This document shows, in pieces, positions 1 through 57,992 of a stretch of 57,992 nt of DNA. The notes under the pieces are model-generated. The model had not been told where the DNA came from. It saw only the letters and a program-made list of their open reading frames with translations, and did not search any database. Numbering within the stretch: position 1 is the first letter of the stretch; every line of letters starts with the position of its first letter. A program made the position numbers and the translations under genes. The DNA is from Planobispora longispora (GTDB lineage Bacteria; Actinomycetota; Actinomycetes; Streptosporangiales; Streptosporangiaceae), in contig NZ_BOOH01000055.1 of the NCBI RefSeq assembly GCF_016863135.1, positions 1 through 57,992 on the forward strand, in the 5' to 3' direction.

Positions 1-3988
<3,988 letters not shown>

Positions 3989-3992
<4 letters not shown>

Positions 3993-4204
3993 CCTGCGGC
4001 CTCCACGCGGTGCGGTTGCGGGCCGGCACGGCCGGGGAGCGTCATCGCCCGGACGTGGAAGAGGCCGTCGAAGGTCTGCCGCCGGGCCCGGAGGGCGGGG
4101 ACGCCGCCGCCCGCGCGGGGGAGGCGGAACAGCGGGGGAGCGCCGGGCGGGTAGCACGTCAGCGAGGTGAACGGGGGGTTCGGTAACGCGTTTTCCTCTC
4201 GCAT
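3989..4204 (-). CDS. Possible 71-aa ORF overlapping the NRPS start
   Basis: This ATG-started frame ends in a TGA that overlaps the NRPS start codon as ATGA, the usual geometry of translational coupling. The product has no motif I recognise: it is Pro/Arg/Ala-rich, with two Cys or fewer and no signal peptide. It is not an MbtH protein, because it lacks the NxExQxSxWP pattern expected beside NRPS genes. No strong ribosome binding site precedes the ATG. It may be a leader ORF or chance. Confidence 0.22.
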
Positions 4205-4832
4205 CGCTACGCGAAGTCACCTCCAGACGGGACCCGCCGAGCCGTGCGAGATCGTCGCTCGAACAGCGGATGAGGGAACCACTCGTGCGGGGGTCGTCCC
4301 GCAGAGGGCCTGTCAGCGCCAAGCCACGCTCTTCCTATTATTTCGGCCGAAATGCAGTCAAGAGGTGAAATTTCAATCGATGTCGAAATGGAGGTTTCGG
4401 GCATCTCCCTAGATCGGGTCCTCCGCCACCCCGGATCGGACAATGTCGAGGTCAGCCGGGATCCCAGCGGAAACCGGATCCGGCGCCGGTGGGCCCTCGA
4501 TCCCGCCGCGACGTCGCGGCGGACACTCACCGTCACGGATGATCATCCTAGAGAGAGTGGCCGAAACCGGACTTCCGGTCCTCCCTATGGCGAGAGGGAC
4601 AGTCCTAATTGACAAAAATTGTCGTACTTAAGTCAATACAAGAGTCAATGTAGGCGGTAATGCGGCGCTCGGACTATTCATGCGCGCGCCGAGAAATGGC
4701 GCGTTCCAATTCGCCGGTTCACCGCGCTGCGGCACAGCCGGCGGGCGGAGCCGTCCGACGACCTCCGCGCCGCTGCAGAACTCGTTCCAGCCCGGTTCCC
4801 GGGCGGGGCGATCGGGGATCGCCCGCCACCCC
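4205..4832. other. Non-coding region between the NRPS and WYL genes, with an AT-rich patch
   Basis: No convincing gene was found. Two perfect palindromes stand out: ATTTCGGCCGAAAT at 4340-4353 and TGAAATTTCA at 4366-4375. The stretch 4600-4675 is unusually AT-rich for this window and contains several TTGAC/GTCAA elements. Since both flanking genes read on the minus strand, this region must hold the NRPS promoter, with a possible long leader. The identity of any regulator is unknown. Confidence 0.45.
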
Positions 4833-5807
4833 TCAGGATGACGCCCCGTACCGGGCGGCGATCGCGGCGGCCCGATCGTGCAGGGAGGTGCGCAACCACT
4901 GCGGGGCCAGGGCTTCCGCGTCCGTGGCGAGCTGCCACAGCGCCCATTCGGCGTGTCTCGGATCCTGGAAGGTCACCTCCAGCCGCAGCCGGCCGTCCGG
5001 GTCGGATTCCTCGGCGAGGACGGCCAGCGCGGTGCCCACCAGCTCCTCCCGCCGCGCCGGGTCGACGCGCACCAGCACGGTGACCTGGTCGCCGCCGGTC
5101 CTGAACCGCGTGCTGCGTTTCCGCCAGACCCGGTCCAGATCGACCCGATCCGGTCGCTGCGCGGGTTCGGCGAGCTCCTCGGCGGCCAGGATCCGGGACA
5201 ACCGGTAGGTGCGGTCCGCGCCGGATCTCGCGGCCAGCAGATAACCCCGGTCGCGTACGGTGACCAGGCCGATCGGGTCCACCGTGCGCCACTTCGGGGC
5301 CTGGTCCACGGCCGCGTAGTGGATCCGCAGCCTGCGCCCGGCGAACACCGCGCGCAGGACCTCGGCCACGACGGCGTCGGGCGTCTCCTCGGCGGCCAGC
5401 CGGCGCGAGAGGAGGTCGGTCTCCGGGTCGATGAGCAACCGCTCGGCCGCGCTGGCCGCGGTGTCCCGATAGCTTTCGGGCAGCGCGTCGACCACCTTGA
5501 GCATCGCCGAGGCGAGCGCCGAGCCGAGCCCGAACGCCTGCGCGCCGCGCCGCGATCCGGCGACCAGCAGGGCGAGGGCCTCGTCGTGGTTCAGACCGGT
5601 GAGCTCGGTCCGGAAACCGGGCAGCAACGCGAACCCCCCGTGCCGCCCGCGTTCGGCGTAGACCGGGACGCCGGCCGAGGACAGCGCCTCGATGTCGCGC
5701 AGCACGGTGCGGGTGGACACCTCCAGCTCGCGGGCCAGCGCGGTGGCGGACAGCCGGCCGTGCTGCCGCAGCAGCAGGACCAGTGAGACCAACCGGTCGG
5801 CGCGCAT
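4833..5807 (-). CDS. WYL-domain (YafY-type) transcriptional regulator
   Basis: The 324-aa protein has an N-terminal DeoR-like winged helix (RLSATALARELEVSTRTVL, residues about 18-36), a central WYL domain (residues about 140-220, with LRIHYA and RGYLLAA) and a C-terminal WCX segment. This is the standard YafY architecture, in which WYL binds a small ligand or nucleic acid. A TAGCGT -10 element ends 6 bases before the ATG, so the transcript is probably leaderless, which fixes the start. It is divergent from a RidA-family gene, and two inverted repeats in the gap are candidate operators. Control of the neighbour and of itself is inferred. Confidence 0.92.
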   Translation of the reverse strand: MRADRLVSLVLLLRQHGRLSATALARELEVSTRTVLRDIEALSSAGVPVYAERGRHGGFALLPGFRTELTGLNHDEALALLVAGSRRGAQAFGLGSALASAMLKVVDALPESYRDTAASAAERLLIDPETDLLSRRLAAEETPDAVVAEVLRAVFAGRRLRIHYAAVDQAPKWRTVDPIGLVTVRDRGYLLAARSGADRTYRLSRILAAEELAEPAQRPDRVDLDRVWRKRSTRFRTGGDQVTVLVRVDPARREELVGTALAVLAEESDPDGRLRLEVTFQDPRHAEWALWQLATDAEALAPQWLRTSLHDRAAAIAARYGASS

Positions 5808-5813
5808 GCGAGA

Positions 5814-5844
5814 ACGCTACCGAAATACACGACACAGGATGTCG
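5814..5844 (-). promoter_or_regulatory. Promoter and dyad of the WYL gene
   Basis: TAGCGT (-10) is at 5814-5819 on the minus strand, 6 bases before the ATG. Behind it lies the inverted repeat CGACA-CAGGA-TGTCG at 5830-5844. A dyad in this position could be an autoregulatory site. Confidence 0.5.
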
Positions 5845-5898
5845 CGATTTGTTGGGAGGCTCATCAACGCGGCCGGACGACGGCGGCTACCGAACTGA

Positions 5899-5917
5899 TC
5901 GACGTACGTGATGTCGA
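5899..5917. promoter_or_regulatory. Second dyad in the WYL/ridA gap
   Basis: TCGAC is separated by 9 bases from GTCGA. It shares the GAC...GATGTC core with the dyad at 5830-5844 and lies 20 bases before the ridA start, a position suited to repression of ridA. Confidence 0.35.
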
Positions 5918-5936
5918 CGAATCGAATGGAGCTGAT

Positions 5937-6338
5937 ATGGCAGTGGAGCGAACGGCGGTCAACCCGTGGGCGTGGTCGGTGGAGCTGGGATACAACCAGG
6001 GCGAGATCGTCTCCGGGCACGCCCGGACCCTGTACTGCGCCGGGCAGACCGCGATGGACGGCGACGGCAAGCCCCGGCATGCCGATGACATGGCGGCGCA
6101 GCTGGCGCTGAGCCTCGACAACCTGGAGGCCGTGCTCGGCGAGGCCGGCATGTCCCTGGCGAACCTCGTCCGGCTCAACGTCTACACCACCGACGTCGAT
6201 CGGCTCTTCGAGCACTACGGCGTGCTGGCGTCGCGGCTGGGCGCCGCCGGGGTGGCGCCGCCCACCACGATGCTCGGGGTGACACGGCTGGCGCTCCCCG
6301 ACCTGATGGTCGAGCTCGAGGCGACCGCCGTCGCCTGA
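5937..6338 (+). CDS. RidA/YjgF family protein
   Basis: The 133-aa protein has typical RidA features: LYCAGQTAMDG near residue 34, a central VRLNVYTTDVD strand, and a C-terminal LPDLMVELEATAVA. RidA proteins hydrolyse reactive enamine/imine intermediates from PLP enzymes, but many paralogues act on other substrates. The canonical arginine of the RidA subgroup (R-N/CxxVxxGxIP context) is not evident, so it may belong to another Rid subfamily. GGAGC precedes the ATG. It is divergent from the WYL regulator, which probably controls it. Confidence 0.9.
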   Translation: MAVERTAVNPWAWSVELGYNQGEIVSGHARTLYCAGQTAMDGDGKPRHADDMAAQLALSLDNLEAVLGEAGMSLANLVRLNVYTTDVDRLFEHYGVLASRLGAAGVAPPTTMLGVTRLALPDLMVELEATAVA

Positions 6339-6346
6339 TGCGACCT

Positions 6347-6380
6347 GTGCCGCCTCCGGCGGGGCTGCCGGAGGCGGCAC
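6347..6380 (+). terminator. Hairpin after the RidA gene
   Basis: A perfect 14-bp stem (GTGCCGCCTCCGGC and its complement) with a 6-base loop starts 9 bases after the RidA stop codon. There is no T tract, as is common in high-GC actinobacteria. Confidence 0.75.
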
Positions 6381-6414
6381 GAGCCGGAGGCGGCTGGGTG
6401 ATCTCCGGCACTCG

Positions 6415-6487
6415 GGACGGCGGCCATCGGCGGCTCGGGCACGACCGGACGGCGGCCATCGGCGGCTCGGGCACGACCGGACGGCGG
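6415..6487. repeat. 32-bp tandem repeat, about 2.3 copies
   Basis: Two identical 32-bp units beginning GGACGGCGGCCATCGG occupy 6415-6446 and 6447-6478, followed by a partial third. They are non-coding and lie between the RidA terminator and the STAS gene. No function is visible. Confidence 0.85.
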
Positions 6488-6626
6488 TGATCGCCTGCCG
6501 TGGGCGCCGGACGTCGCCGGGCCGGCGGGTGATTGCGGTGTGGAGGGTGCGGAGAGCATCCTGATGAGGATGCCTCGATGGCTGTCGGGGCCTGTCGGGG
6601 CCTGTCGGAAAAGAGCGTGAGTCGGG

Positions 6627-6983
6627 ATGTCGGAACCGTTTCCTCCCCCTCAGGCCGAGCTGTGCTCAGTGCGGCGTGAACGGCAGGCGGTGCGGTTGCG
6701 GGGGGACATCGATCTGGTCAACGCCGCGGAGATCGCCGACCGGCTGGTCGCCGAGGTCGAGGCCGGGGCGTGGCATCTGGACCTGTCGGAGGTGGACTAC
6801 TGCGGGGTGGCGGGCCTGCGGGCCCTGCTGGCCGCCTGTGACGCCCTGCGGGCGCGCGGTGGAACGCTGCGCTTGACCTGCTCGCCGTCCGTGCTGCGCG
6901 CGCTGGAGATCTGCGAGCTGAACCGCGCCGGCCTGGAACTGGTCGCCGCGGACCCGGCCGGCGGCGAGGAGGCGGGCTGGTGA
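6627..6983 (+). CDS. STAS-domain anti-anti-sigma-like protein without the usual phospho-serine
   Basis: The 118-aa protein is a single STAS domain (VRLRGDIDLVNAAEIADRL; LDLSEVDYCGVAGLRALL). In anti-sigma antagonists such as SpoIIAA and RsbV the loop reads D-S-[SA]-G-L, with a phosphorylatable serine. Here it reads C-G-V-A-G-L, so the serine is missing and switching by RsbW-type phosphorylation is unlikely. It is convergent with a MEDS/ATPase protein, a natural partner, so the two probably act together in sigma-factor or sensory control. This is inference from family and position. Confidence 0.88.
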   Translation: MSEPFPPPQAELCSVRRERQAVRLRGDIDLVNAAEIADRLVAEVEAGAWHLDLSEVDYCGVAGLRALLAACDALRARGGTLRLTCSPSVLRALEICELNRAGLELVAADPAGGEEAGW

Positions 6984-7048
6984 ACGCTCCGCGTGGGATC
7001 CGCGTGGGGTGAGCCGGCCTCGCTGCGCACCGCACTCCGCGGACGGCC

Positions 7049-8149
7049 TCACCCGGGGACCTGCCCGGAAGATCCGAGGCGCTTCACCTCCCTGCGCAGC
7101 TGAGCGGCCCGGATGCCCGCCGCGGCCGTTTTACGCTGTATGATCTCCACCCGGGCCCGGGCGCCCTCCAGCTCCGCCGGGCCGTGCCCCATCGGCAGCG
7201 CGAGCACCAGCCGCACCCCGAACCCGCCGGGAGGGCGGAAGGTCTCGACCCGATCGCAGGACCGGCGGGCCAGCCACAACCCCGCGCCCCCGCGCAGGTC
7301 ACCGCTGGGCGGGCTGTATCCCAGCAGCCGGTCATCGAACCCCGGCCCCTGATCGACGATCGTGCACACCAGCCGCGACGGGTCCGCCCACAGGCGCAGC
7401 CGCACCGGGGGTGCTCCGTGCAGCAGGCCGTTCACCACCGTCTCGGACACCGCCGCGACCAGATCCGACCGCCTGGACACCGGCACCTCGAGCCCCGCCA
7501 AGATCGAACGTAGCTGCTCGCGCAGCGCCGGAATCTGGCCGGGCGCGGTCACGGGACCCGACCGGTAGGCCGGTGGCGTCCTCTCCAGAGGATCGGGACC
7601 CGCCTCTGACAGGCCGGCGACGAAGGCGGACGGGTCCGTATAAGGAGGGCTGGGCACCGCACCCGCGGCCGTGAGGAGCGCCGGATGGGTGCGCGCCGCG
7701 GAATCCAGCACCGGCCCCGGCAGCGCTCGCGTGTCATACGCGCACACGCACCGCAGCCGGACCGAGGCCAGCGCCACATTCATGATCGCTTCGAACCGCA
7801 TCCACTCGCGCCACGACGCAGGTTCGGCCCCGAAGTCCACCTCGCCCACCAGTCGCACCCCGCGCGCACCCGCCTCCAGCCCGGCGCGCACGATCCTGCG
7901 GAACGCGGCCACCGCACACGCGGGCCGGGTGTAGATCTCCGCGCGCTCGACCAGCATGACGTTCCCGCGCTCGCGGTCCGGCAGCGCATTCACCAGCAGC
8001 GCGTTGCCGGCCTCGCCGCACGCCAGCACCACCGCGTCACCGGCGGCCAGTCCCCGGCGCAGGAACGGCACGGCCGCCGCCAGCAGTTCCCCGGGCGAGC
8101 CGTACAGCAACCCCTGATGAGCGCAGCCGCCCTCGGTTGGAGGGCCCAT
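7049..8149 (-). CDS. MEDS-domain sensor with C-terminal RsbW-like ATPase domain
   Basis: The 366-aa protein has an N-terminal MEDS domain (residues about 5-165; HQGLLYGSPGELL, VRLVGEVDFG, RCVCAYDTR) and a GHKL/HATPase_c domain (about 215-335; AAVSETVVNGLLHG, VDQGPGF, GAGLWLARR). That layout is known from RsbA-like anti-sigma regulatory proteins. The tail (about 335-366) is basic and helical. The ATG at 8149 was chosen because GGAGG lies 6 bases upstream; alternative starts exist at 8173 (ATG) and 8179 (TTG). It probably binds or phosphorylates a STAS partner, possibly the convergent neighbour or another. Confidence 0.9.
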   Translation of the reverse strand: MGPPTEGGCAHQGLLYGSPGELLAAAVPFLRRGLAAGDAVVLACGEAGNALLVNALPDRERGNVMLVERAEIYTRPACAVAAFRRIVRAGLEAGARGVRLVGEVDFGAEPASWREWMRFEAIMNVALASVRLRCVCAYDTRALPGPVLDSAARTHPALLTAAGAVPSPPYTDPSAFVAGLSEAGPDPLERTPPAYRSGPVTAPGQIPALREQLRSILAGLEVPVSRRSDLVAAVSETVVNGLLHGAPPVRLRLWADPSRLVCTIVDQGPGFDDRLLGYSPPSGDLRGGAGLWLARRSCDRVETFRPPGGFGVRLVLALPMGHGPAELEGARARVEIIQRKTAAAGIRAAQLRREVKRLGSSGQVPG

Positions 8150-8335
8150 TCCTGGCCTCCCGACCAGCTCCATCCGCAACCAACAAACCGCATGATAGCT
8201 CCGTCACCCCACGCGCCGCCGCCCCGTGTCGGGCCCCACAGGCCGGCGACGGCCGCGGCCGGAGTGCCGCCCTCATCGAAGGAAGGACGGAGGGACGTCA
8301 ACCACACATTCCAGGGCGTCTCCCGCACGTGCGTG

Positions 8336-9128
8336 ATGAAATTACCGATGATGATCAGATATTTCGTGATCGCCGGGTTGTTATCCCTCAACCTGCCCGC
8401 GCAGGCCCCCGCGCTCCACGTGATGACGTGGAACGTCTGCGCAGGCACCAACCAGAGCTGCCCCCCTCTTCCGCCGCTCCGCCGCCGAGCTGGCCTGGCA
8501 CGTCGCCGTGCCGGCCACCGAGGCGGACGTGGTCTTCCTCCAGGAGTTCTGCACGGGCGCGGACGCCGACCTGGAGCGCGAGCTGGAAGTGCGAACCGGC
8601 CGGGCGTGGAGCGTCGAGTCGGCCGGGCTCGCCCACCCGGACGGCTCGCCGTACCAGTGCTTTCCCGACTGGAACGGCAGAGCGCGCGGGGTGCAGAGCG
8701 TCACACTGGCCGTGGCCGGGCAGGACGCCCGCTTCGAGGTGCACGCGCTGACCTCGCCGCCGTGGGGCGCCCGCAGGTACGCGGTCTGCACGGCCGACCG
8801 GACGCTCTGCACCGCGCACTTCTCCTCCGGTTCGATCTACGACGACAGGCAGAAGGGCGCGCCCTACCGGCACAGACAGCTTCGCGAGCTGTTCAAGCTC
8901 GGCCGGGGCGTGGTCGGCGGCGACCTCAACCTGGTGCCGCGCGATGCCGCCGCCGCCTACGCCGGTCGCGACGAATGCGATCCGCGCAGCCGCTGGACCT
9001 ACGTCACCCGTAAGCGGAAGATCGACTACGTGTTCGCCGGCGACGGCCGCATGCGGCGTTGCTTCGTCGACTACGCCAGGAAGGGATGGTCGGACCACGT
9101 GCCGATGCACGCGTGGGTGGCGCGGTAG
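8336..9128 (+). pseudogene. Secreted endonuclease/exonuclease/phosphatase-family protein, one-base frameshift
   Basis: An N-terminal frame beginning MKLPMMIRYFVIAGLLSL (signal peptide, then HVMTWNVCAGTNQSC) stays open only in one frame. The rest (LFRRSAAELAWHVAVPA onward) is in the next frame. Removing one C from the run of six at 8461-8466 restores a continuous protein of about 263 aa. All EEP catalytic motifs are present: TWNV, LQEF, GGDLN, RKIDYVF and WSDHVPM. The gene may be intact in the organism if the C run is a sequence error; otherwise it is a recent pseudogene. The likely role is an extracellular nuclease or phosphodiesterase. Confidence 0.82.
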
Positions 9129-9372
9129 GAGGGATTCCGGCCCCCCGTCCGCCGACGTGATCCTGTCGCTGGCGCACGTTGCGCACGAGATCCACGATCC
9201 GCACGGCGTATCAGACGCATCCGGTGGAGTTCGGGCCTGCAGCGCCTACCCCTGAGAAGCACGGCCCGCTCGGCGGCCCGTGCCCGGACTGTCGTCACGG
9301 CCCGAGCGTCCGCCGTGACCCGCGCCGACTCCCGCATGACGACCATCGCCGTACCGGGACCGCTCGACGCCA

Positions 9373-9579
9373 TCAGGGTCCCGCCGGGACGGGCAGGTCG
9401 CGGCGACGGGATCCCGTCGCCGCGACCACCTCGCCGGCCAGCACCACCAGCCATCGGCCGCACGCGCATTGCCGGTAGTCCACCGTTCCCTCGGAACTGC
9501 CGTGCGCTGACCGGGGAGAGGACGGCGGATGTCCACACGATGGGCATCCGGGCCGTTCCTGCCGGATGACAGGGCTCAT
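9373..9579 (-). CDS. Small zinc-ribbon-like protein
   Basis: This 68-aa frame has CPSCG near residue 12 and YRQCACGRWLVVL near residue 35, four cysteines arranged like a small zinc ribbon. Short proteins with a CxxC...RCxCG pattern followed by a hydrophobic LVLLDGE-like strand occur widely in actinobacteria with no assigned role. The start is uncertain and no strong ribosome binding site is seen. Its 3' end contains a 32-bp perfect palindrome. Confidence 0.45.
   Translation of the reverse strand: MSPVIRQERPGCPSCGHPPSSPRSAHGSSEGTVDYRQCACGRWLVVLAGEVVAATGSRRRDLPVPAGP
9396..9427. repeat. 32-bp perfect palindrome
   Basis: GGTCGCGGCGACGGGA is followed immediately by its exact reverse complement. 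As RNA it folds into a near-loopless hairpin of very high stability. It overlaps the 3' end of the zinc-ribbon ORF. It could be a terminator for that ORF or a protein-binding site. Confidence 0.75.
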
Positions 9580-9670
9580 GTGTCACCGAGGATGACGCGA
9601 TCGGCACCGGCATCCCGGTGATCGGGGGAAGAGAACACGCAACGACCTCCTGGAATGGAATTCCTTAATC

Positions 9671-9699
9671 TAAGATATCATCAGGAATATGATTCCTGA
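9671..9699 (+). promoter_or_regulatory. RpiR promoter with a palindrome across the start codon
   Basis: TAAGAT (-10 like) is at 9671-9676. The dyad TCAGGAAT-ATG-ATTCCTGA at 9681-9699 has perfect 8-bp arms, and the start codon is the spacer. A further GGAATTCC sits at 9657-9664. The layout suggests a short or absent leader and autorepression. Confidence 0.55.
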
Positions 9700-10582
9700 A
9701 GATTCGGGTGGATCACCGGACGCCGCGCACCCGGCCGGCGGGGTGGCCGCGGTGATCGCGGCGGCCGCCCCCTCGCTGCGGCCGAGCGACGCGCGCGTCA
9801 TGCGCCTGGTGCTCGAAGAGCCGGACTTCGTGCGGGGCGCCACGGTCGCAGCCGTGGCCGAGCGCGCCGAAGTGAGTCCGTCCACGGTGGTCCGGGCGTG
9901 CCATGCCGCGGGCTTCGGCGGCTTTCCGGAACTGAAGCTGGCGCTGGTGCGCGAGGCGGCCCGGTCGGCCGACAACGTGCCGCGCACGCTCAGCGCCGGC
10001 ACCGGACTCGACGAGGTGTACGCGACGGTGCTCGCCAGCCACGGCGACAGCGTCCGCTCGGTCCGAGCCACCCTCGATCTCGCCCATCTGGAGCGGGCCG
10101 TCCAGATGCTGACGGCCGCCGCGCACATCCTGGTCGTCGGCGTGGGGACGTCCGCGGCCCCCGCCGCCGACGCCGCCTATCGGCTCACCACGATCGGCTG
10201 CCGCGCCGAGGCCCCGGCCGACGGCCGGACCCGGCAGCTGAGGGCGAGCCTGCTGGACGAGGATGATGTGATCTTGGCGGTCAGTCACACCGGACGCAGC
10301 GCCGAGACGCTGGCCGCCGTCGAGGCCGCCCGCCTCCGGGAGGCGAAGATCGTGGCGATCACCAGCTTCTCGTCATCGCCGCTGGCCGACCACGCCCATG
10401 CGGTGCTGGTGGCCGGAGGTCCGGACCTGGGCTTCCAGATGGCCGCCTCCAGCAGCAGGCTGGCCCACCTGGCCGTCGTCGACATCCTGCACGCCGCCAT
10501 CGGCCTGTCCGCCCCGGCCCGTTCGCACGCCGCGATGCGGGCGACCGCCGACATCACCGACGCCAACAGTCTCCCCGGCTGA
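9689..10582 (+). CDS. RpiR/MurR-family transcriptional regulator (HTH + SIS)
   Basis: The 297-aa protein has an N-terminal RpiR helix-turn-helix (residues about 10-90; AERAEVSPSTVVRACHAAGF) and a C-terminal SIS sugar-phosphate-binding domain (about 125-270; ILVVGVGTSAAPAADAAYRL, AVSHTGRSAETL). RpiR proteins sense phosphosugars. No sugar gene adjoins it, so the ligand is unknown. The start lies within a perfect dyad and probably near the transcription start. The next gene is 218 bp downstream with its own operator. Confidence 0.92.
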   Translation: MIPEDSGGSPDAAHPAGGVAAVIAAAAPSLRPSDARVMRLVLEEPDFVRGATVAAVAERAEVSPSTVVRACHAAGFGGFPELKLALVREAARSADNVPRTLSAGTGLDEVYATVLASHGDSVRSVRATLDLAHLERAVQMLTAAAHILVVGVGTSAAPAADAAYRLTTIGCRAEAPADGRTRQLRASLLDEDDVILAVSHTGRSAETLAAVEAARLREAKIVAITSFSSSPLADHAHAVLVAGGPDLGFQMAASSSRLAHLAVVDILHAAIGLSAPARSHAAMRATADITDANSLPG

Positions 10583-10621
10583 TCCCGTCCCCGATGGCGC
10601 CTCGATCTCTTGTTGACTCTC

Positions 10622-10661
10622 TTGTTCACCGTACAATACGATCTTCTTGGCCACTGTACAG
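10622..10661 (+). promoter_or_regulatory. TetR-type operator, site A
   Basis: TTGTTCACCGTACAA at 10622-10636 is identical to one box of the TetR promoter at 12120-12134. A weaker second copy (TTGGCCACTGTACAG, 12 of 15 positions matching the 12094 box) starts 25 bp later. The site lies about 140-180 bp before the secreted-protein gene at 10801. Confidence 0.7.
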
Positions 10662-10800
10662 GAAAGTTTGCCGGGGGATGCGGGGACCAGCGGATGCCGA
10701 ATCCGGGACAGGTGTCGAACCGCGCCCCCTGCAGGGCGCGTGAAGGACGCGCGCCGAGGACGACGGCCGCCGGGGCCGTCGGCAACCGAAGGAGAGCAGG

Positions 10801-11379
10801 ATGTCCGTACCGAACCGGGCCGGCAAGGCCGCACTGGCAGCACCTGCCGGGCGGCGAACGGCGTCGGCCGCCGTCCTGGTGACGGCACTCGCGCTGGGGG
10901 CCGTGGCGGCTCCGGCCGGCGCGGCGGTGCTACCGCAGCCGGCCGCGGCGCCGGCCGCCTCCGCGACCGCGGCCGGAAAATTCGGGCCGTTCGGATTCGG
11001 AGGTGTGCGACTGGGGATGAGCGCCAAGAAGGCCAAGGCCACCAGGAAGATCGTCTCCAAGCCCGTTTCCGGCCCGTGCACGGCATGGGACCTGAAGGCC
11101 TACCCGAGCGGCGCCGACAGCGTGGGCCTGTACATCTCCAAGAAGCACGGCGTGGCCGTGATCGTCGCGCCCAAAGGTGCGAAGACCCCGCGGGGAATCA
11201 AGGTCGGCTCCACCGGCGGGCAACTGAAGAAGGCCTACCCCGGCATACGGCGGGCGGCCAACGGATACGCCGTCATCACCGTTCCGGGCAACGCGAAGGC
11301 CGATTACCTCTTCCAGCTGTCGCGTGGCAGGGTCAGCGAGATGATCCTGGCCCTGAAGAGCCAGGACTGCGTCAACTGA
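10801..11379 (+). CDS. Secreted protein of unknown function
   Basis: The 192-aa protein has a long signal peptide (basic start, hydrophobic ASAAVLVTALALGAVAAPAGA, likely cleaved after AxA near residue 40). A mature domain follows, opening FGGVRLGMSAKKAKAT and ending in SQDCVN. Two Cys (PVSGPCTAW and the C-terminal CVN) could form a disulphide. The GxxLGMs-x-x-x-A opening resembles small actinobacterial secreted domains with no known function. GGAGAGCAGG precedes the ATG. A copy of the TetR-type operator upstream suggests control by the TetR protein at 11391-12092. Confidence 0.8.
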   Translation: MSVPNRAGKAALAAPAGRRTASAAVLVTALALGAVAAPAGAAVLPQPAAAPAASATAAGKFGPFGFGGVRLGMSAKKAKATRKIVSKPVSGPCTAWDLKAYPSGADSVGLYISKKHGVAVIVAPKGAKTPRGIKVGSTGGQLKKAYPGIRRAANGYAVITVPGNAKADYLFQLSRGRVSEMILALKSQDCVN

Positions 11380-11390
11380 TGGCGTTCTGA

Positions 11391-12092
11391 TCACTTGGGC
11401 GGCTCGGCGGGGATGCCCCGTCGAGCCGCTCGTGCGCTCAGGCCGTCCAGGATCGCCTCGATCCCGGCGGCGAAGCTCGCCTCCAGATCCAGGTCTCGGA
11501 TCTGTCCGGCCAGCCGGTGGGTGGCGGGGAACTCGGCGGCGGGCAGGGCCGACAACTGGTCGAACTCACTGTCGTCCGGTGGCCCGATGGTGGCGTTGAC
11601 CTCGGCGAGCGTGAAGCCGGTGGCGTAGGAGAAGATCAGGGTGCCGGCCTGCACGGTGCGCACCGGATCGAGACCGGCCTCCTCCAGGGCGCGGTACAGC
11701 TCCTCGTAGATCCTGTACTCCTGCACGGTGCTCTCCGGATAGGAGGCCAGGTAGGGAAACAGCCGCGGATGGGCGTGCGCGACCTGCCGCAGGGCCAGGC
11801 ACAGCGCCCGTATCCGGTCCCGCCAGGCGCCGGTGCGGGCCCGGGTGAGGTCCATCTCCTCCAGGACGGTCTCCACCACGCCGCGCAGCACCGCGTTGCG
11901 GGTGGGCAGATAGTAGTACAGCGCGGTGGGGAACACGCCGAGGTCGGCGGCCAGGCGCCGGATGCTCAGTGCCTCCACTCCGGCTTCGTCGATCATTTCC
12001 AGGGCCCGCCGCAGGATCAGCTCCCGCGACAGCGGCTCTCGCTCCGGTCCGGCCGCTCGGCGGGCACGCTCTCCGGCAATCTCCTCGACCAT
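11391..12092 (-). CDS. TetR-family regulator (TetR_C-type ligand domain)
   Basis: The 233-aa protein has an N-terminal HTH (ALSIRRLAADLGVFPTALYY, residues about 42-61) and a C-terminal TetR_C-like helical domain (HPRLFPYLASYP, FSYATGFTLAEV). The ATG at 12092 is preferred over an upstream TTG, because the two operator boxes fill 12094-12134 and would otherwise be translated. The boxes sit directly against the start codon, which implies autorepression. The same two-box site occurs at two other promoters in the window, so this protein probably heads a small local regulon. A decayed paralogue lies at 18316-19013. Confidence 0.92.
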   Translation of the reverse strand: MVEEIAGERARRAAGPEREPLSRELILRRALEMIDEAGVEALSIRRLAADLGVFPTALYYYLPTRNAVLRGVVETVLEEMDLTRARTGAWRDRIRALCLALRQVAHAHPRLFPYLASYPESTVQEYRIYEELYRALEEAGLDPVRTVQAGTLIFSYATGFTLAEVNATIGPPDDSEFDQLSALPAAEFPATHRLAGQIRDLDLEASFAAGIEAILDGLSARAARRGIPAEPPK

Positions 12093-12093
12093 G

Positions 12094-12134
12094 TTGTCCA
12101 CCGTACAATAAATTTGCTGTTGTTCACCGTACAA
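12094..12134. promoter_or_regulatory. TetR-type two-box operator, site B
   Basis: TTGTCCACCGTACAA (12094-12108) and TTGTTCACCGTACAA (12120-12134) are spaced 26 bp start to start. Each box has arms TTGTNC / GTACAA around ACC. The site lies between the divergent TetR gene and the amine-oxidase remnant, 2 bp from the TetR ATG. Confidence 0.8.
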
Positions 12135-12164
12135 TGTGGTTTACCGGGGATGATGTGAAACAGG

Positions 12165-13015
12165 ATGCGCGTGACCGGGAAACAGCTGCTGGCAGGGATA
12201 GCCGGGCTGTCTGTTGCCGCCGCCGGGACCGCCCTGGGTTACCGGGCCGGTGCCTCGTCAGTCCGGCCTCCGGCCGGGAGTAGGCGGCAGGTCGGCCGCG
12301 ACGGCGGCCCTGCGCCGGGCGGCGTCGCAGGCGAGCTCACCCGCGTCATCGTGATCGGGGCGGGATCGGCCGGTCTGACCGCGGCCAATGCTCTGGCCTC
12401 GGCCGGAGTGGAAGTACTGGTCCTGGAGGCCACAGATCGCCTGGGCGGGCGGATCCGCACCGCTGAGATCGGCGGGACCGACATCGACCTGGGCGCCGCG
12501 TGGATCCACACCCCCACGGCAACCCGCTGACCCATTTGTGCGAGCGGGCGGGCATCCCGCAACTGCCCTACGCCCTGGAGGGCCTGACCGCCGGGGTCGC
12601 GCTGGTCGGTGAAGGAGGCGTGCGAGTGCGCAGCTCGCTCCAGTCGAGCTTGATCCGCAGCGCGGCCGGCGTCGAAGACGCCGCAGCCAAATTCACCGCC
12701 CGCACCCCGCCCTCCGGCGCTCCCGCCGCCTCAGCAGGCGCCGCAGGGAGCGGGCGGGAGGAGACGCTCGGCAGCCTCATCGACGCCTACTGCGCCACCG
12801 AAACCGACGCCGGCCGCCGCGAGTGGATGCGCTTCATCCTGCACACGGTCGTCGAGACCGAACTCGCCGCTCCGGCCGGCGGTCTGTCGACTGCGGTGCT
12901 GGAGGTTCCCGAGCCCTACGGCGGAGGCGACGACGTCCCCGGCGGCGGATGCCGCCGCCTGATCACGGCACTCACCCCTGATGCGCCCATCCGGACGGGC
13001 GCAACCAGCCGCAGC
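12165..13015 (+). pseudogene. FAD-dependent amine oxidase remnant
   Basis: The frame begins with a signal or anchor peptide, then the dinucleotide-binding motif VIVIGAGSAGLTAANALASA, LEATDRLGGRIRT and GAAWIHTP. The protein continues one frame over as HGNPLTHLCERAGIPQLPY. The shift is in the C run near 12512-12516. Further on come EVPEPYGGGDDVPGGGCRRLITAL and DAPIRTG, typical of the middle of the family, after which the homology ends. Amine oxidases are usually 450-500 aa; here only about 250 residues are recoverable and the C-terminal FAD-contact half is missing. It is divergent from TetR and behind the same operator. Confidence 0.75.
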
Positions 13016-13026
13016 CGGCGGGCAGC

Positions 13027-13155
13027 GTACCGGCCGCGCTGCGGGAAAGGATCGCCTGCGTGCTCGAGGTGGCCAAAGCCCATGGTCACTGCCGGCTGGT
13101 GCTCGGTGCGTGAGGGTGCGGGGTGTTCGGCAACGATCCCGGCCTGGCCGCCGGC
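13027..13155 (+). pseudogene. Fragment of a TIGR02452/PARG-like protein
   Basis: The segment reads VPAALRERIACVLEVAKAHG, then CRLVLGA-stop-GCGVFGNDP. The family motif is LVLGAWGCGVFxNDP, so the conserved Trp codon has become TGA. Only this C-terminal stretch of the microbial poly(ADP-ribose)-glycohydrolase-like fold is present. Confidence 0.6.
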
Positions 13156-13275
13156 AGGGGTTCACCGCCCTGCCGCGGCGCCGAGCGGCCGAGCATGGTG
13201 GGCTGGCTGATGCTTTGCTGCGTGGCGCGCACGCGCCAGGCCGTGCCGAGGCGCCCCGAAGCCATGATCCACTCA
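13150..13275 (+). pseudogene. Degenerate segment shared with 19250-19380, possibly a FAD-monooxygenase end
   Basis: This stretch is about 80% identical by eye to 19250-19380. One frame reads GFTALPRRRAAEHGGLADALLRG, which resembles the TALRDAxxLADALLRG region of class A FAD monooxygenases. That identification is weak; the duplication itself is clear. Confidence 0.45.
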
Positions 13276-13447
13276 CGCGGCGGTCCGGTTGGACCTCGAT
13301 GTGGAACTCCAGACCCCGATCGGCACGCTGTATGGTGACCGCTGGACGCCCTCCCACCGGACACGATCGCCTGTCCGGCGGCCGGAGGGGCCATCACCAC
13401 CGGATGGCCCTTCACGCTCCACGAACGCAACCCCGCCGCCAACGTCG

Positions 13448-13555
13448 ATGGGACACATCGTGAACCTGCTCGATGACGAGGCGCTTGAGCGCTCCTCGGT
13501 GGTGGCCAGCTGCCGGATGAACCGGGAGCGCCGCGCTCGCCCGTCCCGCCCGGCT
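13448..13555 (+). pseudogene. N-terminal fragment of a SAM-dependent methyltransferase
   Basis: The segment NLLDDEALERSSVVASCRMN, continuing RERR, matches the opening seen in a class I methyltransferase group (LDEEAL..S.VVANCAMNRERxLTG). The SAM-binding glycine motif never appears, because sequence after 13555 is unrelated. Confidence 0.5.
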
Positions 13556-13878
13556 ACCGCACCTCCGACTTCGACTGGAGAGGGTGCGACGGCATCGGCT
13601 CGTGGTACCTCTCGTGCGCCTGACAACGGGACGGAGGGGCCGCGCGCCGGCGTGCGGCCCCTTCACCGTGGGGCTCTTGACCGGCGTTCGCGGGAAGCGG
13701 GCACGGTCTCGTCCGCACGGATGAAGGCTCGCTGGCAGACCCAGCCGGCGATCCGGTTTGACCGCTGACGGGATGATCGTCGAAAGCGGGCCTGGCCTTT
13801 CCCCGGATCAGACATCTCACCTGGCGCGGGTCGTGAACGGTTCAGCCGATTAGGCCGGCAGCTTGCAGACTGAGGGAC

Positions 13879-14218
13879 ATGGACATGATGGATGAGATCG
13901 GTGAAGTCATGGCCGATCGGCAGGTCGAGGCCGTGACTTCACCGATGGGGCGCACCTTGCGGTGACGGCCAGGTTCGGGCGGCCGCGTCTCGACGAGCTG
14001 AGCGAGCACGGCGACTGGTGCTGTCCCTACCAGATCCTGGGCCTGGGCGAGGAGGATGTCAGGGGGCATCCGGCGTGGACTCGCTGCAGGCGCTCCTGCT
14101 GAGCGTGTATAAGGCGCAGTCGGAGCTGGAAGCGCGAGCACGGTCCGCGTCGGTCCGGCTGGACTGGCTGGGCCTGCCGGATCTCGGTTTCACTGTGGAG
14201 CCGGACCAGATGGTCTGA
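13879..14218 (+). pseudogene. DUF6968-like small protein, frameshifted twice
   Basis: Three consecutive frames together give MADRQVEAVTSPMGRTL, then VTARFGRPRL...GDWCCPYQILGLGEEDVRG, then GVDSLQALLLSVYKAQSELE and LDWLGLPDLGF. This order fits the small DUF6968 family (about 100 aa; CPYQILGLG and WLGxxDLGF). Two single-base deletions, near 13960 and in the G run at 14059-14064, would explain the breaks. Role unknown. Confidence 0.65.
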
Positions 14219-14225
14219 GCGGGTC

Positions 14226-14520
14226 TGGGCCCCGGGAGACGCTGGAGGAGGCCGGCGTCCGGTGCGAGATCACCGGCATCGTCGGCACCGACACCAACCC
14301 CAAGCACGTCATCCTCTACACCTCCAACGGCGAGGCCCCCCAGGAGTTCTCCATCGTGCTCACGGGCCGCGCCGTCGAAGGCGAGCCGACGCCGAGCGAC
14401 GAGTCCCGCGAAGTGCGCTGGGTGCCGCGCCAGGAGGTCGAGGCACTGACGATGGAACGGTCGATGCGCCTGCGGATCGGCCACTACCTGGCCGGCCGGG
14501 CGGCGCCGTACATCGGGTGA
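14226..14520 (+). pseudogene. NUDIX hydrolase, 5'-truncated
   Basis: The frame ends at 14520 and carries the second half of the NUDIX box (RETLEEAGV, from the REUXEEXGU part), then CEITGIVGTDTNPKHVILY and SREVRWVPRQEVEAL. The first half of the box (Gx5E) and everything upstream are missing: sequence before 14226 belongs to the DUF6968 remnant. Without that half it cannot be an active NUDIX enzyme. Confidence 0.75.
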
Positions 14521-14595
14521 ACCGCTGCCTGAGTGCGGCTGCGACTCGTTCGGTCCCGTGAGAGGACTGCTGTCGCCGGCACAGCGGTCCGCGCG

Positions 14596-15018
14596 TCAGT
14601 CTCCGTCATCGGCGTAGTAGTTCGCACAGACCGCTGAATACTCCGCAGTGGAGAACCCGTCGAAGTCCCCGGCGGCCTCACACATGAGCAACCGGTCCAA
14701 GGCTGCCTTCGCCTCCTCCGAAGGATGGCCGGCGAGGAACGTCTTCGTTTCCGCCAGCCCCGCTCCGCACAGAAGCTGGATGTCGATGGAGCAATCGGCG
14801 TCCATGCTCGCCGTCTTGGCCTGCCAGACGAGCAAGACGTCATCGAGCGCCCCGACGTTGAACAACTGGACGCAGCAGAGCCTCATCAGCTCGGTATCAC
14901 CCGCCCCCTGCTCCTGGCGTTCCCCGGCGGCCTGGGCGGTCAGCAGTTCACGTATCTCGTCGAGGGCGCGCCCGTCTGGGTGCAGGCCGTACCGGTGGAG
15001 GAGCTCCTCCTCGTCCAT
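14596..15018 (-). CDS. Conserved hypothetical protein, 140 aa
   Basis: The ATG at 15018 follows AAAGGAG with ideal spacing; the longer upstream frame lacks a site. The protein is acidic and helical (MDEEELLHRYGLHPDGRALD, MRLCCVQLFNVG, LDDVLLVWQAKTASMDAD, LLCGAGLAETKTFL). It resembles a family of small actinobacterial proteins of unknown role found near accessory or immunity-type genes. No membrane segment or catalytic motif is seen. Confidence 0.75.
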   Translation of the reverse strand: MDEEELLHRYGLHPDGRALDEIRELLTAQAAGERQEQGAGDTELMRLCCVQLFNVGALDDVLLVWQAKTASMDADCSIDIQLLCGAGLAETKTFLAGHPSEEAKAALDRLLMCEAAGDFDGFSTAEYSAVCANYYADDGD

Positions 15019-15656
15019 GCGTTTCTCCTTTGCGGCCCGGCCGGGCGGCGCCGTACATCGACGGAGTCCTTCTTGATCGCGCTGCCGTACGGTAGCGCTC
15101 ATGAGCACCCTTCACGTTCCCGGCGGCACACGGTAGCCCTGGCTCGACCTTCTGCGGCGCGTAGGCCCGATCGTCATCGAGTGTGCATCCTGGTTCGCGG
15201 TCAACGGCGCCCACCTGATTGCTCTGGTCCGCGCCGGAGCCACCTTCATCGACGGCAGACCCGTCGAACGCCCCTCAGAATCACCCGTCCCTACAGCCGC
15301 CTAGGAACTCATGATCTACAGATCTTGACTATTGCTCTCGGGATAGTAGTCGTCCTGGTGCATGGCCTTGAGAAAGGGATGATCGATGATCAGCTGGTTG
15401 CTGATGGGCACTTTCGTTTCCTGCTCTCGCCTCACCCGATGTGCCGATCCTGCACGCCAGTACCGACAAGGGCGTGTGGTTGGGCCGATCCGGGGACATC
15501 AAAGCCTCCATCGCTACGACCCGGATATGACGTCGTGGCGAAGGGTGCGGGCCAGCCCGCACCTGGTCGATCGAGTACGGGCCGTCAGCACGCACCCCAC
15601 CTGATCACCGGCGCCGTCGGTATCGCGCTGGCGCGGCGTGTGAGCCCTGCCCCCGC
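15019..15656. other. Non-coding or decayed stretch
   Basis: The only protein-like piece is on the plus strand at 15137-15304 (WLDLLRRVGPIVIECASW onward, ending PVPTAA), which has no start codon with a ribosome site and no recognised family. The rest, including 15305-15656, holds nothing I can name. Confidence 0.4.
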
Positions 15657-18107
15657 TCAGGAGTCGATGCGTACCGGTTCCAGGCCGATGCTGATCTGCC
15701 GATCACCTGCTATGGCGGCTGTGTGTCCGCTCAACGTCGTCACCGTGTGCGCGTTCCAGCCGGGCGGCAGTTCGACCCGCTCCGGCGGGCCGGTGGTCCA
15801 CAGCACCGAGTAGCGCTGCCTGCCGCGCGCGAGGCGGAAGACGTAGATGTCTTCAGCGACCCTGTAGGAGGCGGTGATGCGCGCCCCGGACAGCCACTCG
15901 GCCGCCGCCTGGTAGCCCTCCCCTTCCAGGCTCGGCTTGCCGTCCTTCATCAGCCGGGCGTCGTAGGCCTCCTCCAGCATGTAGAAGTTGAAGTTCTCGA
16001 TGCCGCGCCCGGCCATGACGAACAGGGCGCGGGCGACGGCCGAGCGGCGCTCGGCGTCGGTGATCGGCCGGCAGCCGCCCGGCGTCTTGCACAGCTCGAC
16101 GGTGCAGGGTCCCTGCTTGAGGCACACGGCGTTGGTGCCGTTCAGGCACGGGCCGCCGCCCACGCAGCTTTGCATGCCGCCTTCGGTGTTCCACAACTTC
16201 AGGTGGCCGATGCCGTGGCGGTCCATGAGGGTGCGGATGTTGTCGATGACGCCGGCGTTTTCCGGATCCGTGGCGAAATACCAGTGGAAGGCCACCCCGT
16301 CGATGTGGTCTTTGCCGCCGGCGGCCAGGAACCGGTGGAGCGAGTCGATGCCGTTGACGGTGATGCTGGGGCTGAGCAGGATGTTGCCGGCGTAGGCCGC
16401 TTTGAGTTCCTGCCGGGCGATCTCCGCCAGCCGGGCCAGGCGTTTGGCGTCGCCGGTGTAGAACAGGCCGTAGTCGAATTCGTTCCACAGCTCCCAGACG
16501 GTGATCTTGCCGGCGTACCGCTGCGCGAGGGTGCGCACGTAGTCACGCCAGTCGTCGTCACTTTCCGGCGGGGACTGCGGGCCCGTTGCCCCTGGCGGCC
16601 GGGCCCAGGCGGGCGTCTGTCCCAGAACGTATATGATCTTGAGTTTGGGATCGAGGTGCTCCCGGATGTCGATGAGTTTCTTGACGTAGGTCACCTCCAG
16701 CCGTTTGCCGACCTTGCCGTTGCTCCAGTCCCATCCGTCCTGGGTGGGCTCGAGCCGGAACCACTGCGTCCCGCTGTCCCACAGGCGCACCACGTGCTGG
16801 CCCAGGGGCGGCCACCGCCAGGAGGCGGCGTCGATTTTCTGGGTGTGGAGGCCGAACAGGTTGTCGGAGACGGCGCCGTCGCCCGCCGGCGCCCACGGGT
16901 TGCCGTGGATCTCGGAGATCACCATGTCGTCGAGGTAGATGTTGCGCTCGGCGCTCAGCGCGGTCAGCCGGATGCTCACCGGGATTCCGGGAGCCTGCGC
17001 GCAGGCCACCTGGAACTGCACTTTCTGCCACCGGCCGGTCAGGGTCACGCTCTGCTCGGCCAGGTAGGTGAAGGCGTTGCGGATGTCGCGGCGGACTCCC
17101 AGCCGCGCGCCGGCCCGCTGCCCGGCGTCGGTGCGCATCTGCGCGGAGATGCGGTAGGTGCGCCCGCGCGGGCAGCCAAAGCGCCGCGGGTCGTAATACA
17201 GCGCGGCCCGCGAACCAGGCTTGATCAGCAAGCGCTGCGCGGCGGCGCCCTCGCCGTCCGGGTCGTGGTAGCCCGGCGCGGTGGCGGCTCCCGCGTCGAC
17301 ATCGGCCAGATCGGATGCGGCGTCGTTGAGGTTCCAGCCCGGCGCCAGGCGCCGGCCGGTGTGGTAGGGGCCTTCGAAGTCGACGGCGGTGTCGGTGGTT
17401 CCGATGCGGGGGTCCATGCTCGGCGGGATGTGCAAGGGTGAGCGCGCATCGGCGTCGGTAACCGACGACAGGGTGAAGCGGTCGATGAAGACATCGACGT
17501 CATCCTCCAGCGGCGCCACCCGGAATGAGCCGGGATCGGCCCAGCTGTAGGTGCCCTGGAGCGTCACCTGCGCCCAGTTCGTGCTCACCTCTGCCGTCGT
17601 GGCGGCGGCCACGTCGAAGGCCCGCTCGCCGTCGCGGCGCAGCAGCAGCTGGACCCGGGTGGCGCGGGAGGCGCGGATGGCCAGGCTCACCCGGTAGGCC
17701 GTGCCCCGCTCAAAGGGCCAGGCGCGATACAGGTGGGCGCCGGCGCCGGTCGAGCGCGAGACGATCCGAAATCGTTGGGCTCCGCCGGAGGCTCCGGGAC
17801 CGGAAGACGCCTCGTAGCCGGGGAGGCGGCCGTCCGGGCCGGGCCAGCGGTTGACGCGAAAGCCCGGAGCCGTCGTGGTGAAGGGCTCATCGAAGTCCTC
17901 TGCGATGAGCAGCTGCGGGGAGGAGACGGCAGGCGATCGCAGTGCCGCCGCGCCGGTGGGCGCCGCCAGGGCCGCCAGCAGGGCGGTCAGGGCCAGCGCG
18001 GCGATGAGCGCCGTTCGCCGTGCGGCAGACCTCACCGGCGCACCTCCGGGCGATGGGATCGGGGCAGGGGCATCGCTTTTCTCTTTTCTGTGGTCGGTGG
18101 CCGTCAT
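15657..18107 (-). CDS. Secreted multidomain glycoside hydrolase (clan GH-A type)
   Basis: The 816-aa protein has a signal peptide (ALIAALALTALLAALAAPTG, residues about 33-58). Two beta-rich CBM-like modules follow (about 65-230 and 240-420). The catalytic TIM barrel (about 425-740) carries VWELWNEFDYG near 544, probable acid/base Glu, and LKLWNTEGGM near 639, probable nucleophile Glu. This pairing is typical of GH39/GH5-like enzymes. A Cys-rich loop with six cysteines (655-690) follows the nucleophile strand, and a beta C-terminal domain ends it. The target is probably a plant or microbial polysaccharide. The start is uncertain: ATG 18107 lacks a clear ribosome site. The TetR-type two-box operator lies 165-210 bp upstream, so the enzyme is likely under that repressor. 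Confidence 0.88.
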   Translation of the reverse strand: MTATDHRKEKSDAPAPIPSPGGAPVRSAARRTALIAALALTALLAALAAPTGAAALRSPAVSSPQLLIAEDFDEPFTTTAPGFRVNRWPGPDGRLPGYEASSGPGASGGAQRFRIVSRSTGAGAHLYRAWPFERGTAYRVSLAIRASRATRVQLLLRRDGERAFDVAAATTAEVSTNWAQVTLQGTYSWADPGSFRVAPLEDDVDVFIDRFTLSSVTDADARSPLHIPPSMDPRIGTTDTAVDFEGPYHTGRRLAPGWNLNDAASDLADVDAGAATAPGYHDPDGEGAAAQRLLIKPGSRAALYYDPRRFGCPRGRTYRISAQMRTDAGQRAGARLGVRRDIRNAFTYLAEQSVTLTGRWQKVQFQVACAQAPGIPVSIRLTALSAERNIYLDDMVISEIHGNPWAPAGDGAVSDNLFGLHTQKIDAASWRWPPLGQHVVRLWDSGTQWFRLEPTQDGWDWSNGKVGKRLEVTYVKKLIDIREHLDPKLKIIYVLGQTPAWARPPGATGPQSPPESDDDWRDYVRTLAQRYAGKITVWELWNEFDYGLFYTGDAKRLARLAEIARQELKAAYAGNILLSPSITVNGIDSLHRFLAAGGKDHIDGVAFHWYFATDPENAGVIDNIRTLMDRHGIGHLKLWNTEGGMQSCVGGGPCLNGTNAVCLKQGPCTVELCKTPGGCRPITDAERRSAVARALFVMAGRGIENFNFYMLEEAYDARLMKDGKPSLEGEGYQAAAEWLSGARITASYRVAEDIYVFRLARGRQRYSVLWTTGPPERVELPPGWNAHTVTTLSGHTAAIAGDRQISIGLEPVRIDS

Positions 18108-18273
18108 CTTCGGCGGGCGCCCCAGATGGGCGGGGTGCGGGGCGTGGCCGGGCGCGATGTCCGGGCGGGCGCCGCCGATCGCGGCTGCGGGTAGTCGCGA
18201 CGGGTGCGCGTGCCGCCTGGTGCGCGGGTGTTCCTCGCCGTGCCGACAATCCGGCCGCCCGCGGTGGATGTCG

Positions 18274-18314
18274 TTGTACGGTGGACAACGACAACCGTAT
18301 TGTACGGTGAACAA
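18274..18314. promoter_or_regulatory. TetR-type two-box operator, site C
   Basis: TTGTACGGTGGACAA (18274-18288) and TTGTACGGTGAACAA (18300-18314) are spaced 26 bp, the exact reverse-complement arrangement of site B. The site separates the glycoside hydrolase gene from the decayed TetR copy, whose ATG begins 2 bp after the second box. Confidence 0.8.
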
Positions 18315-18315
18315 C

Positions 18316-19013
18316 ATGGTCAAGAAAGCGGCATCCGGCGCTTTCCGGGTCCACCGCGCAAGCCCTCATCCCGGACCGGACATCGGAGATAATCGACGAG
18401 GAAACAAAGGCGCCGGGCATCCGACGGCTCGCCGACGATCCCATCCCGCTCTCTTGCCGCCGGCACTGTCCTCCTACCTGCTGATCAAGGAAGCCGTACC
18501 GCGCGATGCCGTAGAGATTGTCCTGGAGAAGATGAACCTCGCTCGAGCCTTCACCGGCGATTGGAGGCAGCAGGCGGACCTACGGCGTCATGTCCTGCGA
18601 CAGGGCGGTCCTTTTGCGCCCCGTTTCTTCCTCCATCTGGCCTCCTACCTGCAAAGCATCCGGCAGGAATACCGGCTCTACGAAGGGCGGTACTGTGCGC
18701 TGCCGCAGGCCGGCCTGGCTGGTTGGAAGGACGAGAAGTGGCTTCGCCTGCCAAAATCTTCTGGTCCCGGCGCGGATCGTGCACACAGGTAGCCTGCTCT
18801 TCTCCACCACCGGCTTCGTCCCGGCCGAGGTCAGTTTCATTATCGATCTCGCCGCGCCCCGGCGAGATCGATCGGGTGTCAGCGCTGCCGGCCGATGAGT
18901 TGCCTGCCATTCACCGGCCGGCAGAGGAGGTCTGCGGGCTCGCGCTCAATGCGAGCTTCGCGGCTGGGACCGAGGCGACCCTCGACCGGCTGACCGCCGC
19001 ACAGCCGAGGTGA
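18316..19013 (+). pseudogene. Decayed paralogue of the 11391-12092 TetR gene
   Basis: Pieces in three frames align in order with the intact TetR: IIDEETKAPGIRRLA against MIDEAGVEALSIRRLA; VEIVLEKMNLARAFTGDW against VETVLEEMDLTRARTGAW; FFLHLASYLQSIRQEYRLYE against FPYLASYPESTVQEYRIYE; VHTGSLLFSTTGFVPAEV against VQAGTLIFSYATGFTLAEV; and ALPADELPAIHRPA with ALNASFAAGTEATLD. The DNA-recognition helix is lost and at least three frameshifts separate the pieces. Even the operator and its distance to the ATG are preserved, so this is a duplication of the whole promoter-gene unit. Confidence 0.88.
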
Positions 19014-19249
19014 CCGGCGCCCGTGGCCACCGGCGTGTCCGATCATCTGCCCAGCGCCACGGCGCATGGCGGGGCACGGCGGGGCACGGCGGATCAGGTC
19101 CGACTCCTCGCCGCCCCTGGCCTGCTGCTAGTCACCGCGGCTGGCCTGCCCCTGCTCACCCAGGTCACCGTCGAGCGGCCGACCCTCACCACAACCTGAG
19201 CCGCCAGGTCCTGCCGCAGCAGCATCATCGGAGGCACCGCCGCGACCCC

Positions 19250-19380
19250 GTCGGCAGGGGTCGCACCGCCCTGCCGCGGCGCCGCACGGCCGAGCATTCT
19301 GGGCCGGCTGATGCTTCGCTGCTTGGTACGCACGTGCCAGGCCCTGCCGGGGTACTCCGAAGCTACGATTCGCATCATCA
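19250..19380 (+). pseudogene. Second copy of the degenerate segment at 13150-13275
   Basis: The segments share long identical runs, such as CACCGCCCTGCCGCGGCGCC and GGCTGATGCTT. One frame reads GRTALPRRRTAEHSGPADAS, then GVLRSYDSHHHGR, weakly like the end of a FAD monooxygenase. It follows the TetR pseudogene as the other copy follows the TetR/amine-oxidase locus, which supports a two-gene ancestral duplication. Sequence 19014-19249 and 19381-19515 holds nothing recognised. Confidence 0.45.
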
Positions 19381-19515
19381 TGGGCGACCTCATGAGAGGT
19401 GCTCTCACCGGCGAAAACACCCTCTGTCGCCTGACCCGGCACCTGAAACCCCGACCAGATGGAACTTCCGGGGCCAACCCGCCCGCTGAAAACGATCACG
19501 GCCGCCCACCGCACA

Positions 19516-20208
19516 TCAGATCGTCAGTGTCCGCGAGCAGATGACGTTGTCGGCGCGCGGATCCTGATCCGCCGGGGTGACCAGCACCCAGGGAAACTTC
19601 TCGAAGGGGTCCCAGGGGTCGGCGGGCTTCCAGTCGTCGACGTTTTCATTCAGCCAGTCGTGAGTGGCATCATCGATGTCGGCGTAGGTGATGCCCATCT
19701 CCTCGATGGGCCGCCCGACGGCGTCATCTCCGGCGCTGCCCTTCACCACGCTCAAGGTGTAAGACAGCGGGCCGATGTAGGCGTTTGCCGCCTGGTTGAG
19801 ACTGATTTTGGGATAGCGCAGGCGTAGTCCCTGGCCGGTCCATTCCACAGCCCGGATGCAGCTTTCGTCGATGTGGGCCCTGACCTGGCCGCCGCGCTCA
19901 CTGGGCCGCCAGGCATCATCAAGCCAGGCGCGCGCGTCGGCGGCGAAGATCCCGGTCGGGGTATCGGTGGGCGGCCGCACCCTCCAGGCGCTGTTGCCGC
20001 GTGCGATGACCAGCTCTCCCTGTCCGCTCTGATAGAGCGTCACGGTCATCACGCGCTCGTCCAGGAGGCTGAGCGGGACGACGGCGGCGGCGCGCTGCCC
20101 GTCCCGCACGATATAGGTGATCTCCTCGGCGGTTGCCGCCCGGTCGACCAGGTCGTCGAGCCCGCCGTGCTCCTCGCCGAGATCCGCCTCTCGCCCCCTC
20201 ACGATCAT
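19516..20208 (-). CDS. Hypothetical protein with antitoxin-like N-terminus
   Basis: The 230-aa protein opens with a segment resembling Phd/YefM antitoxins (LDDLVDRAATAEEITYIVRD, continuing GQRAAAVVPLSLLDE). About 180 residues follow that I do not recognise: beta-rich, Trp-rich, ending with an acidic DWLNENVDDWKPADPWDPFEKF stretch in two parts. No toxin gene adjoins it. The start is the first ATG after the upstream stop; no strong ribosome site. It is probably co-transcribed with the frameshifted gene 29 bp upstream. Confidence 0.65.
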   Translation of the reverse strand: MIVRGREADLGEEHGGLDDLVDRAATAEEITYIVRDGQRAAAVVPLSLLDERVMTVTLYQSGQGELVIARGNSAWRVRPPTDTPTGIFAADARAWLDDAWRPSERGGQVRAHIDESCIRAVEWTGQGLRLRYPKISLNQAANAYIGPLSYTLSVVKGSAGDDAVGRPIEEMGITYADIDDATHDWLNENVDDWKPADPWDPFEKFPWVLVTPADQDPRADNVICSRTLTI

Positions 20209-20237
20209 GAGCGTACCGGCTGCGCCGGGCGCCGTCG

Positions 20238-20866
20238 CTAGGTGTAGACGATGGCGTGGCCGGAGGCGATGCTCGCCCGGCACGCCTCGTGCAGCGCCAG
20301 CCAGGTGATCTGCTCAACGGCGTAGGGGCCGCCCCCGTCCTGCACCAGGCGGCTGGCTTCGGCATCGGACAGCGAGGTGTCGGGCTCCAGCCCTACCCCG
20401 ATCAACGGGGCGATCTCGATCAGCTCACCCAGCAGACCCTGGCTGGAGCCGACCATGCCCGCGCCGTCGATGGTGTCCTCGGCCAGGAACAGCGGACCTT
20501 CGAACGGTAGCGGGACGTAGAAGCCCGCATCGTCAGCGTGGCACAACAGGTGGGAGTCAAGCATGGAGGCAGCGTCCTCGATGTGTCCATCGGCGCCTTC
20601 CAGATCCTCCGGGCCGGACACCGGCATCACCGGTTGTCCTGCGACGTGGAGGGCACCCACCCGTCTCAGGTGACGCAGGAAACTGTGCGGGAAGCCTTTC
20701 ACATGGTGGCGCGCGATGCCGGCGGATGCGCCTGCTTGCGGCGGTGACCAGTCGATGCCGTGTTCGGCCAAGGACTGCCGCAACGCCTCAAACTGCCGGC
20801 GATAGCGCTCCTGCCGTCAGGGTCGAGGCCGAAACACGGGTTTCCCACGCTGATAGTCAATCCCAT
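20238..20866 (-). pseudogene. Hypothetical protein, single-base frameshift near its N-terminus
   Basis: A frame from ATG 20866 (MGLTISVGNPCFGLDPDG) joins, after one missing base near 20812, a long frame: ERYRRQFEALRQSLAEHGID, then WSPP. The latter runs 190 residues to 20238. Motifs such as HHVKGFPHSFLRHLRRV and CHADDAGFYVPLPF recall small actinobacterial proteins of unknown role. If the missing base is a sequence error, the product is an intact protein of about 208 aa. The pair with 19516-20208 looks like an operon. Confidence 0.6.
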
Positions 20867-21068
20867 AGCGGTGACTTTAGGGCCGGCTCTGAGCTCGAAC
20901 CATGGGGTTGCGGGCTCGCGCAGGAAGAAAGGACGCGCGACAGCGGTGCGGGAGCGGCCGGGGAATCAGGCGGGCTTCGCCGGCGCTGCCGACGTTGAGC
21001 TGGATGGGAGCGGAGGCGTTCTCAGCTCGGACACCGGGGAGTCGCGCCGGGTCGCCGCTCAGGGCGAG

Positions 21069-21783
21069 ACGATGCAGGCATAGGTGCGGTCGAAACGGCC
21101 ACGGGCCAAGTCTCGCCCATCGATGCCGTCTTGAGGATGGCCGCCGATGCGGCTGCGGCCGTCGAGGCCGGAGGGAGCAGGTTCCGCAGGCGCTCACCCA
21201 GGTCACCCAGCTCCTACAGCAGCTGTTGCGGCAGATTCACCGTCGTCTGCACGCGCAACGCGCAGACGGGAAAACCGGTCAGCTCGTCGTTGCGGAACCG
21301 GGCAGTCGGGGACGCGCACTCCCGCAAGCGCGACGCATCGGGAAAATACCGGACCGCGTGTACGACGTTCGCGGCCGGCTCATCGATTCCGACGAAGAAA
21401 CTGAGCAGGCCAACGGGGGGCAGACCGACGACCGGCGCATCGAAGGCACCGAGGTCGAGCTGGCCGACGGACGTCAGCGCCTCGCTGCCGATGGTGGGCC
21501 AGTGACCGGAGCCGGGCAGGGCGGGTCTGCCGCCCAGGCGGCTACCGGTAGGCAGGATCGGACCACCGGGTACGACATCGGCCGCGAACGCGGGCAGTGC
21601 TGCGGCCTGTATCTGGGGCCATCGATCGGCCAGACCTTCCCGCTCGGCCAAGCCCTGCATCTGCTCCATGGTCGCGTCGACCATGCGCCGTATCCAACCA
21701 GCCCGCCGCAGGCCGCCCGAAGCGTCGGAGACGGGACCGAGGCCGGCTATGAGCTGCCGCCGTACGGCGGTGCCACCGGCCAT
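21069..21783 (-). pseudogene. DUF1963 (YwqG-like) protein, broken
   Basis: The main frame (ATG 21783 to TAG at 21214) reads RLGGRPALPGSGHWPT, SVGQLDLGAF, GLLSFFVGIDEP and VRYFPDASRL, the usual DUF1963 order. After the TAG the C-terminal motif RDLARGRFDRTYACIVSP is found in another frame, ending at 21069. A nonsense mutation plus a frameshift therefore separates the ends of one gene. DUF1963 proteins have been linked to immunity functions in polymorphic toxin loci, but the role here is unknown. Sequence 20867-21068 holds no recognised gene. Confidence 0.65.
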
Positions 21784-21882
21784 CGGTGACAACGGGCCTC
21801 TCCGCCATTGAGATCGCGGTTTCCAAGGGCGCGCCGCGCTGTATCGAGGAAATTGCCTGGAACAGGCGAGTGTGAATCAGGA

Positions 21883-22263
21883 ATGCTCTCATCCATGGGC
21901 ATGCTGGATGCGATGGCTGCAAGGGTGGTGGCCGGGGCCACCGTGGAGTTCAAACCGACGGGCTCATCCATGATTCCTTTGATCCGAAGTCGGCAGTCGG
22001 TGAAGGTGGCGCCAGTGGATCCGTCGAAACTCCAGGTCGGTGACATCGTGCTGGCCAGAGTTCACGGGAGCGTCTATCTCCACCTGGTGTCGGCGCTGGA
22101 TGTGCCGGGCGGCCGGGTGCAGATCAGCAACAACCGGGGACAGGTGAACGGCTGGACGGGCCACGATCGGGTGTTCGGCATCTGCGTTTCAGTTGACGGC
22201 GTCACCAGGCCCGGTGCGGAGGGCAAGATGCGAACGCCTGAAGGTGAGCCTCAAGACCGGTGA
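21883..22263 (+). CDS. S24/S26-like (LexA/signal-peptidase fold) protein
   Basis: The 126-aa protein carries VEFKPTGSSMIPLIRSRQSV (serine of a GxSM motif), KLQVGDIVLARV and YLHLVSALD, the conserved core of S24/S26 peptidase-fold proteins. There is no DNA-binding domain and no membrane anchor. The general-base lysine is not obvious, so it may be non-catalytic. Similar stand-alone proteins occur across Streptomyces and relatives with no known function. The exact start among ATGs at 21883, 21895 and 21901 is uncertain. Confidence 0.75.
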   Translation: MLSSMGMLDAMAARVVAGATVEFKPTGSSMIPLIRSRQSVKVAPVDPSKLQVGDIVLARVHGSVYLHLVSALDVPGGRVQISNNRGQVNGWTGHDRVFGICVSVDGVTRPGAEGKMRTPEGEPQDR

Positions 22264-23064
22264 TCACGGGCTCCGGTCACCGCCCCCGGTGAGCGGCCGG
22301 TCATACATTCGTGATCGACGGTGAACGTCCGGACCTGCAGATCACGGTCAGACCGTCTCGGGTGCGGATCACGCTCGGCAGAGCATTCAGGCCGCCGCCA
22401 ACGCCCGCACGCGCACGGCCTCATCGTGCTCAGGCGGGCTTATGGCGTGGATTGTCGCCGTACTGGAGGAAGGGATACCGGTAGTAGAGGTCCGGGGGAG
22501 CGGCGAGGCCCGCAGCCTCAAGCCCACTCCTCCTGCAGCCAGTGGTGGTACAAGGTAGCGAATCAAGGTCGCGACAGCGCGTTCGCCAATGGCGCGGATG
22601 CGGGCGTGGGCCCGGTTGACGTCTCGCCGCCCGCGAGACAGCCATCAACACGCCCATCATGATCAGGTGTGTTGCGACGAACACTAGAACCCGCGCGGAA
22701 TCACAGGGTCAGTCTTCAGTCGGAACCGACATGGGGCGCAGCAGGAACGTGAAGGACGTACGTACACCCACCTCCTGTAGCCCGAACCGGGTCAGCCGAC
22801 GCTCTCAACGGGTACCGGCATTTTTTTCGAAGAGAGGCAGCGCAGATTCCCCCACCCGCTGAAGCAGGTAGTCCCCCTCCGCGCGATGTTGATGGATGCC
22901 CGATCCCAACCGCCGCTGGGCGGCGCAGAATCAACGATGGGCCCTCGTTCGTCCGTTGCCGTCGAAGAGACCGTGCCGGATTCGATGACTGAACGCAACC
23001 TGGACGATCATCTGGCTGTCTGGGGCATCATGATCGTGCCGCACTTGCATCGCCGGTGCCGTCC
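22264..23064. other. Gene-poor stretch with a transposase scrap
   Basis: Apart from an IS5-type fragment (22561-22623) I find no supportable gene. A T7 run occurs at 22821-22827. Frames on both strands lack recognisable motifs. Confidence 0.4.
22561..22623 (-). mobile_element. IS5-family transposase fragment
   Basis: The minus strand reads DVNRAHARIRAIGERAVATL, the familiar C-terminal segment of IS5/IS1647-type DDE transposases. The following KSWRLLRKLRC-like part is absent, so only about 21 residues remain. Confidence 0.55.
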
Positions 23065-23070
23065 TAGGCT
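23065..23070 (+). promoter_or_regulatory. -10 element of a leaderless gene
   Basis: TAGGCT ends 6 bases before the GTG at 23077. Confidence 0.5.
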
Positions 23071-23076
23071 GTCGTC

Positions 23077-23898
23077 GTGATCGGGCATGCTGACATCGAT
23101 GTGGGCCCGGCCCGGCGGGCCGGTGCCGCAGAAGCCAAGGAGAGTGCTGGGGCGCGGTGGGCCGTGCGATGGGTGACCGCCGTACCGCCCGCCGCTGCCC
23201 GGCGGCCCGCCGCAGCCGCTGGCGCCCCGGGGATACGGCAGGTGGCCACCGCGGTGATGGCCGGTCGCCCGGTCGCCGTGGTCAGCGAATACGGCCCGGC
23301 CGGCCCGGTGCGGCTGACGTTGTGGGATCTGACCACCGGCCGCTCACGAGGATCAGTCGCCGCTCGGCTCGGTCATGCCGACGTGGTCACCGCGGTGGCC
23401 GCCGTGGTGATGGAGGGCCGCCCGGTCGCGGTCACCGTCAGCAGCGGAGGGTACGGCGAGCATGTGCTGCGGGTGTGGGATCTGGTCACCGGACGGCAGA
23501 TCGGCGAGCCGCTGTGCCCGGATTTCTGCTCGATGACGCGGATGGCCGCGATGAGCATGGACGGCTGGGCTGTGGTCGTCACCGAAGGCGACGGGCAGTT
23601 GTGGGTGTGGGACGTGGCCGGCCGACAACCGGTCCAAGGACCCGTCGTCGGCTGCCCGCAGGCGGCCGGTGGGACAGCACTGATCACGATGACGATCGAG
23701 GGCCGGCCTGTGGCGATCACCGGTGGTCACGGCGGAGACGGCCGGGTACGGGTGCATCCCCTGCTGGCCGGGGAGCAGGGGGCGCAAGAATCCGACGTGG
23801 TGTTCCCACAGCCGGTAACGGCGCTGGCCGTGACCTCGGACGGCGGCCTGCTGGTCGGCTTCGGCGAGCAGATCGCCCTGCTGGAGCGGATGAGCTGA
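23077..23898 (+). CDS. WD40-like beta-propeller protein
   Basis: The 273-aa protein contains repeated blades of the form VTAVAAVVMEGRPVAV...LRVWDLVTGRQIGEPL, with VWD/LWD ends near residues 87, 133 and 175. Four to five blades are visible, fewer than a closed seven-blade propeller. Cytoplasmic: no signal peptide. Similar propellers in actinobacteria are often C-terminal parts of NTPase or kinase proteins; here no such domain is attached, so it may be a detached partner. The GTG start is supported by a TAGGCT -10 six bases upstream (leaderless). Confidence 0.8.
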   Translation: MIGHADIDVGPARRAGAAEAKESAGARWAVRWVTAVPPAAARRPAAAAGAPGIRQVATAVMAGRPVAVVSEYGPAGPVRLTLWDLTTGRSRGSVAARLGHADVVTAVAAVVMEGRPVAVTVSSGGYGEHVLRVWDLVTGRQIGEPLCPDFCSMTRMAAMSMDGWAVVVTEGDGQLWVWDVAGRQPVQGPVVGCPQAAGGTALITMTIEGRPVAITGGHGGDGRVRVHPLLAGEQGAQESDVVFPQPVTALAVTSDGGLLVGFGEQIALLERMS

Positions 23899-23943
23899 CA
23901 GCGAGACCGCTGGAACCGGTCATCGCCCCCTGGACCAAAGGCC

Positions 23944-24891
23944 TTACTCGAGCTGCCAGATCGACCAGCCGGGTTCGGCGGCGGGATGGAGCGCTGCCGG
24001 AGGCCGGGTGCGGAAGGCCAGGTGCCGCCCGGACGGCGATACTCTGGCGTCGCAGAGGCGGGGGAGGGGCTCGGTGAGCGGCAGGCCGGCGACGGTGTCC
24101 CACACCTGCACGCCGCCGTCGGACTCGACGACCACGCGCCGCTGGTCGGCGCTCGGCGTGAGCCCGTGCACGCCCGGCACGTCGAGGGCGTGCACGACGC
24201 TCAGCGACGGTAACGAGTACCGGACGATCTTGGAGCGGAACGCGACCGTGCACGTCCGGCCGTCCGCGGCGACGATGAGCGCGCCGGGCCATCCCCAGTT
24301 CTCCAGGTCGGCGTGCGGTTGCCCGAGGATGCGCGGTCCCGGCTCGCGCAGCGGGGCGGGATCGAGGTGGAGCGTCCATCGCTCACCGTCGTAGCGGTAC
24401 AGCAGGAGCCCGCCGCAGGGCGTCCACCCCCAGCTTTCGGCGTCGAGGTCCCTGCGGTGCCCGGATCCGCGCACCGGCACGACGCACACCCCGTCGATGC
24501 CGACGGCCAGGACCCTTCCGTCCGGGGACCACGACAGCTCGGGGGAGCAGACGAGCCGCGAGCCGGTCAGCAGCGGCCGCCAGGGCCCTGTGGAGGCCCG
24601 GCGGAGAAGGAGCCAGTGGCTGCCGCAGTCGATGTGCACCACCGCCGTCGCCGAGCCGCCGTGCCACGATATCCGCCGCGGTGTGACATCACAGCGCCGG
24701 CAGGTTCCCTCGAACCTCTCCAGCGCCGCGCCGGCGATCTCCTCGCCGCCACCGAGGCACAGCGGGGGCCCGCCGGCGAGGTCCACGTGCCACAGATCGG
24801 CATCGGCGTCCAGGGCCAGCAGGCGGCCCTCGTCGGCGAAGGTCACGTCACGGAAAACCGGATCAAGATCGGTGATCTTCCGTAGTGCCAT
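23944..24891 (-). CDS. WD40/TolB-like beta-propeller protein
   Basis: The 315-aa protein is beta-rich with propeller-like repeats (LSWSPDGRVLAVGIDGV, HGLTPSADQRRVVVESDGGV, ARVSPSGRHLAF). Two Cys pairs (CRRCDVT near residue 64, CGG near 158) are seen. It has no signal peptide. It is convergent with the propeller gene at 23077-23898 and lies 90 bp downstream of the SUFU gene, separated from it by a strong hairpin. Binding partner unknown. Confidence 0.75.
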   Translation of the reverse strand: MALRKITDLDPVFRDVTFADEGRLLALDADADLWHVDLAGGPPLCLGGGEEIAGAALERFEGTCRRCDVTPRRISWHGGSATAVVHIDCGSHWLLLRRASTGPWRPLLTGSRLVCSPELSWSPDGRVLAVGIDGVCVVPVRGSGHRRDLDAESWGWTPCGGLLLYRYDGERWTLHLDPAPLREPGPRILGQPHADLENWGWPGALIVAADGRTCTVAFRSKIVRYSLPSLSVVHALDVPGVHGLTPSADQRRVVVESDGGVQVWDTVAGLPLTEPLPRLCDARVSPSGRHLAFRTRPPAALHPAAEPGWSIWQLE

Positions 24892-24910
24892 GGGAGGAGT
24901 ATCGCAGCCG

Positions 24911-24946
24911 GGCGGCCCCGCCGGGGTTTGTCCTGGCGGGGCCGCC
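24911..24946 (-). terminator. Strong hairpin between the SUFU and propeller genes
   Basis: A perfect 12-bp stem (GGCGGCCCCGCC and its complement) with a 12-base loop containing TTT lies just after the SUFU gene on the minus strand. Confidence 0.75.
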
Positions 24947-24982
24947 GGCGTTCGGGCACGGGGTACTGTGGCCGCTCGGGCG

Positions 24983-25543
24983 TCAGACGACCGCGGCGCG
25001 GGTCACGTCGTAGGGGTCCCAGTCGAGGTCCCAGAAGGCCTTGAGGCCGTTGGCCTGGATGAAGCGGCGTTCGCTGGAGTGGATGGGGTAGCAGCCGGTG
25101 ATGCTGACCGGCAGCTCGTCGCCGACGTCGATGCCCAGGAAGTCCTCCCGCTCCAGTGCGGCGGGGGCGAACAGCACGAAGGCGTCCATGCCGCTGTCTT
25201 GGGAGATGCGCTGCCCGAAACCGAGGGTGTCGCCGTAGCCGAAGTGGCAGGGGCCGCCGCGCAGCTGCTCGGCCAGATGGGCGATCGCCCAGGCCCAGGC
25301 CTCGTCGGTGGAACGTACGGTGATGCACAGCTCGGGGGTGCTGCGCTGCCAGGCGGGATGGCCCGACAGCGACAGGCCGTAGGTCAGGCCGGTGAGGAAT
25401 CCGGGTTCCGGCTGATCGCGGTAGACGATCGCGGTGACGTCGCGCAGTCCCGGTTTGCTCGAGCGGAAGGGGACGAAGGCCGGCTCCTGTCCGCCGGACA
25501 GGCGGTCCAGATGGGCCAGATAGCGTTCAACGCGGGTGGGCAT
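24983..25543 (-). CDS. SUFU-domain protein
   Basis: The 186-aa protein matches the Suppressor-of-fused domain: VERYLAHLDRL, FRSSKPGLRDVTAIVYRDQP, GLTYGLSLSGHPAW, ELCITVRSTDEAWAWAIAHL, and a C-terminal GLKAFWDLDWDPYDVTR. Bacterial SUFU proteins are known as immunity proteins in polymorphic toxin systems. No toxin is visible in the window, so it may be an orphan immunity gene. The ATG at 25543 gives the usual start; an ATG at 25570 is possible. Confidence 0.85.
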   Translation of the reverse strand: MPTRVERYLAHLDRLSGGQEPAFVPFRSSKPGLRDVTAIVYRDQPEPGFLTGLTYGLSLSGHPAWQRSTPELCITVRSTDEAWAWAIAHLAEQLRGGPCHFGYGDTLGFGQRISQDSGMDAFVLFAPAALEREDFLGIDVGDELPVSITGCYPIHSSERRFIQANGLKAFWDLDWDPYDVTRAAVV

Positions 25544-25639
25544 GTGCCGATTCTGCCGTGTGATCAACACAAGGGATGATCGGCCTCATCCCGGAGGGCG
25601 ACGGCGTCTCACCCGGTCGGCATGCGCGCGCGAGGACTC

Positions 25640-25885
25640 CTACGGCACCGCCGGCACCGTCACGACCTCGATCCATCCGTCGTCGATGCCCGTCACGTAA
25701 CCGGGAACCTGTCCCGCCTCGCCCATCCCGATCGCCGGTTCCGCCTCGGCGGCGACGGCCCGCAGGAACAGCGTCGTCTGTTCGGAGGCGACGGCGCGCC
25801 ACCGGCCGTAGGTGCGGAAGTTGTCCACCGTCGAGTCCTCGATGAACCCGACCAGTTGCTTGCGGTAGTGCACGGGGACGTCCAC
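25640..25885 (-). CDS. Small hypothetical protein, 81 aa
   Basis: The protein begins MDVPVHYRKQLVGFIEDSTV and ends in DDGWIEVVTVPAVP. AGGAGCCTGTGGACG precedes the ATG region, with AGGAG at suitable distance. I recognise no family. It lies upstream of the SUFU gene in the same direction, so the two may be co-transcribed. Confidence 0.6.
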   Translation of the reverse strand: MDVPVHYRKQLVGFIEDSTVDNFRTYGRWRAVASEQTTLFLRAVAAEAEPAIGMGEAGQVPGYVTGIDDGWIEVVTVPAVP

Positions 25886-25979
25886 AGGCTCCTTCCGAGG
25901 GTACTGGCGGGCTCTTCGCCGCGGTGAGTGCTTGCCGTCTCAGATCGTGCTCTCCGGCCGGCCGTCGAGCGTCATGTCC

Positions 25980-26447
25980 TCAGCGGGGGCTCAGTACTGC
26001 GACATCGCAGCCGAAGCCGGCCAGCAGACTATCCGATGCCGCGGCCAATGCGGTGATCCGAGCCGGAAACCCCGACGCCGGGCCCGCCTGACGGCCGGTG
26101 GCCGGATCCCACACGCGCACCGTTCCCTCGGGGCCGCTGCCGGTAATCACGCGTGGGCGATCATCGATCACCGTCACGGTCACCTGACCGGCTCCGCCCT
26201 CATCCCGCATGGGCCTGCCGATCTGCCGCCCGGTGGCCGCATCGCGCAGCCGTACGTCGCCGGCTTCATCGGCGGTGACCGCGAAACGGCCGTCCGCCGC
26301 CATCGCCACCGCGCGGATCGCGACGTCATGACCGGCCGCGGCCCCCGGCAGCGCACCGTTCGACTGCGACCCGGTGGCCCAGATCGGGTTCCATCGTGGC
26401 GGCGGAGGGCCGTCCTGCGGTCCGGGCTGAGAACACTGGTCGGACAT
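25980..26447 (-). CDS. Short WD40-like beta-propeller fragment protein
   Basis: The 155-aa protein has two to three blades (IRAVAMAADGRFAVTADEAG, VRLRDAATGRQIG, VRVWDPATGRQAGP). It closely resembles the C-terminal end of the 23077-23898 propeller (ITALAAASDSLLAGFGCDVA against VTALAVTSDGGLLVGFGEQI). It may be a genuine small protein or the end of a larger lost propeller. The ATG at 26447 is the probable start. Confidence 0.65.
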   Translation of the reverse strand: MSDQCSQPGPQDGPPPPRWNPIWATGSQSNGALPGAAAGHDVAIRAVAMAADGRFAVTADEAGDVRLRDAATGRQIGRPMRDEGGAGQVTVTVIDDRPRVITGSGPEGTVRVWDPATGRQAGPASGFPARITALAAASDSLLAGFGCDVAVLSPR

Positions 26448-26586
26448 GCCCGGCAGCATACCTAGATCGATCAAGGACGCCGTGGGTTCCTCGCCCGCCT
26501 GGACGGAGCTTCACGCAACGGCGCAGGCCGTCGCGGTGGCCGGATGGACATCGATCGCCATGGAAGGTCGGGCGGAGGCCGTCCCG

Positions 26587-27090
26587 TCACCGCCGATCGG
26601 CGTGTTCCCGCTCGGCGGCCGCGGCGTAGGCGGCGTCGAGGCGCTCGAACGGGCCCGGGCCGTCGTGCGGCTTCGGCGGGGTGCCGAGGTGGCGGACACG
26701 GAGCTCGTCCATGAGCTCCTCGATGAACGCCGGACCCTCATCGCGCATGAACTGCTGCCGGCTGCGGAGCTCGGCGCTGCCCGGGCACCAGTCGAGGCCC
26801 CAGTTGCCGAGGGCGTACATGACGGGAAGAGTCTGGATGCCGGTTTCGGTGAGGCTGTAGCGAGCGCGCTGCCCCCGCGCGGCGGTGCCGCGGGTGAGGA
26901 TCCCCGCCTCGACGAGCCGCACGAGGCGGTCGGCGAGGATGTTCGAGGCGATGCCCTCGATCGACCCGGTGAGCAGCGCCCGGAAGTGGCGGCGGTCGCC
27001 GAAGATGACGTCGCGCAGCACGAGCAGCGACCAGCGATCTCCGAGCACCTCGACGGCGGCGTTGACCGGACACCCCGACCGTGGTTCCAC
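26587..27090 (-). CDS. HxlR-family transcriptional regulator
   Basis: The 167-aa winged-helix protein has the HxlR signature: CPVNAAVEVLGDRWSLLVLR, FGDRRHFRALL, ASNILADRLVRLVEAGIL and YSLTETG. The N-terminal Cys near residue 7 is the redox-sensitive position in some HxlR proteins. GTG at 27090 follows AGGAGGAATC, which fixes the start. It is divergent from a dihydrofolate-reductase-like gene, with a palindrome between them. Confidence 0.93.
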   Translation of the reverse strand: MEPRSGCPVNAAVEVLGDRWSLLVLRDVIFGDRRHFRALLTGSIEGIASNILADRLVRLVEAGILTRGTAARGQRARYSLTETGIQTLPVMYALGNWGLDWCPGSAELRSRQQFMRDEGPAFIEELMDELRVRHLGTPPKPHDGPGPFERLDAAYAAAAEREHADRR

Positions 27091-27125
27091 GATTCCTCCT
27101 TGACAGGTATTTCGCCCCCCAACAA

Positions 27126-27150
27126 TAGTAGTTGCAGAATGCAAGCACTA
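27126..27150. promoter_or_regulatory. HxlR operator candidate
   Basis: The inverted repeat TAGT..TTGCA-GAA-TGCAA..ACTA is centred in the 73-bp gap between the divergent genes. The inner TTGCA-N3-TGCAA arms are perfect (27132-27144). Confidence 0.6.
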
Positions 27151-27163
27151 CGCGGAAGGGGAG

Positions 27164-27763
27164 ATGATGGGTCGCTTCGCATATTGGATGAACGTGTCCC
27201 TCGACCTGCGGATCGAGCAGGTTCCGGGGGACAACGGCGCGGGCGAGTGGCTGCGCATCGGCGAGGCACTGCACCGTGAGTTCAACGCCCGGGCGCAGGC
27301 GCTCGCGCTCATGGTCCAGGGCCGGGTCATCTACGAGGTCATGGAGGAGTACTGGCCACGGGCGCGCGGGGACGGGTCGCTGCCGGAGGTCCTGCGTGAA
27401 TACGGCGAGATCTGGACCGCCAAGCCCAAGGTGCTCGTCTCCCGCACCCGCCGCAGCGCCGATCACAACACCCGGATCATCGGCGGAGACGACGCGATCG
27501 GGCAGCTCGCCGCCCTGCGGGCCGAAACCGACGGCGCCATCGGGGTCGGCGGCGCGACGCTCGCGACGCAGCTGCTCCGGGCCGGGCTGCTGGACGAGCT
27601 GCTGCTCTTCACCCACCCGGCGATCCTCGGCTTCGGCAGGCCGCTGTTCGACGACTACGATCTGCCGATCGACCTCGACCTGCTGGAGCAGCGATCGTTC
27701 GAGCAGGGTGTCACGATGCACCGCTACGCCGTCCGGGACGCGAAGGAGGCGGGCTCGTGCTGA
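27164..27763 (+). CDS. RibD_C-type dihydrofolate reductase family protein
   Basis: The 199-aa protein matches the bacterial DHFR-like/RibD C-terminal fold: FAYWMNVSLDL at the start, ALALMVQGRVIYEVMEEYWP, VLVSRTRR, IGVGGATLATQLLRAGLLDE and a C-terminal LEQRSFEQGVTMHRYAV. These enzymes are NADPH-dependent reductases of unknown substrate, very often beside HxlR or ArsR regulators. GGAAGGGGAG precedes the start. Its stop overlaps the next gene's start, so the two are co-translated. Confidence 0.9.
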   Translation: MMGRFAYWMNVSLDLRIEQVPGDNGAGEWLRIGEALHREFNARAQALALMVQGRVIYEVMEEYWPRARGDGSLPEVLREYGEIWTAKPKVLVSRTRRSADHNTRIIGGDDAIGQLAALRAETDGAIGVGGATLATQLLRAGLLDELLLFTHPAILGFGRPLFDDYDLPIDLDLLEQRSFEQGVTMHRYAVRDAKEAGSC

Positions 27764-28572
27764 GGCAGGTCGCCGAGGGTGTGCTGGTCCACGAGAGCCA
27801 GTTCGTGCAGAGCAACGCCGTTGTCGTGCAGGGCAGGGCCGGTGTGCTGCTCATCGATCCCGGGGTGACCGACTCCGAGATCGACTGCCTCGCGAACGAC
27901 CTTCGCGAGTTGGGCCAGCCCGTTGTGGCGGGGTTTTCTACGCATCCGGACTGGGATCACCTGCTCTGGCACGCCCGGCTCGGCGAGGCGCCCCGTTACG
28001 GCACGGCCCGCTGCGCGGACACTATCCGAGATCAGCTGTCGGACGCGGGTGCGAAGGATCGCATCGCCGACCACCTGCTGGAGACGGAGGTCGCCGGGCA
28101 GGTCCCGCTGGACCTGCTCGGCCTCATCACCGGCCTGCCCGCCGAAACCGCGCGGATCCCATGGGACGGCCCTCAGGTCCGGATCATCGAGCATCAAGCG
28201 CACGCACCGGGCCATGCGGCGCTGTTCATCGAAGAACGCGGGGTCCTCGTCGCCGGCGACATGCTCTCCGACGTCCTGGTTCCGATGCTCGACCTGGACG
28301 CCGCCGCTGACCCGATCGAGGACTACCTCACCGCGCTGCGGCTGCTGGAGGGCGTGGCGGGCGACGTCGAGGTCGTCGTCCCGGGCCACGGGTCCGTCGG
28401 CGGATCCGACCAGGTGCGGGCACGGATCGACCAGGACCGGGCGTACGTGCTCGCCTTGCGCGACGGCCTCGCTCTCGGCGACCCGCGGGTCGGTCCATCG
28501 GCCAAGGACGGCTGGGAGTGGGTGAGCTTCGTGCACGAAGGGCAACTCCAGAGCCTCGCCCGAAGAGGTTAG
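27757..28572 (+). CDS. Metallo-beta-lactamase-fold hydrolase
   Basis: The 271-aa protein carries STHPDWDHLLWH (the HxHxDH motif with the first His present but the second replaced: H-P-D-W-D-H), APGHAALFIEERG, LVAGDMLSD and VVVPGHGSVGG. The metal-site pattern is thus close to, but not identical with, canonical HxHxDH. GTG start overlapping the reductase stop (7 bp) indicates an operon under the HxlR promoter. Substrate unknown. Confidence 0.9.
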   Translation: MLRQVAEGVLVHESQFVQSNAVVVQGRAGVLLIDPGVTDSEIDCLANDLRELGQPVVAGFSTHPDWDHLLWHARLGEAPRYGTARCADTIRDQLSDAGAKDRIADHLLETEVAGQVPLDLLGLITGLPAETARIPWDGPQVRIIEHQAHAPGHAALFIEERGVLVAGDMLSDVLVPMLDLDAAADPIEDYLTALRLLEGVAGDVEVVVPGHGSVGGSDQVRARIDQDRAYVLALRDGLALGDPRVGPSAKDGWEWVSFVHEGQLQSLARRG

Positions 28573-28625
28573 CGCGACGGGGCGCCCCGCTGGTGATCGG
28601 CATGCGGCGCAGCCGGCACGCGCGG

Positions 28626-28646
28626 GTCCCGGCCGGGATCCGGGAC
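28626..28646. terminator. Hairpin between convergent genes
   Basis: GTCCCGG and CCGGGAC with a 7-base loop lie between the lactamase-fold gene and the convergent VOC gene; it could serve both. Confidence 0.4.
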
Positions 28647-28694
28647 GGCGGCACGACGTTCTGCGGTTCGGCCGCTTCTGTTCAGATCGTGTGA

Positions 28695-29444
28695 TCAGAC
28701 AGGGGGTCGTTCCGCCGTTCCGGCCTCCGGACGGGAGGCGCCCAGGTCTGCTTCCAGTCCGGCGGCGGTCACGAGGTCGGCGGCCAGCGCCTCGCGGTCG
28801 GCCGCAGACAGCTCCAGCGCGCCGGCCTCGGCGAGCGCCGCCGCCGCGGCGTCGCGCGCGCCGGTACGCCATCGCAGTTCGGCGAGATAGACCAGCGCGG
28901 ACAGGCGCTGGGCGGGCGGCGCATCGGTGTGCCGGGCGAGCCCGGTCTCCAGGATGCGGATTCCGGCCGCCTCGTCGCCGCGGGAGTCGGCCTGGCGCGC
29001 GGCGGCGGCCACCACCCGCGCCAGCCTGCCCTCCGCGGCCGCGGGCTCGTCGCCCGCGTCGCCGTATCTGCTGATCCGCAGCCAGTTGCCGCCGGGATCG
29101 ACGACCGTGAAACCGCCGGCGGTGCCCTGCTTGCGCCGCGGCCGGGTCATCCGCGGGATCCCGGACGCCGGAACCTTGCCGAAGGCGGCACGCAGTCCCG
29201 CGGTGAAGGCGGTGTGCAGCGCCTCCGTGTCCGGGACGAGCACGACCACGCTTCCCATGGAGTCGGCGGGGTCGAACGTGGGGACGGCGAAGAAGTGCAG
29301 CTCTATCCCGCCGCGACGGACGGCGGCGTACGGGTTGGGGCGTTCCTGGCGGTAGGTCACGTCGAATCCGAGCGCGGTGTAGAAAGGCAGGACGTTGTCG
29401 AGGTCGCGGCATGGCAGGCCGGGGATGGTGGATTCGGTGCGCAT
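28695..29444 (-). CDS. VOC (glyoxalase/bleomycin-resistance) protein with helical C-terminal domain
   Basis: The 249-aa protein has an N-terminal VOC domain (residues 1-125; STIPGLPCRDLDNVLPFYTA, ELHFFAV, GGFTVVDPGGNWLRISR). The extra 120-residue Ala-rich helical region that follows resembles tetratricopeptide helices (LVYLAELRWRTGARDAAAAA). Stand-alone VOC resistance proteins are about 125 aa, so the extension is unusual. It starts 11 bases from the palindrome TACACCG-TT-CGGTGTA and is divergent from a TetR gene, its likely repressor. Confidence 0.9.
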   Translation of the reverse strand: MRTESTIPGLPCRDLDNVLPFYTALGFDVTYRQERPNPYAAVRRGGIELHFFAVPTFDPADSMGSVVVLVPDTEALHTAFTAGLRAAFGKVPASGIPRMTRPRRKQGTAGGFTVVDPGGNWLRISRYGDAGDEPAAAEGRLARVVAAAARQADSRGDEAAGIRILETGLARHTDAPPAQRLSALVYLAELRWRTGARDAAAAALAEAGALELSAADREALAADLVTAAGLEADLGASRPEAGTAERPPV

Positions 29445-29454
29445 AAAAACACCG

Positions 29455-29470
29455 TACACCGTTCGGTGTA
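29455..29470. promoter_or_regulatory. TetR operator between the VOC and TetR genes
   Basis: TACACCG-TT-CGGTGTA has perfect 7-bp arms. It lies within the 47-bp gap and would block both divergent promoters. Confidence 0.75.
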
Positions 29471-29491
29471 TTCGTGGCAGAAGGGTGGGAG

Positions 29492-30262
29492 ATGGAGTAC
29501 CCGGGACGCGGTGACGCCGCGCGCACGATGGCGCTGCTCTGGGACGGGGCGCCCACCCCCCGGCGCGGCCCGCGGCAGCGGCTCGACCTCGCGCGGATCG
29601 TCGACGCCGCGATCGCCGAGGCCGACCGCTCCGGGCCGGCCGCCCTGTCGATGCGGGCGCTGGCGCACACGCTCGGCATCGGCCCGGCGTCGCTGTACAC
29701 CTACGTACCGGGCAAGGCGGAGCTGCTGGAGTTGATGGTCGACCGCGTCGCGGGCGGCCGGCCCCTCCCCTCCGCGGACGCCGGGTGGCGGGCCGGGCTG
29801 CGCGACCTGGCCGCATCCGACCTCGCCGCCTTCCGCGCCCATCCCTGGCTGCTGCAGGTGGCGACCTCGCGCACCGTCTTCGGCCCGAGCGTCCTGGCCC
29901 GCCATGACGCCGCGCTGGCCCTGCTCGACGGGTACGGCCTGGCGGCAATCGACATCGTGGGATGCGTGGCGGCGGTCGAGGCGTACACGCGGGGCGCGGC
30001 CTCGGCAGTCGTCGAGGCCGAGCAGGCGCCCGCGCTCACCGGCAGCAGCGACGACGAGTGGTGGGAGGAGCGCGCCCCGCTCCTGGGGGAGCGCATGGCC
30101 GGCCGCTTCCCGCGGCTGGCCGCACTGGAGGAGGCCGGGGCGTTCGCCGTGTCGGATTCCGCTCTCCCCTATACGCTGCAGCGGGCGTTGGACCGCTTCG
30201 CCTTCGGGCTCGACCTCGTCCTCGACTCCGTCGGCGCCCGGATCGCCGCGGCCCGGGACTGA
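29492..30262 (+). CDS. TetR-family regulator
   Basis: The 256-aa protein has an HTH (LSMRALAHTLGIGPASLYTY, residues about 52-71) and a TetR_C-like helical ligand domain (HPWLLQVATSRTVFGPSVLA; LDRFAFGLDLVLDSV). ATG 29492 is chosen over GTG 29474, because AAGGG lies at good distance and the GTG is only 3 bp from the operator. It probably represses itself and the VOC gene. Confidence 0.9.
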   Translation: MEYPGRGDAARTMALLWDGAPTPRRGPRQRLDLARIVDAAIAEADRSGPAALSMRALAHTLGIGPASLYTYVPGKAELLELMVDRVAGGRPLPSADAGWRAGLRDLAASDLAAFRAHPWLLQVATSRTVFGPSVLARHDAALALLDGYGLAAIDIVGCVAAVEAYTRGAASAVVEAEQAPALTGSSDDEWWEERAPLLGERMAGRFPRLAALEEAGAFAVSDSALPYTLQRALDRFAFGLDLVLDSVGARIAAARD

Positions 30263-30318
30263 TCGTCTCTGCGCGTTCGCACAAGCCCGCAGACGGCTAC
30301 GGCGACCGGGGAAACGGC

Positions 30319-30355
30319 GAGATCCCGCCCGATCGAGATGATCAGACGGGATCTC
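30319..30355. terminator. Hairpin between convergent TetR genes
   Basis: GAGATCCCG and CGGGATCTC pair perfectly across a 19-base loop between the two convergent TetR genes. Confidence 0.45.
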
Positions 30356-30395
30356 CTCAACCGCCGGTCAAACGTTTCCTCGCGATGCGGCCGCT

Positions 30396-31145
30396 TCACG
30401 CTCGCGCCGCACCACCGGCGGTGCCGCCGGCGTCGGTGACACCGGCCTGGATGCCGTCAAGAAGCCAGGTCAGGCCGAGAGCGAAGCCGGTGTCCCAGTC
30501 GCCTTCCGCGACGAGCGGGCCGTGGGCGGCGAGGGCCGGGTAGCGCTCCCGATTGGACTGGAGGTGTTCTCGAGCGGCCCGTCGCACCTCCTGCTCCGCG
30601 TCGGCCGGCCAGGTGGCCTGCATCAGCCCCGAGCCGATGACGTAGTTGGACAGACCGTACGCCGCGGCGGTGAGGTGAGGCTCGACCACTCCTGCCGCCA
30701 GGAGGGTGGCGTACAGGAACTCGCTGCGGGCCAGCACGTTGGGGCCCAGCATCGGGCGGCTCAGCAGCGCCGCCGACCAGGGGTGTCTCAGCAGGACCGC
30801 GCGCCACCCGTTGATTAGCGCGGTGATGTCGGCACGCCACCCCTCGCCGCTCTTCTGTGGGATCTCGACCTCGGCGAAGATCGCGTCCAAGGCGAGGTCG
30901 AGGACGTCGTCCTTGGTCTTGACATGCCAGTACAGCGTGGTGGAGCCGGTGCCGAGCCGTTCGGCCAGGCGCCGCATGGTCAGCCGGTCGGCACCTTCGG
31001 CGTCCAGGAGGGCAACGGCCTCCTGGACGATCCGGTCCCGGCTCAGCGGCGGGGCGCCGCGCTCCCTCCGCGCGGACGGCCGCAGCCACACCTCCCCTGC
31101 CACTCCTGTGCGGTGTGCTCCAGGCCCTGCCTTGCTCGCTTCCAC
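30396..31145 (-). CDS. TetR-family regulator of the ABC-F gene
   Basis: The 249-aa protein has an HTH (LTMRRLAERLGTGSTTLYWH, residues about 55-74) and a TetR_C-type domain (HPWSAALLSRPMLGPNVLAR; GFALGLTWLLDGIQAG). The GTG at 31145 is preferred: a TAGACT -10 ends 7 bases upstream (leaderless). An alternative GTG at 31175 lies inside the palindromic operator. It is divergent from an ABC-F resistance-type gene, which it probably represses until a drug binds. Confidence 0.88.
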   Translation of the reverse strand: MEASKAGPGAHRTGVAGEVWLRPSARRERGAPPLSRDRIVQEAVALLDAEGADRLTMRRLAERLGTGSTTLYWHVKTKDDVLDLALDAIFAEVEIPQKSGEGWRADITALINGWRAVLLRHPWSAALLSRPMLGPNVLARSEFLYATLLAAGVVEPHLTAAAYGLSNYVIGSGLMQATWPADAEQEVRRAAREHLQSNRERYPALAAHGPLVAEGDWDTGFALGLTWLLDGIQAGVTDAGGTAGGAARA

Positions 31146-31152
31146 GGAAGCG

Positions 31153-31193
31153 AGTCTAGTATGAGGATCGAGCACCGGATCATTGATCCGGTG
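31153..31193. promoter_or_regulatory. TetR promoter and 21-bp palindromic operator
   Basis: TAGACT (minus strand) is at 31153-31158. CACCGGATCA-T-TGATCCGGTG, with perfect 10-bp arms, is at 31173-31193, between the divergent TetR and ABC-F genes. A half-site-like ATCGATCCGG follows at 31202-31211. Confidence 0.8.
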
Positions 31194-31249
31194 AATGGAA
31201 CATCGATCCGGAAGTGATGGGAAGCCCGAGCCCGCATCAGGGAGGCGTC

Positions 31250-32878
31250 GTGGCAGGACATGTCGAGGTGGACAGGCTGACCTACGTATTGCCGGACGGG
31301 CGGCTGCTCCTGCACGAGGTGTCGTTCCGCGTCGGGGATGGGGTCAAGGCCGCCCTGGTGGGGCCGAACGGCGCGGGCAAGACCACCTTGCTGCGGCTGG
31401 TCGCCGGAGATCTGCGACCGGACGACGGCCGCGTGGTCTCCTCCGGAGGGCTGGGAGTGATGCGGCAGTTCATCGGCGGTATCCGGGACGACCGGAGCGT
31501 GCACGACCTGCTGCTGTCGGTGGCGCCGGACCGGGTCCGGGCCGCCGCCGCGGCCCTGGCGCAGGCGGAGACGGCGATCGCGGCCCGCGACGACGAGGAG
31601 AGGCAACTCGCTTACGCCCAAGCGGTCGCCGACTACGCCGACGCCGGCGGCTACGACATGGAGGTCGTCTGGGACGTCTGCGCCACGGAGTCCATGGGCC
31701 TGCCCTACGACGCCGTCCGGAACCGCCCGGTGACCTCCCTGTCGGGAGGCGAGCAGAAACGCCTCGTCCTGGAGGCCCTGCTGCGCGGCCCGGACGAGGT
31801 CCTGCTGCTGGACGAGCCGGACAACTACCTGGACGTGCCCGCCAAGCAGTGGCTGGAGGCCCGGCTGCGGGCCACGGACAAGACCGTGCTGCTGGTCTCC
31901 CACGATCGCCGGCTGCTGGCGGAGGCCGCCGACCGGATCGTGACCGTGGAGGATCGCGGCGTCTGGATCCACGGCGGGGGGTTCGCCACCTACGCCCGGG
32001 CGCGCCAGGAGCGAATCGGCCGACTGGAGGAGCGCCGCCGCCGCTGGAACGAGGAGCACGCCAAGCTCAAGCAACTGGTGCGCACCTTGCAGCAGAGTTC
32101 GGCCAACAACGACGCGCTGGCCTCGGCCTACCGGGCGGCGCACACCCGGCTGAGCCGCTTCGAGGAGGCCGGTCCGCCCGAGCGCCCGCCCAAGGTCCAG
32201 AACGTGCGGATCCGGCTGCGCGGCGGACGCACCGGCAAACGCGCCGTCATCTGCGAGAACCTGGAGCTCACCGGTCTGATGCGGCCGTTCGACACCGAGA
32301 TCTGGTACGGCGAGCGCGTCGGGGTTCTCGGTTCCAACGGCTCGGGCAAGTCCACTTTCCTGCACCTGCTGGAGCAGGCCGCCGACGGCGCGGTGCCCGC
32401 CGTGCGGCACAGCGGTTCGGTCCGGTTGGGAGCGCGGGTGGCCCCTGGCCGGTTCGTGCAGACCCACGCCCGGCCGGACCTGCTCGGCCGCACTCCGGCC
32501 GAGCTGGTCATGGCCGGCCACGCGCTCACCCTGAACGAGGCGATGGCCGCTCTGGCCCGCTACGAACTCGCCCCCGCCGCCGGGCAGCGGTTCGAGACGC
32601 TGTCGGGCGGTCAGCAGGCCCGGCTGCAGATCCTGCTGCTGGAACTGTCCGGCGCCACCCTGCTGCTGCTGGACGAGCCCACCGACAACCTGGACCTGGC
32701 CAGCGCCGAGGCCCTGCAGCAGGGCCTGGCATCCTTCTCCGGCACCGTGCTGGCCGTCACCCACGACCGCTGGTTCGCCGCCGACTTCGACCGCTTCCTG
32801 ATCTTCGCCGCTGACGGGGCCGTCTACGAGAGCGACGAGCCGGTTTGGCGCGAAGGCCGGGTCGAGCGCGCGTACTGA
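31250..32878 (+). CDS. ABC-F family ATPase (antibiotic-resistance type)
   Basis: The 542-aa protein has two ATP-binding domains without membrane segments. The first has GPNGAGKTT, LSGGEQKR and LLLDEPDNYLD; the second has GSNGSGKST, LSGGQQAR and LLLDEPTDNLD. A charged helical linker between them (EERRRRWNEEHAKLKQLVR) is the P-site interaction region of ABC-F proteins. These proteins bind ribosomes and dislodge antibiotics or aid stalled translation. GTG 31250 follows GGGAGG; ATG 31217 is possible. The TetR partner and operator suggest drug-inducible ribosome protection. Confidence 0.92.
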   Translation: MAGHVEVDRLTYVLPDGRLLLHEVSFRVGDGVKAALVGPNGAGKTTLLRLVAGDLRPDDGRVVSSGGLGVMRQFIGGIRDDRSVHDLLLSVAPDRVRAAAAALAQAETAIAARDDEERQLAYAQAVADYADAGGYDMEVVWDVCATESMGLPYDAVRNRPVTSLSGGEQKRLVLEALLRGPDEVLLLDEPDNYLDVPAKQWLEARLRATDKTVLLVSHDRRLLAEAADRIVTVEDRGVWIHGGGFATYARARQERIGRLEERRRRWNEEHAKLKQLVRTLQQSSANNDALASAYRAAHTRLSRFEEAGPPERPPKVQNVRIRLRGGRTGKRAVICENLELTGLMRPFDTEIWYGERVGVLGSNGSGKSTFLHLLEQAADGAVPAVRHSGSVRLGARVAPGRFVQTHARPDLLGRTPAELVMAGHALTLNEAMAALARYELAPAAGQRFETLSGGQQARLQILLLELSGATLLLLDEPTDNLDLASAEALQQGLASFSGTVLAVTHDRWFAADFDRFLIFAADGAVYESDEPVWREGRVERAY

Positions 32879-32957
32879 TGTCGCAGGCCGGTGAGCGGTG
32901 ACCGGGCATCGTCCGCACCCTTTTCGCGAATGCCGAACGCGCTACGCCCGGTTGATG

Positions 32958-33060
32958 TCAGTGGCCGCCGGACAGCCCGACGCTGGGATCGACTCCGGCG
33001 ATGATGGAAAACGAGATCGCCTCGGGGATCAGGGCCAGGGCGACCACCAGGCCGGCCGGG
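32958..33060 (-). pseudogene. SulP anion-transporter N-terminal fragment
   Basis: The minus strand reads [20 protein letters not shown], then GVDPSVGL, the first membrane segment of SulP (sulfate/bicarbonate) transporters, and then stops. Nothing else of the roughly 500-aa protein is present. Confidence 0.6.
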
Positions 33061-33442
33061 CGGCGGGCAGCAGGTGGGCGAGTGGTGATGAGCGCGGCAC
33101 GACGACGTCCTTGGATATGGGAGGGGCCGCCGTACGGCATGCGACCGCGAGGCCGTCCCCATGAGGGTGGCAACAGGCGAAACAGAGAAAGCGGCACCCG
33201 TATCAAGCAGGCGGGCGGTGAGACATCGACGACCCCCGGGGGCGAGCGCTGAGCGGGCCACCGAAAGCGGGGCCGGGGCGCGGCTACCGGGGCGGGAGCA
33301 TCACGGCGGGCATGCGCGAGCCGGAGTCCTTTGCGTCGGGATCGTCACACGGCGCGCCGGTGCGCCGTGCTCGGGCGGACCGGGGGTCAGTGCCCGCGGC
33401 AATCAGGGCATACCGGCATAAATCTCCCCGTGATCAGCAACT

Positions 33443-33462
33443 CTACCCTAACGTTGGAGTAG
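33443..33462 (+). promoter_or_regulatory. MerR-type dyad
   Basis: CTACCCTAACGTTGGAGTAG is a 20-bp near-perfect palindrome around AACGTT. It is followed by GGAGG and a tiny 10-codon ORF (33484-33516). Dyads of this form lie in the spacer of MerR-regulated promoters. Confidence 0.4.
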
Positions 33463-33597
33463 GGATTGAGGAGGGGGCCCGGTATGGCCGCACCCCAGCC
33501 GCCCCGTCAGCAGTGAGGCCTCCCGATCATGGACACCCTGGACGATCCCACAGCCGCATCCTCCACCTCGCATGCTGCGCGCAGTAGTGGAGGTCGC

Positions 33598-33700
33598 ATG
33601 CACATCGGCCGGGTGGCCGACGGAAGGGCCACCGGTCATCCCCTCCCTGAGACGTTCATCAACCTCTCTCAGCCTGCTCACAGGGATACCGGGAGAACCT
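33598..33700 (+). pseudogene. Possible MerR N-terminal remnant
   Basis: ATG at 33598 opens MHIGRVAD, the standard MerR beginning, but the following helix-turn-helix (GLSxRTIRYYE) cannot be read in any single frame. A MerR-type dyad 140 bp upstream supports the idea. Weak. The remainder of 33061-33744 holds nothing else recognised. Confidence 0.3.
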
Positions 33701-33744
33701 GTTGTCGATGAAGGCCCCGTCGATGCGGAAGCGAAGGTGCGGCC

Positions 33745-34707
33745 ATGGCGTTGTCGACGCGCTTCACGGAGCTGTCAGGGGTGCGGCACCCGATCGTGCT
33801 GGCGCCGATGGGCGGGTCGGCCGGCGGGGCGCTGGCGGCGGCCGTCTCCCGGGGCGGTGGGCTCGGAATGCTGGGCTCCGGGAACGGGGAGCGCGGATGG
33901 CTGGAGCGTGAGGCGTCGATCGTGGCTGCGGGCACCGACCAGCCGTGGGGCGTCGGGTTCCTGAGCTGGGCGGCTGACGTCGGTGCGGTAGAGCGTGCGC
34001 TGGAGTACGGCCCCCGGGCGGTCATGTTGTCCTTCGGCGATCCCGGCCCGTTCGCAGACTCCGTCCGTCACGCGGGAGCACTCCTGATCATCCAGGTCAC
34101 CGATCTGGATGAGGCCCGGCGCGCTGTGGATCTGGGCGCCGACGTCATCGTGGCGCAGGGCACCGAAGCCGGCGGCCACGGTGCCCGGCGCGGGCGTTCC
34201 ACACTGCCGTTCGTCCCCGTCGTGGTGGATCTGGCCGCACCGGTGCCGGTGCTGGCGGCCGGTGGGATCGCCGACGGCCGGGGCATCGCCGCGGTCCTGG
34301 CCCTGGGCGCTGCCGGGGCCCTGCTCGGCACCCGCTTCCAGGCCACCACCGAGGCGCTGGTCGATCCCGCGATCGCCGAGGCGGTCGTCGAAGGACGGGG
34401 GCACGACACCGAGCGCAGCAGCGTGCTGGACATCGTGCGCGGCTCTCGCTGGCCGTCGAAGTACACCGCCCGCACCCTCGGCCACCCCTATCTCGAGCGT
34501 TGGCGCGGCCGCGAGGCCGAGCTCGCCGCAGATCCCCGGGCCGCCCAGGACTATCAGGACGAGCTGGCACGAGGTGCCATACCCCCTCTACCGGTCTGGG
34601 CCGGTGAGGCCGTCGACCTCGTCACCGATCGGCCCTCCGCAGCCGATCTCGTCGCCACCCTGGCCGCCCAGGCCGAGGACGCCCTCAACAGAGCCGGAAG
34701 GAACTGA
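33745..34707 (+). CDS. Nitronate monooxygenase
   Basis: The 320-aa FMN-dependent TIM-barrel protein matches 2-nitropropane dioxygenase: PIVLAPMGGSAGGALAAAVS at the N-terminus, VDVIVAQGTEAGGHGA-like QGTEAGGHGARRG near residue 140 (catalytic His), PVLAAGGIADGRG and GALLGTRFQATTE. These enzymes oxidise propionate-3-nitronate and other nitronates, a detoxification role. It follows a degenerate MerR region and has no visible partner. Confidence 0.93.
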   Translation: MALSTRFTELSGVRHPIVLAPMGGSAGGALAAAVSRGGGLGMLGSGNGERGWLEREASIVAAGTDQPWGVGFLSWAADVGAVERALEYGPRAVMLSFGDPGPFADSVRHAGALLIIQVTDLDEARRAVDLGADVIVAQGTEAGGHGARRGRSTLPFVPVVVDLAAPVPVLAAGGIADGRGIAAVLALGAAGALLGTRFQATTEALVDPAIAEAVVEGRGHDTERSSVLDIVRGSRWPSKYTARTLGHPYLERWRGREAELAADPRAAQDYQDELARGAIPPLPVWAGEAVDLVTDRPSAADLVATLAAQAEDALNRAGRN

Positions 34708-34928
34708 CCGATGGCGGCTCCCCGCAGCGTCGGTCTGCGGGGAGCGTCCACACATGGGCGCAGCCGCGCCTGTGACGGGTTCGGCGTCGTCTCCGGACGG
34801 CAGAGCACGTGGCCCTGCCGCTGCGTGCGGCGCCCGACGCGGCTGAGGGGGTTCTCAGCGCCTCTCAGCGAAATCGAAGGCGCGGTGGAGCAGACTTCCA
34901 AGGTCTTCTCCAGCCCGAGGAGGTCCGC

Positions 34929-35954
34929 ATGAGGAACCGTTCCGACGACCGCGCGGTCACGCCGTCGATCACCTGGTGGCAGCGGTGGGCGTCATGGGCG
35001 GGGCCCGTCGCGAGCGGAGCGGCCGCCGCGTACGGCTGCGTGCTGCTGGTGGCCGCGCTCATGGGATACCGCTCGTTCCTCGGCGTCACGGATCTCGGCC
35101 TGCCCGACGTCACCTGGCCGGGCGCGGCCGTGCTGCTCGTCGGGTCCGTGGTCGCGGCCGCCACCGTACGCCCGCGGGGCGCGCGGGTGCCGCCTGTCGC
35201 CGTGTCGGCCGGCGCGTGGGGTGTGGCGGTGCTGGCCCTGGCGGGCAGTTGCTGGGTGCTGCTCAACTTGATCCAGCTGGTCCTGACCGGCACCGTCACC
35301 GACCGCCACGGCGACAGCGACTGGGTGACCTTCGCCGAGCGGTTGTGCCTGGCCGTCGTGGGAGCCCTGTTCGCAGCCACCGCGCTGGCGCACTCCCGCC
35401 GCCGGGCCGGCGTCTGTCCTCGGTGCGGCCGGGCGCATCCGCCGCAGGCATCGGGCCGGCGGTATCCCGCGCCGCACGCGGCGCCCCCCGCGGTGCGGCG
35501 GATCGCCTACACCGGCTGCTGCGCGTTCCTTCCGTACCTGGTTCTGCACGCCCTCGGCGCGGCCGGTGTCCCCGGAATCGAGCCGGATGGATTCCGGCCG
35601 GCCTGGTCCATGGTGCTGGCGGGGGTCTGCGGCGTCGGGCTCGCCGTGTTCCTGCTGCTGGGACTCGTCCGGCCGTGGGGCATGGTCTTCCCCCGCTGGA
35701 CGCCGTGGCTGGCGGGCAGGCGGGTGCCCCGGTTCCTGCCGTTGACACCGGTCTGGGTGGTCGCACCGACCCTCGCCCTGTACGGCACCGGAAGCGGAAT
35801 CCTCGCGGGCGCGGGCATCCTGGGCGACGGCCTGTTCGGCATCGGGGGAGCGGCGTCGCTGGCGTTCGGCGGGTACGGCTGGGCGCTGGCCGTCGCCGCC
35901 GTCTCCTACCAACTCCGGACCCGGCCCCTGTGCGTCCCGACGGCCGCTCTCTGA
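34929..35954 (+). CDS. Multi-pass membrane protein of unknown function
   Basis: The 341-aa protein has about eight hydrophobic segments (for example VLLVAALMGYRSF, AAVLLVGSVVAAATV, VLAGVCGVGLAVFLLLGLV). A cytoplasmic or extracellular loop with CPRCGRAHPP near residue 160 carries a CxxC pair. ATG 34929 follows GAGGAGGTCCGC. No transporter signature is visible. Confidence 0.8.
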   Translation: MRNRSDDRAVTPSITWWQRWASWAGPVASGAAAAYGCVLLVAALMGYRSFLGVTDLGLPDVTWPGAAVLLVGSVVAAATVRPRGARVPPVAVSAGAWGVAVLALAGSCWVLLNLIQLVLTGTVTDRHGDSDWVTFAERLCLAVVGALFAATALAHSRRRAGVCPRCGRAHPPQASGRRYPAPHAAPPAVRRIAYTGCCAFLPYLVLHALGAAGVPGIEPDGFRPAWSMVLAGVCGVGLAVFLLLGLVRPWGMVFPRWTPWLAGRRVPRFLPLTPVWVVAPTLALYGTGSGILAGAGILGDGLFGIGGAASLAFGGYGWALAVAAVSYQLRTRPLCVPTAAL

Positions 35955-36249
35955 CAGGCCTCCGGGAAGGATCGGAACGGATTCCGGCGCCAGGGGCGCG
36001 GCTGTGAGCCGGTCCTCGTGAACGCGGCCACGTGATGATCCGGAAGTGTCGGTAGGACCTGGCAGGGTGCCTGTCCATACCGGTGACAGCGGTCGGGCGT
36101 GCCGCGGTGGCCGTTCCTGTGTGGATCAAGGGGAAGAGGTGCACCGTGCCCGAGGCTGGCCCGCAGTCGATCGCTCCTCACCGGCCAGCCGGCCTGCGAG
36201 TCCGGACCGTCACGGGTCCCGCCTGCGCCGAAGGCTCCGGAGGCGTCGG

Positions 36250-37557
36250 GTGAGGGCTTTCGCAGCGATGGCCGCGCCCCTGGCGGTCCGTGACTTCCGC
36301 TGCTATTACCTGGGCCAGACGGCCTCGGCGTTCGGCGACGCGCTGACCCCCCTGGCGATCGCGTTCGCCGTGCTGCACCTGACCGGATCGCCGGCCGATC
36401 TGGGGATCGTCGTGCTGAGCACCCGCCTGCCGGTGATCGCGCTGACATTGCTGGGCGGCGCACTCGGTGACCGCTTCTCCCGCCGCGGCGTCATGCTGCT
36501 GGCCGACCTGATGCGCTTCCTGGCGCACGGCGCCACAGCGGTCCTGCTGCTGACCGGTACCGCCCAGATCTGGATGCTGGTGGTGCTGCAGCTGCTGGCC
36601 GGCGCCGGATCGGCCTTCTTCAACCCGGCCGCGGTCGGGCTGGTGCCGTCGCTGGCAGGCAGGAAGCACCTGCAGGCGGCCAACTCGCTGCTGGCCGTCT
36701 CCCGCAGCGCCACCTCGATCCTGGCGCTCGGCACGGCCGGCGCGCTGGTCGCGGTGGCCGGGCCGGGCTGGGCCGTCCTGATCGACGCCCTGAGCTTCCT
36801 GATCAGCGCCGCATTCCTGTACCGCCTCCCCCGGGCCGCCACCGCGCAGCCGTACGGGCCACGCCCCGGACTGCTGGCCGGCATCGGCGCCGGGGTCGCC
36901 CAGGTGATGGGGCGATCCTGGCTGAGGTTGTGGATCGTCCACGTCTGCCTCACGAACATGATCGCGGTCTCCCCGATCCTGGTGCTGGGCCCGTACATCG
37001 CCGACGACCACCTCGGCGGAGCCCCGGCCTGGTCGGCGATCGGCATCGGCTACGCCGCAGGCGGCATCGCCGGAGGCGTCATCGCGGCCCGCTGGCGACC
37101 AGCCCGCCCCATGGTCGCGGCGTTGTCGGTCTTCCTGCTGATGATCCCGCTGCCGGCTCTGCTGGCGCTACCGGCCGCGACCTGGCAGCTGGTGTTCGCC
37201 GCGGTCACCGCCGGTCTGCAACTGGTGGTCTACAACGTGCTGCAGACCACCGCCCTGCAGCACAACCTGCCCGAGGAGCATCTCGCGCGGGCGAGCTCCG
37301 TGGTCATGCTCGGGGCCCTGGTCGCGGCGCCGATCGGCATGGGCCTGGCCGGGCCTGCGGCGGCCGCGTTCGGCACCCGCACCGTCCTGACGGCCAGTGC
37401 GGTGCTCGCGACGCTCACCACGCTGGCTGCCTTGCCGGTCCCAGCGGTATGGCGAATCCGAGGGAGCCGGTGTGCTCCCGACAGCGGTGACCAGCCGCTC
37501 GATGTCCGCACCGATGGGGACGGTGAGAAGGAACAACGGAACGAAAACGTACGCTGA
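36250..37557 (+). CDS. MFS transporter (multidrug/macrolide-efflux-like)
   Basis: The 435-aa protein has 12 predicted membrane segments and MFS features: DFRCYYLGQTASAFGDALTP at the first helix, the motif-A-like GGALGDRFSRRGVMLLAD loop, and GAGSAFFNPAAVGLVPSL. This is the MFS_3/Tet-like exporter group. GTG 36250 follows GGAGG at 6 bases; longer frames upstream lack membrane or ribosome-site logic. Substrate unknown. Sequence 35955-36249 contains no gene. Confidence 0.9.
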   Translation: MRAFAAMAAPLAVRDFRCYYLGQTASAFGDALTPLAIAFAVLHLTGSPADLGIVVLSTRLPVIALTLLGGALGDRFSRRGVMLLADLMRFLAHGATAVLLLTGTAQIWMLVVLQLLAGAGSAFFNPAAVGLVPSLAGRKHLQAANSLLAVSRSATSILALGTAGALVAVAGPGWAVLIDALSFLISAAFLYRLPRAATAQPYGPRPGLLAGIGAGVAQVMGRSWLRLWIVHVCLTNMIAVSPILVLGPYIADDHLGGAPAWSAIGIGYAAGGIAGGVIAARWRPARPMVAALSVFLLMIPLPALLALPAATWQLVFAAVTAGLQLVVYNVLQTTALQHNLPEEHLARASSVVMLGALVAAPIGMGLAGPAAAAFGTRTVLTASAVLATLTTLAALPVPAVWRIRGSRCAPDSGDQPLDVRTDGDGEKEQRNENVR

Positions 37558-37582
37558 GAAATCCGGGGAACATCTCATCCGT

Positions 37583-37999
37583 ATGGGCCGGATGTTCGTC
37601 ATCGTGCTGATGCTGACCGGGTGCGGCGTCTCGGTGGAACCGCCGCGTTTCACCGAGCCCGCCCGCACGGTTGAGGAGATCGCACGCCGGCTGCGCGAGT
37701 TCGAGCTGCGCGGCCAGGCACCGTTCCCCCGGGCGGGTGATGTCTTCCACCTGTGCCTGAACGCCTCCGACCCCGAGGCGCCCGCCGAACCGCAGGCGGT
37801 TCCCACCGTGGTCGCCCAGGTGAGGACCGACCCGCCCGTCCACGTGCGGTTCATGCTGATGCCCGGTGCGGCGCGAGCGGCTCGCCTGGTGGCCCGGGCC
37901 GCCGCGGTGGCTCGCGGCTGCGCGGGCCCGGCGGTCGTCGGAATGGGGGAGGGACTGCGAGGGCAGGCGAGTGTGTCCGCCTTCGACCGTGGCGGCTGA
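37583..37999 (+). CDS. Putative lipoprotein
   Basis: The 138-aa protein has a lipoprotein signal (FVIVLMLTGC, lipobox LTGC) and a domain with CLNASDPEAPAEP. It starts 25 bp after the MFS gene. After its TGA the same frame continues at once as VQAIISGRRGRDTDHSFFYK, so the stop may be a nonsense mutation within, or the boundary to, the decayed gene downstream. Confidence 0.6.
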   Translation: MGRMFVIVLMLTGCGVSVEPPRFTEPARTVEEIARRLREFELRGQAPFPRAGDVFHLCLNASDPEAPAEPQAVPTVVAQVRTDPPVHVRFMLMPGAARAARLVARAAAVARGCAGPAVVGMGEGLRGQASVSAFDRGG

Positions 38000-38005
38000 T
38001 CCGGC

Positions 38006-38757
38006 GTGCAGGCCATCATCAGCGGGCGAAGAGGGCGCGACACCGATCACTCCTTCTTCTACAAGCCGTTCACCGTCCGTGCTGGCCGTGGCCGACGGCG
38101 GCGTCACCGCGCCAGCCGCTCAGGACCGGACGGCCCGGATGTCCGGCGCCCTGCCCGATCCCGGCGTGTACGGCAGGCAGCTGAAGATCTGGCCGGAGCC
38201 CGGCGGACCGCGCCCGTTCCTGACGGGCAGGTCAGGGCCGCCGATGAGCACCGACATGTCCTGCAGTTCCGTGGCGTTCCGAGAGCGCCTTCCGAGCTTC
38301 GTCCCCTCCGTGGAGCGCTCACTGCTCGGCGGGGTCGTCGTGCACGAGATGGTGGCGCTGGCCCATGATGAACAGCAGGCCGAGCAGGTACGGCGGGCCT
38401 GGCTGCGCGACGAGGACTTCCCGATCGGGTCCTTCGCACCGGACCCTTGCCGATACTCCGACCCGGGATTCACCTACAACGAGCAGACCCGCCCGAAAGT
38501 CATCGCACCGTCGGTGGCGGCCTTCCGGCACGGGTCGTGGACGGGGGGATCGAGCGGTTCGCCGCGCGTCATCCGAAGGCGACCGCCGCCTCCGGCTATC
38601 GCGGCTCTTACGTGCACGTGGCGGAGCCGTACGGAAAGGCGCGATCGCCGTCTACCTGCGATGGCAGGGCCCTGCAGGGGTAGATCCGCAATCGCTGTTC
38701 GAGCGCGGCCAGTCGGCCCTGAATCGCACGCTGGACCGGCTCGCACGGGCGGCCTGA
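38006..38757 (+). pseudogene. Decayed hypothetical gene
   Basis: Coding-like pieces appear in successive frames. VVVHEMVALAHDEQQAEQVR, RDEDFPIGSFAPDPCRYSDP and GFTYNEQTRPKV share a frame; GIERFAARHPKATAASGYRG is in a second; AIAVYLRWQGPAGVDP and LFERGQSALNRTLDRLARAA are in a third. At least two frameshifts are needed to join them. The family is unknown; the end resembles actinobacterial lipoproteins. Confidence 0.6.
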
Positions 38758-38835
38758 CCGGATTGTCCCGGCCCTCGACCGCGACCGCGCACGACCGCGC
38801 ATCGATCGGGGCCCGCCGCCGGGGTCCGACCGGGG

Positions 38836-41538
38836 TCAGAGCTGCTGGCCGGTCTTCGGGTCGTAGCGGACCTGCACGGCCACGACCTGGTCGGTCGGGA
38901 GCACCTCGATCCACTGGTCGAAGATCTGGTACGGCTCGGCCGGGCGGAAGCCCCCATCGAGCGGGTCGAACCCGGTCTCGAAGACCTCCTCGGTGGCCAG
39001 CAGGTTCGCCACCGAGGTGTTGGACGCCTGCAGTCCGGCCGCGAGCAGTTGCAGCACCTCGCCGACCTTCTTGCCCTGGTACTCGGGCGGGTCGCCCGGC
39101 TGGAACGGGTAGGGCAGGTCGAAGGCGGCCTGGCCCTCGACCTCGACGAGCCACTTCAGGGCGGCGATCTCGTGCCCCGGCCGCACCGGCAGGACCGCCT
39201 TGGCCCAGGCCGCGTTGAGGAACTCGTTGCGGCGCTCGTCGCCGTCGATCTGGATCAGCCAGCCCAGGGAGCTGCCCAGCGGCGCGGGCTGGGTCTCCTC
39301 GGTGATGAGGTAGTCGATCCGCCACTCGGGGGTGGCCTGGCCCTGCGGGTCGATGGCGTTGTTCCGGTCGGTGTGGGAGTACCAGCTCACCACGGTCTCA
39401 CCCGCCAGGGGCGCCGTCTGGTCGGCCGCCCACGGCGGCGGGGGGACCGGGTACCGGCCGAGACTGGACGGGGTGGGGTGGGTCGTCCCGGTGCTCGGCC
39501 GCCAGAAGTCGGGGGCGACGAAGTACAGCATCTCGTCGACGTCGAACAGTTGCCGGATCAGCTCCGAACCGAGGTGCGGGTCCGTGCCCAGGGAGAGTCT
39601 GCGGATCAGGGTGCCGAAGACCGTCTGCCGTTCCTCGCTGCGCAGGTCCTCGGGCGGCCGGGAGCGCATCGTGCTGACCTTCTTGAGGCGCTCGCGCACC
39701 GCGTGGCCGTACGCCTCGTGCTGGAGCTGCGCGACCTGTCTGGCGTAGGCGGCCCGGGCCTCGGCGTTGGCCGCGTCGATCGCCTGGACGGCCGCGGCCG
39801 TCGGCGTGTAGACGATCGAGGCGTCGAAGGGCAGGGACTTCCTGCCCTGGAAGTTGGCGTGGGTCAGCCGGAGGCCGAGGCTGTTCTTGGCGGGATCGGG
39901 GTTGGCGGGCATGCCCAGGTCGGTGTGCGAGGTGGTGAACTGGACCTGGGCGCCGCGGAAGTCGATGGAGGCGATCCGGTTGACCTCGTAGCCCGGGGGC
40001 GGGGGCGGGAGCGGGAAGTCGAACCGGAACTGGATGATGTTGTTGGTGCCGACGTCGGGCTTGTGGATCCCGTGGTCGCGGTTCTCGTCGGAGAGCTTGT
40101 AGGTGTTCTCCGCCTCGTCGTCCGCCCCCTGGTGCAGGACGAAGGGGAGCGACAGGGGATAGGTCACCTTCTGGTCCTGCGGGCGGGGCTGGATCTCCGG
40201 TTTCTGGACCCCGGTCAGGTCGGGCGCGGCGACCACGTCGACCATGTCGCCCAGCCCCAGGTCGCGGCCGGGCGCGTCGAGGTAGACCTGCCAGCTCAGC
40301 CGCGCGCCGATGTGCTGGAGCTGCACGCCGACCTTGCGCATCTTGCGCCGCAGTTCGTAGTTGACGAGCTGGTCGGTGGTGTTCTGCACGACGTAGCGGC
40401 GGCTGGAGGTGTCGGTGACGTCGGTGACCGTCTTGAACGTCGTCTTGAAGTTGCGCTTGATCTCGCTGGTGACCTTGGAGCTCTGCGTGCGGGCGTGCTT
40501 GTGCGTCTCCTCGGCGGACCGTTTGACCGTGCTCTGGGTGCTGAAGCTGGCGCTGGCGTCGGCGTGGTAGATCGGGGCGTTCACCCCGCCGGTCGCGCTG
40601 ACCCCGAGCTTGGTGTCGTTGGCGTTCTCCTCCTTGACCGCGTCGGCGATGTCCTCCTGCCGGGTCAGGCTCTCCTCGACCTTGCGGGAGGTCTCCTCCG
40701 CCTGCTCGGCGACCCGTTCGACCAGCGTGCGGCGGGTGCTGGTCTCCACCACCTCCACGGTGCCGCCGGGACTGATCCACAGGTGCCCGGCCGGAGCGCC
40801 CAGGAAGGTGTCGAACTCGAAGAAGTACTGCCGGAAGAGGTTGACCAGCCCCACCGGGGACAGCACGCCCTGGGCGGCGGCCTCCAGCCGTCCGGCCAGG
40901 TCCGCGAGTTCCCGGTCGTCCAGCGTGCGGGCCGCCGCGGCGGAGAAGGCCTCCCGGCTCAGCCCCGGGACCTCGTAGCCGGTGGTGCCGGTGGCCGCCC
41001 GCAGGGTGTTCTGCGCGCCGAACCAGCCGGCCAGCGGCTGATAGACGCCGAAGATCTCGCTGGCGTACGGCAGCGTGCCCGCGAAGTCGGTCAGCGGGCG
41101 GCCGTTGAACACCGGCCGGCCCTGCACCGGCGCGGTCAGGACCTGCACCGGGGCGTGGACGCCGCCGGGGGCGGTGGCGAAGGGCAGCGACACCACCGGC
41201 TGGTTCGACTGGATCCTGACGAGCAGCATCTCGCAGGTGGACTCGGCGGCCGGGGCGACGAACGAGATGGTCTGGGCCCCGGCCGACCCGGTGGTCCGCC
41301 CGACGTACTGGCGGGCCGAACCCGGATCGCGCCGCAGGAAGGTGCCGGCCAGCTGGGGGAGATCCGGGTGGAGGCCCGGATCCCGCACGTCCACGGTGAC
41401 GGGCAGGCTCAGCGCGATCTGCTGGTTCGCCGGGATCTCGCCGGGCGGGCTTGGATCGATCTTGTATGACCAGATCTGGAAGCCCGTGTCCGGTCCCGGC
41501 AGGGCCGTCTTCCCGGTGAACGTGACGACGATCGCCAT
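38836..41538 (-). CDS. Large protein of unknown function with central coiled coil (900 aa)
   Basis: No signal peptide or membrane segment is seen. A beta-rich N-terminal part (1-150) has FTGKTALPGPDTGFQIWSYK. A helical part (190-250) follows. A Ser/Thr- and charge-rich coiled coil (about 262-380) has TLVERVAEQAEETSRKVEES and EIKRNFKTTFKTVTDVTDTS. Next come a conserved-looking ELRRKMRKVGVQLQHIG segment, a proline-rich beta region (430-600) and an alpha/beta C-terminal half with many Trp. The arrangement suggests a structural, filament or surface assembly protein. The ATG follows AAGGGGGTCTC. It is divergent from the 560-aa hydrolase-like gene. Confidence 0.85.
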   Translation of the reverse strand: MAIVVTFTGKTALPGPDTGFQIWSYKIDPSPPGEIPANQQIALSLPVTVDVRDPGLHPDLPQLAGTFLRRDPGSARQYVGRTTGSAGAQTISFVAPAAESTCEMLLVRIQSNQPVVSLPFATAPGGVHAPVQVLTAPVQGRPVFNGRPLTDFAGTLPYASEIFGVYQPLAGWFGAQNTLRAATGTTGYEVPGLSREAFSAAAARTLDDRELADLAGRLEAAAQGVLSPVGLVNLFRQYFFEFDTFLGAPAGHLWISPGGTVEVVETSTRRTLVERVAEQAEETSRKVEESLTRQEDIADAVKEENANDTKLGVSATGGVNAPIYHADASASFSTQSTVKRSAEETHKHARTQSSKVTSEIKRNFKTTFKTVTDVTDTSSRRYVVQNTTDQLVNYELRRKMRKVGVQLQHIGARLSWQVYLDAPGRDLGLGDMVDVVAAPDLTGVQKPEIQPRPQDQKVTYPLSLPFVLHQGADDEAENTYKLSDENRDHGIHKPDVGTNNIIQFRFDFPLPPPPPGYEVNRIASIDFRGAQVQFTTSHTDLGMPANPDPAKNSLGLRLTHANFQGRKSLPFDASIVYTPTAAAVQAIDAANAEARAAYARQVAQLQHEAYGHAVRERLKKVSTMRSRPPEDLRSEERQTVFGTLIRRLSLGTDPHLGSELIRQLFDVDEMLYFVAPDFWRPSTGTTHPTPSSLGRYPVPPPPWAADQTAPLAGETVVSWYSHTDRNNAIDPQGQATPEWRIDYLITEETQPAPLGSSLGWLIQIDGDERRNEFLNAAWAKAVLPVRPGHEIAALKWLVEVEGQAAFDLPYPFQPGDPPEYQGKKVGEVLQLLAAGLQASNTSVANLLATEEVFETGFDPLDGGFRPAEPYQIFDQWIEVLPTDQVVAVQVRYDPKTGQQL

Positions 41539-41686
41539 GAGACCCCCTTAGGTAGGCCGCACCGGGCCGTATGTGTCCTCGGCGGGCCGCGCCTCTCCCT
41601 GAAGTGCCAATGTGCCACGCGATTCCGGCGATTGACAGTGAGTGTCCACATCAGGACTCTCCGTACCATCCGGCCTCCGTGCCGTC

Positions 41687-41692
41687 TAGGCT
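41687..41692 (+). promoter_or_regulatory. -10 element of the 560-aa gene
   Basis: TAGGCT lies 37 bases before ATG 41730, and GGGAG 5 bases before the start codon gives a normal leader. Confidence 0.4.
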
Positions 41693-41729
41693 CGGAAGGT
41701 CCCGCATCGTCCCCCGCCCGGGAGCCCGG

Positions 41730-43412
41730 ATGGCCGTCACGTGCAGAGTCTCCGTGGTCGACGTCAACGGCCGGCCCCTGGCCGGGGCGCGGGTGCGCCT
41801 GGGGTCCGCCGGCGGGCTCACCGACCCCGCCGGGCGCTGGAGCGCCGAGATCGACCTCGACCCGGCCCGGCTGGTGACGCTGGAGGTCGACCACGGCCAG
41901 CACGTGGCGGAGAGGTGCGCGTTCACCGGCCTGCCGGGCCGCGCCTCCTGGGACAACGCCCTGGTCACTCCGACGGTGAGCGGTCAGGAGGTGCTGCTGG
42001 CCGTACGGCTGGGCCGGATGGACACCGCGCCCACCGTCAATCTGCCGGCCGAGCAGGTCGCCGCTCTGATGAAGACCCCGGCGCGCGACCCCGGCGGTGT
42101 GCTGCTGTCCGGCGTTCCCCGCTTCCCGGGGGTGTTCGGCTACGCCCGGCACTGGAACGACATAAGAGCGGTCCAGGTGCCGCGGGCGCAGCTGCTCCCG
42201 CCGAAGCCGGTGGCCCCGGGAACGAAGGGATGGAAACGGCTGCAGAGCGATACGGCGCAGGCCGACCTCGCGGCCTTCGGGCGGTTCTACTGGCTGGAAT
42301 ACGCGCCCCGGCCCAGCCGGCCGCGCTACGCCGTGGCGGTCTGGTCGCCGAACCTCTCCGATGAGACGCCGCCGGCGGCTCTGGACTACGTCGTCTTCTA
42401 CAGCCCCACCACCGAGAACGAGGAGTACCAGGGCGTGGCCTACCCGTACGGGCTGGTCAACCGGGCCGCGCCGTTCCAGAAGTACATGGAGCTGGCGAAG
42501 AAGTACCTGCTCGACGAGTTCTTCTTCGCCTACGAGATGGTCGCGCAGCGCAACCGCGCGGTGCTGGTCATGCCCATCGCCGACTACGGCGACCTGGGGC
42601 CCTTCAGCAGCGGGGAGGGGCTGCTGCGGGCGCTGCGGGAGATCGGCCTGTTCCTGCACCGCCAGTGCCGGACCAGCCGGCTGGGGCTGCGCCCGCCCAG
42701 GTCCGCCCACCCGATGGAGCTGGCCGGGCCGAACCTGCGCGGCAACACCGCGGCCGTCGTGTCGGAGGGGTTCGGCGCGGTCCCGGCGGTGGGCAGGGTG
42801 GCCGTGGCCGGGTTCAGCACCGGGATCACCGCGGTCAAGACGCTCATGTGCGAGAGGGGCTGGGACATCTCGACCGTGGAGCTGTGGTCGACCGCCAAGG
42901 GTCTGTGCACGCCGGTCGCCAAGCGGCGGAACGTCACGCTGGATTCCAGCCTGTGGGGCGTGCCCGCCGGCGGCGGCGTGGTCCCCAGCGGAGCGTGGCG
43001 CGAGTCGTGGCAGGAGCTGTGGGACCTCGACGGGTTCCATCCGTCCGCCGGCGGCTGGCCTCCCTACCTGGACCTGCTCCAGCGCTGGCTGGGCGAGAAC
43101 GGCTCCCGGGTGCTGCGCAGCTATCACACCTCCAGCCGGGTGCCGCCCGACCCGCTGACCGACCCGCACCGTGTGTGGAAACACCTGACCGGCCCGAAGC
43201 TGGATGTGCGGATCTCCCTCCCCCCGGTCACCGGCATCGGAGCCGCCCAGCAGTTGCAGAACGACCGCTGGACCAGCGTCACCGCACAGGACGCCTACCT
43301 GGGCGGCGGTTCCGATGAGGAGCCGGTGTTCATCGATCCCCACCACACCACTCCGCGCGTCGGCTTCCCGCACGCGCTCCGTCTCTCCAAGGTCGGGCGG
43401 ACCGTCAGATGA
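41730..43412 (+). CDS. Unknown 560-aa protein: carboxypeptidase-regulatory-like domain plus hydrolase-like domain
   Basis: Residues about 3-60 (CRVSVVDVNGRPLAGARVRL, GGLTDPAGRWSAEIDLD) are a typical carboxypeptidase-regulatory/CNA-B-like beta sandwich. The remainder (about 140-560) contains YVVFYSPTTENEEY, FFFAYEMVAQRNRAVLVMP and VAVAGFSTGITAVKTLM near 355-372. GFSTG resembles the nucleophile elbow of alpha/beta hydrolases; a candidate His is in RSYHTSS near 465. There is no signal peptide. The long start at 41571 is unlikely. Divergent from the 900-aa protein, with which it may form one unit. Confidence 0.82.
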   Translation: MAVTCRVSVVDVNGRPLAGARVRLGSAGGLTDPAGRWSAEIDLDPARLVTLEVDHGQHVAERCAFTGLPGRASWDNALVTPTVSGQEVLLAVRLGRMDTAPTVNLPAEQVAALMKTPARDPGGVLLSGVPRFPGVFGYARHWNDIRAVQVPRAQLLPPKPVAPGTKGWKRLQSDTAQADLAAFGRFYWLEYAPRPSRPRYAVAVWSPNLSDETPPAALDYVVFYSPTTENEEYQGVAYPYGLVNRAAPFQKYMELAKKYLLDEFFFAYEMVAQRNRAVLVMPIADYGDLGPFSSGEGLLRALREIGLFLHRQCRTSRLGLRPPRSAHPMELAGPNLRGNTAAVVSEGFGAVPAVGRVAVAGFSTGITAVKTLMCERGWDISTVELWSTAKGLCTPVAKRRNVTLDSSLWGVPAGGGVVPSGAWRESWQELWDLDGFHPSAGGWPPYLDLLQRWLGENGSRVLRSYHTSSRVPPDPLTDPHRVWKHLTGPKLDVRISLPPVTGIGAAQQLQNDRWTSVTAQDAYLGGGSDEEPVFIDPHHTTPRVGFPHALRLSKVGRTVR

Positions 43413-43587
43413 CCGCGCTCCATCGGCCGGGATGCGGCTGATCTGCGCCACCGGCGCGGGGCTCGGCTGGTCCGCGGGCACGATGGCCTCGATGGCCGGG
43501 TGATCGGAATGCGCTGGAGCGGCGACGGTCTCAGCCTCCAGGGCCGTCACCAGATGACGATCCCGGCAGGGCCTTCGGGTCCGAGGG

Positions 43588-44061
43588 CTACAGGCCGGTC
43601 ATCACCAGGCTCATGTAGTACCAGTAGCCGGTGCCGAAGATGTGCTTGGAGACATAGGCGATCTGCCCGGTGGCGAGCGTCGCGCAGGTGGAGCCCCTCG
43701 CGGTGACCGAACCGAGCTCGTCGCCCTGGCCGACGGCGGGCGGGGTCACCTCGCGCAGGCTGAACAACGCTGAGCCGGTGGTGCCGATGGTGGTGGCCGG
43801 GTTGGCGAAGTTGCCGGAATAGGCGGTGTCACCGCTGTTCATGGCGACGTAGTTGTTGCCGCTGGGGTACATGTACCCGGCGAGGTTGATCCGGATCTCG
43901 TCGCCGTTGTTCTCCTCGGTGTCGTAGGCGTCGACGTAGTTCACCTCCACCCGGCAGGTGGCGGCCGCGCTTCTCGCGCCGGCGGGTGAGGCCGCGGACA
44001 CAGTCGCCGAGACGGCCAGGCCCGCCGTCAGGGCGAGCGTGAGGAGCTTGTCGGATCGCAT
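43588..44061 (-). CDS. Small secreted protein
   Basis: The 157-aa protein has a clear signal peptide (LLTLALTAGLAVSATVSAAS, cleavage likely after AGA near residue 30). The beta-rich mature domain has CRVEVNYVDAYDTEENNGDE, GYMYPSGNNYV and a second Cys in GSTCATL, probably disulphide-bonded. It recalls small secreted domains of actinobacteria with no assigned function. It lies 175 bp from the end of the 560-aa gene and may be unrelated to it. Confidence 0.82.
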   Translation of the reverse strand: MRSDKLLTLALTAGLAVSATVSAASPAGARSAAATCRVEVNYVDAYDTEENNGDEIRINLAGYMYPSGNNYVAMNSGDTAYSGNFANPATTIGTTGSALFSLREVTPPAVGQGDELGSVTARGSTCATLATGQIAYVSKHIFGTGYWYYMSLVMTGL

Positions 44062-44433
44062 GCCGTGTCTCCCTTTTTGTTTGACCCGCGTTTCCTGGCG
44101 GAACGCCGGCCTCTTGAGGGTGTGGCAGGCGGCGTGGGCAGGTCAGTGGCCAAATGCACACTCCATCCACGCCCTTTTACGTGTTCGTCGCTTTCCGAGC
44201 CAATCAAAAGAAGATGGACGCAGAGACCCAGGCGCGGTGGGATGCGGCTCTTCTGGAGATGAGTCGGGGGTGCGGAGGCGGCGCGGTGTCTGCGTCATCG
44301 CGCCGAGCGCCATGGGCGGCGCGAAGGCAGCTGTGACGTCTTTAGTCGAAGTTTGCCCGGGTGGGCACCGCAGCCGGGTATGTCTGCAATGAAGTGATCA
44401 TGGGGGAGAAGGGACCCACGATCGCGCCGCGCC
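44062..44433. other. Intergenic, no supported gene
   Basis: A possible 60-codon plus-strand frame at 44154-44336 contains FVAFRANQKKMDAETQARWD, then AALLEMSRG, but has no ribosome site and no known family. Otherwise nothing is recognised. Confidence 0.4.
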
Positions 44434-45474
44434 TCAGTAGAGGGTGGCGGTGTCGATCACGAACCGGTAGCGGACGTCAGAGGCCAGGACCCGCGCGTAG
44501 GCCTCGTTGATCTGCTCGGCTGAGATCAGCTCGATGTCGGCGCCGATGTTGCGGGCGGCGCAGAAGTCGAGCATCTCCTGTGTCTCGGCGATGCCGCCGA
44601 TCATCGACCCGGCGTAGGAACGCCGGGCACCGATGAGGGAGAACACGTTCAGGCTCAGCGGCTCGGCAGGGGCGCCGACGTTGACCAGGGTGCCGTCGAC
44701 GGCGAGCAGAGCGAGGTAGGCATCGACGTCGATACGGGCGCTGACGGTGTTGACGATCAGATCGAACCGGCCGGTGAGCTGGGCGAACGTGCCGGGGTCA
44801 CTGGTGGCGTGGTAGTGGTCGGCCCCCAGCCGCAGGCCGTCTTCCTGCTTCTTCAGTGACTGCGACAGCACGGTGACCTCGGCGCCCATCGCGTGGGCGA
44901 TCTTGACAGCCAGGTGGCCGAGGCCGCCGAGTCCGACGACGGCGACCTTCTTGCCCGGGCCGGCGCCCCAGCGGCGCAGCGGCGAGTAGGTGGTGATGCC
45001 GGCGCACAGCAGCGGCGCCGCGGCCGCCAGATCGAGGCTCTCGGGCACCGACAACACGAAGCCGGCGTCCACGACGATGTGCGTGGAGTAGCCGCCCTGG
45101 GTGATGGTGCCGTCCCGGTCGGCGCCGCCGTAGGTGGGGATCATGCCCTCCCTGCAGTACTGCTCGTCGCCGTTGCGGCAGTCGGCGCACCGGCCGCAGG
45201 AGCCGACCATGCAACCGACGCCGACGCGATCACCCACCCGGTGGGCGGTGACGTCGGCGCCGACCTCGGCGACGATGCCGACGATCTCGTGGCCCGGGAC
45301 CAGGGGATAGGGCTGGGGGCCCCAGTCGCCGTTGACGGTGTGGATGTCGGAATGGCAGATGCCGGCGTACTTGATCTCGATGAGCACGTCGCCCGGGCCG
45401 ACCCCACGCCGTTCGATGATGGTGGGGGCCAGCGGTGCGGCGGCGGCCGGTGCGATGTAGGCGGGCACACGCAT
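44434..45474 (-). CDS. Zinc-dependent alcohol dehydrogenase, cinnamyl-alcohol/YahK type
   Basis: The 346-aa protein carries the catalytic zinc motif [11 protein letters not shown] and GHEIVG, the structural zinc cysteines in [17 protein letters not shown], and the Rossmann motif [11 protein letters not shown]. This is the NAD(P)-dependent aldehyde/alcohol reductase group near AdhC/YahK. AAGGAG precedes the ATG. It is divergent from a MmyB-like regulator, a frequent pairing. Confidence 0.95.
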
Positions 45475-45627
45475 GATGAATCGCTCCTTTGAATGAGCCC
45501 GCTCCCCGGAGGACTCACCGGGGCCGGGCGCGATGGCTGCTACCTAGTAAATGCGCTGGTCACAGTGGGAAGAAGGCACTGGTGAAAGGTGTACTGACAG
45601 GGCACCCCCAGCAGAGACAGGGCCGCC

Positions 45628-45633
45628 TAGCCT
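45628..45633 (+). promoter_or_regulatory. -10 element of a leaderless gene
   Basis: TAGCCT ends 7 bases before GTG 45641. Confidence 0.45.
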
Positions 45634-45640
45634 GGAAGGT

Positions 45641-46525
45641 GTGGACCATCGCAGTCAGATCCGTGAGTTCCTGACCTCCCGCCGGGCCAGGATCAGCCCG
45701 CAGCAGGCCGGGCTGGTCTCCTACGGCACCCGCCGGGTGCCGGGTCTGCGCCGCGCCGAGGTCGCCCACCTGGCCGGTGTCAGCGTGGAGTACTACTCCC
45801 GTCTGGAGCGCGGTGACTTGTCCGGCGTCTCCGACCAGGTGCTGGAGGCCCTGGCTCGCGCGCTGCGGCTGGACGACGACGATCGCACCCATCTGGAAGA
45901 CCTGGCCCGCGCCGCCGGACCCGCACCGCGCCGCCGACGCCGCACCGCTCCGCAACAGGTACGGCCCACGGTGCAGCGGCTGCTGGACGGCATGACCGAG
46001 GCCCCCGCGTTCGTCATGAACGGCCGCGGCGACATCCTGGCCACCAACGCCCTGGGCCGTGCCCTGTACGCTCCGATGCTCGAGGCGGCCCGCGGCGCCG
46101 TCCCCAATCATGCCCGGTTCATTTTCCTCGATGCCCGTTCCCAGACGTTCTGGGGTGATTGGGAGCGCGCCGCCGACGACACCGTCGCCCTGCTGCAGGC
46201 CCAGGCCGGACGTGATCCTTTCGACAAGGACCTCACCGATCTGATCGGCGAGCTGTCCACCCGCAGCGAGGATTTCCGCACCCGCTGGGCCCGCCACGAG
46301 GTCCGTCAGCACCACATCGGCGCCAAGCCCTTCCACCACCCCGTCGTCGGCATTCTCCACCTCACCTACGAGTCCCTCGACCTGGCCGCCGACAATCTCA
46401 CCCTGGTCGCCTACGGCACCGAGCCCGGCAGCGATTCGGAAGACAGACTCCGCCTGCTGGCCAGCTGGGCCACCACCGCCGACCAGCCCCAAGTCGCCGG
46501 TCCTGCTCCCGCCAAGCGTGATTGA
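45641..46525 (+). CDS. XRE-type regulator with MmyB-like ligand domain
   Basis: The 294-aa protein has an N-terminal helix-turn-helix (VPGLRRAEVAHLAGVSVEYY, then SRLERG, residues about 26-55) and a C-terminal MmyB-like PAS domain (about 105-265; LLDGMTEAPAFVMNGRGDIL, GAKPFHHPVVG). This group is typical of actinobacteria and usually sits beside oxidoreductase genes; here the divergent alcohol dehydrogenase is the likely target. The GTG start follows TAGCCT by 7 bases, which suggests leaderless translation. Confidence 0.93.
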   Translation: MDHRSQIREFLTSRRARISPQQAGLVSYGTRRVPGLRRAEVAHLAGVSVEYYSRLERGDLSGVSDQVLEALARALRLDDDDRTHLEDLARAAGPAPRRRRRTAPQQVRPTVQRLLDGMTEAPAFVMNGRGDILATNALGRALYAPMLEAARGAVPNHARFIFLDARSQTFWGDWERAADDTVALLQAQAGRDPFDKDLTDLIGELSTRSEDFRTRWARHEVRQHHIGAKPFHHPVVGILHLTYESLDLAADNLTLVAYGTEPGSDSEDRLRLLASWATTADQPQVAGPAPAKRD

Positions 46526-46541
46526 CGGGGTTCCGGTAGCG

Positions 46542-47083
46542 ATGAAGAAATTTCCCACGAAGTACCGCCTGATACGCGACGCCGCCCCAGCCGAGATCGC
46601 CGAGCGCTACCTGCACGCCGGGCCGCTGCTGGGTGCCCGCTGGAATGAGGACCTCGTCGCCTCCTGCCGGCCCGATCTGCCGCGGACGGCCGGGGCGCTG
46701 AAGTACGGCCAAGCGAGCGCCTCGCTGATCGTCGGCAAGCGGTCGGCCGCCTCCCGGCAGAACACCCTGGCCGCCGCGCTGAAGGAGTGGGGCATGCTCA
46801 GACGGACTGTGCACCTGGCCATATACCTGTCGGATCCGGCGTATCGGCGGAAGATCTCCCGCCAGCTCGACAAGGGCGAGTCCCTGCACGCGCTGCGCCG
46901 CGACCTGCACTACGCCCAGCAGGACACCATCACCCGCCCGCACCTCGAGCAGCAGACCGAGCAGGCGTGGTGCCTGACGGTTTCGGCGTCATCACCGTCG
47001 ACGTCGAGGCGGAGCCGGCCAAACTCGATGGCGGCGGATGGCGCCAGCTGCGGCCCGCGCAGCCGCGCGAGCCGCAGCTGAGT
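46542..47083 (+). mobile_element. Tn3-family transposase remnant
   Basis: The frame reads FPTKYRLIRDAAPAEIAERY, LKYGQASASLIVGKRSAASR, RRKISRQLDKGESLHALRRD and QTEQAWCLTV, the C-terminal region of Tn3 TnpA. One frame over come GVITVDVEAEPAKLDGGGWR and QLRP, the extreme C-terminus. About 35 residues between them are missing, as is the N-terminal two-thirds. No terminal inverted repeats were recognised. Confidence 0.85.
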
Positions 47084-47122
47084 GATGTACTCCGACTTTG
47101 GTGGCGCCGACTCGGTTGGCTC

Positions 47123-47660
47123 TCATGCCGGTTGGACGTCCGGGTAGAGCATCTCGTATTCGACGGGGGTCAGCATCCCCAGCGCGCTGTGACGCCGCTG
47201 CCGGTTGTGGAAGATCTCCAGATACTCGAAGATCGCGTTGGCCAGCTCGATGCGAGTCTTCCACCGCTTGCGGTTGAGCAGCCCGGTCCGCATCCGTCCC
47301 CAAAACGACTCGATCACGGCGCCTGCGAAGCAGTCACCGATCGATCCCATCGACGGCACCAGACCGGATGCTTCGGCGCGCTCGGTGAAGGTTCAGGAGG
47401 TGAACTGCACCCCGTGATCGGAATGGATCGGCGTTCCGGCCGGTGGCGTGCGGTTGCCGACCGCCATCCCGAGTGCGCTGGTGGCCAGCGTGGCGGTCTG
47501 GGTGCTGTCGATGGACCAGCCCCCACCACCCGGCGGAAGTAGACGTCCTCCCGCCACGCAGCAGTAGACCTTGCCCTCCCGGGTTGGGTGCTCGGTGATG
47601 TCTTCTGACCCATGGCTGATTGGGGGCGGCGCGGGCGAACTGGCGGTCGACCAGGTCGGC
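47123..47660 (-). mobile_element. IS3-family transposase remnant (orfB)
   Basis: The C-terminal integrase part is clear: VIESFWGRMRTGLLNRKRWK, ELANAIFEYLEIFHNRQRRH, then SALGMLTPVEYE. Upstream pieces in other frames (SDHGVQFTS, GWSIDSTQTATLA, EHPTREGKVYC) complete the core. The DDE glutamate remains, but the preceding YDNA motif has become FAGA and several frameshifts are present. orfA is absent. Confidence 0.85.
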
Positions 47661-48100
47661 GGCTGGTTGTGCGCAACGGCTATCACCAGCCCAGGTCGGT
47701 CACCACCGCCGCCGGGACGGGCGAGGTGAAGGCCCCGCGCGTGAATGACAAGCGCACCGACGAGGGACCGGGGAGCGCAAGCGGTTCTCCTCGGCGATCC
47801 TGCCGCCCTGGGCCGGGAAGTCCCCGAAGATCAGCGAGGTGCTGCCGTTGCTCTATCCGCACGGCCTGTCCTCGGGCGACTTCGTGCCCGCGCTGGAGCA
47901 GTTTCCCGGCAGCTCGGCCGGCCTCTCGCCCGCCGCCTCACCCAGCAGTGGCAGGCCGACCACACGGCCTTCGGTGAGCGCGACCTGTCGTCCACCGACT
48001 ACGTCTCCATCTGGGCCGACGGCATCCACCTGCGCATCCGCCGGTCCGAGGCCAAGTCCTGCGTTCTGGTGGTCATGGGCCTGGGCGCAGCCGGCTTGAG
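47658..48100 (+). mobile_element. IS256-family transposase remnant
   Basis: Pieces in successive frames match the IS256/mutator group: LVVRNGYHQPRSVTT, GEVKAPRVNDKRTDE, ISEVLPLLYPHGLSSGDFVP, then ALEQF, RLTQQWQADHTAFGERDLSS and WADGIHLRIR (first DDE Asp). Only the N-terminal third survives; it abuts the SRPBCC gene. Confidence 0.8.
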
Positions 48101-48568
48101 TCAGCTGGCCGTTTCGACGTACGACGCCAGGTTGGCCAGCGAGGAGGCGATCCCAGCTTCGTGGTCCGCTTGGTCGATGCCCGGTGGCACGTCCGTGGCG
48201 GTGACGGTCACCTCGGTCCCGTCACTGACGGCGACGAGGTGCCAGGTCATCGTCATGGTGCCTGCGTACGACGGATCGTCGGCCTCGAACACCGCCCGCT
48301 GCACCACACGCTCCGGTGGCACCAGGTCGGCGAACCCGACGTCGACGACATCCGTCGACTCTGAGGTCTTGCCGGGGCTGTCGGTGGAGTTGAGGTAGGT
48401 GAGGACCATCCGGAACCCGCCGCCAGGCCGGGGATCCCACCGCTCGACCCGCCCGCGCATGCCGTCCGGCGGCAGCCAGGCCTCGAGCGACTCCCGGTCG
48501 AGGAGGGCGTCGTAGACAGTCGCCGGTGATGCCGCGATGACCCGGCTGGCGCGGTCGGTCCTGCTCAT
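48101..48568 (-). CDS. SRPBCC (AHSA1-like) domain protein
   Basis: The 155-aa protein has the START/Bet v1-like order RVIAASPATVYDALLDRESL, WDPRPGGGFRMVLTY and VPPERVVQRAVFE, with a C-terminal helix (ADHEAGIASSLANLASYVE). Such proteins bind small hydrophobic ligands. TAGGAT at 48575-48580 (minus strand) ends 6 bases before the ATG, so a leaderless transcript is likely. The stop lies at the IS256 remnant junction; the C-terminus may be slightly altered by it. Confidence 0.9.
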   Translation of the reverse strand: MSRTDRASRVIAASPATVYDALLDRESLEAWLPPDGMRGRVERWDPRPGGGFRMVLTYLNSTDSPGKTSESTDVVDVGFADLVPPERVVQRAVFEADDPSYAGTMTMTWHLVAVSDGTEVTVTATDVPPGIDQADHEAGIASSLANLASYVETAS

Positions 48569-48580
48569 GGCCCGATCCTA

Positions 48581-49479
48581 GGACCAAAAGGTTCCGCTGA
48601 GCCCATACTCATCGAACGAACCGCCGAAGAAACCAGCAGGAATCAAGAGGCGACCAACAAGTCGCAGGACACGCCGATACACAGGTCTTGACTATCCCTC
48701 GTGCGCGATTCGGGCGCAGCCAACGGCGTGATGATCGCCGGCGCGCTCGCCACCCCCGCCTGCTGTGCTGGGCGATGGATCGGCGGGGTCGTCCCGAGCG
48801 CATCAGCACTCATGTGCTAAGGGAGATGACGCTGGAGTACTTCCGTCTCGCCGCCATCAAGGCCGCCTCGGCGCGCGGGTGGCGGCGCGTCGAGCCCGTA
48901 CCCCTTGGACTACCTGAGCAGTCACGGCATCTCGTGGGGTTTCTGACATCACCAGCCGGCCACTCGATCCACAGCCTTCTGCCAGGCGACGTCGTGGACG
49001 GCATCACAACAGCAACAACCGGCTGACCGCCCCTGGTCTGCCCGATAAGGACAACAGTCTGGGGTCGGTCCAGTAGGTGGGGTTGTTTCCGCAGTCCCGA
49101 ATATGCCTGGACAACCTGTATTTTCCGCCGGGTGCTTGCCGGCAGGGACAGATGGGAGCACCTGCGAGGCCGAGCGGGCATCGGCGAAGCTCGGCCCGAT
49201 GTCCATAGCCGACGCGCAGCTGTTCGAACCACCGTGACCAGGTCGTTGAGGACCCCTGGTCGCAGCACCGGACGGGTGCGTGGTGGTTCGCCTCACCCTT
49301 CCTCCTCTTCCTGAATCTTCGGCCGGTCGCCTCAAACACCGCGGATCCGGGAGCCGTGCCCTCACTCGGCCGGTCCCAGCGGTGTACAGGGGCCCAAAGT
49401 CCCCAGCACCCACGCCCTACGGCTCTGCCCGATTCCGGCCGGGCGACGGACCATGAAGGCCCCGAGGGGAGGAGGCGTC
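48581..49479. other. Intergenic, no supported gene
   Basis: About 0.9 kb between the SRPBCC gene and the ABC exporter. Frames such as ISTHVLREMTLEYFRLAAIK (plus strand, near 48800-48860) look weakly protein-like, but no family is recognised. It is probably a further decay zone next to the transposon remnants. The exporter promoter must lie near its 3' end. Confidence 0.4.
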
Positions 49480-50493
49480 ATGCCTGCGGTGATCGTCGAT
49501 GGATTGCGCAAGCACTACGGGCCGGTACGGGCGGTGGACGGGGTGAGCTTCACCGTCGCCGAAGGCGAGGTGTTGGCCCTGCTGGGGCCGAACGGCGCCG
49601 GCAAGACCACCACGGTGGAGATCCTGGAGGGGCATCGGGGCCGGGACGGCGGCACGGTGTCGGTGCTCGGGCTCGACCCGGCCACCGGCGGGCGGGCCTA
49701 CCGCGAGCGCATCGGGATCGTGCTGCAGGAGGCCGGCTTCGAGGAGGAGTTCACCGTCGCCGAGCTGGTGCGGCTGTATGCGGGCTTCTACCCGCACCCC
49801 CGTGACCCCGGCGAGGTGATCGAGCAGGTCGGTCTGGCCGACAAGGCGGGCGCCCGGGTGCGCACCCTGTCCGGCGGGCAGAAACGCCGCCTGGATTTGG
49901 CGCTGGGCCTGGTGGGCCGGCCCGAGCTGCTGTTTCTGGACGAGCCGACGACCGGGTTCGACCCCTCGGCCCGGCACCGCGCCTGGGAGCTGATCGAGGG
50001 CCTGCGCGCGCTGGGCACCACGATCCTGCTGACCACCCACTACATGGACGAGGCCCAGCACCTGGCCGACCGGGTCGCGGTGCTGCGCGCGGGACGGCTG
50101 GTGGCCATCGGCGCACCGGACGCGCTCGGCGGGGACGGCCGGGGAAGCGTGCTGTCCTTCCGGCTGCCCGAGGGCACGGCCCCGGCCGACCTGCCGGCGC
50201 TCACCGGCGAGATCAAGGCGTACGGCGAGGCGGTGGACGTACGCACCCGGCAGGCCGCCCGCGACATGCACACCCTGACCGGCTGGGCGCTGGAGCGGGG
50301 AGCGGAGCTGACCTCGCTGACGCTGTCGCAGCCGAGCCTGGAAGACGTCTATCTCGACCTCGTCGAGGACCCCGGACCGTCAGCTGAGGCCGGGCGGGAA
50401 CCGGCCGCCGTTGGCGAGCGGTTCAAAGCGTCATCCGGAACCGGGCGGGAACCGGCCGTCGGCGACGAATCCGCACCCAGGAGGTCGTCATGA
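49480..50493 (+). CDS. ABC transporter ATPase, drug-exporter (DrrA) type
   Basis: The 337-aa protein has LLGPNGAGKTTTVEIL (Walker A), LSGGQKRRLDLALGLVGRPE, LLFLDEPTTGFDPSARH (Walker B) and LLTTHYMDEAQHLADRV, plus a C-terminal DrrA-like extension of about 110 residues. The last 35 residues contain two copies of GREPA, which look like a duplicated linker. ATG 49480 follows GGAGGAGGCGTC. Its stop overlaps the permease start as ATGA. Confidence 0.95.
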   Translation: MPAVIVDGLRKHYGPVRAVDGVSFTVAEGEVLALLGPNGAGKTTTVEILEGHRGRDGGTVSVLGLDPATGGRAYRERIGIVLQEAGFEEEFTVAELVRLYAGFYPHPRDPGEVIEQVGLADKAGARVRTLSGGQKRRLDLALGLVGRPELLFLDEPTTGFDPSARHRAWELIEGLRALGTTILLTTHYMDEAQHLADRVAVLRAGRLVAIGAPDALGGDGRGSVLSFRLPEGTAPADLPALTGEIKAYGEAVDVRTRQAARDMHTLTGWALERGAELTSLTLSQPSLEDVYLDLVEDPGPSAEAGREPAAVGERFKASSGTGREPAVGDESAPRRSS

Positions 50494-52127
50494 ACATCCA
50501 CGTCGCGGATGCCGGGCTGGTCGCCCGCCTGGCCCGGCACGAGACGCGCTCCTTCCTGCGCACCCCGATCGCGGCCGTCTTCACCGTCGCGATGCCGCTG
50601 CTGATGATGGTGATCGTCGGTGCCGCGGTGGGCAACGCGACCGTCGATCCGGCCACCGGTGTGCGGGTGATGCAGTTCGTCGTCCCGGTCATGACCGTCT
50701 TCGGCATCGCCCAGGGCTGCTTCGGCGCTCTGGCGATGCACCTGGCCGATCTGCGTGACCGCGGCTGGCTCAAGCGCCTGCGCGGCACCCCGGTGCCGGC
50801 CTGGGCGGTGATCGCCGCTCTGGCCGGGACGTCCCTGGCGATCGCGCTGGCCACGACCGTGGTGCTGGTCGGCGCCGGAGTGCTCTTCTACGACGTGCAG
50901 CTGGTGGGGCGCACGCTGCCGGCGCTGCTGCTGACCTTGCTGCTCGGAGTGGTGTGCTTCACCGCGCTCGGCTTCGCCGTGGTGGCGCTGGTGCGCAGCG
51001 CGGCGGCGGTGCAGCTGATCGGCACCGGACTGCTGTTGGCGCTGGCGTTCATCTCCGACGTCATCTTGGTCGGCGCGAAGCTGCCGGTCTGGCTGGAGAC
51101 CATCGGGTGGATCTTCCCGCTGCGTCACTTCGGCGAGGCCGTGCGCGATGCCTTCAATCCCTTCCTGCCCGGCTCGGGCCTGCACGGCGGCCATCTGGCT
51201 GTGCTGGCGGCCTGGGCGGCCGGGGCCGTGGCGGTGGCGGTGTGGCGCTTCGGCTGGGAGCGGTCACAGGACAGGGCCGCGGTGGCGGGTACGGCGAAAC
51301 CGCGACCACCGGCGGCGGTGTCCAGGCCCGCCATCCGCGCCGTCCGGCCCGAGGGGCGTCCCGCGCCGTGGCGGCTGGCCGGGGGCCAGGCCGCGCACGC
51401 CGCGCTGCGGCTGCGCCGGGATCTGCCGACGGCGTTCTTCACCGTGGTGCTGCCGATCCTGCTGCTGGTGATCATCTCGCTGGTCTTCGGTGAGACGCAG
51501 GCCGAGGGGGTGCCGTTGCCGGTGTTCATGCTGGCCGCGATGACCGCCTACACGGTCGGGGTTTCGGCTTATGTCAACCTCGCCGAGGCCGTCACGGTCG
51601 ACAAGGAGCGGGGCGTGCTCAAGCGGCTGGCCGGCACGCCGCTGCCGCGCTGGGCCTACTACAGCGGCTGGGTCGTCTGCGCGCTGCAGGTCACGCTGGC
51701 CACCACCATCGTGCTGGCGCTGGTGGCGGTGTCCGGCTACGACGTCCGGATCGGATTGTCGGCGATCCCCGTGATGCTGGTGACGGTGGTGCTGGGGGTG
51801 GCGTGCTTCGCCGTCCTGGGAGCGCTGGTGGCGACGCTGGCCGCCCGGTCCGCGACTGCGAACGCGATCACCTTGGGGACCTTCCTGCCGCTGGCCTTCG
51901 TTTCGGACGTGTTCGTCGTCGGCGGGCCGCTGCCCGCGGTGCTGGAGACGGCCGGGGAGGTGTTCCCGCTCAAGCACCTCTCACACGCGCTGCTGGCCGC
52001 CCTCGATCCGGCGGGCCGTCCCTGGCCGTGGACGGACCTGGCGGTCGTGGCCGCCTGGATGCTGGCCGGGGTGCCGGCCCTCGCTGTCGCAAACGGCCGC
52101 CGCACCAAAGGAGACGCGTCGGCCTGA
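50490..52127 (+). CDS. ABC-2 type permease, tandem-duplicated fusion
   Basis: The 545-aa protein contains two ABC2_membrane domains of six segments each (residues about 10-255 and 300-535). Matching sequences include LRDRGWLKRLRGTPVPAWAV with DKERGVLKRLAGTPLPRWAY, and LAFISDVILVGAKLPVWLET with LAFVSDVFVVGGPLPAVLET. A roughly 45-residue linker joins them. Most relatives encode one domain and dimerise; the fusion makes both halves in one chain. It pairs with the upstream ATPase to form a drug or lipid exporter. Confidence 0.93.
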   Translation: MNIHVADAGLVARLARHETRSFLRTPIAAVFTVAMPLLMMVIVGAAVGNATVDPATGVRVMQFVVPVMTVFGIAQGCFGALAMHLADLRDRGWLKRLRGTPVPAWAVIAALAGTSLAIALATTVVLVGAGVLFYDVQLVGRTLPALLLTLLLGVVCFTALGFAVVALVRSAAAVQLIGTGLLLALAFISDVILVGAKLPVWLETIGWIFPLRHFGEAVRDAFNPFLPGSGLHGGHLAVLAAWAAGAVAVAVWRFGWERSQDRAAVAGTAKPRPPAAVSRPAIRAVRPEGRPAPWRLAGGQAAHAALRLRRDLPTAFFTVVLPILLLVIISLVFGETQAEGVPLPVFMLAAMTAYTVGVSAYVNLAEAVTVDKERGVLKRLAGTPLPRWAYYSGWVVCALQVTLATTIVLALVAVSGYDVRIGLSAIPVMLVTVVLGVACFAVLGALVATLAARSATANAITLGTFLPLAFVSDVFVVGGPLPAVLETAGEVFPLKHLSHALLAALDPAGRPWPWTDLAVVAAWMLAGVPALAVANGRRTKGDASA

Positions 52128-52237
52128 CCAGGACGGCATGACGGACACAGAGATGCAGGGACACGGAGACGGCACAGCGGCCTCAACGGTTACCTCCCAC
52201 TCCGGCTCACCCGTCCAGGGCTCCGGTACGGTGCCCG

Positions 52238-52516
52238 TCAGCCGGTGCCGAGGTGGGCGAGCCGCTCCTGGTACTCCTCGGTGGAGATCTCGCCCTTGGC
52301 GTACCGGTCGGCCAGCGCCTCACGCGCGCGTCCGGCTTCAGGGCGCCCGGCCGGCCGCCGGTCGGAGGCGGCGCGGACGACCAGCCAGACTCCTCCGGCG
52401 ATGAGGCCCGCCCACACCAGCATCATGAGCGAGCCCCCCAACCACGCCGATCCGCCGCCCCACATGTGGTGGCCCCTGCCGTCCCACGGGCCGGCGGCCA
52501 CGAGCAACGCGTTCAT
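52238..52516 (-). CDS. SHOCT-domain membrane protein
   Basis: The 92-aa protein has one membrane segment (SLMMLVWAGLIAGGVWLVV, residues about 29-47) and a C-terminal SHOCT motif (ALADRYAKGEISTEEYQERL). GGAGG precedes the ATG at 52516. Such proteins often accompany stress and dormancy genes. It is divergent from the wax ester synthase gene with a DosR-like palindrome in the gap. Confidence 0.9.
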   Translation of the reverse strand: MNALLVAAGPWDGRGHHMWGGGSAWLGGSLMMLVWAGLIAGGVWLVVRAASDRRPAGRPEAGRAREALADRYAKGEISTEEYQERLAHLGTG

Positions 52517-52572
52517 GGCAGCCTCCTTCCTTTGCCTTCTTCCAGCGGTCACGGCCGGACCCGGGCGGGAAA

Positions 52573-52586
52573 GGACCGAAAGTCCC
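52573..52586. promoter_or_regulatory. DosR-like palindrome, site 1
   Basis: GGACCGAAAGTCCC (reverse: GGGACTTTCGGTCC) resembles the core of the DosR/DevR box GGGACT-N2-AGTCCC. It lies between the divergent SHOCT and wax ester synthase genes. Confidence 0.55.
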
Positions 52587-52713
52587 CCGGCCGGGGAGCG
52601 GAAGGCCCTGCTGCGGCAGGAGGCGGCGCGGGAGTCTGAAGGTGAGCGCCGGACCAGGCTTTCCCGCACGCGCGGGCCCGGCGGACGCCCCGGGATGGAA
52701 GGGGATGGAGACG

Positions 52714-54114
52714 ATGAACGAGCCCACGCGCACGATCGAGCGGGCCAGCCCCGATGACCTGGCGATGCTGGCGATGAGCTCGCGATCGGCGCCCCGGCAG
52801 ATCGGCGCCCTGCTGGTGCTGGGGGCGACACCGGACTTCGACCGGGAGGCCGCCACCAGGCTGCTGGCCGAGCGCGTCCGGGCCATCCCGCGGCTGCGGC
52901 AGCGCCTGGTACGGGTGCCGCCGGGATGCGGCCGCCCCGTCTGGGCCGACGATGCGGCCTTCGCCGTCGGCCGGCACGTGCGCAGCGTGCCCTGCCCGGC
53001 CCCGGCGGATGAGCGGGCGCTGCTGGATGTGGCCACCGCCGTGGTGAGCGAGCCGCTGCCATTGTCCCGTCCGCCGTGGTCGGTGACGTTCGTCACCGGA
53101 CCGGGCGGCGACGTGCTCGGGATGGTCGTCGTCCTGGACCACGTGGTGGCCGACGGCATCGGCGGGCTGGCCGTGCTGGCCGGGCTGGTGGACCAGACGG
53201 CCGCCGCGCCGCCTGCGGAGGCCGCGGCGTTCCCCCGGAGCCTGCCCTCGCGACGGCGACTCGCCGCCGACGCCCTCCTCGGCCGCCTGCGGGCGCTGGG
53301 CCGCGTGCCCGCGTTCTGGCGGACCGTCCGGGCGTCCGCGGCGACGTCGGGCGGGTTGCTCCACCCGGAACCTGCCGCCCGGTGCTCGCTGCTGCGGCCG
53401 ACCGGGCCGCGCTGGCGGGTGGAGACGGTCGGCACCGATCTGGCCGCGCTGCGGGCGGCGGCCCACCGCTCCGGCGGGACCGTCAACGACGCGCTGCTGA
53501 CCGCGATCACCGGTGCGCTGCGCACGCTGCTGACGCATCGCGGTGAGTCCGTCGACGCCTTCGCCGTGGGGGTGATGGTGGCGGCCCGCCGTACGGCCGG
53601 CGCCGACCGGCTCGGCAACGAGGTCATCCCGCTGATCGTCACCCTCCCGGTCACCGGCGAGCCGCCCGCGCGGCGGCTGGAGCGCATCGCGGCCATCCTG
53701 CGGGCCCGCAAGGCCACGGCCGCCAAGACGCCCCTCATCGCCCTGTTCGGCCTGCTGTTCCGGGCCCTGGCCGGGCTGGGGCTGTATCGCTGGTACATGC
53801 GGCGCCAGCGGCGCCTGCACACGCTGGTCAGCAACGTGCGCGGCCCCGATCGGCCGCTGTCGTTCGGCGGCGCGGCGATCCGCGCGGTCGTGCCGGTCGC
53901 GGTCGCCGAGAGCGGCAACGTCACCGTGAGCTTCGAGGCCCTGTCGTACGCCGGGACGTTCACCGTCTCCGTCCTGGTCGATCCCGACAACGTGCCCGAC
54001 CTCCCCGTCCTCGTCGCCGCGCTGCGGGCCGAGCTCGACGCCCTGACGGAGGCGCCCGACCGGCCGCGGGAGCTGCCGCATCCGGAGGAGAGCGGCGCCT
54101 GGACGGCCAGCTGA
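52714..54114 (+). CDS. Wax ester synthase/diacylglycerol acyltransferase (WS/DGAT)
   Basis: The 466-aa protein has a WS/DGAT N-terminal domain (RASPDDLAMLAMSS) with the acyltransferase motif present as DHVVADGIGG near residue 147 (HHxxxDG with the first His replaced by Asp). A C-terminal domain follows, with TVNDALLTAITGALRTLL and TLVSNVRGPDRPLSFGG. These enzymes make triacylglycerol and wax stores, in mycobacteria under dormancy control. ATG 52714 follows GGAG. Loss of the first motif His may lower activity; the second His is the catalytic one. Confidence 0.9.
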   Translation: MNEPTRTIERASPDDLAMLAMSSRSAPRQIGALLVLGATPDFDREAATRLLAERVRAIPRLRQRLVRVPPGCGRPVWADDAAFAVGRHVRSVPCPAPADERALLDVATAVVSEPLPLSRPPWSVTFVTGPGGDVLGMVVVLDHVVADGIGGLAVLAGLVDQTAAAPPAEAAAFPRSLPSRRRLAADALLGRLRALGRVPAFWRTVRASAATSGGLLHPEPAARCSLLRPTGPRWRVETVGTDLAALRAAAHRSGGTVNDALLTAITGALRTLLTHRGESVDAFAVGVMVAARRTAGADRLGNEVIPLIVTLPVTGEPPARRLERIAAILRARKATAAKTPLIALFGLLFRALAGLGLYRWYMRRQRRLHTLVSNVRGPDRPLSFGGAAIRAVVPVAVAESGNVTVSFEALSYAGTFTVSVLVDPDNVPDLPVLVAALRAELDALTEAPDRPRELPHPEESGAWTAS

Positions 54115-54124
54115 CGAGGGTCAG

Positions 54125-54138
54125 ATGACGAAGGTCCC
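54125..54138. promoter_or_regulatory. Weak DosR-like box, site 2
   Basis: ATGACGAAGGTCCC (reverse: GGGACCTTCGTCAT) keeps one half perfectly. It lies 80-95 bp before the universal stress gene. Confidence 0.3.
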
Positions 54139-54219
54139 GCCGAGACAGGAGGAGCGGCCCTGAACCGGATCGGCCCCGGGGACGAGGGTGGGAGCGTGAG
54201 CTTCGACCGTGAGGAGGCC

Positions 54220-55128
54220 ATGATGACCGGCATACAGGACGGACTCGGCGTGGTGGTGGGGATCGACGGCTTCGCCCCGGGGGATGCGGCCCTGCGCTGG
54301 GCCGCGGCCGAGGCAGCTGCCAGGGGCGTCCCGCTCACCGTCTGCCACGTCTGGCGGTGGCCCTACCCCCAATGGCCGGGGGAGGAGGTGCCGGCGGAGA
54401 TGGCCTGCCGCCCGGCCCGCCGGATGCTCGATCGCAGCGCGGCCTGGGCCGAGCGGAATCATCCCGGGCTGGCCGTCCGGACGGTCCTGCGGCAGGGGCG
54501 GTCCGCGGACGTGCTCGCGGAACTGGCCGGGATGGCAGAACTGCTCGTGGTGGGCACCTGGGACCGGAGCGGGCCGGCGACTCTGCTGCACGGGTCGGTG
54601 AGCACCTGGGTGGCGGTGCGCGTCCGCTGCCCCGTCGTGGTCGTGCGAGGACACTCCGACCCGGGCGGGAGGCGGCCCGTGGTGGTCGGCTTCGACGGCT
54701 CACCCGAGTCGCCGGCCGCCCTGGACTTCGCCGCCGGAGAGGCGCACCTCCATCACGCGCCGCTCCGGGTCCTCATGGCCGATGCGCACATCGGCCATGA
54801 GGACTCCGCCGCGTCGCAGATCGCGCGTCTGCAGGCCGAAGGGAAGCTCTGGACCGAGCTGTGGCCGTGGTTGCACCGGTATCCCGGCCTGGAGGTCCGC
54901 GTCGAGATCCTCGACGGATCGCCGCGCGGGGAGCTGCCGGCCGCGGCCGCGCAGGCGCGGCTGCTGGTGGTCGGATCCCGCGGGATGGGCGAGCTCCGCG
55001 GCCTGCTGTCCGGCTCGGTCAGCCAGGCCGTGATGCGCCACGCGCCCTGCCCCGTCGCGGTGGTCCACCGGGGATGGGAGAGCCGGTCGGGCCATGCGGA
55101 CCGCATCCGGCTGCGGCCGGTCGCGTGA
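54220..55128 (+). CDS. Tandem universal stress protein
   Basis: The 302-aa protein has two USP domains: VVVGIDGFAPGDAALRWAAA opens the first, PVVVGFDGSPESPAALDFAA the second. The ATP-binding G-x2-G-x9-G-S pattern is intact in the second (VGSRGMGELRGLLSGSVSQA) and altered in the first (GTWDRSGPATLLHGSVS). GAGGAGG precedes the start. It belongs to the same dormancy-like cluster. Confidence 0.93.
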   Translation: MMTGIQDGLGVVVGIDGFAPGDAALRWAAAEAAARGVPLTVCHVWRWPYPQWPGEEVPAEMACRPARRMLDRSAAWAERNHPGLAVRTVLRQGRSADVLAELAGMAELLVVGTWDRSGPATLLHGSVSTWVAVRVRCPVVVVRGHSDPGGRRPVVVGFDGSPESPAALDFAAGEAHLHHAPLRVLMADAHIGHEDSAASQIARLQAEGKLWTELWPWLHRYPGLEVRVEILDGSPRGELPAAAAQARLLVVGSRGMGELRGLLSGSVSQAVMRHAPCPVAVVHRGWESRSGHADRIRLRPVA

Positions 55129-55142
55129 CCGCTACCCGGATC

Positions 55143-55156
55143 GGGACCTTGGTCCC
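55143..55156. promoter_or_regulatory. DosR-like palindrome, site 3
   Basis: GGGACCTTGGTCCC is a perfect 14-bp palindrome, 58 bp before the hypF remnant start. A further GGGACGTGAGCCCC follows at 55183-55196. Confidence 0.6.
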
Positions 55157-55213
55157 GGCACGCGAGGCCGTGCGGCACTGACGGGACGTGAGCCCCGGAG
55201 GGAGGGTCGGAAC

Positions 55214-55932
55214 ATGACCGAGACCGTCGTCCAGAGCATGCAGACCTGGCGCATCGAGGTGCGCGGGGTCGTGCAGGGCGTGGGATTCCGGCCGTTCGTG
55301 CACCGGCTCGCCACGCGGATCGGGTTGCGCGGACACGTCCGCAACGCCGGAGGGCAGGTGACCATCACCGTCACCGGCACGCGGGCGGACCTGGAGGCCT
55401 TCGACGACGCCCTCGGCCGGGCGCGCGCCATCCACGGCGTCGCCCCGGCCGCGGTCGCCCACGACGCGCATCCGGCTTATCTGTCGACCCAGCTCGCCGG
55501 AGGGTGGCCCGCCGCCGATCGCATCACCGTCCAGCACCACCACGCGCACGTCGCGGGCGTGGCCGCCGAGCACGGGCTGACCGGGCCGTTCCTGGGCATC
55601 GCCTACGACGGGCTCGGTCTCGGGGACGACGGCACGTTCTGGGGCGGGGAAGTGCTGCGGGCCACCTACACCGGCTGGCCCGCTTCTGCTGGGCCTGTGC
55701 GCGGACAACCGCTTCGAGGGCGAGGCCGCGATGAGACTCGAGCGGGCGGCGACCGGCTTTCCCGGCGCCGACCCGCTCGCCTGGCGCATCCGCCGAGACG
55801 GCGGAATGTGGGTCTATGACGCCGTGGCCACGCTGCGGGACCTGCTGGAGGCCAAAGCGGACGGCGAGCCGGTCGGCGCGGTGGCCGCGGCCTTCCATGC
55901 CACGATCGCCGCGGCCCGCGGAGGTGAGAGCG
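55214..55932 (+). pseudogene. hypF: hypF remnant: internally deleted, frameshifted
   Basis: HypF is normally about 750 aa: acylphosphatase, zinc fingers, YrdC-like, then Kae1-like domain. Here the acylphosphatase part (RGVVQGVGFRPFVHRLATRI) runs directly into the Kae1-like domain (AHDAHPAYLSTQLA, VQHHHAHVAGVAAEHG, GLGLGDDGTFWGGEVL). So zinc fingers and YrdC domain, about 350-400 residues, are missing in frame. After LRATYTGW a frameshift and another deletion follow (CADNRFEGEAAMRLERAA). The C-terminal end is fused to the hypC start. It cannot make the carbamoyl ligand. Confidence 0.85.
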
Positions 55933-56175
55933 GTGTGCCTGGGCATCCCCGGACGGATCGTCGAGCTGCACGGCGGCTCCCCGCCCCTGGGCGTGGCCGA
56001 CTTCGGCGGCCTGCGGCGGGAGGTCTGCCTGGCCTACACGCCCGAGGCTCGTCCGGGCGACTACGTGATCGTACATGTCGGCTTCGCCATCTCCGTGGTG
56101 GACGAGCAGGAGGCCGAGCGCACCCTCGCGGTGATCAGGGCGATTCCCGGAGGGCTCGATGAGATATCTGGATGA
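55933..56175 (+). CDS. hypC: HypC hydrogenase maturation chaperone
   Basis: The 80-aa protein begins with GTG TGC CTG, giving the family signature MCLGIPGRI, with the essential Cys at position 2. [40 protein letters not shown] and RTL complete it. Length and motifs are normal. It would act with HypD in CN/CO ligand transfer to NiFe hydrogenase, but both partner genes here are broken. Its 3' end overlaps the hypD start. Confidence 0.92.
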
Positions 56176-56710
56176 GTATCGCGATCCGGTCCTGGCCCGG
56201 GCGCTGCTGGCCGAGATCCACGCCGCCGACCTCGGCCTGGCCAACTTCAGCCTGCTGGTCAGCCATGTGCTGGTGCCTCCGGCGATGAGTGCGATCCTCG
56301 ACTCCGCGCACAACGAGGTGCAGGCGTTCCTGGCCGCCGGGCACGTATGCGCGATCATGGGCTGGACCGCCTACGAGCCGCTCGCCGCCCGCTGCCGGGT
56401 GCCGATCGTGGTGACCGGCTTCGAGCCCCTGGAGCTGCTCGAAGGCATCCTCCTGGCGATCCGCCAGCTCGAGGCGGGCGCCTTCCGGGTGGAGAACCAG
56501 TACGTCCGCGGTCCGCCGCACCGGCAACGCCGCGGCGCAGCGGGCGATCGAGCGGGCCTTCCGGGTCGGCGACCGCACTTGGCGCGGGATCGGTGCGATC
56601 CCGGCCAGCGGCCTGGTACTGGCCCCGGCCGGACTGGGACTCGGGCGCGTACCGGGATCATGGCACGCGCCCGCCGCCTGGAGGACTTCGGGTTCCCGCT
56701 CAAGGCTGGG
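56159..56710 (+). pseudogene. hypD: hypD remnant: central part deleted
   Basis: The N-terminal [20 protein letters not shown] joins in frame to [20 protein letters not shown], then [35 protein letters not shown] and VENQYVR. About 120 residues between, including the CGGHTH and GPGCPVC iron-sulfur and ligand motifs, are absent. The last part ([20 protein letters not shown], then GIGAIPASG) is in another frame and the end is lost near 56710. Normal HypD is about 370 aa. Confidence 0.85.
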
Positions 56711-56721
56711 GCTTTTTCCGC

Positions 56722-56862
56722 TCAAGCCTGGGACGCGGGGGCATGCGTCAGTGCTTCGACCAGCGCGGTGAGGTGGGCGACCCGCGTCTCCAGATCGCGG
56801 ATGCGGGCCTCGAGGGCTGCTGTGGACGGGGGCTGGTAGGTCAGAGCGATCTGGCGGGGCAT
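56722..56862 (-). CDS. Small coiled-coil protein, 46 aa
   Basis: [20 protein letters not shown], then [18 protein letters not shown]: an extended N-terminus and one amphipathic helix with heptads. AGAGGAAC precedes the ATG at 56862. Function unknown; it is convergent with the hypD remnant. Confidence 0.65.
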
Positions 56863-57064
56863 CTCTGGTTCCTCTTTCCGATTCGGCGGGGTCTGCACAC
56901 CGCACATGGGACGGCTGTGCCGGGTCCGACCCCTTTGTCGCGCGTAGACGCGTCTTCCACCTTTTAGTGTCGGGACCGTTTCGGCAGGCGGGTACGGCCG
57001 TTGGACCTGCAATCATGGGCACTCCGGCCCACTCGGGGATTCCGGGCTCCGAACGGACTCCGGT

Positions 57065-57754
57065 TCAGGCGCGGGTGTCGTCCTCGTCCCACTGGATCTC
57101 GTCGACGACATCGACCACGCCGTTGATCCGCAGCGCCAGGCGGGCGGCGACCCGGGCCTCGCTGCGCTGCTGCATGCGACCGCCCAGCGTCACCACGCCC
57201 TGATGCACGGAGACTCTCACCTGGGAGGTGTCGGTCCATGCGGAGTGGTCCAGGATGTCCTTGCGGATCTCCTGGGCGATGTCGGCATCCGGCCGGACGA
57301 ACACCTTGATCAGGTCATGACGGCTGACGATGCCCTGCAAGGCACCGTTTTCGTCGACGACCGGCAGGCGCTTGACGCCGTGCTCGTCCATCAACCGCAT
57401 CGCGTACACCACGGCGGACTGCGGGCGGATGGTGACGGCCGGGGAAGTCATCAGCTCGGCGGCGGTCTCCCCGCGCGCCTTGTCCAGGTTCTTGCCCTTG
57501 TCCTGGCCGAGGCGGTGGCGCAGCCGGGCGCGCAGCGGCGGCCGGTAGCCCTCCCGGTAGTACTGCTCCTTGAACTCCTCCTTGCACAACAGATCCGCCT
57601 CGGAGATCACACCGATGACGTGGTTGTCGGCGTCGACGACCGGGACCGCGCTCACGCCGTGGTTGACGAGCGTCTCGGCGACGTCCTTGAAGGGGGTGGC
57701 ACCGGTGACGGAGGCCACCGTGCCCGTCATGACCTCGCTGACCTTCACACGCAT
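57065..57754 (-). CDS. CBS-pair and BON-domain protein
   Basis: The 229-aa protein has two CBS domains (residues about 5-60, SEVMTGTVASVTGATPFKDV; about 95-150, AAELMTSPAVTIRPQSAVVY) and a C-terminal BON domain (about 158-225, DSAWTDTSQVRVSV-like, GVVTLGGRMQQRSEARVAAR). CBS pairs bind adenosyl ligands; BON domains bind membranes or phospholipids. AGGAGAGCCC precedes ATG 57754. Such proteins are common members of DosR-type dormancy regulons. Confidence 0.93.
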   Translation of the reverse strand: MRVKVSEVMTGTVASVTGATPFKDVAETLVNHGVSAVPVVDADNHVIGVISEADLLCKEEFKEQYYREGYRPPLRARLRHRLGQDKGKNLDKARGETAAELMTSPAVTIRPQSAVVYAMRLMDEHGVKRLPVVDENGALQGIVSRHDLIKVFVRPDADIAQEIRKDILDHSAWTDTSQVRVSVHQGVVTLGGRMQQRSEARVAARLALRINGVVDVVDEIQWDEDDTRA

Positions 57755-57823
57755 CGGGCTCTCCTGGAAATCGTGGGGTTTCTTCCCTCTCATTTCACCT
57801 TCGTCCCTGAGGGAGCGGGCAGA

Positions 57824-57837
57824 GCCGGAAGTCCTCC
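57824..57837. promoter_or_regulatory. DosR-like box, site 4 (weak)
   Basis: GAGCCGGAAGTCCT (reverse: AGGACTTCCGGCTC) matches the site 1 box at 10 of 14 positions, 70-85 bp before the CBS-BON start. Confidence 0.3.
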
Positions 57838-57992
57838 GCTGCGAGGTCGTTGTGCCGTTTTCCGCATCTGTTTTGCCTGATGGTGAGCTTGTTGGAGGGC
57901 AAGCGGACGCTTCCTCCGGCGGGGCGGCGACAGCACCGGAGAAAAGAACCAGGCGCCGTCGACCCGGATCGGTAGAGGCAGGGCGCCGGGTC

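Follow-up and report, generated by a model that had tools for sequence, protein, structure and literature searches.

Excerpts of PMC3511530 describe TetR and TetR-family regulators of streptomycetes as repressors of divergent neighbours lying within 200 bp, and the accessible part of PMC5812520 places two operators between divergent genes in the SimR system. Here we analysed a 57,992-nucleotide stretch of DNA from Planobispora longispora, an actinomycete of soil (contig NZ_BOOH01000055.1; hereafter the window), in which a preliminary description had proposed a small TetR regulon marked by paired operator boxes. The neighbouring genes named there, encoding a TetR protein, an amine oxidase remnant, a glycoside hydrolase, a secreted protein and a decayed TetR, were all confirmed (Table 1). 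Judged from sequence, the locus quite probably forms a local, autoregulated regulon in which the TetR protein, here called TetR1, represses by promoter occlusion. A search of open-licence papers for six written forms of the box found it in none of them, and no paper on the regulon was recognised among the titles and abstract openings of the open-licence literature.

Operator boxes and the promoters around them

Five exact copies of the box, TTGTNCACCGTACAA, are present in the window, together with a weak sixth copy at three mismatches. A pattern scan recovered every position given in the preliminary description (10622/10647, 12094/12120 and 18274/18300) and the pair spacings, which are 25, 26 and 26 bp in that order; the boxes are real, but the hyphens in their earlier form, TTGTNC-ACC-GTACAA, mislead, since the form is contiguous and spans 15 bp. 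At up to three mismatches the window holds seven matches against 0.82 expected, and the seventh, at 25821 (three mismatches), has unpaired counterparts in loci L012, L049 and L053. The window contained no Rfam matches at gathering scores, and no tRNA genes were found in it.

Table 1. Genes, operator boxes and proposed promoter elements of the TetR1 locus, with window coordinates
Feature	Position	Strand	Basis or remark
-35 TTGACT, secreted-protein promoter	10613..10618	+	alignment; within the sole promoter of the 9-kb scan
Operator box1, secreted-protein promoter	10622..10636	+	pattern scan, alignment
-10 TACGAT, secreted-protein promoter	10637..10642	+	alignment, promoter scan
Weak operator box2, secreted-protein promoter	10647..10661	+	3 mismatches
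192-aa protein, apparent signal peptide	10801..11379	+	secreted, by prediction
tetR1, 233-aa TetR-family repressor, TetR_N + TetR_C_1	11391..12092	-	Pfam, orthologues, dN/dS
Proposed -35, oxidase promoter, inside tetR1 codons 1-3	12085..12090	+	promoter alignment
Operator box1, tetR1/amine-oxidase divergon, in oxidase promoter spacer	12094..12108	+	pattern scan, promoter alignment
Proposed -10 TAAATT, oxidase promoter	12109..12114	+	promoter alignment
Operator box2, divergon, over expected oxidase start point	12120..12134	+	pattern scan, promoter alignment
Flavin amine oxidase pseudogene	12165..13021	+	two frames (residues 1-117 and 116-286), C-terminal part lost
Secreted GH39-like glycoside hydrolase, 792 aa, CBM_4_9 + catalytic core	15657..18035	-	likely GTG start behind GGAGG
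Operator box2, hydrolase promoter	18274..18288	-	pattern scan, alignment
Proposed -10 TACGGT, hydrolase promoter, weak match to consensus	18294..18299	-	promoter table
Operator box1, hydrolase promoter	18300..18314	-	pattern scan, alignment
tetR2 pseudogene	18316..18998	+	four homologous pieces, three frames, broken within HTH
Proposed -35 TTGACC, hydrolase promoter, overlaps relic tetR2 start	18318..18323	-	alignment

The genome-wide motif scan that the preliminary description had suggested, covering 120 contigs and 8,843,645 bases, revealed no further exact TTGTNCACCGTACAA outside the window, limiting exact boxes to this locus in the 8.84-Mb genome. At 70.5% GC about 0.008 exact copies would be expected genome-wide against the five observed, and none of 100 shuffles of the window reached seven matches at up to three mismatches, making chance or common background, the outcome against which the preliminary description had warned, a vanishingly improbable origin of the boxes. 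Inexact copies elsewhere in the genome comprise one with one mismatch and five with two; since a reversed-pattern control gave two matches at up to two mismatches in the same genome, the two-mismatch sites are close to background. Five of these six near-miss loci (L006-L011) fall within open frames of more than 150 codons on one or both strands, the exception being L008, and L011 lies directly upstream of another TetR gene.

The aligned promoters share the layout TTGAC[C/T]-N3-box1-TANNNT-N4/5-box2, in which box1 fills the 18-bp spacer and box2 lies over the expected transcription start. The promoter table was drawn with a pattern fixing part of the -35 and the TA of the -10; as a check on the resulting bias, every one of the 13 exact copies of box1 found at these promoters falls in the table, preceded at exactly 3 nt by T[T/C]GAC[C/T] and followed immediately by TANNNT. 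A promoter scan of 9 kb called a single promoter, TTGACT-18-TACGAT at 10613-10642, which encloses box1 (0.3 expected). That scan did not call the oxidase or the hydrolase promoter; their hexamers (TCGACC/TAAATT and TTGACC/TACGGT, respectively) are weaker. As the oxidase -35, this genome and L051 have TCGACC, five relatives TTGACC and L015 TTGATC. Presumably the hexamers are working promoters.

TetR1, its proposed targets and their distribution

The N-terminal HTH of TetR1 matches PF00440 (27.3 bits, cut-off 24) and its C-terminal domain PF02909, TetR_C_1 (E 7e-18); against the mycofactocin regulator MftR2 (NF038211) the protein scores 61.9 bits, below the cut-off of 285. Its start codon lies 1 nt beyond a box and 72 bp separate tetR1 from the oxidase gene. 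Pairwise Nei-Gojobori dN/dS, based on few differences, was 0.14, 0.26 and 0.30 for tetR1 in three comparisons and 0.21 for the hydrolase gene, so both show purifying selection. The 192-aa secreted protein evolves fast (0.48 and 0.68), has no matches in Pfam or NCBIfam, and gave a predicted structure with a mean pLDDT of 52.6, not good enough to support a fold search.

In the window the oxidase gene carries a frameshift and has lost the last ~220 of 507 residues, whereas it is intact in five relatives (489-527 aa, read from their start codons). A full Amino_oxidase domain spans residues 68-496 of the P. rosea protein L048 (E 1e-66), and only its first part is kept here. Because the gene is broken, the link to the oxidase holds in the relatives and not in this genome. 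For the hydrolase, the one profile match of the window protein is to Glyco_hydro_cc, below the cut-off, while a 32%-identical relative (L059) matches Glyco_hydro_39. A profile built from five relatives finds GH39 xylosidases and PslG and, more weakly, GH10 xylanases; a single-sequence search of the PDB returned no match at E 0.001. W517, N518, E519 and E618, which we take to be the catalytic residues, are invariant among the five relatives. The hydrolase start lies ~250 nt downstream of the expected start point, leaving a long leader.

Across 341 family genomes, TetR1 orthologues (E 1e-40, with at most eight first-look candidates scored per genome) were found in eight, the window genome included. 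A promoter-embedded box with no more than one mismatch was found at 13 sites spread over seven genomes, all of which hold a TetR1 orthologue, and the eighth holder (G062) has one at two mismatches; the box is thus present in 7/8 holders at up to one mismatch and 8/8 at up to two, compared with 0/333 genomes lacking an orthologue at up to two. Nineteen family sites with three mismatches were dropped as background, the reversed control giving about 20. The conserved core is tetR1 with a divergent flavin amine oxidase gene, found in all eight holders (a remnant here), and by pattern the boxes also stand at the secreted-protein promoter in four genomes and at the GH39-like hydrolase promoter in two. 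Most sites adjoin tetR1 and share its ancestry, and the co-occurrence does not amount to eight independent events. The HTH is nearly identical across the seven TetR1 sequences compared, L015 being left out; in P. rosea (G112) tetR1 is split over two contigs, with ~230 bp between them missing.

Since this locus alone holds the boxes in its genome and promoter-embedded copies occur only in family genomes that have a TetR1 orthologue, the assignment of TetR1 as the regulator acting through them is well supported by sequence comparison, and the earlier idea of a small local TetR regulon stands. It is possible that another TetR binds the boxes, as the site at L011 gives a second TetR_C_1 protein of this genome similar boxes.

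The palindromic operator overlaps the predicted promoters of tetR1 and its targets, which suggests how repression would work. A TetR1 dimer would bind each 15-bp imperfect palindrome, one between the -35 and -10 and the second over the start, and bound TetR1 would keep RNA polymerase off. Read on the other strand, these boxes overlie a putative tetR1 -10 (TATTGT) and start region, which would allow autorepression. A ligand would release TetR1 and switch on the divergent oxidase gene (dead here), the 192-aa secreted protein and the GH39-like hydrolase. Binding, repression, autoregulation and ligand release are what we infer from this arrangement. The oxidase and second TetR genes being pseudogenes, the intact outputs here would be tetR1, the secreted protein and the hydrolase. 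The earlier proposal that one regulator links hydrolase, secreted protein and oxidase therefore survives in part: this genome cannot make the oxidase, and TetR1 would have to act on the hydrolase in trans.

Box spacing and the dead paralogue

The preliminary description had read the fixed spacing as implying cooperative binding by two dimers. A second site, strong or weak, does follow box1 in 14/14 tabulated promoters; box2 in that table was picked as the best-matching position over a range, a choice that its weak copies partly reflect. The weak box2 persists at each of the four secreted-gene promoters, with 2, 3 and 4 mismatches in the three relatives aligned. However, the step is 25 bp in six of the 14 promoters and 26 bp in eight. 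The DNA helix makes one turn per 10.5 bp, and both spacings correspond to ~2.4-2.5 turns, placing the dimers on roughly opposite faces; the distance is simply that of the box, the -10 and a discriminator of 4-5 nt. We consider it distinctly unlikely that the pairs exist for cooperativity: the 26-bp step follows from the promoter geometry (-35, -10 and +1) that places box1 and box2, and the spacing data argue against a need for QacR-type cooperative two-dimer operators. Alternatively, the two boxes of a pair might be divided between two divergent promoters, in the manner of tetO1/tetO2, given that the main pair lies between divergent genes and that the hydrolase pair formerly did so. This too seems improbable, since the secreted-protein promoter has a pair despite the co-directional RpiR-like gene upstream (9689-10582), and both boxes are fixed in place relative to a single -35/-10.

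The hydrolase boxes raise a separate question. The pieces of tetR2 are 48-55% identical to a TetR1 orthologue; no intact TetR2 was found in the compared loci (sets of six and nine, plus L015), where the pseudogene's matches are the TetR1 orthologues. Its start abuts the hydrolase boxes exactly as tetR1 abuts its own, and the hydrolase was probably once under this now dead TetR2. The boxes might thus be relics, with the hydrolase constitutive or otherwise regulated, as would suit a multi-frame pseudogene that in P. rosea is almost wholly deleted, where the hydrolase itself seems interrupted. Yet the -35 and both boxes are 36/36 identical between the two species, against 263/319 (82%) for the rest of the aligned region and 20/32 on the tetR2 side, and the boxes share both exact forms found at the tetR1 divergon. 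We therefore think it rather unlikely that they are relics; control in trans by TetR1 after the loss of TetR2 would account for them.

Taken together, the locus is a neat but ordinary instance of a widespread type of bacterial gene switch, with one repressor probably silencing its own gene along with a few nearby secreted-protein genes. As a TetR regulon it is clean and has comparative genomics behind it: no more than three promoters of the 8.8-Mb genome carry the box, their promoter/operator layout is explicit, and nature has provided an example of a repressor site that persists after the repressor gene next to it has died; it also illustrates that fixed operator spacing need not mean cooperative binding, as the promoter itself can set it. 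More tentatively, and at somewhat less than even chances, this may be a Streptosporangiaceae-specific regulon coordinating the GH39-like hydrolase with an exported flavin amine oxidase and the small secreted protein, perhaps on an amine- or exopolysaccharide-linked signal, in which the repressor start codon is constrained to encode the opposing -35 and one repressor took over a dead paralogue's promoter.

Comparison with known regulators

The C-terminal domain of TetR1 is similar to that of the tetracycline repressor TetR, which we take to belong to PF02909. TetR/tetA also has two 15-bp palindromic operators between divergent genes, both repressed, according to excerpts of PMC3511530; it differs in operator sequence and target, and TetR1 scores 64.7 bits against NF010319, below the cut-off of 265. 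TetR1 matches SimR structures in sequence (2y2z, E 3e-12), and as far as the accessible part of PMC5812520 goes, the TetR-family repressor of SimR/simX likewise has two operators located between divergent genes. An N-terminal stretch precedes the HTH in SimR as it does in TetR1. SimR differs in its efflux pump target and known ligand. By sequence, the best-scoring relative of TetR1 with a solved structure is ActR (2opt, E 1.8e-18). The excerpts of PMC3511530 show that in streptomycete systems such as ActR/ActA and SCO7222/SCO7223 the TetR-type repressor gene has a divergently oriented enzyme or pump gene less than 200 bp away and several palindromes, as here, and that ActR sites contain CCACCGTT, close to CCACCGTA in this locus. 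What sets this locus apart from systems of the ActR/ActA kind is its proposed set of targets, a flavin oxidase plus two more secreted products expressed from separate promoters.

Paired boxes at three promoters

The 15-bp putative operator TTGTNCACCGTACAA, hereafter the box, occurs in five exact copies in the window, at 10622(+), 12094(+), 12120(+), 18274(-) and 18300(-), with a sixth, weak copy at 10647. The rest of the genome (8,843,645 bases, 120 contigs) contains no exact copy, and base composition predicts about 0.008 exact copies genome-wide. The box observation of the preliminary description is confirmed. Near-exact copies number one with one mismatch and five with two, compared to two for the reversed control. 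Allowing up to three mismatches, the window holds seven matches versus 0.82 expected, and none of 100 shuffles gave as many.

Fourteen promoters from eight genomes (the window, the P. rosea loci L048-L050, and L051, L052, L053, L054, L055 and L015) aligned to the layout TTGAC[C/T]-N3-box1-TANNNT-N4 or N5-box2, in which box1 fills the 18-bp spacer between the -35 and -10 and box2 covers the expected start. Variant -35 hexamers are TCGACC at two oxidase promoters (window and L051) and TTGATC in L015, where the boxes have diverged as well. The oxidase -35 is encoded by tetR1 codons 1-3 on the opposite strand, and that of the hydrolase promoter by the relic tetR2 start. Scanning 9 kb for consensus promoters gave one call, at 10613-10642 around box1 (0.3 expected); the hexamers of the oxidase and hydrolase promoters fall below its threshold, so neither was called and both rest on the alignment.

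Measured start to start, the two boxes lie 26 bp apart in eight of the 14 promoters and 25 bp apart in six, a distance which the layout accounts for as box, -10 and discriminator. The preliminary description had taken a fixed spacing to imply cooperative binding by two dimers. At 10.5 bp per DNA turn the boxes are separated by roughly 2.4-2.5 turns, a geometry that does not favour contact between dimers, and this reading is not supported.

Distribution and gene content

TetR1 orthologues (E up to 1e-40) are present in 8/341 family genomes, the window's included. The composite pattern TTGACNNNNTTGTNCACCGTACANTA was found with at most one mismatch at 13 sites in seven of the 341, all TetR1 holders; in G062, the remaining holder, a single site next to tetR differs at two positions. 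No family genome without a TetR1 orthologue contains the pattern at up to two mismatches; at three mismatches 19 more sites appear, a frequency like that of the reversed control. Among 394 genomes drawn from the class, the pattern at one mismatch or fewer occurs in four, all from the same family and including the window's, with a single two-mismatch match outside the family (G520). Since tetR-adjacent sites share the ancestry of tetR, we regard this co-occurrence in sequence as strong, though not independent, evidence for a link between box and TetR1. Boxes precede the oxidase in all eight holders (diverged in G062, locus L015); by composite pattern, they precede the secreted protein in four genomes (the window's, P. 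rosea, G015 and G058) and the hydrolase in the first two of these.

Features of the box-bearing locus
Feature	Coordinates	Strand	Description
TetR-family protein (tetR1)	11391-12092	-	carries TetR_C_1
Flavin amine oxidase remnant	12165-13021	+	P. rosea enzyme residues 1-117 and 116-286, two frames
192-aa protein	10801-11379	+	apparent signal peptide
792-aa hydrolase	15657-18035	-	likely GTG start behind GGAGG; CBM_4_9 and GH39/PslG-like catalytic part
Second TetR (tetR2)	18316-18998	+	four pieces, three frames, broken within HTH

TetR1 does not reach the curated cut-off of either tetracycline TetR or MftR2; among proteins of solved structure, ActR is its best relative by sequence. Of the 507 oxidase residues, the other ~220 were not found in the window. 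An intact oxidase of 489-527 aa, read from its start codon, follows the same promoter in five relatives (L048, L051, L052, L053 and L055); in L015 the reading of a long open frame began at an arbitrarily chosen point upstream, and L054 shows the oxidase start region and both matched pieces. The P. rosea oxidase carries the full Pfam domain. Among solved structures, spermine/polyamine oxidases and LSD1-type enzymes come closest to the Planomonospora enzyme. Oxidase N-termini look like export signals; L053 and L055 have what we take to be a twin-arginine-like pair, which is GK in both Planobispora. The 192-aa protein matched nothing in Pfam or NCBIfam. Among 149 relatives searched, a near-full-length hydrolase was found only in the window genome and P. 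rosea, the latter copy having one stop within the matched stretch.

Directly upstream of the secreted-protein promoter lies an open RpiR-type SIS-domain regulator gene (9689-10582), of which only a short piece matches in P. rosea (L050). Downstream of the oxidase remnant, fragments at 13002-13789 match separate P. rosea stretches, one being the end of a secreted-looking repeat-protein ORF beside the P. rosea oxidase (L048:5948-6634) that adjoins a transposase-like ORF (L048:4336-5694).

The putative hydrolase operator and selection

Although tetR2 is almost wholly deleted in P. rosea (L049), the -35 and both boxes of the hydrolase promoter there are identical to the window at 36/36 positions, compared to 263/319 over the remainder of the alignment and 20/32 on the tetR2 side (simple independence estimate, 0.001). 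The longest identical run in that alignment, 36 bases, lies elsewhere, in the hydrolase ribosome-binding region. Identity despite the loss of tetR2 suggests that the operator is still in use, most simply by TetR1. This reading is weakened by the P. rosea hydrolase, which seems to be cut by an insertion near the signal peptide, and by the narrow sample of two close species. Two contigs of P. rosea JCM 3166 end at the insertion (L048:1-61 and L049:6611-6669), where about five bases seem repeated; window positions 22691-22733 match part of its end sequence.

Purifying selection is evident from dN/dS in tetR1 (0.14, 0.26 and 0.30, three comparisons) and in the hydrolase (0.21), and is weaker for the secreted protein (0.48 and 0.68). 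The window oxidase pieces gave 0.37 and 0.56, and a comparison of the full enzyme in two relatives gave 0.36.

Proposed mechanism and related systems

TetR1 dimers on box1 and box2 would occlude the promoter. The boxes also overlap the putative minus-strand -10 of tetR1 (TATTGT in seven of eight aligned divergons, TAATGT in L015), which would allow autorepression. A ligand, at a guess a target-related amine or sugar, would free TetR1 from the boxes. Taken together, we consider the box/TetR1 system real, well supported and ordinary in mechanism.

Similar boxes lie near other TetR_C_1 genes. The immediate upstream flank of another such regulator in the same genome (L011:747-1545, contig C57), 32% identical to TetR1, carries CTGTACAGCGTACAA and CTGGACACCGTACAG at a distance of 17 bp. 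This operator type may therefore be common to related repressors of one cell. In G087, the boxes TTATACACCGTACAA and TTGTGCATCGTACAA of a further TetR_C_1 gene (L056:7446-7492) start 32 bp from each other. A resembling pair is present on G058:C10 and one such box on G095:C2, the sequence having been read at L056 only. In the window, the inverted repeat TACACCG-TT-CGGTGTA (29440-29475), upstream of a TetR_C_1 gene around 29567-30247(+), is a possible operator of different spacing.

Among streptomycete TetR-family regulators, repression of a divergent gene lying within 200 bp was seen in 5/5 tested cases; ActR and SCO7222 have three putative sites each, those of ActR containing CCACCGTT (PMC3511530). 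The two operators bound by SimR lie between divergent genes (PMC5812520). The TetR1 system fits this divergent TetR-family repressor kind, while its operator sequence and target set are its own.
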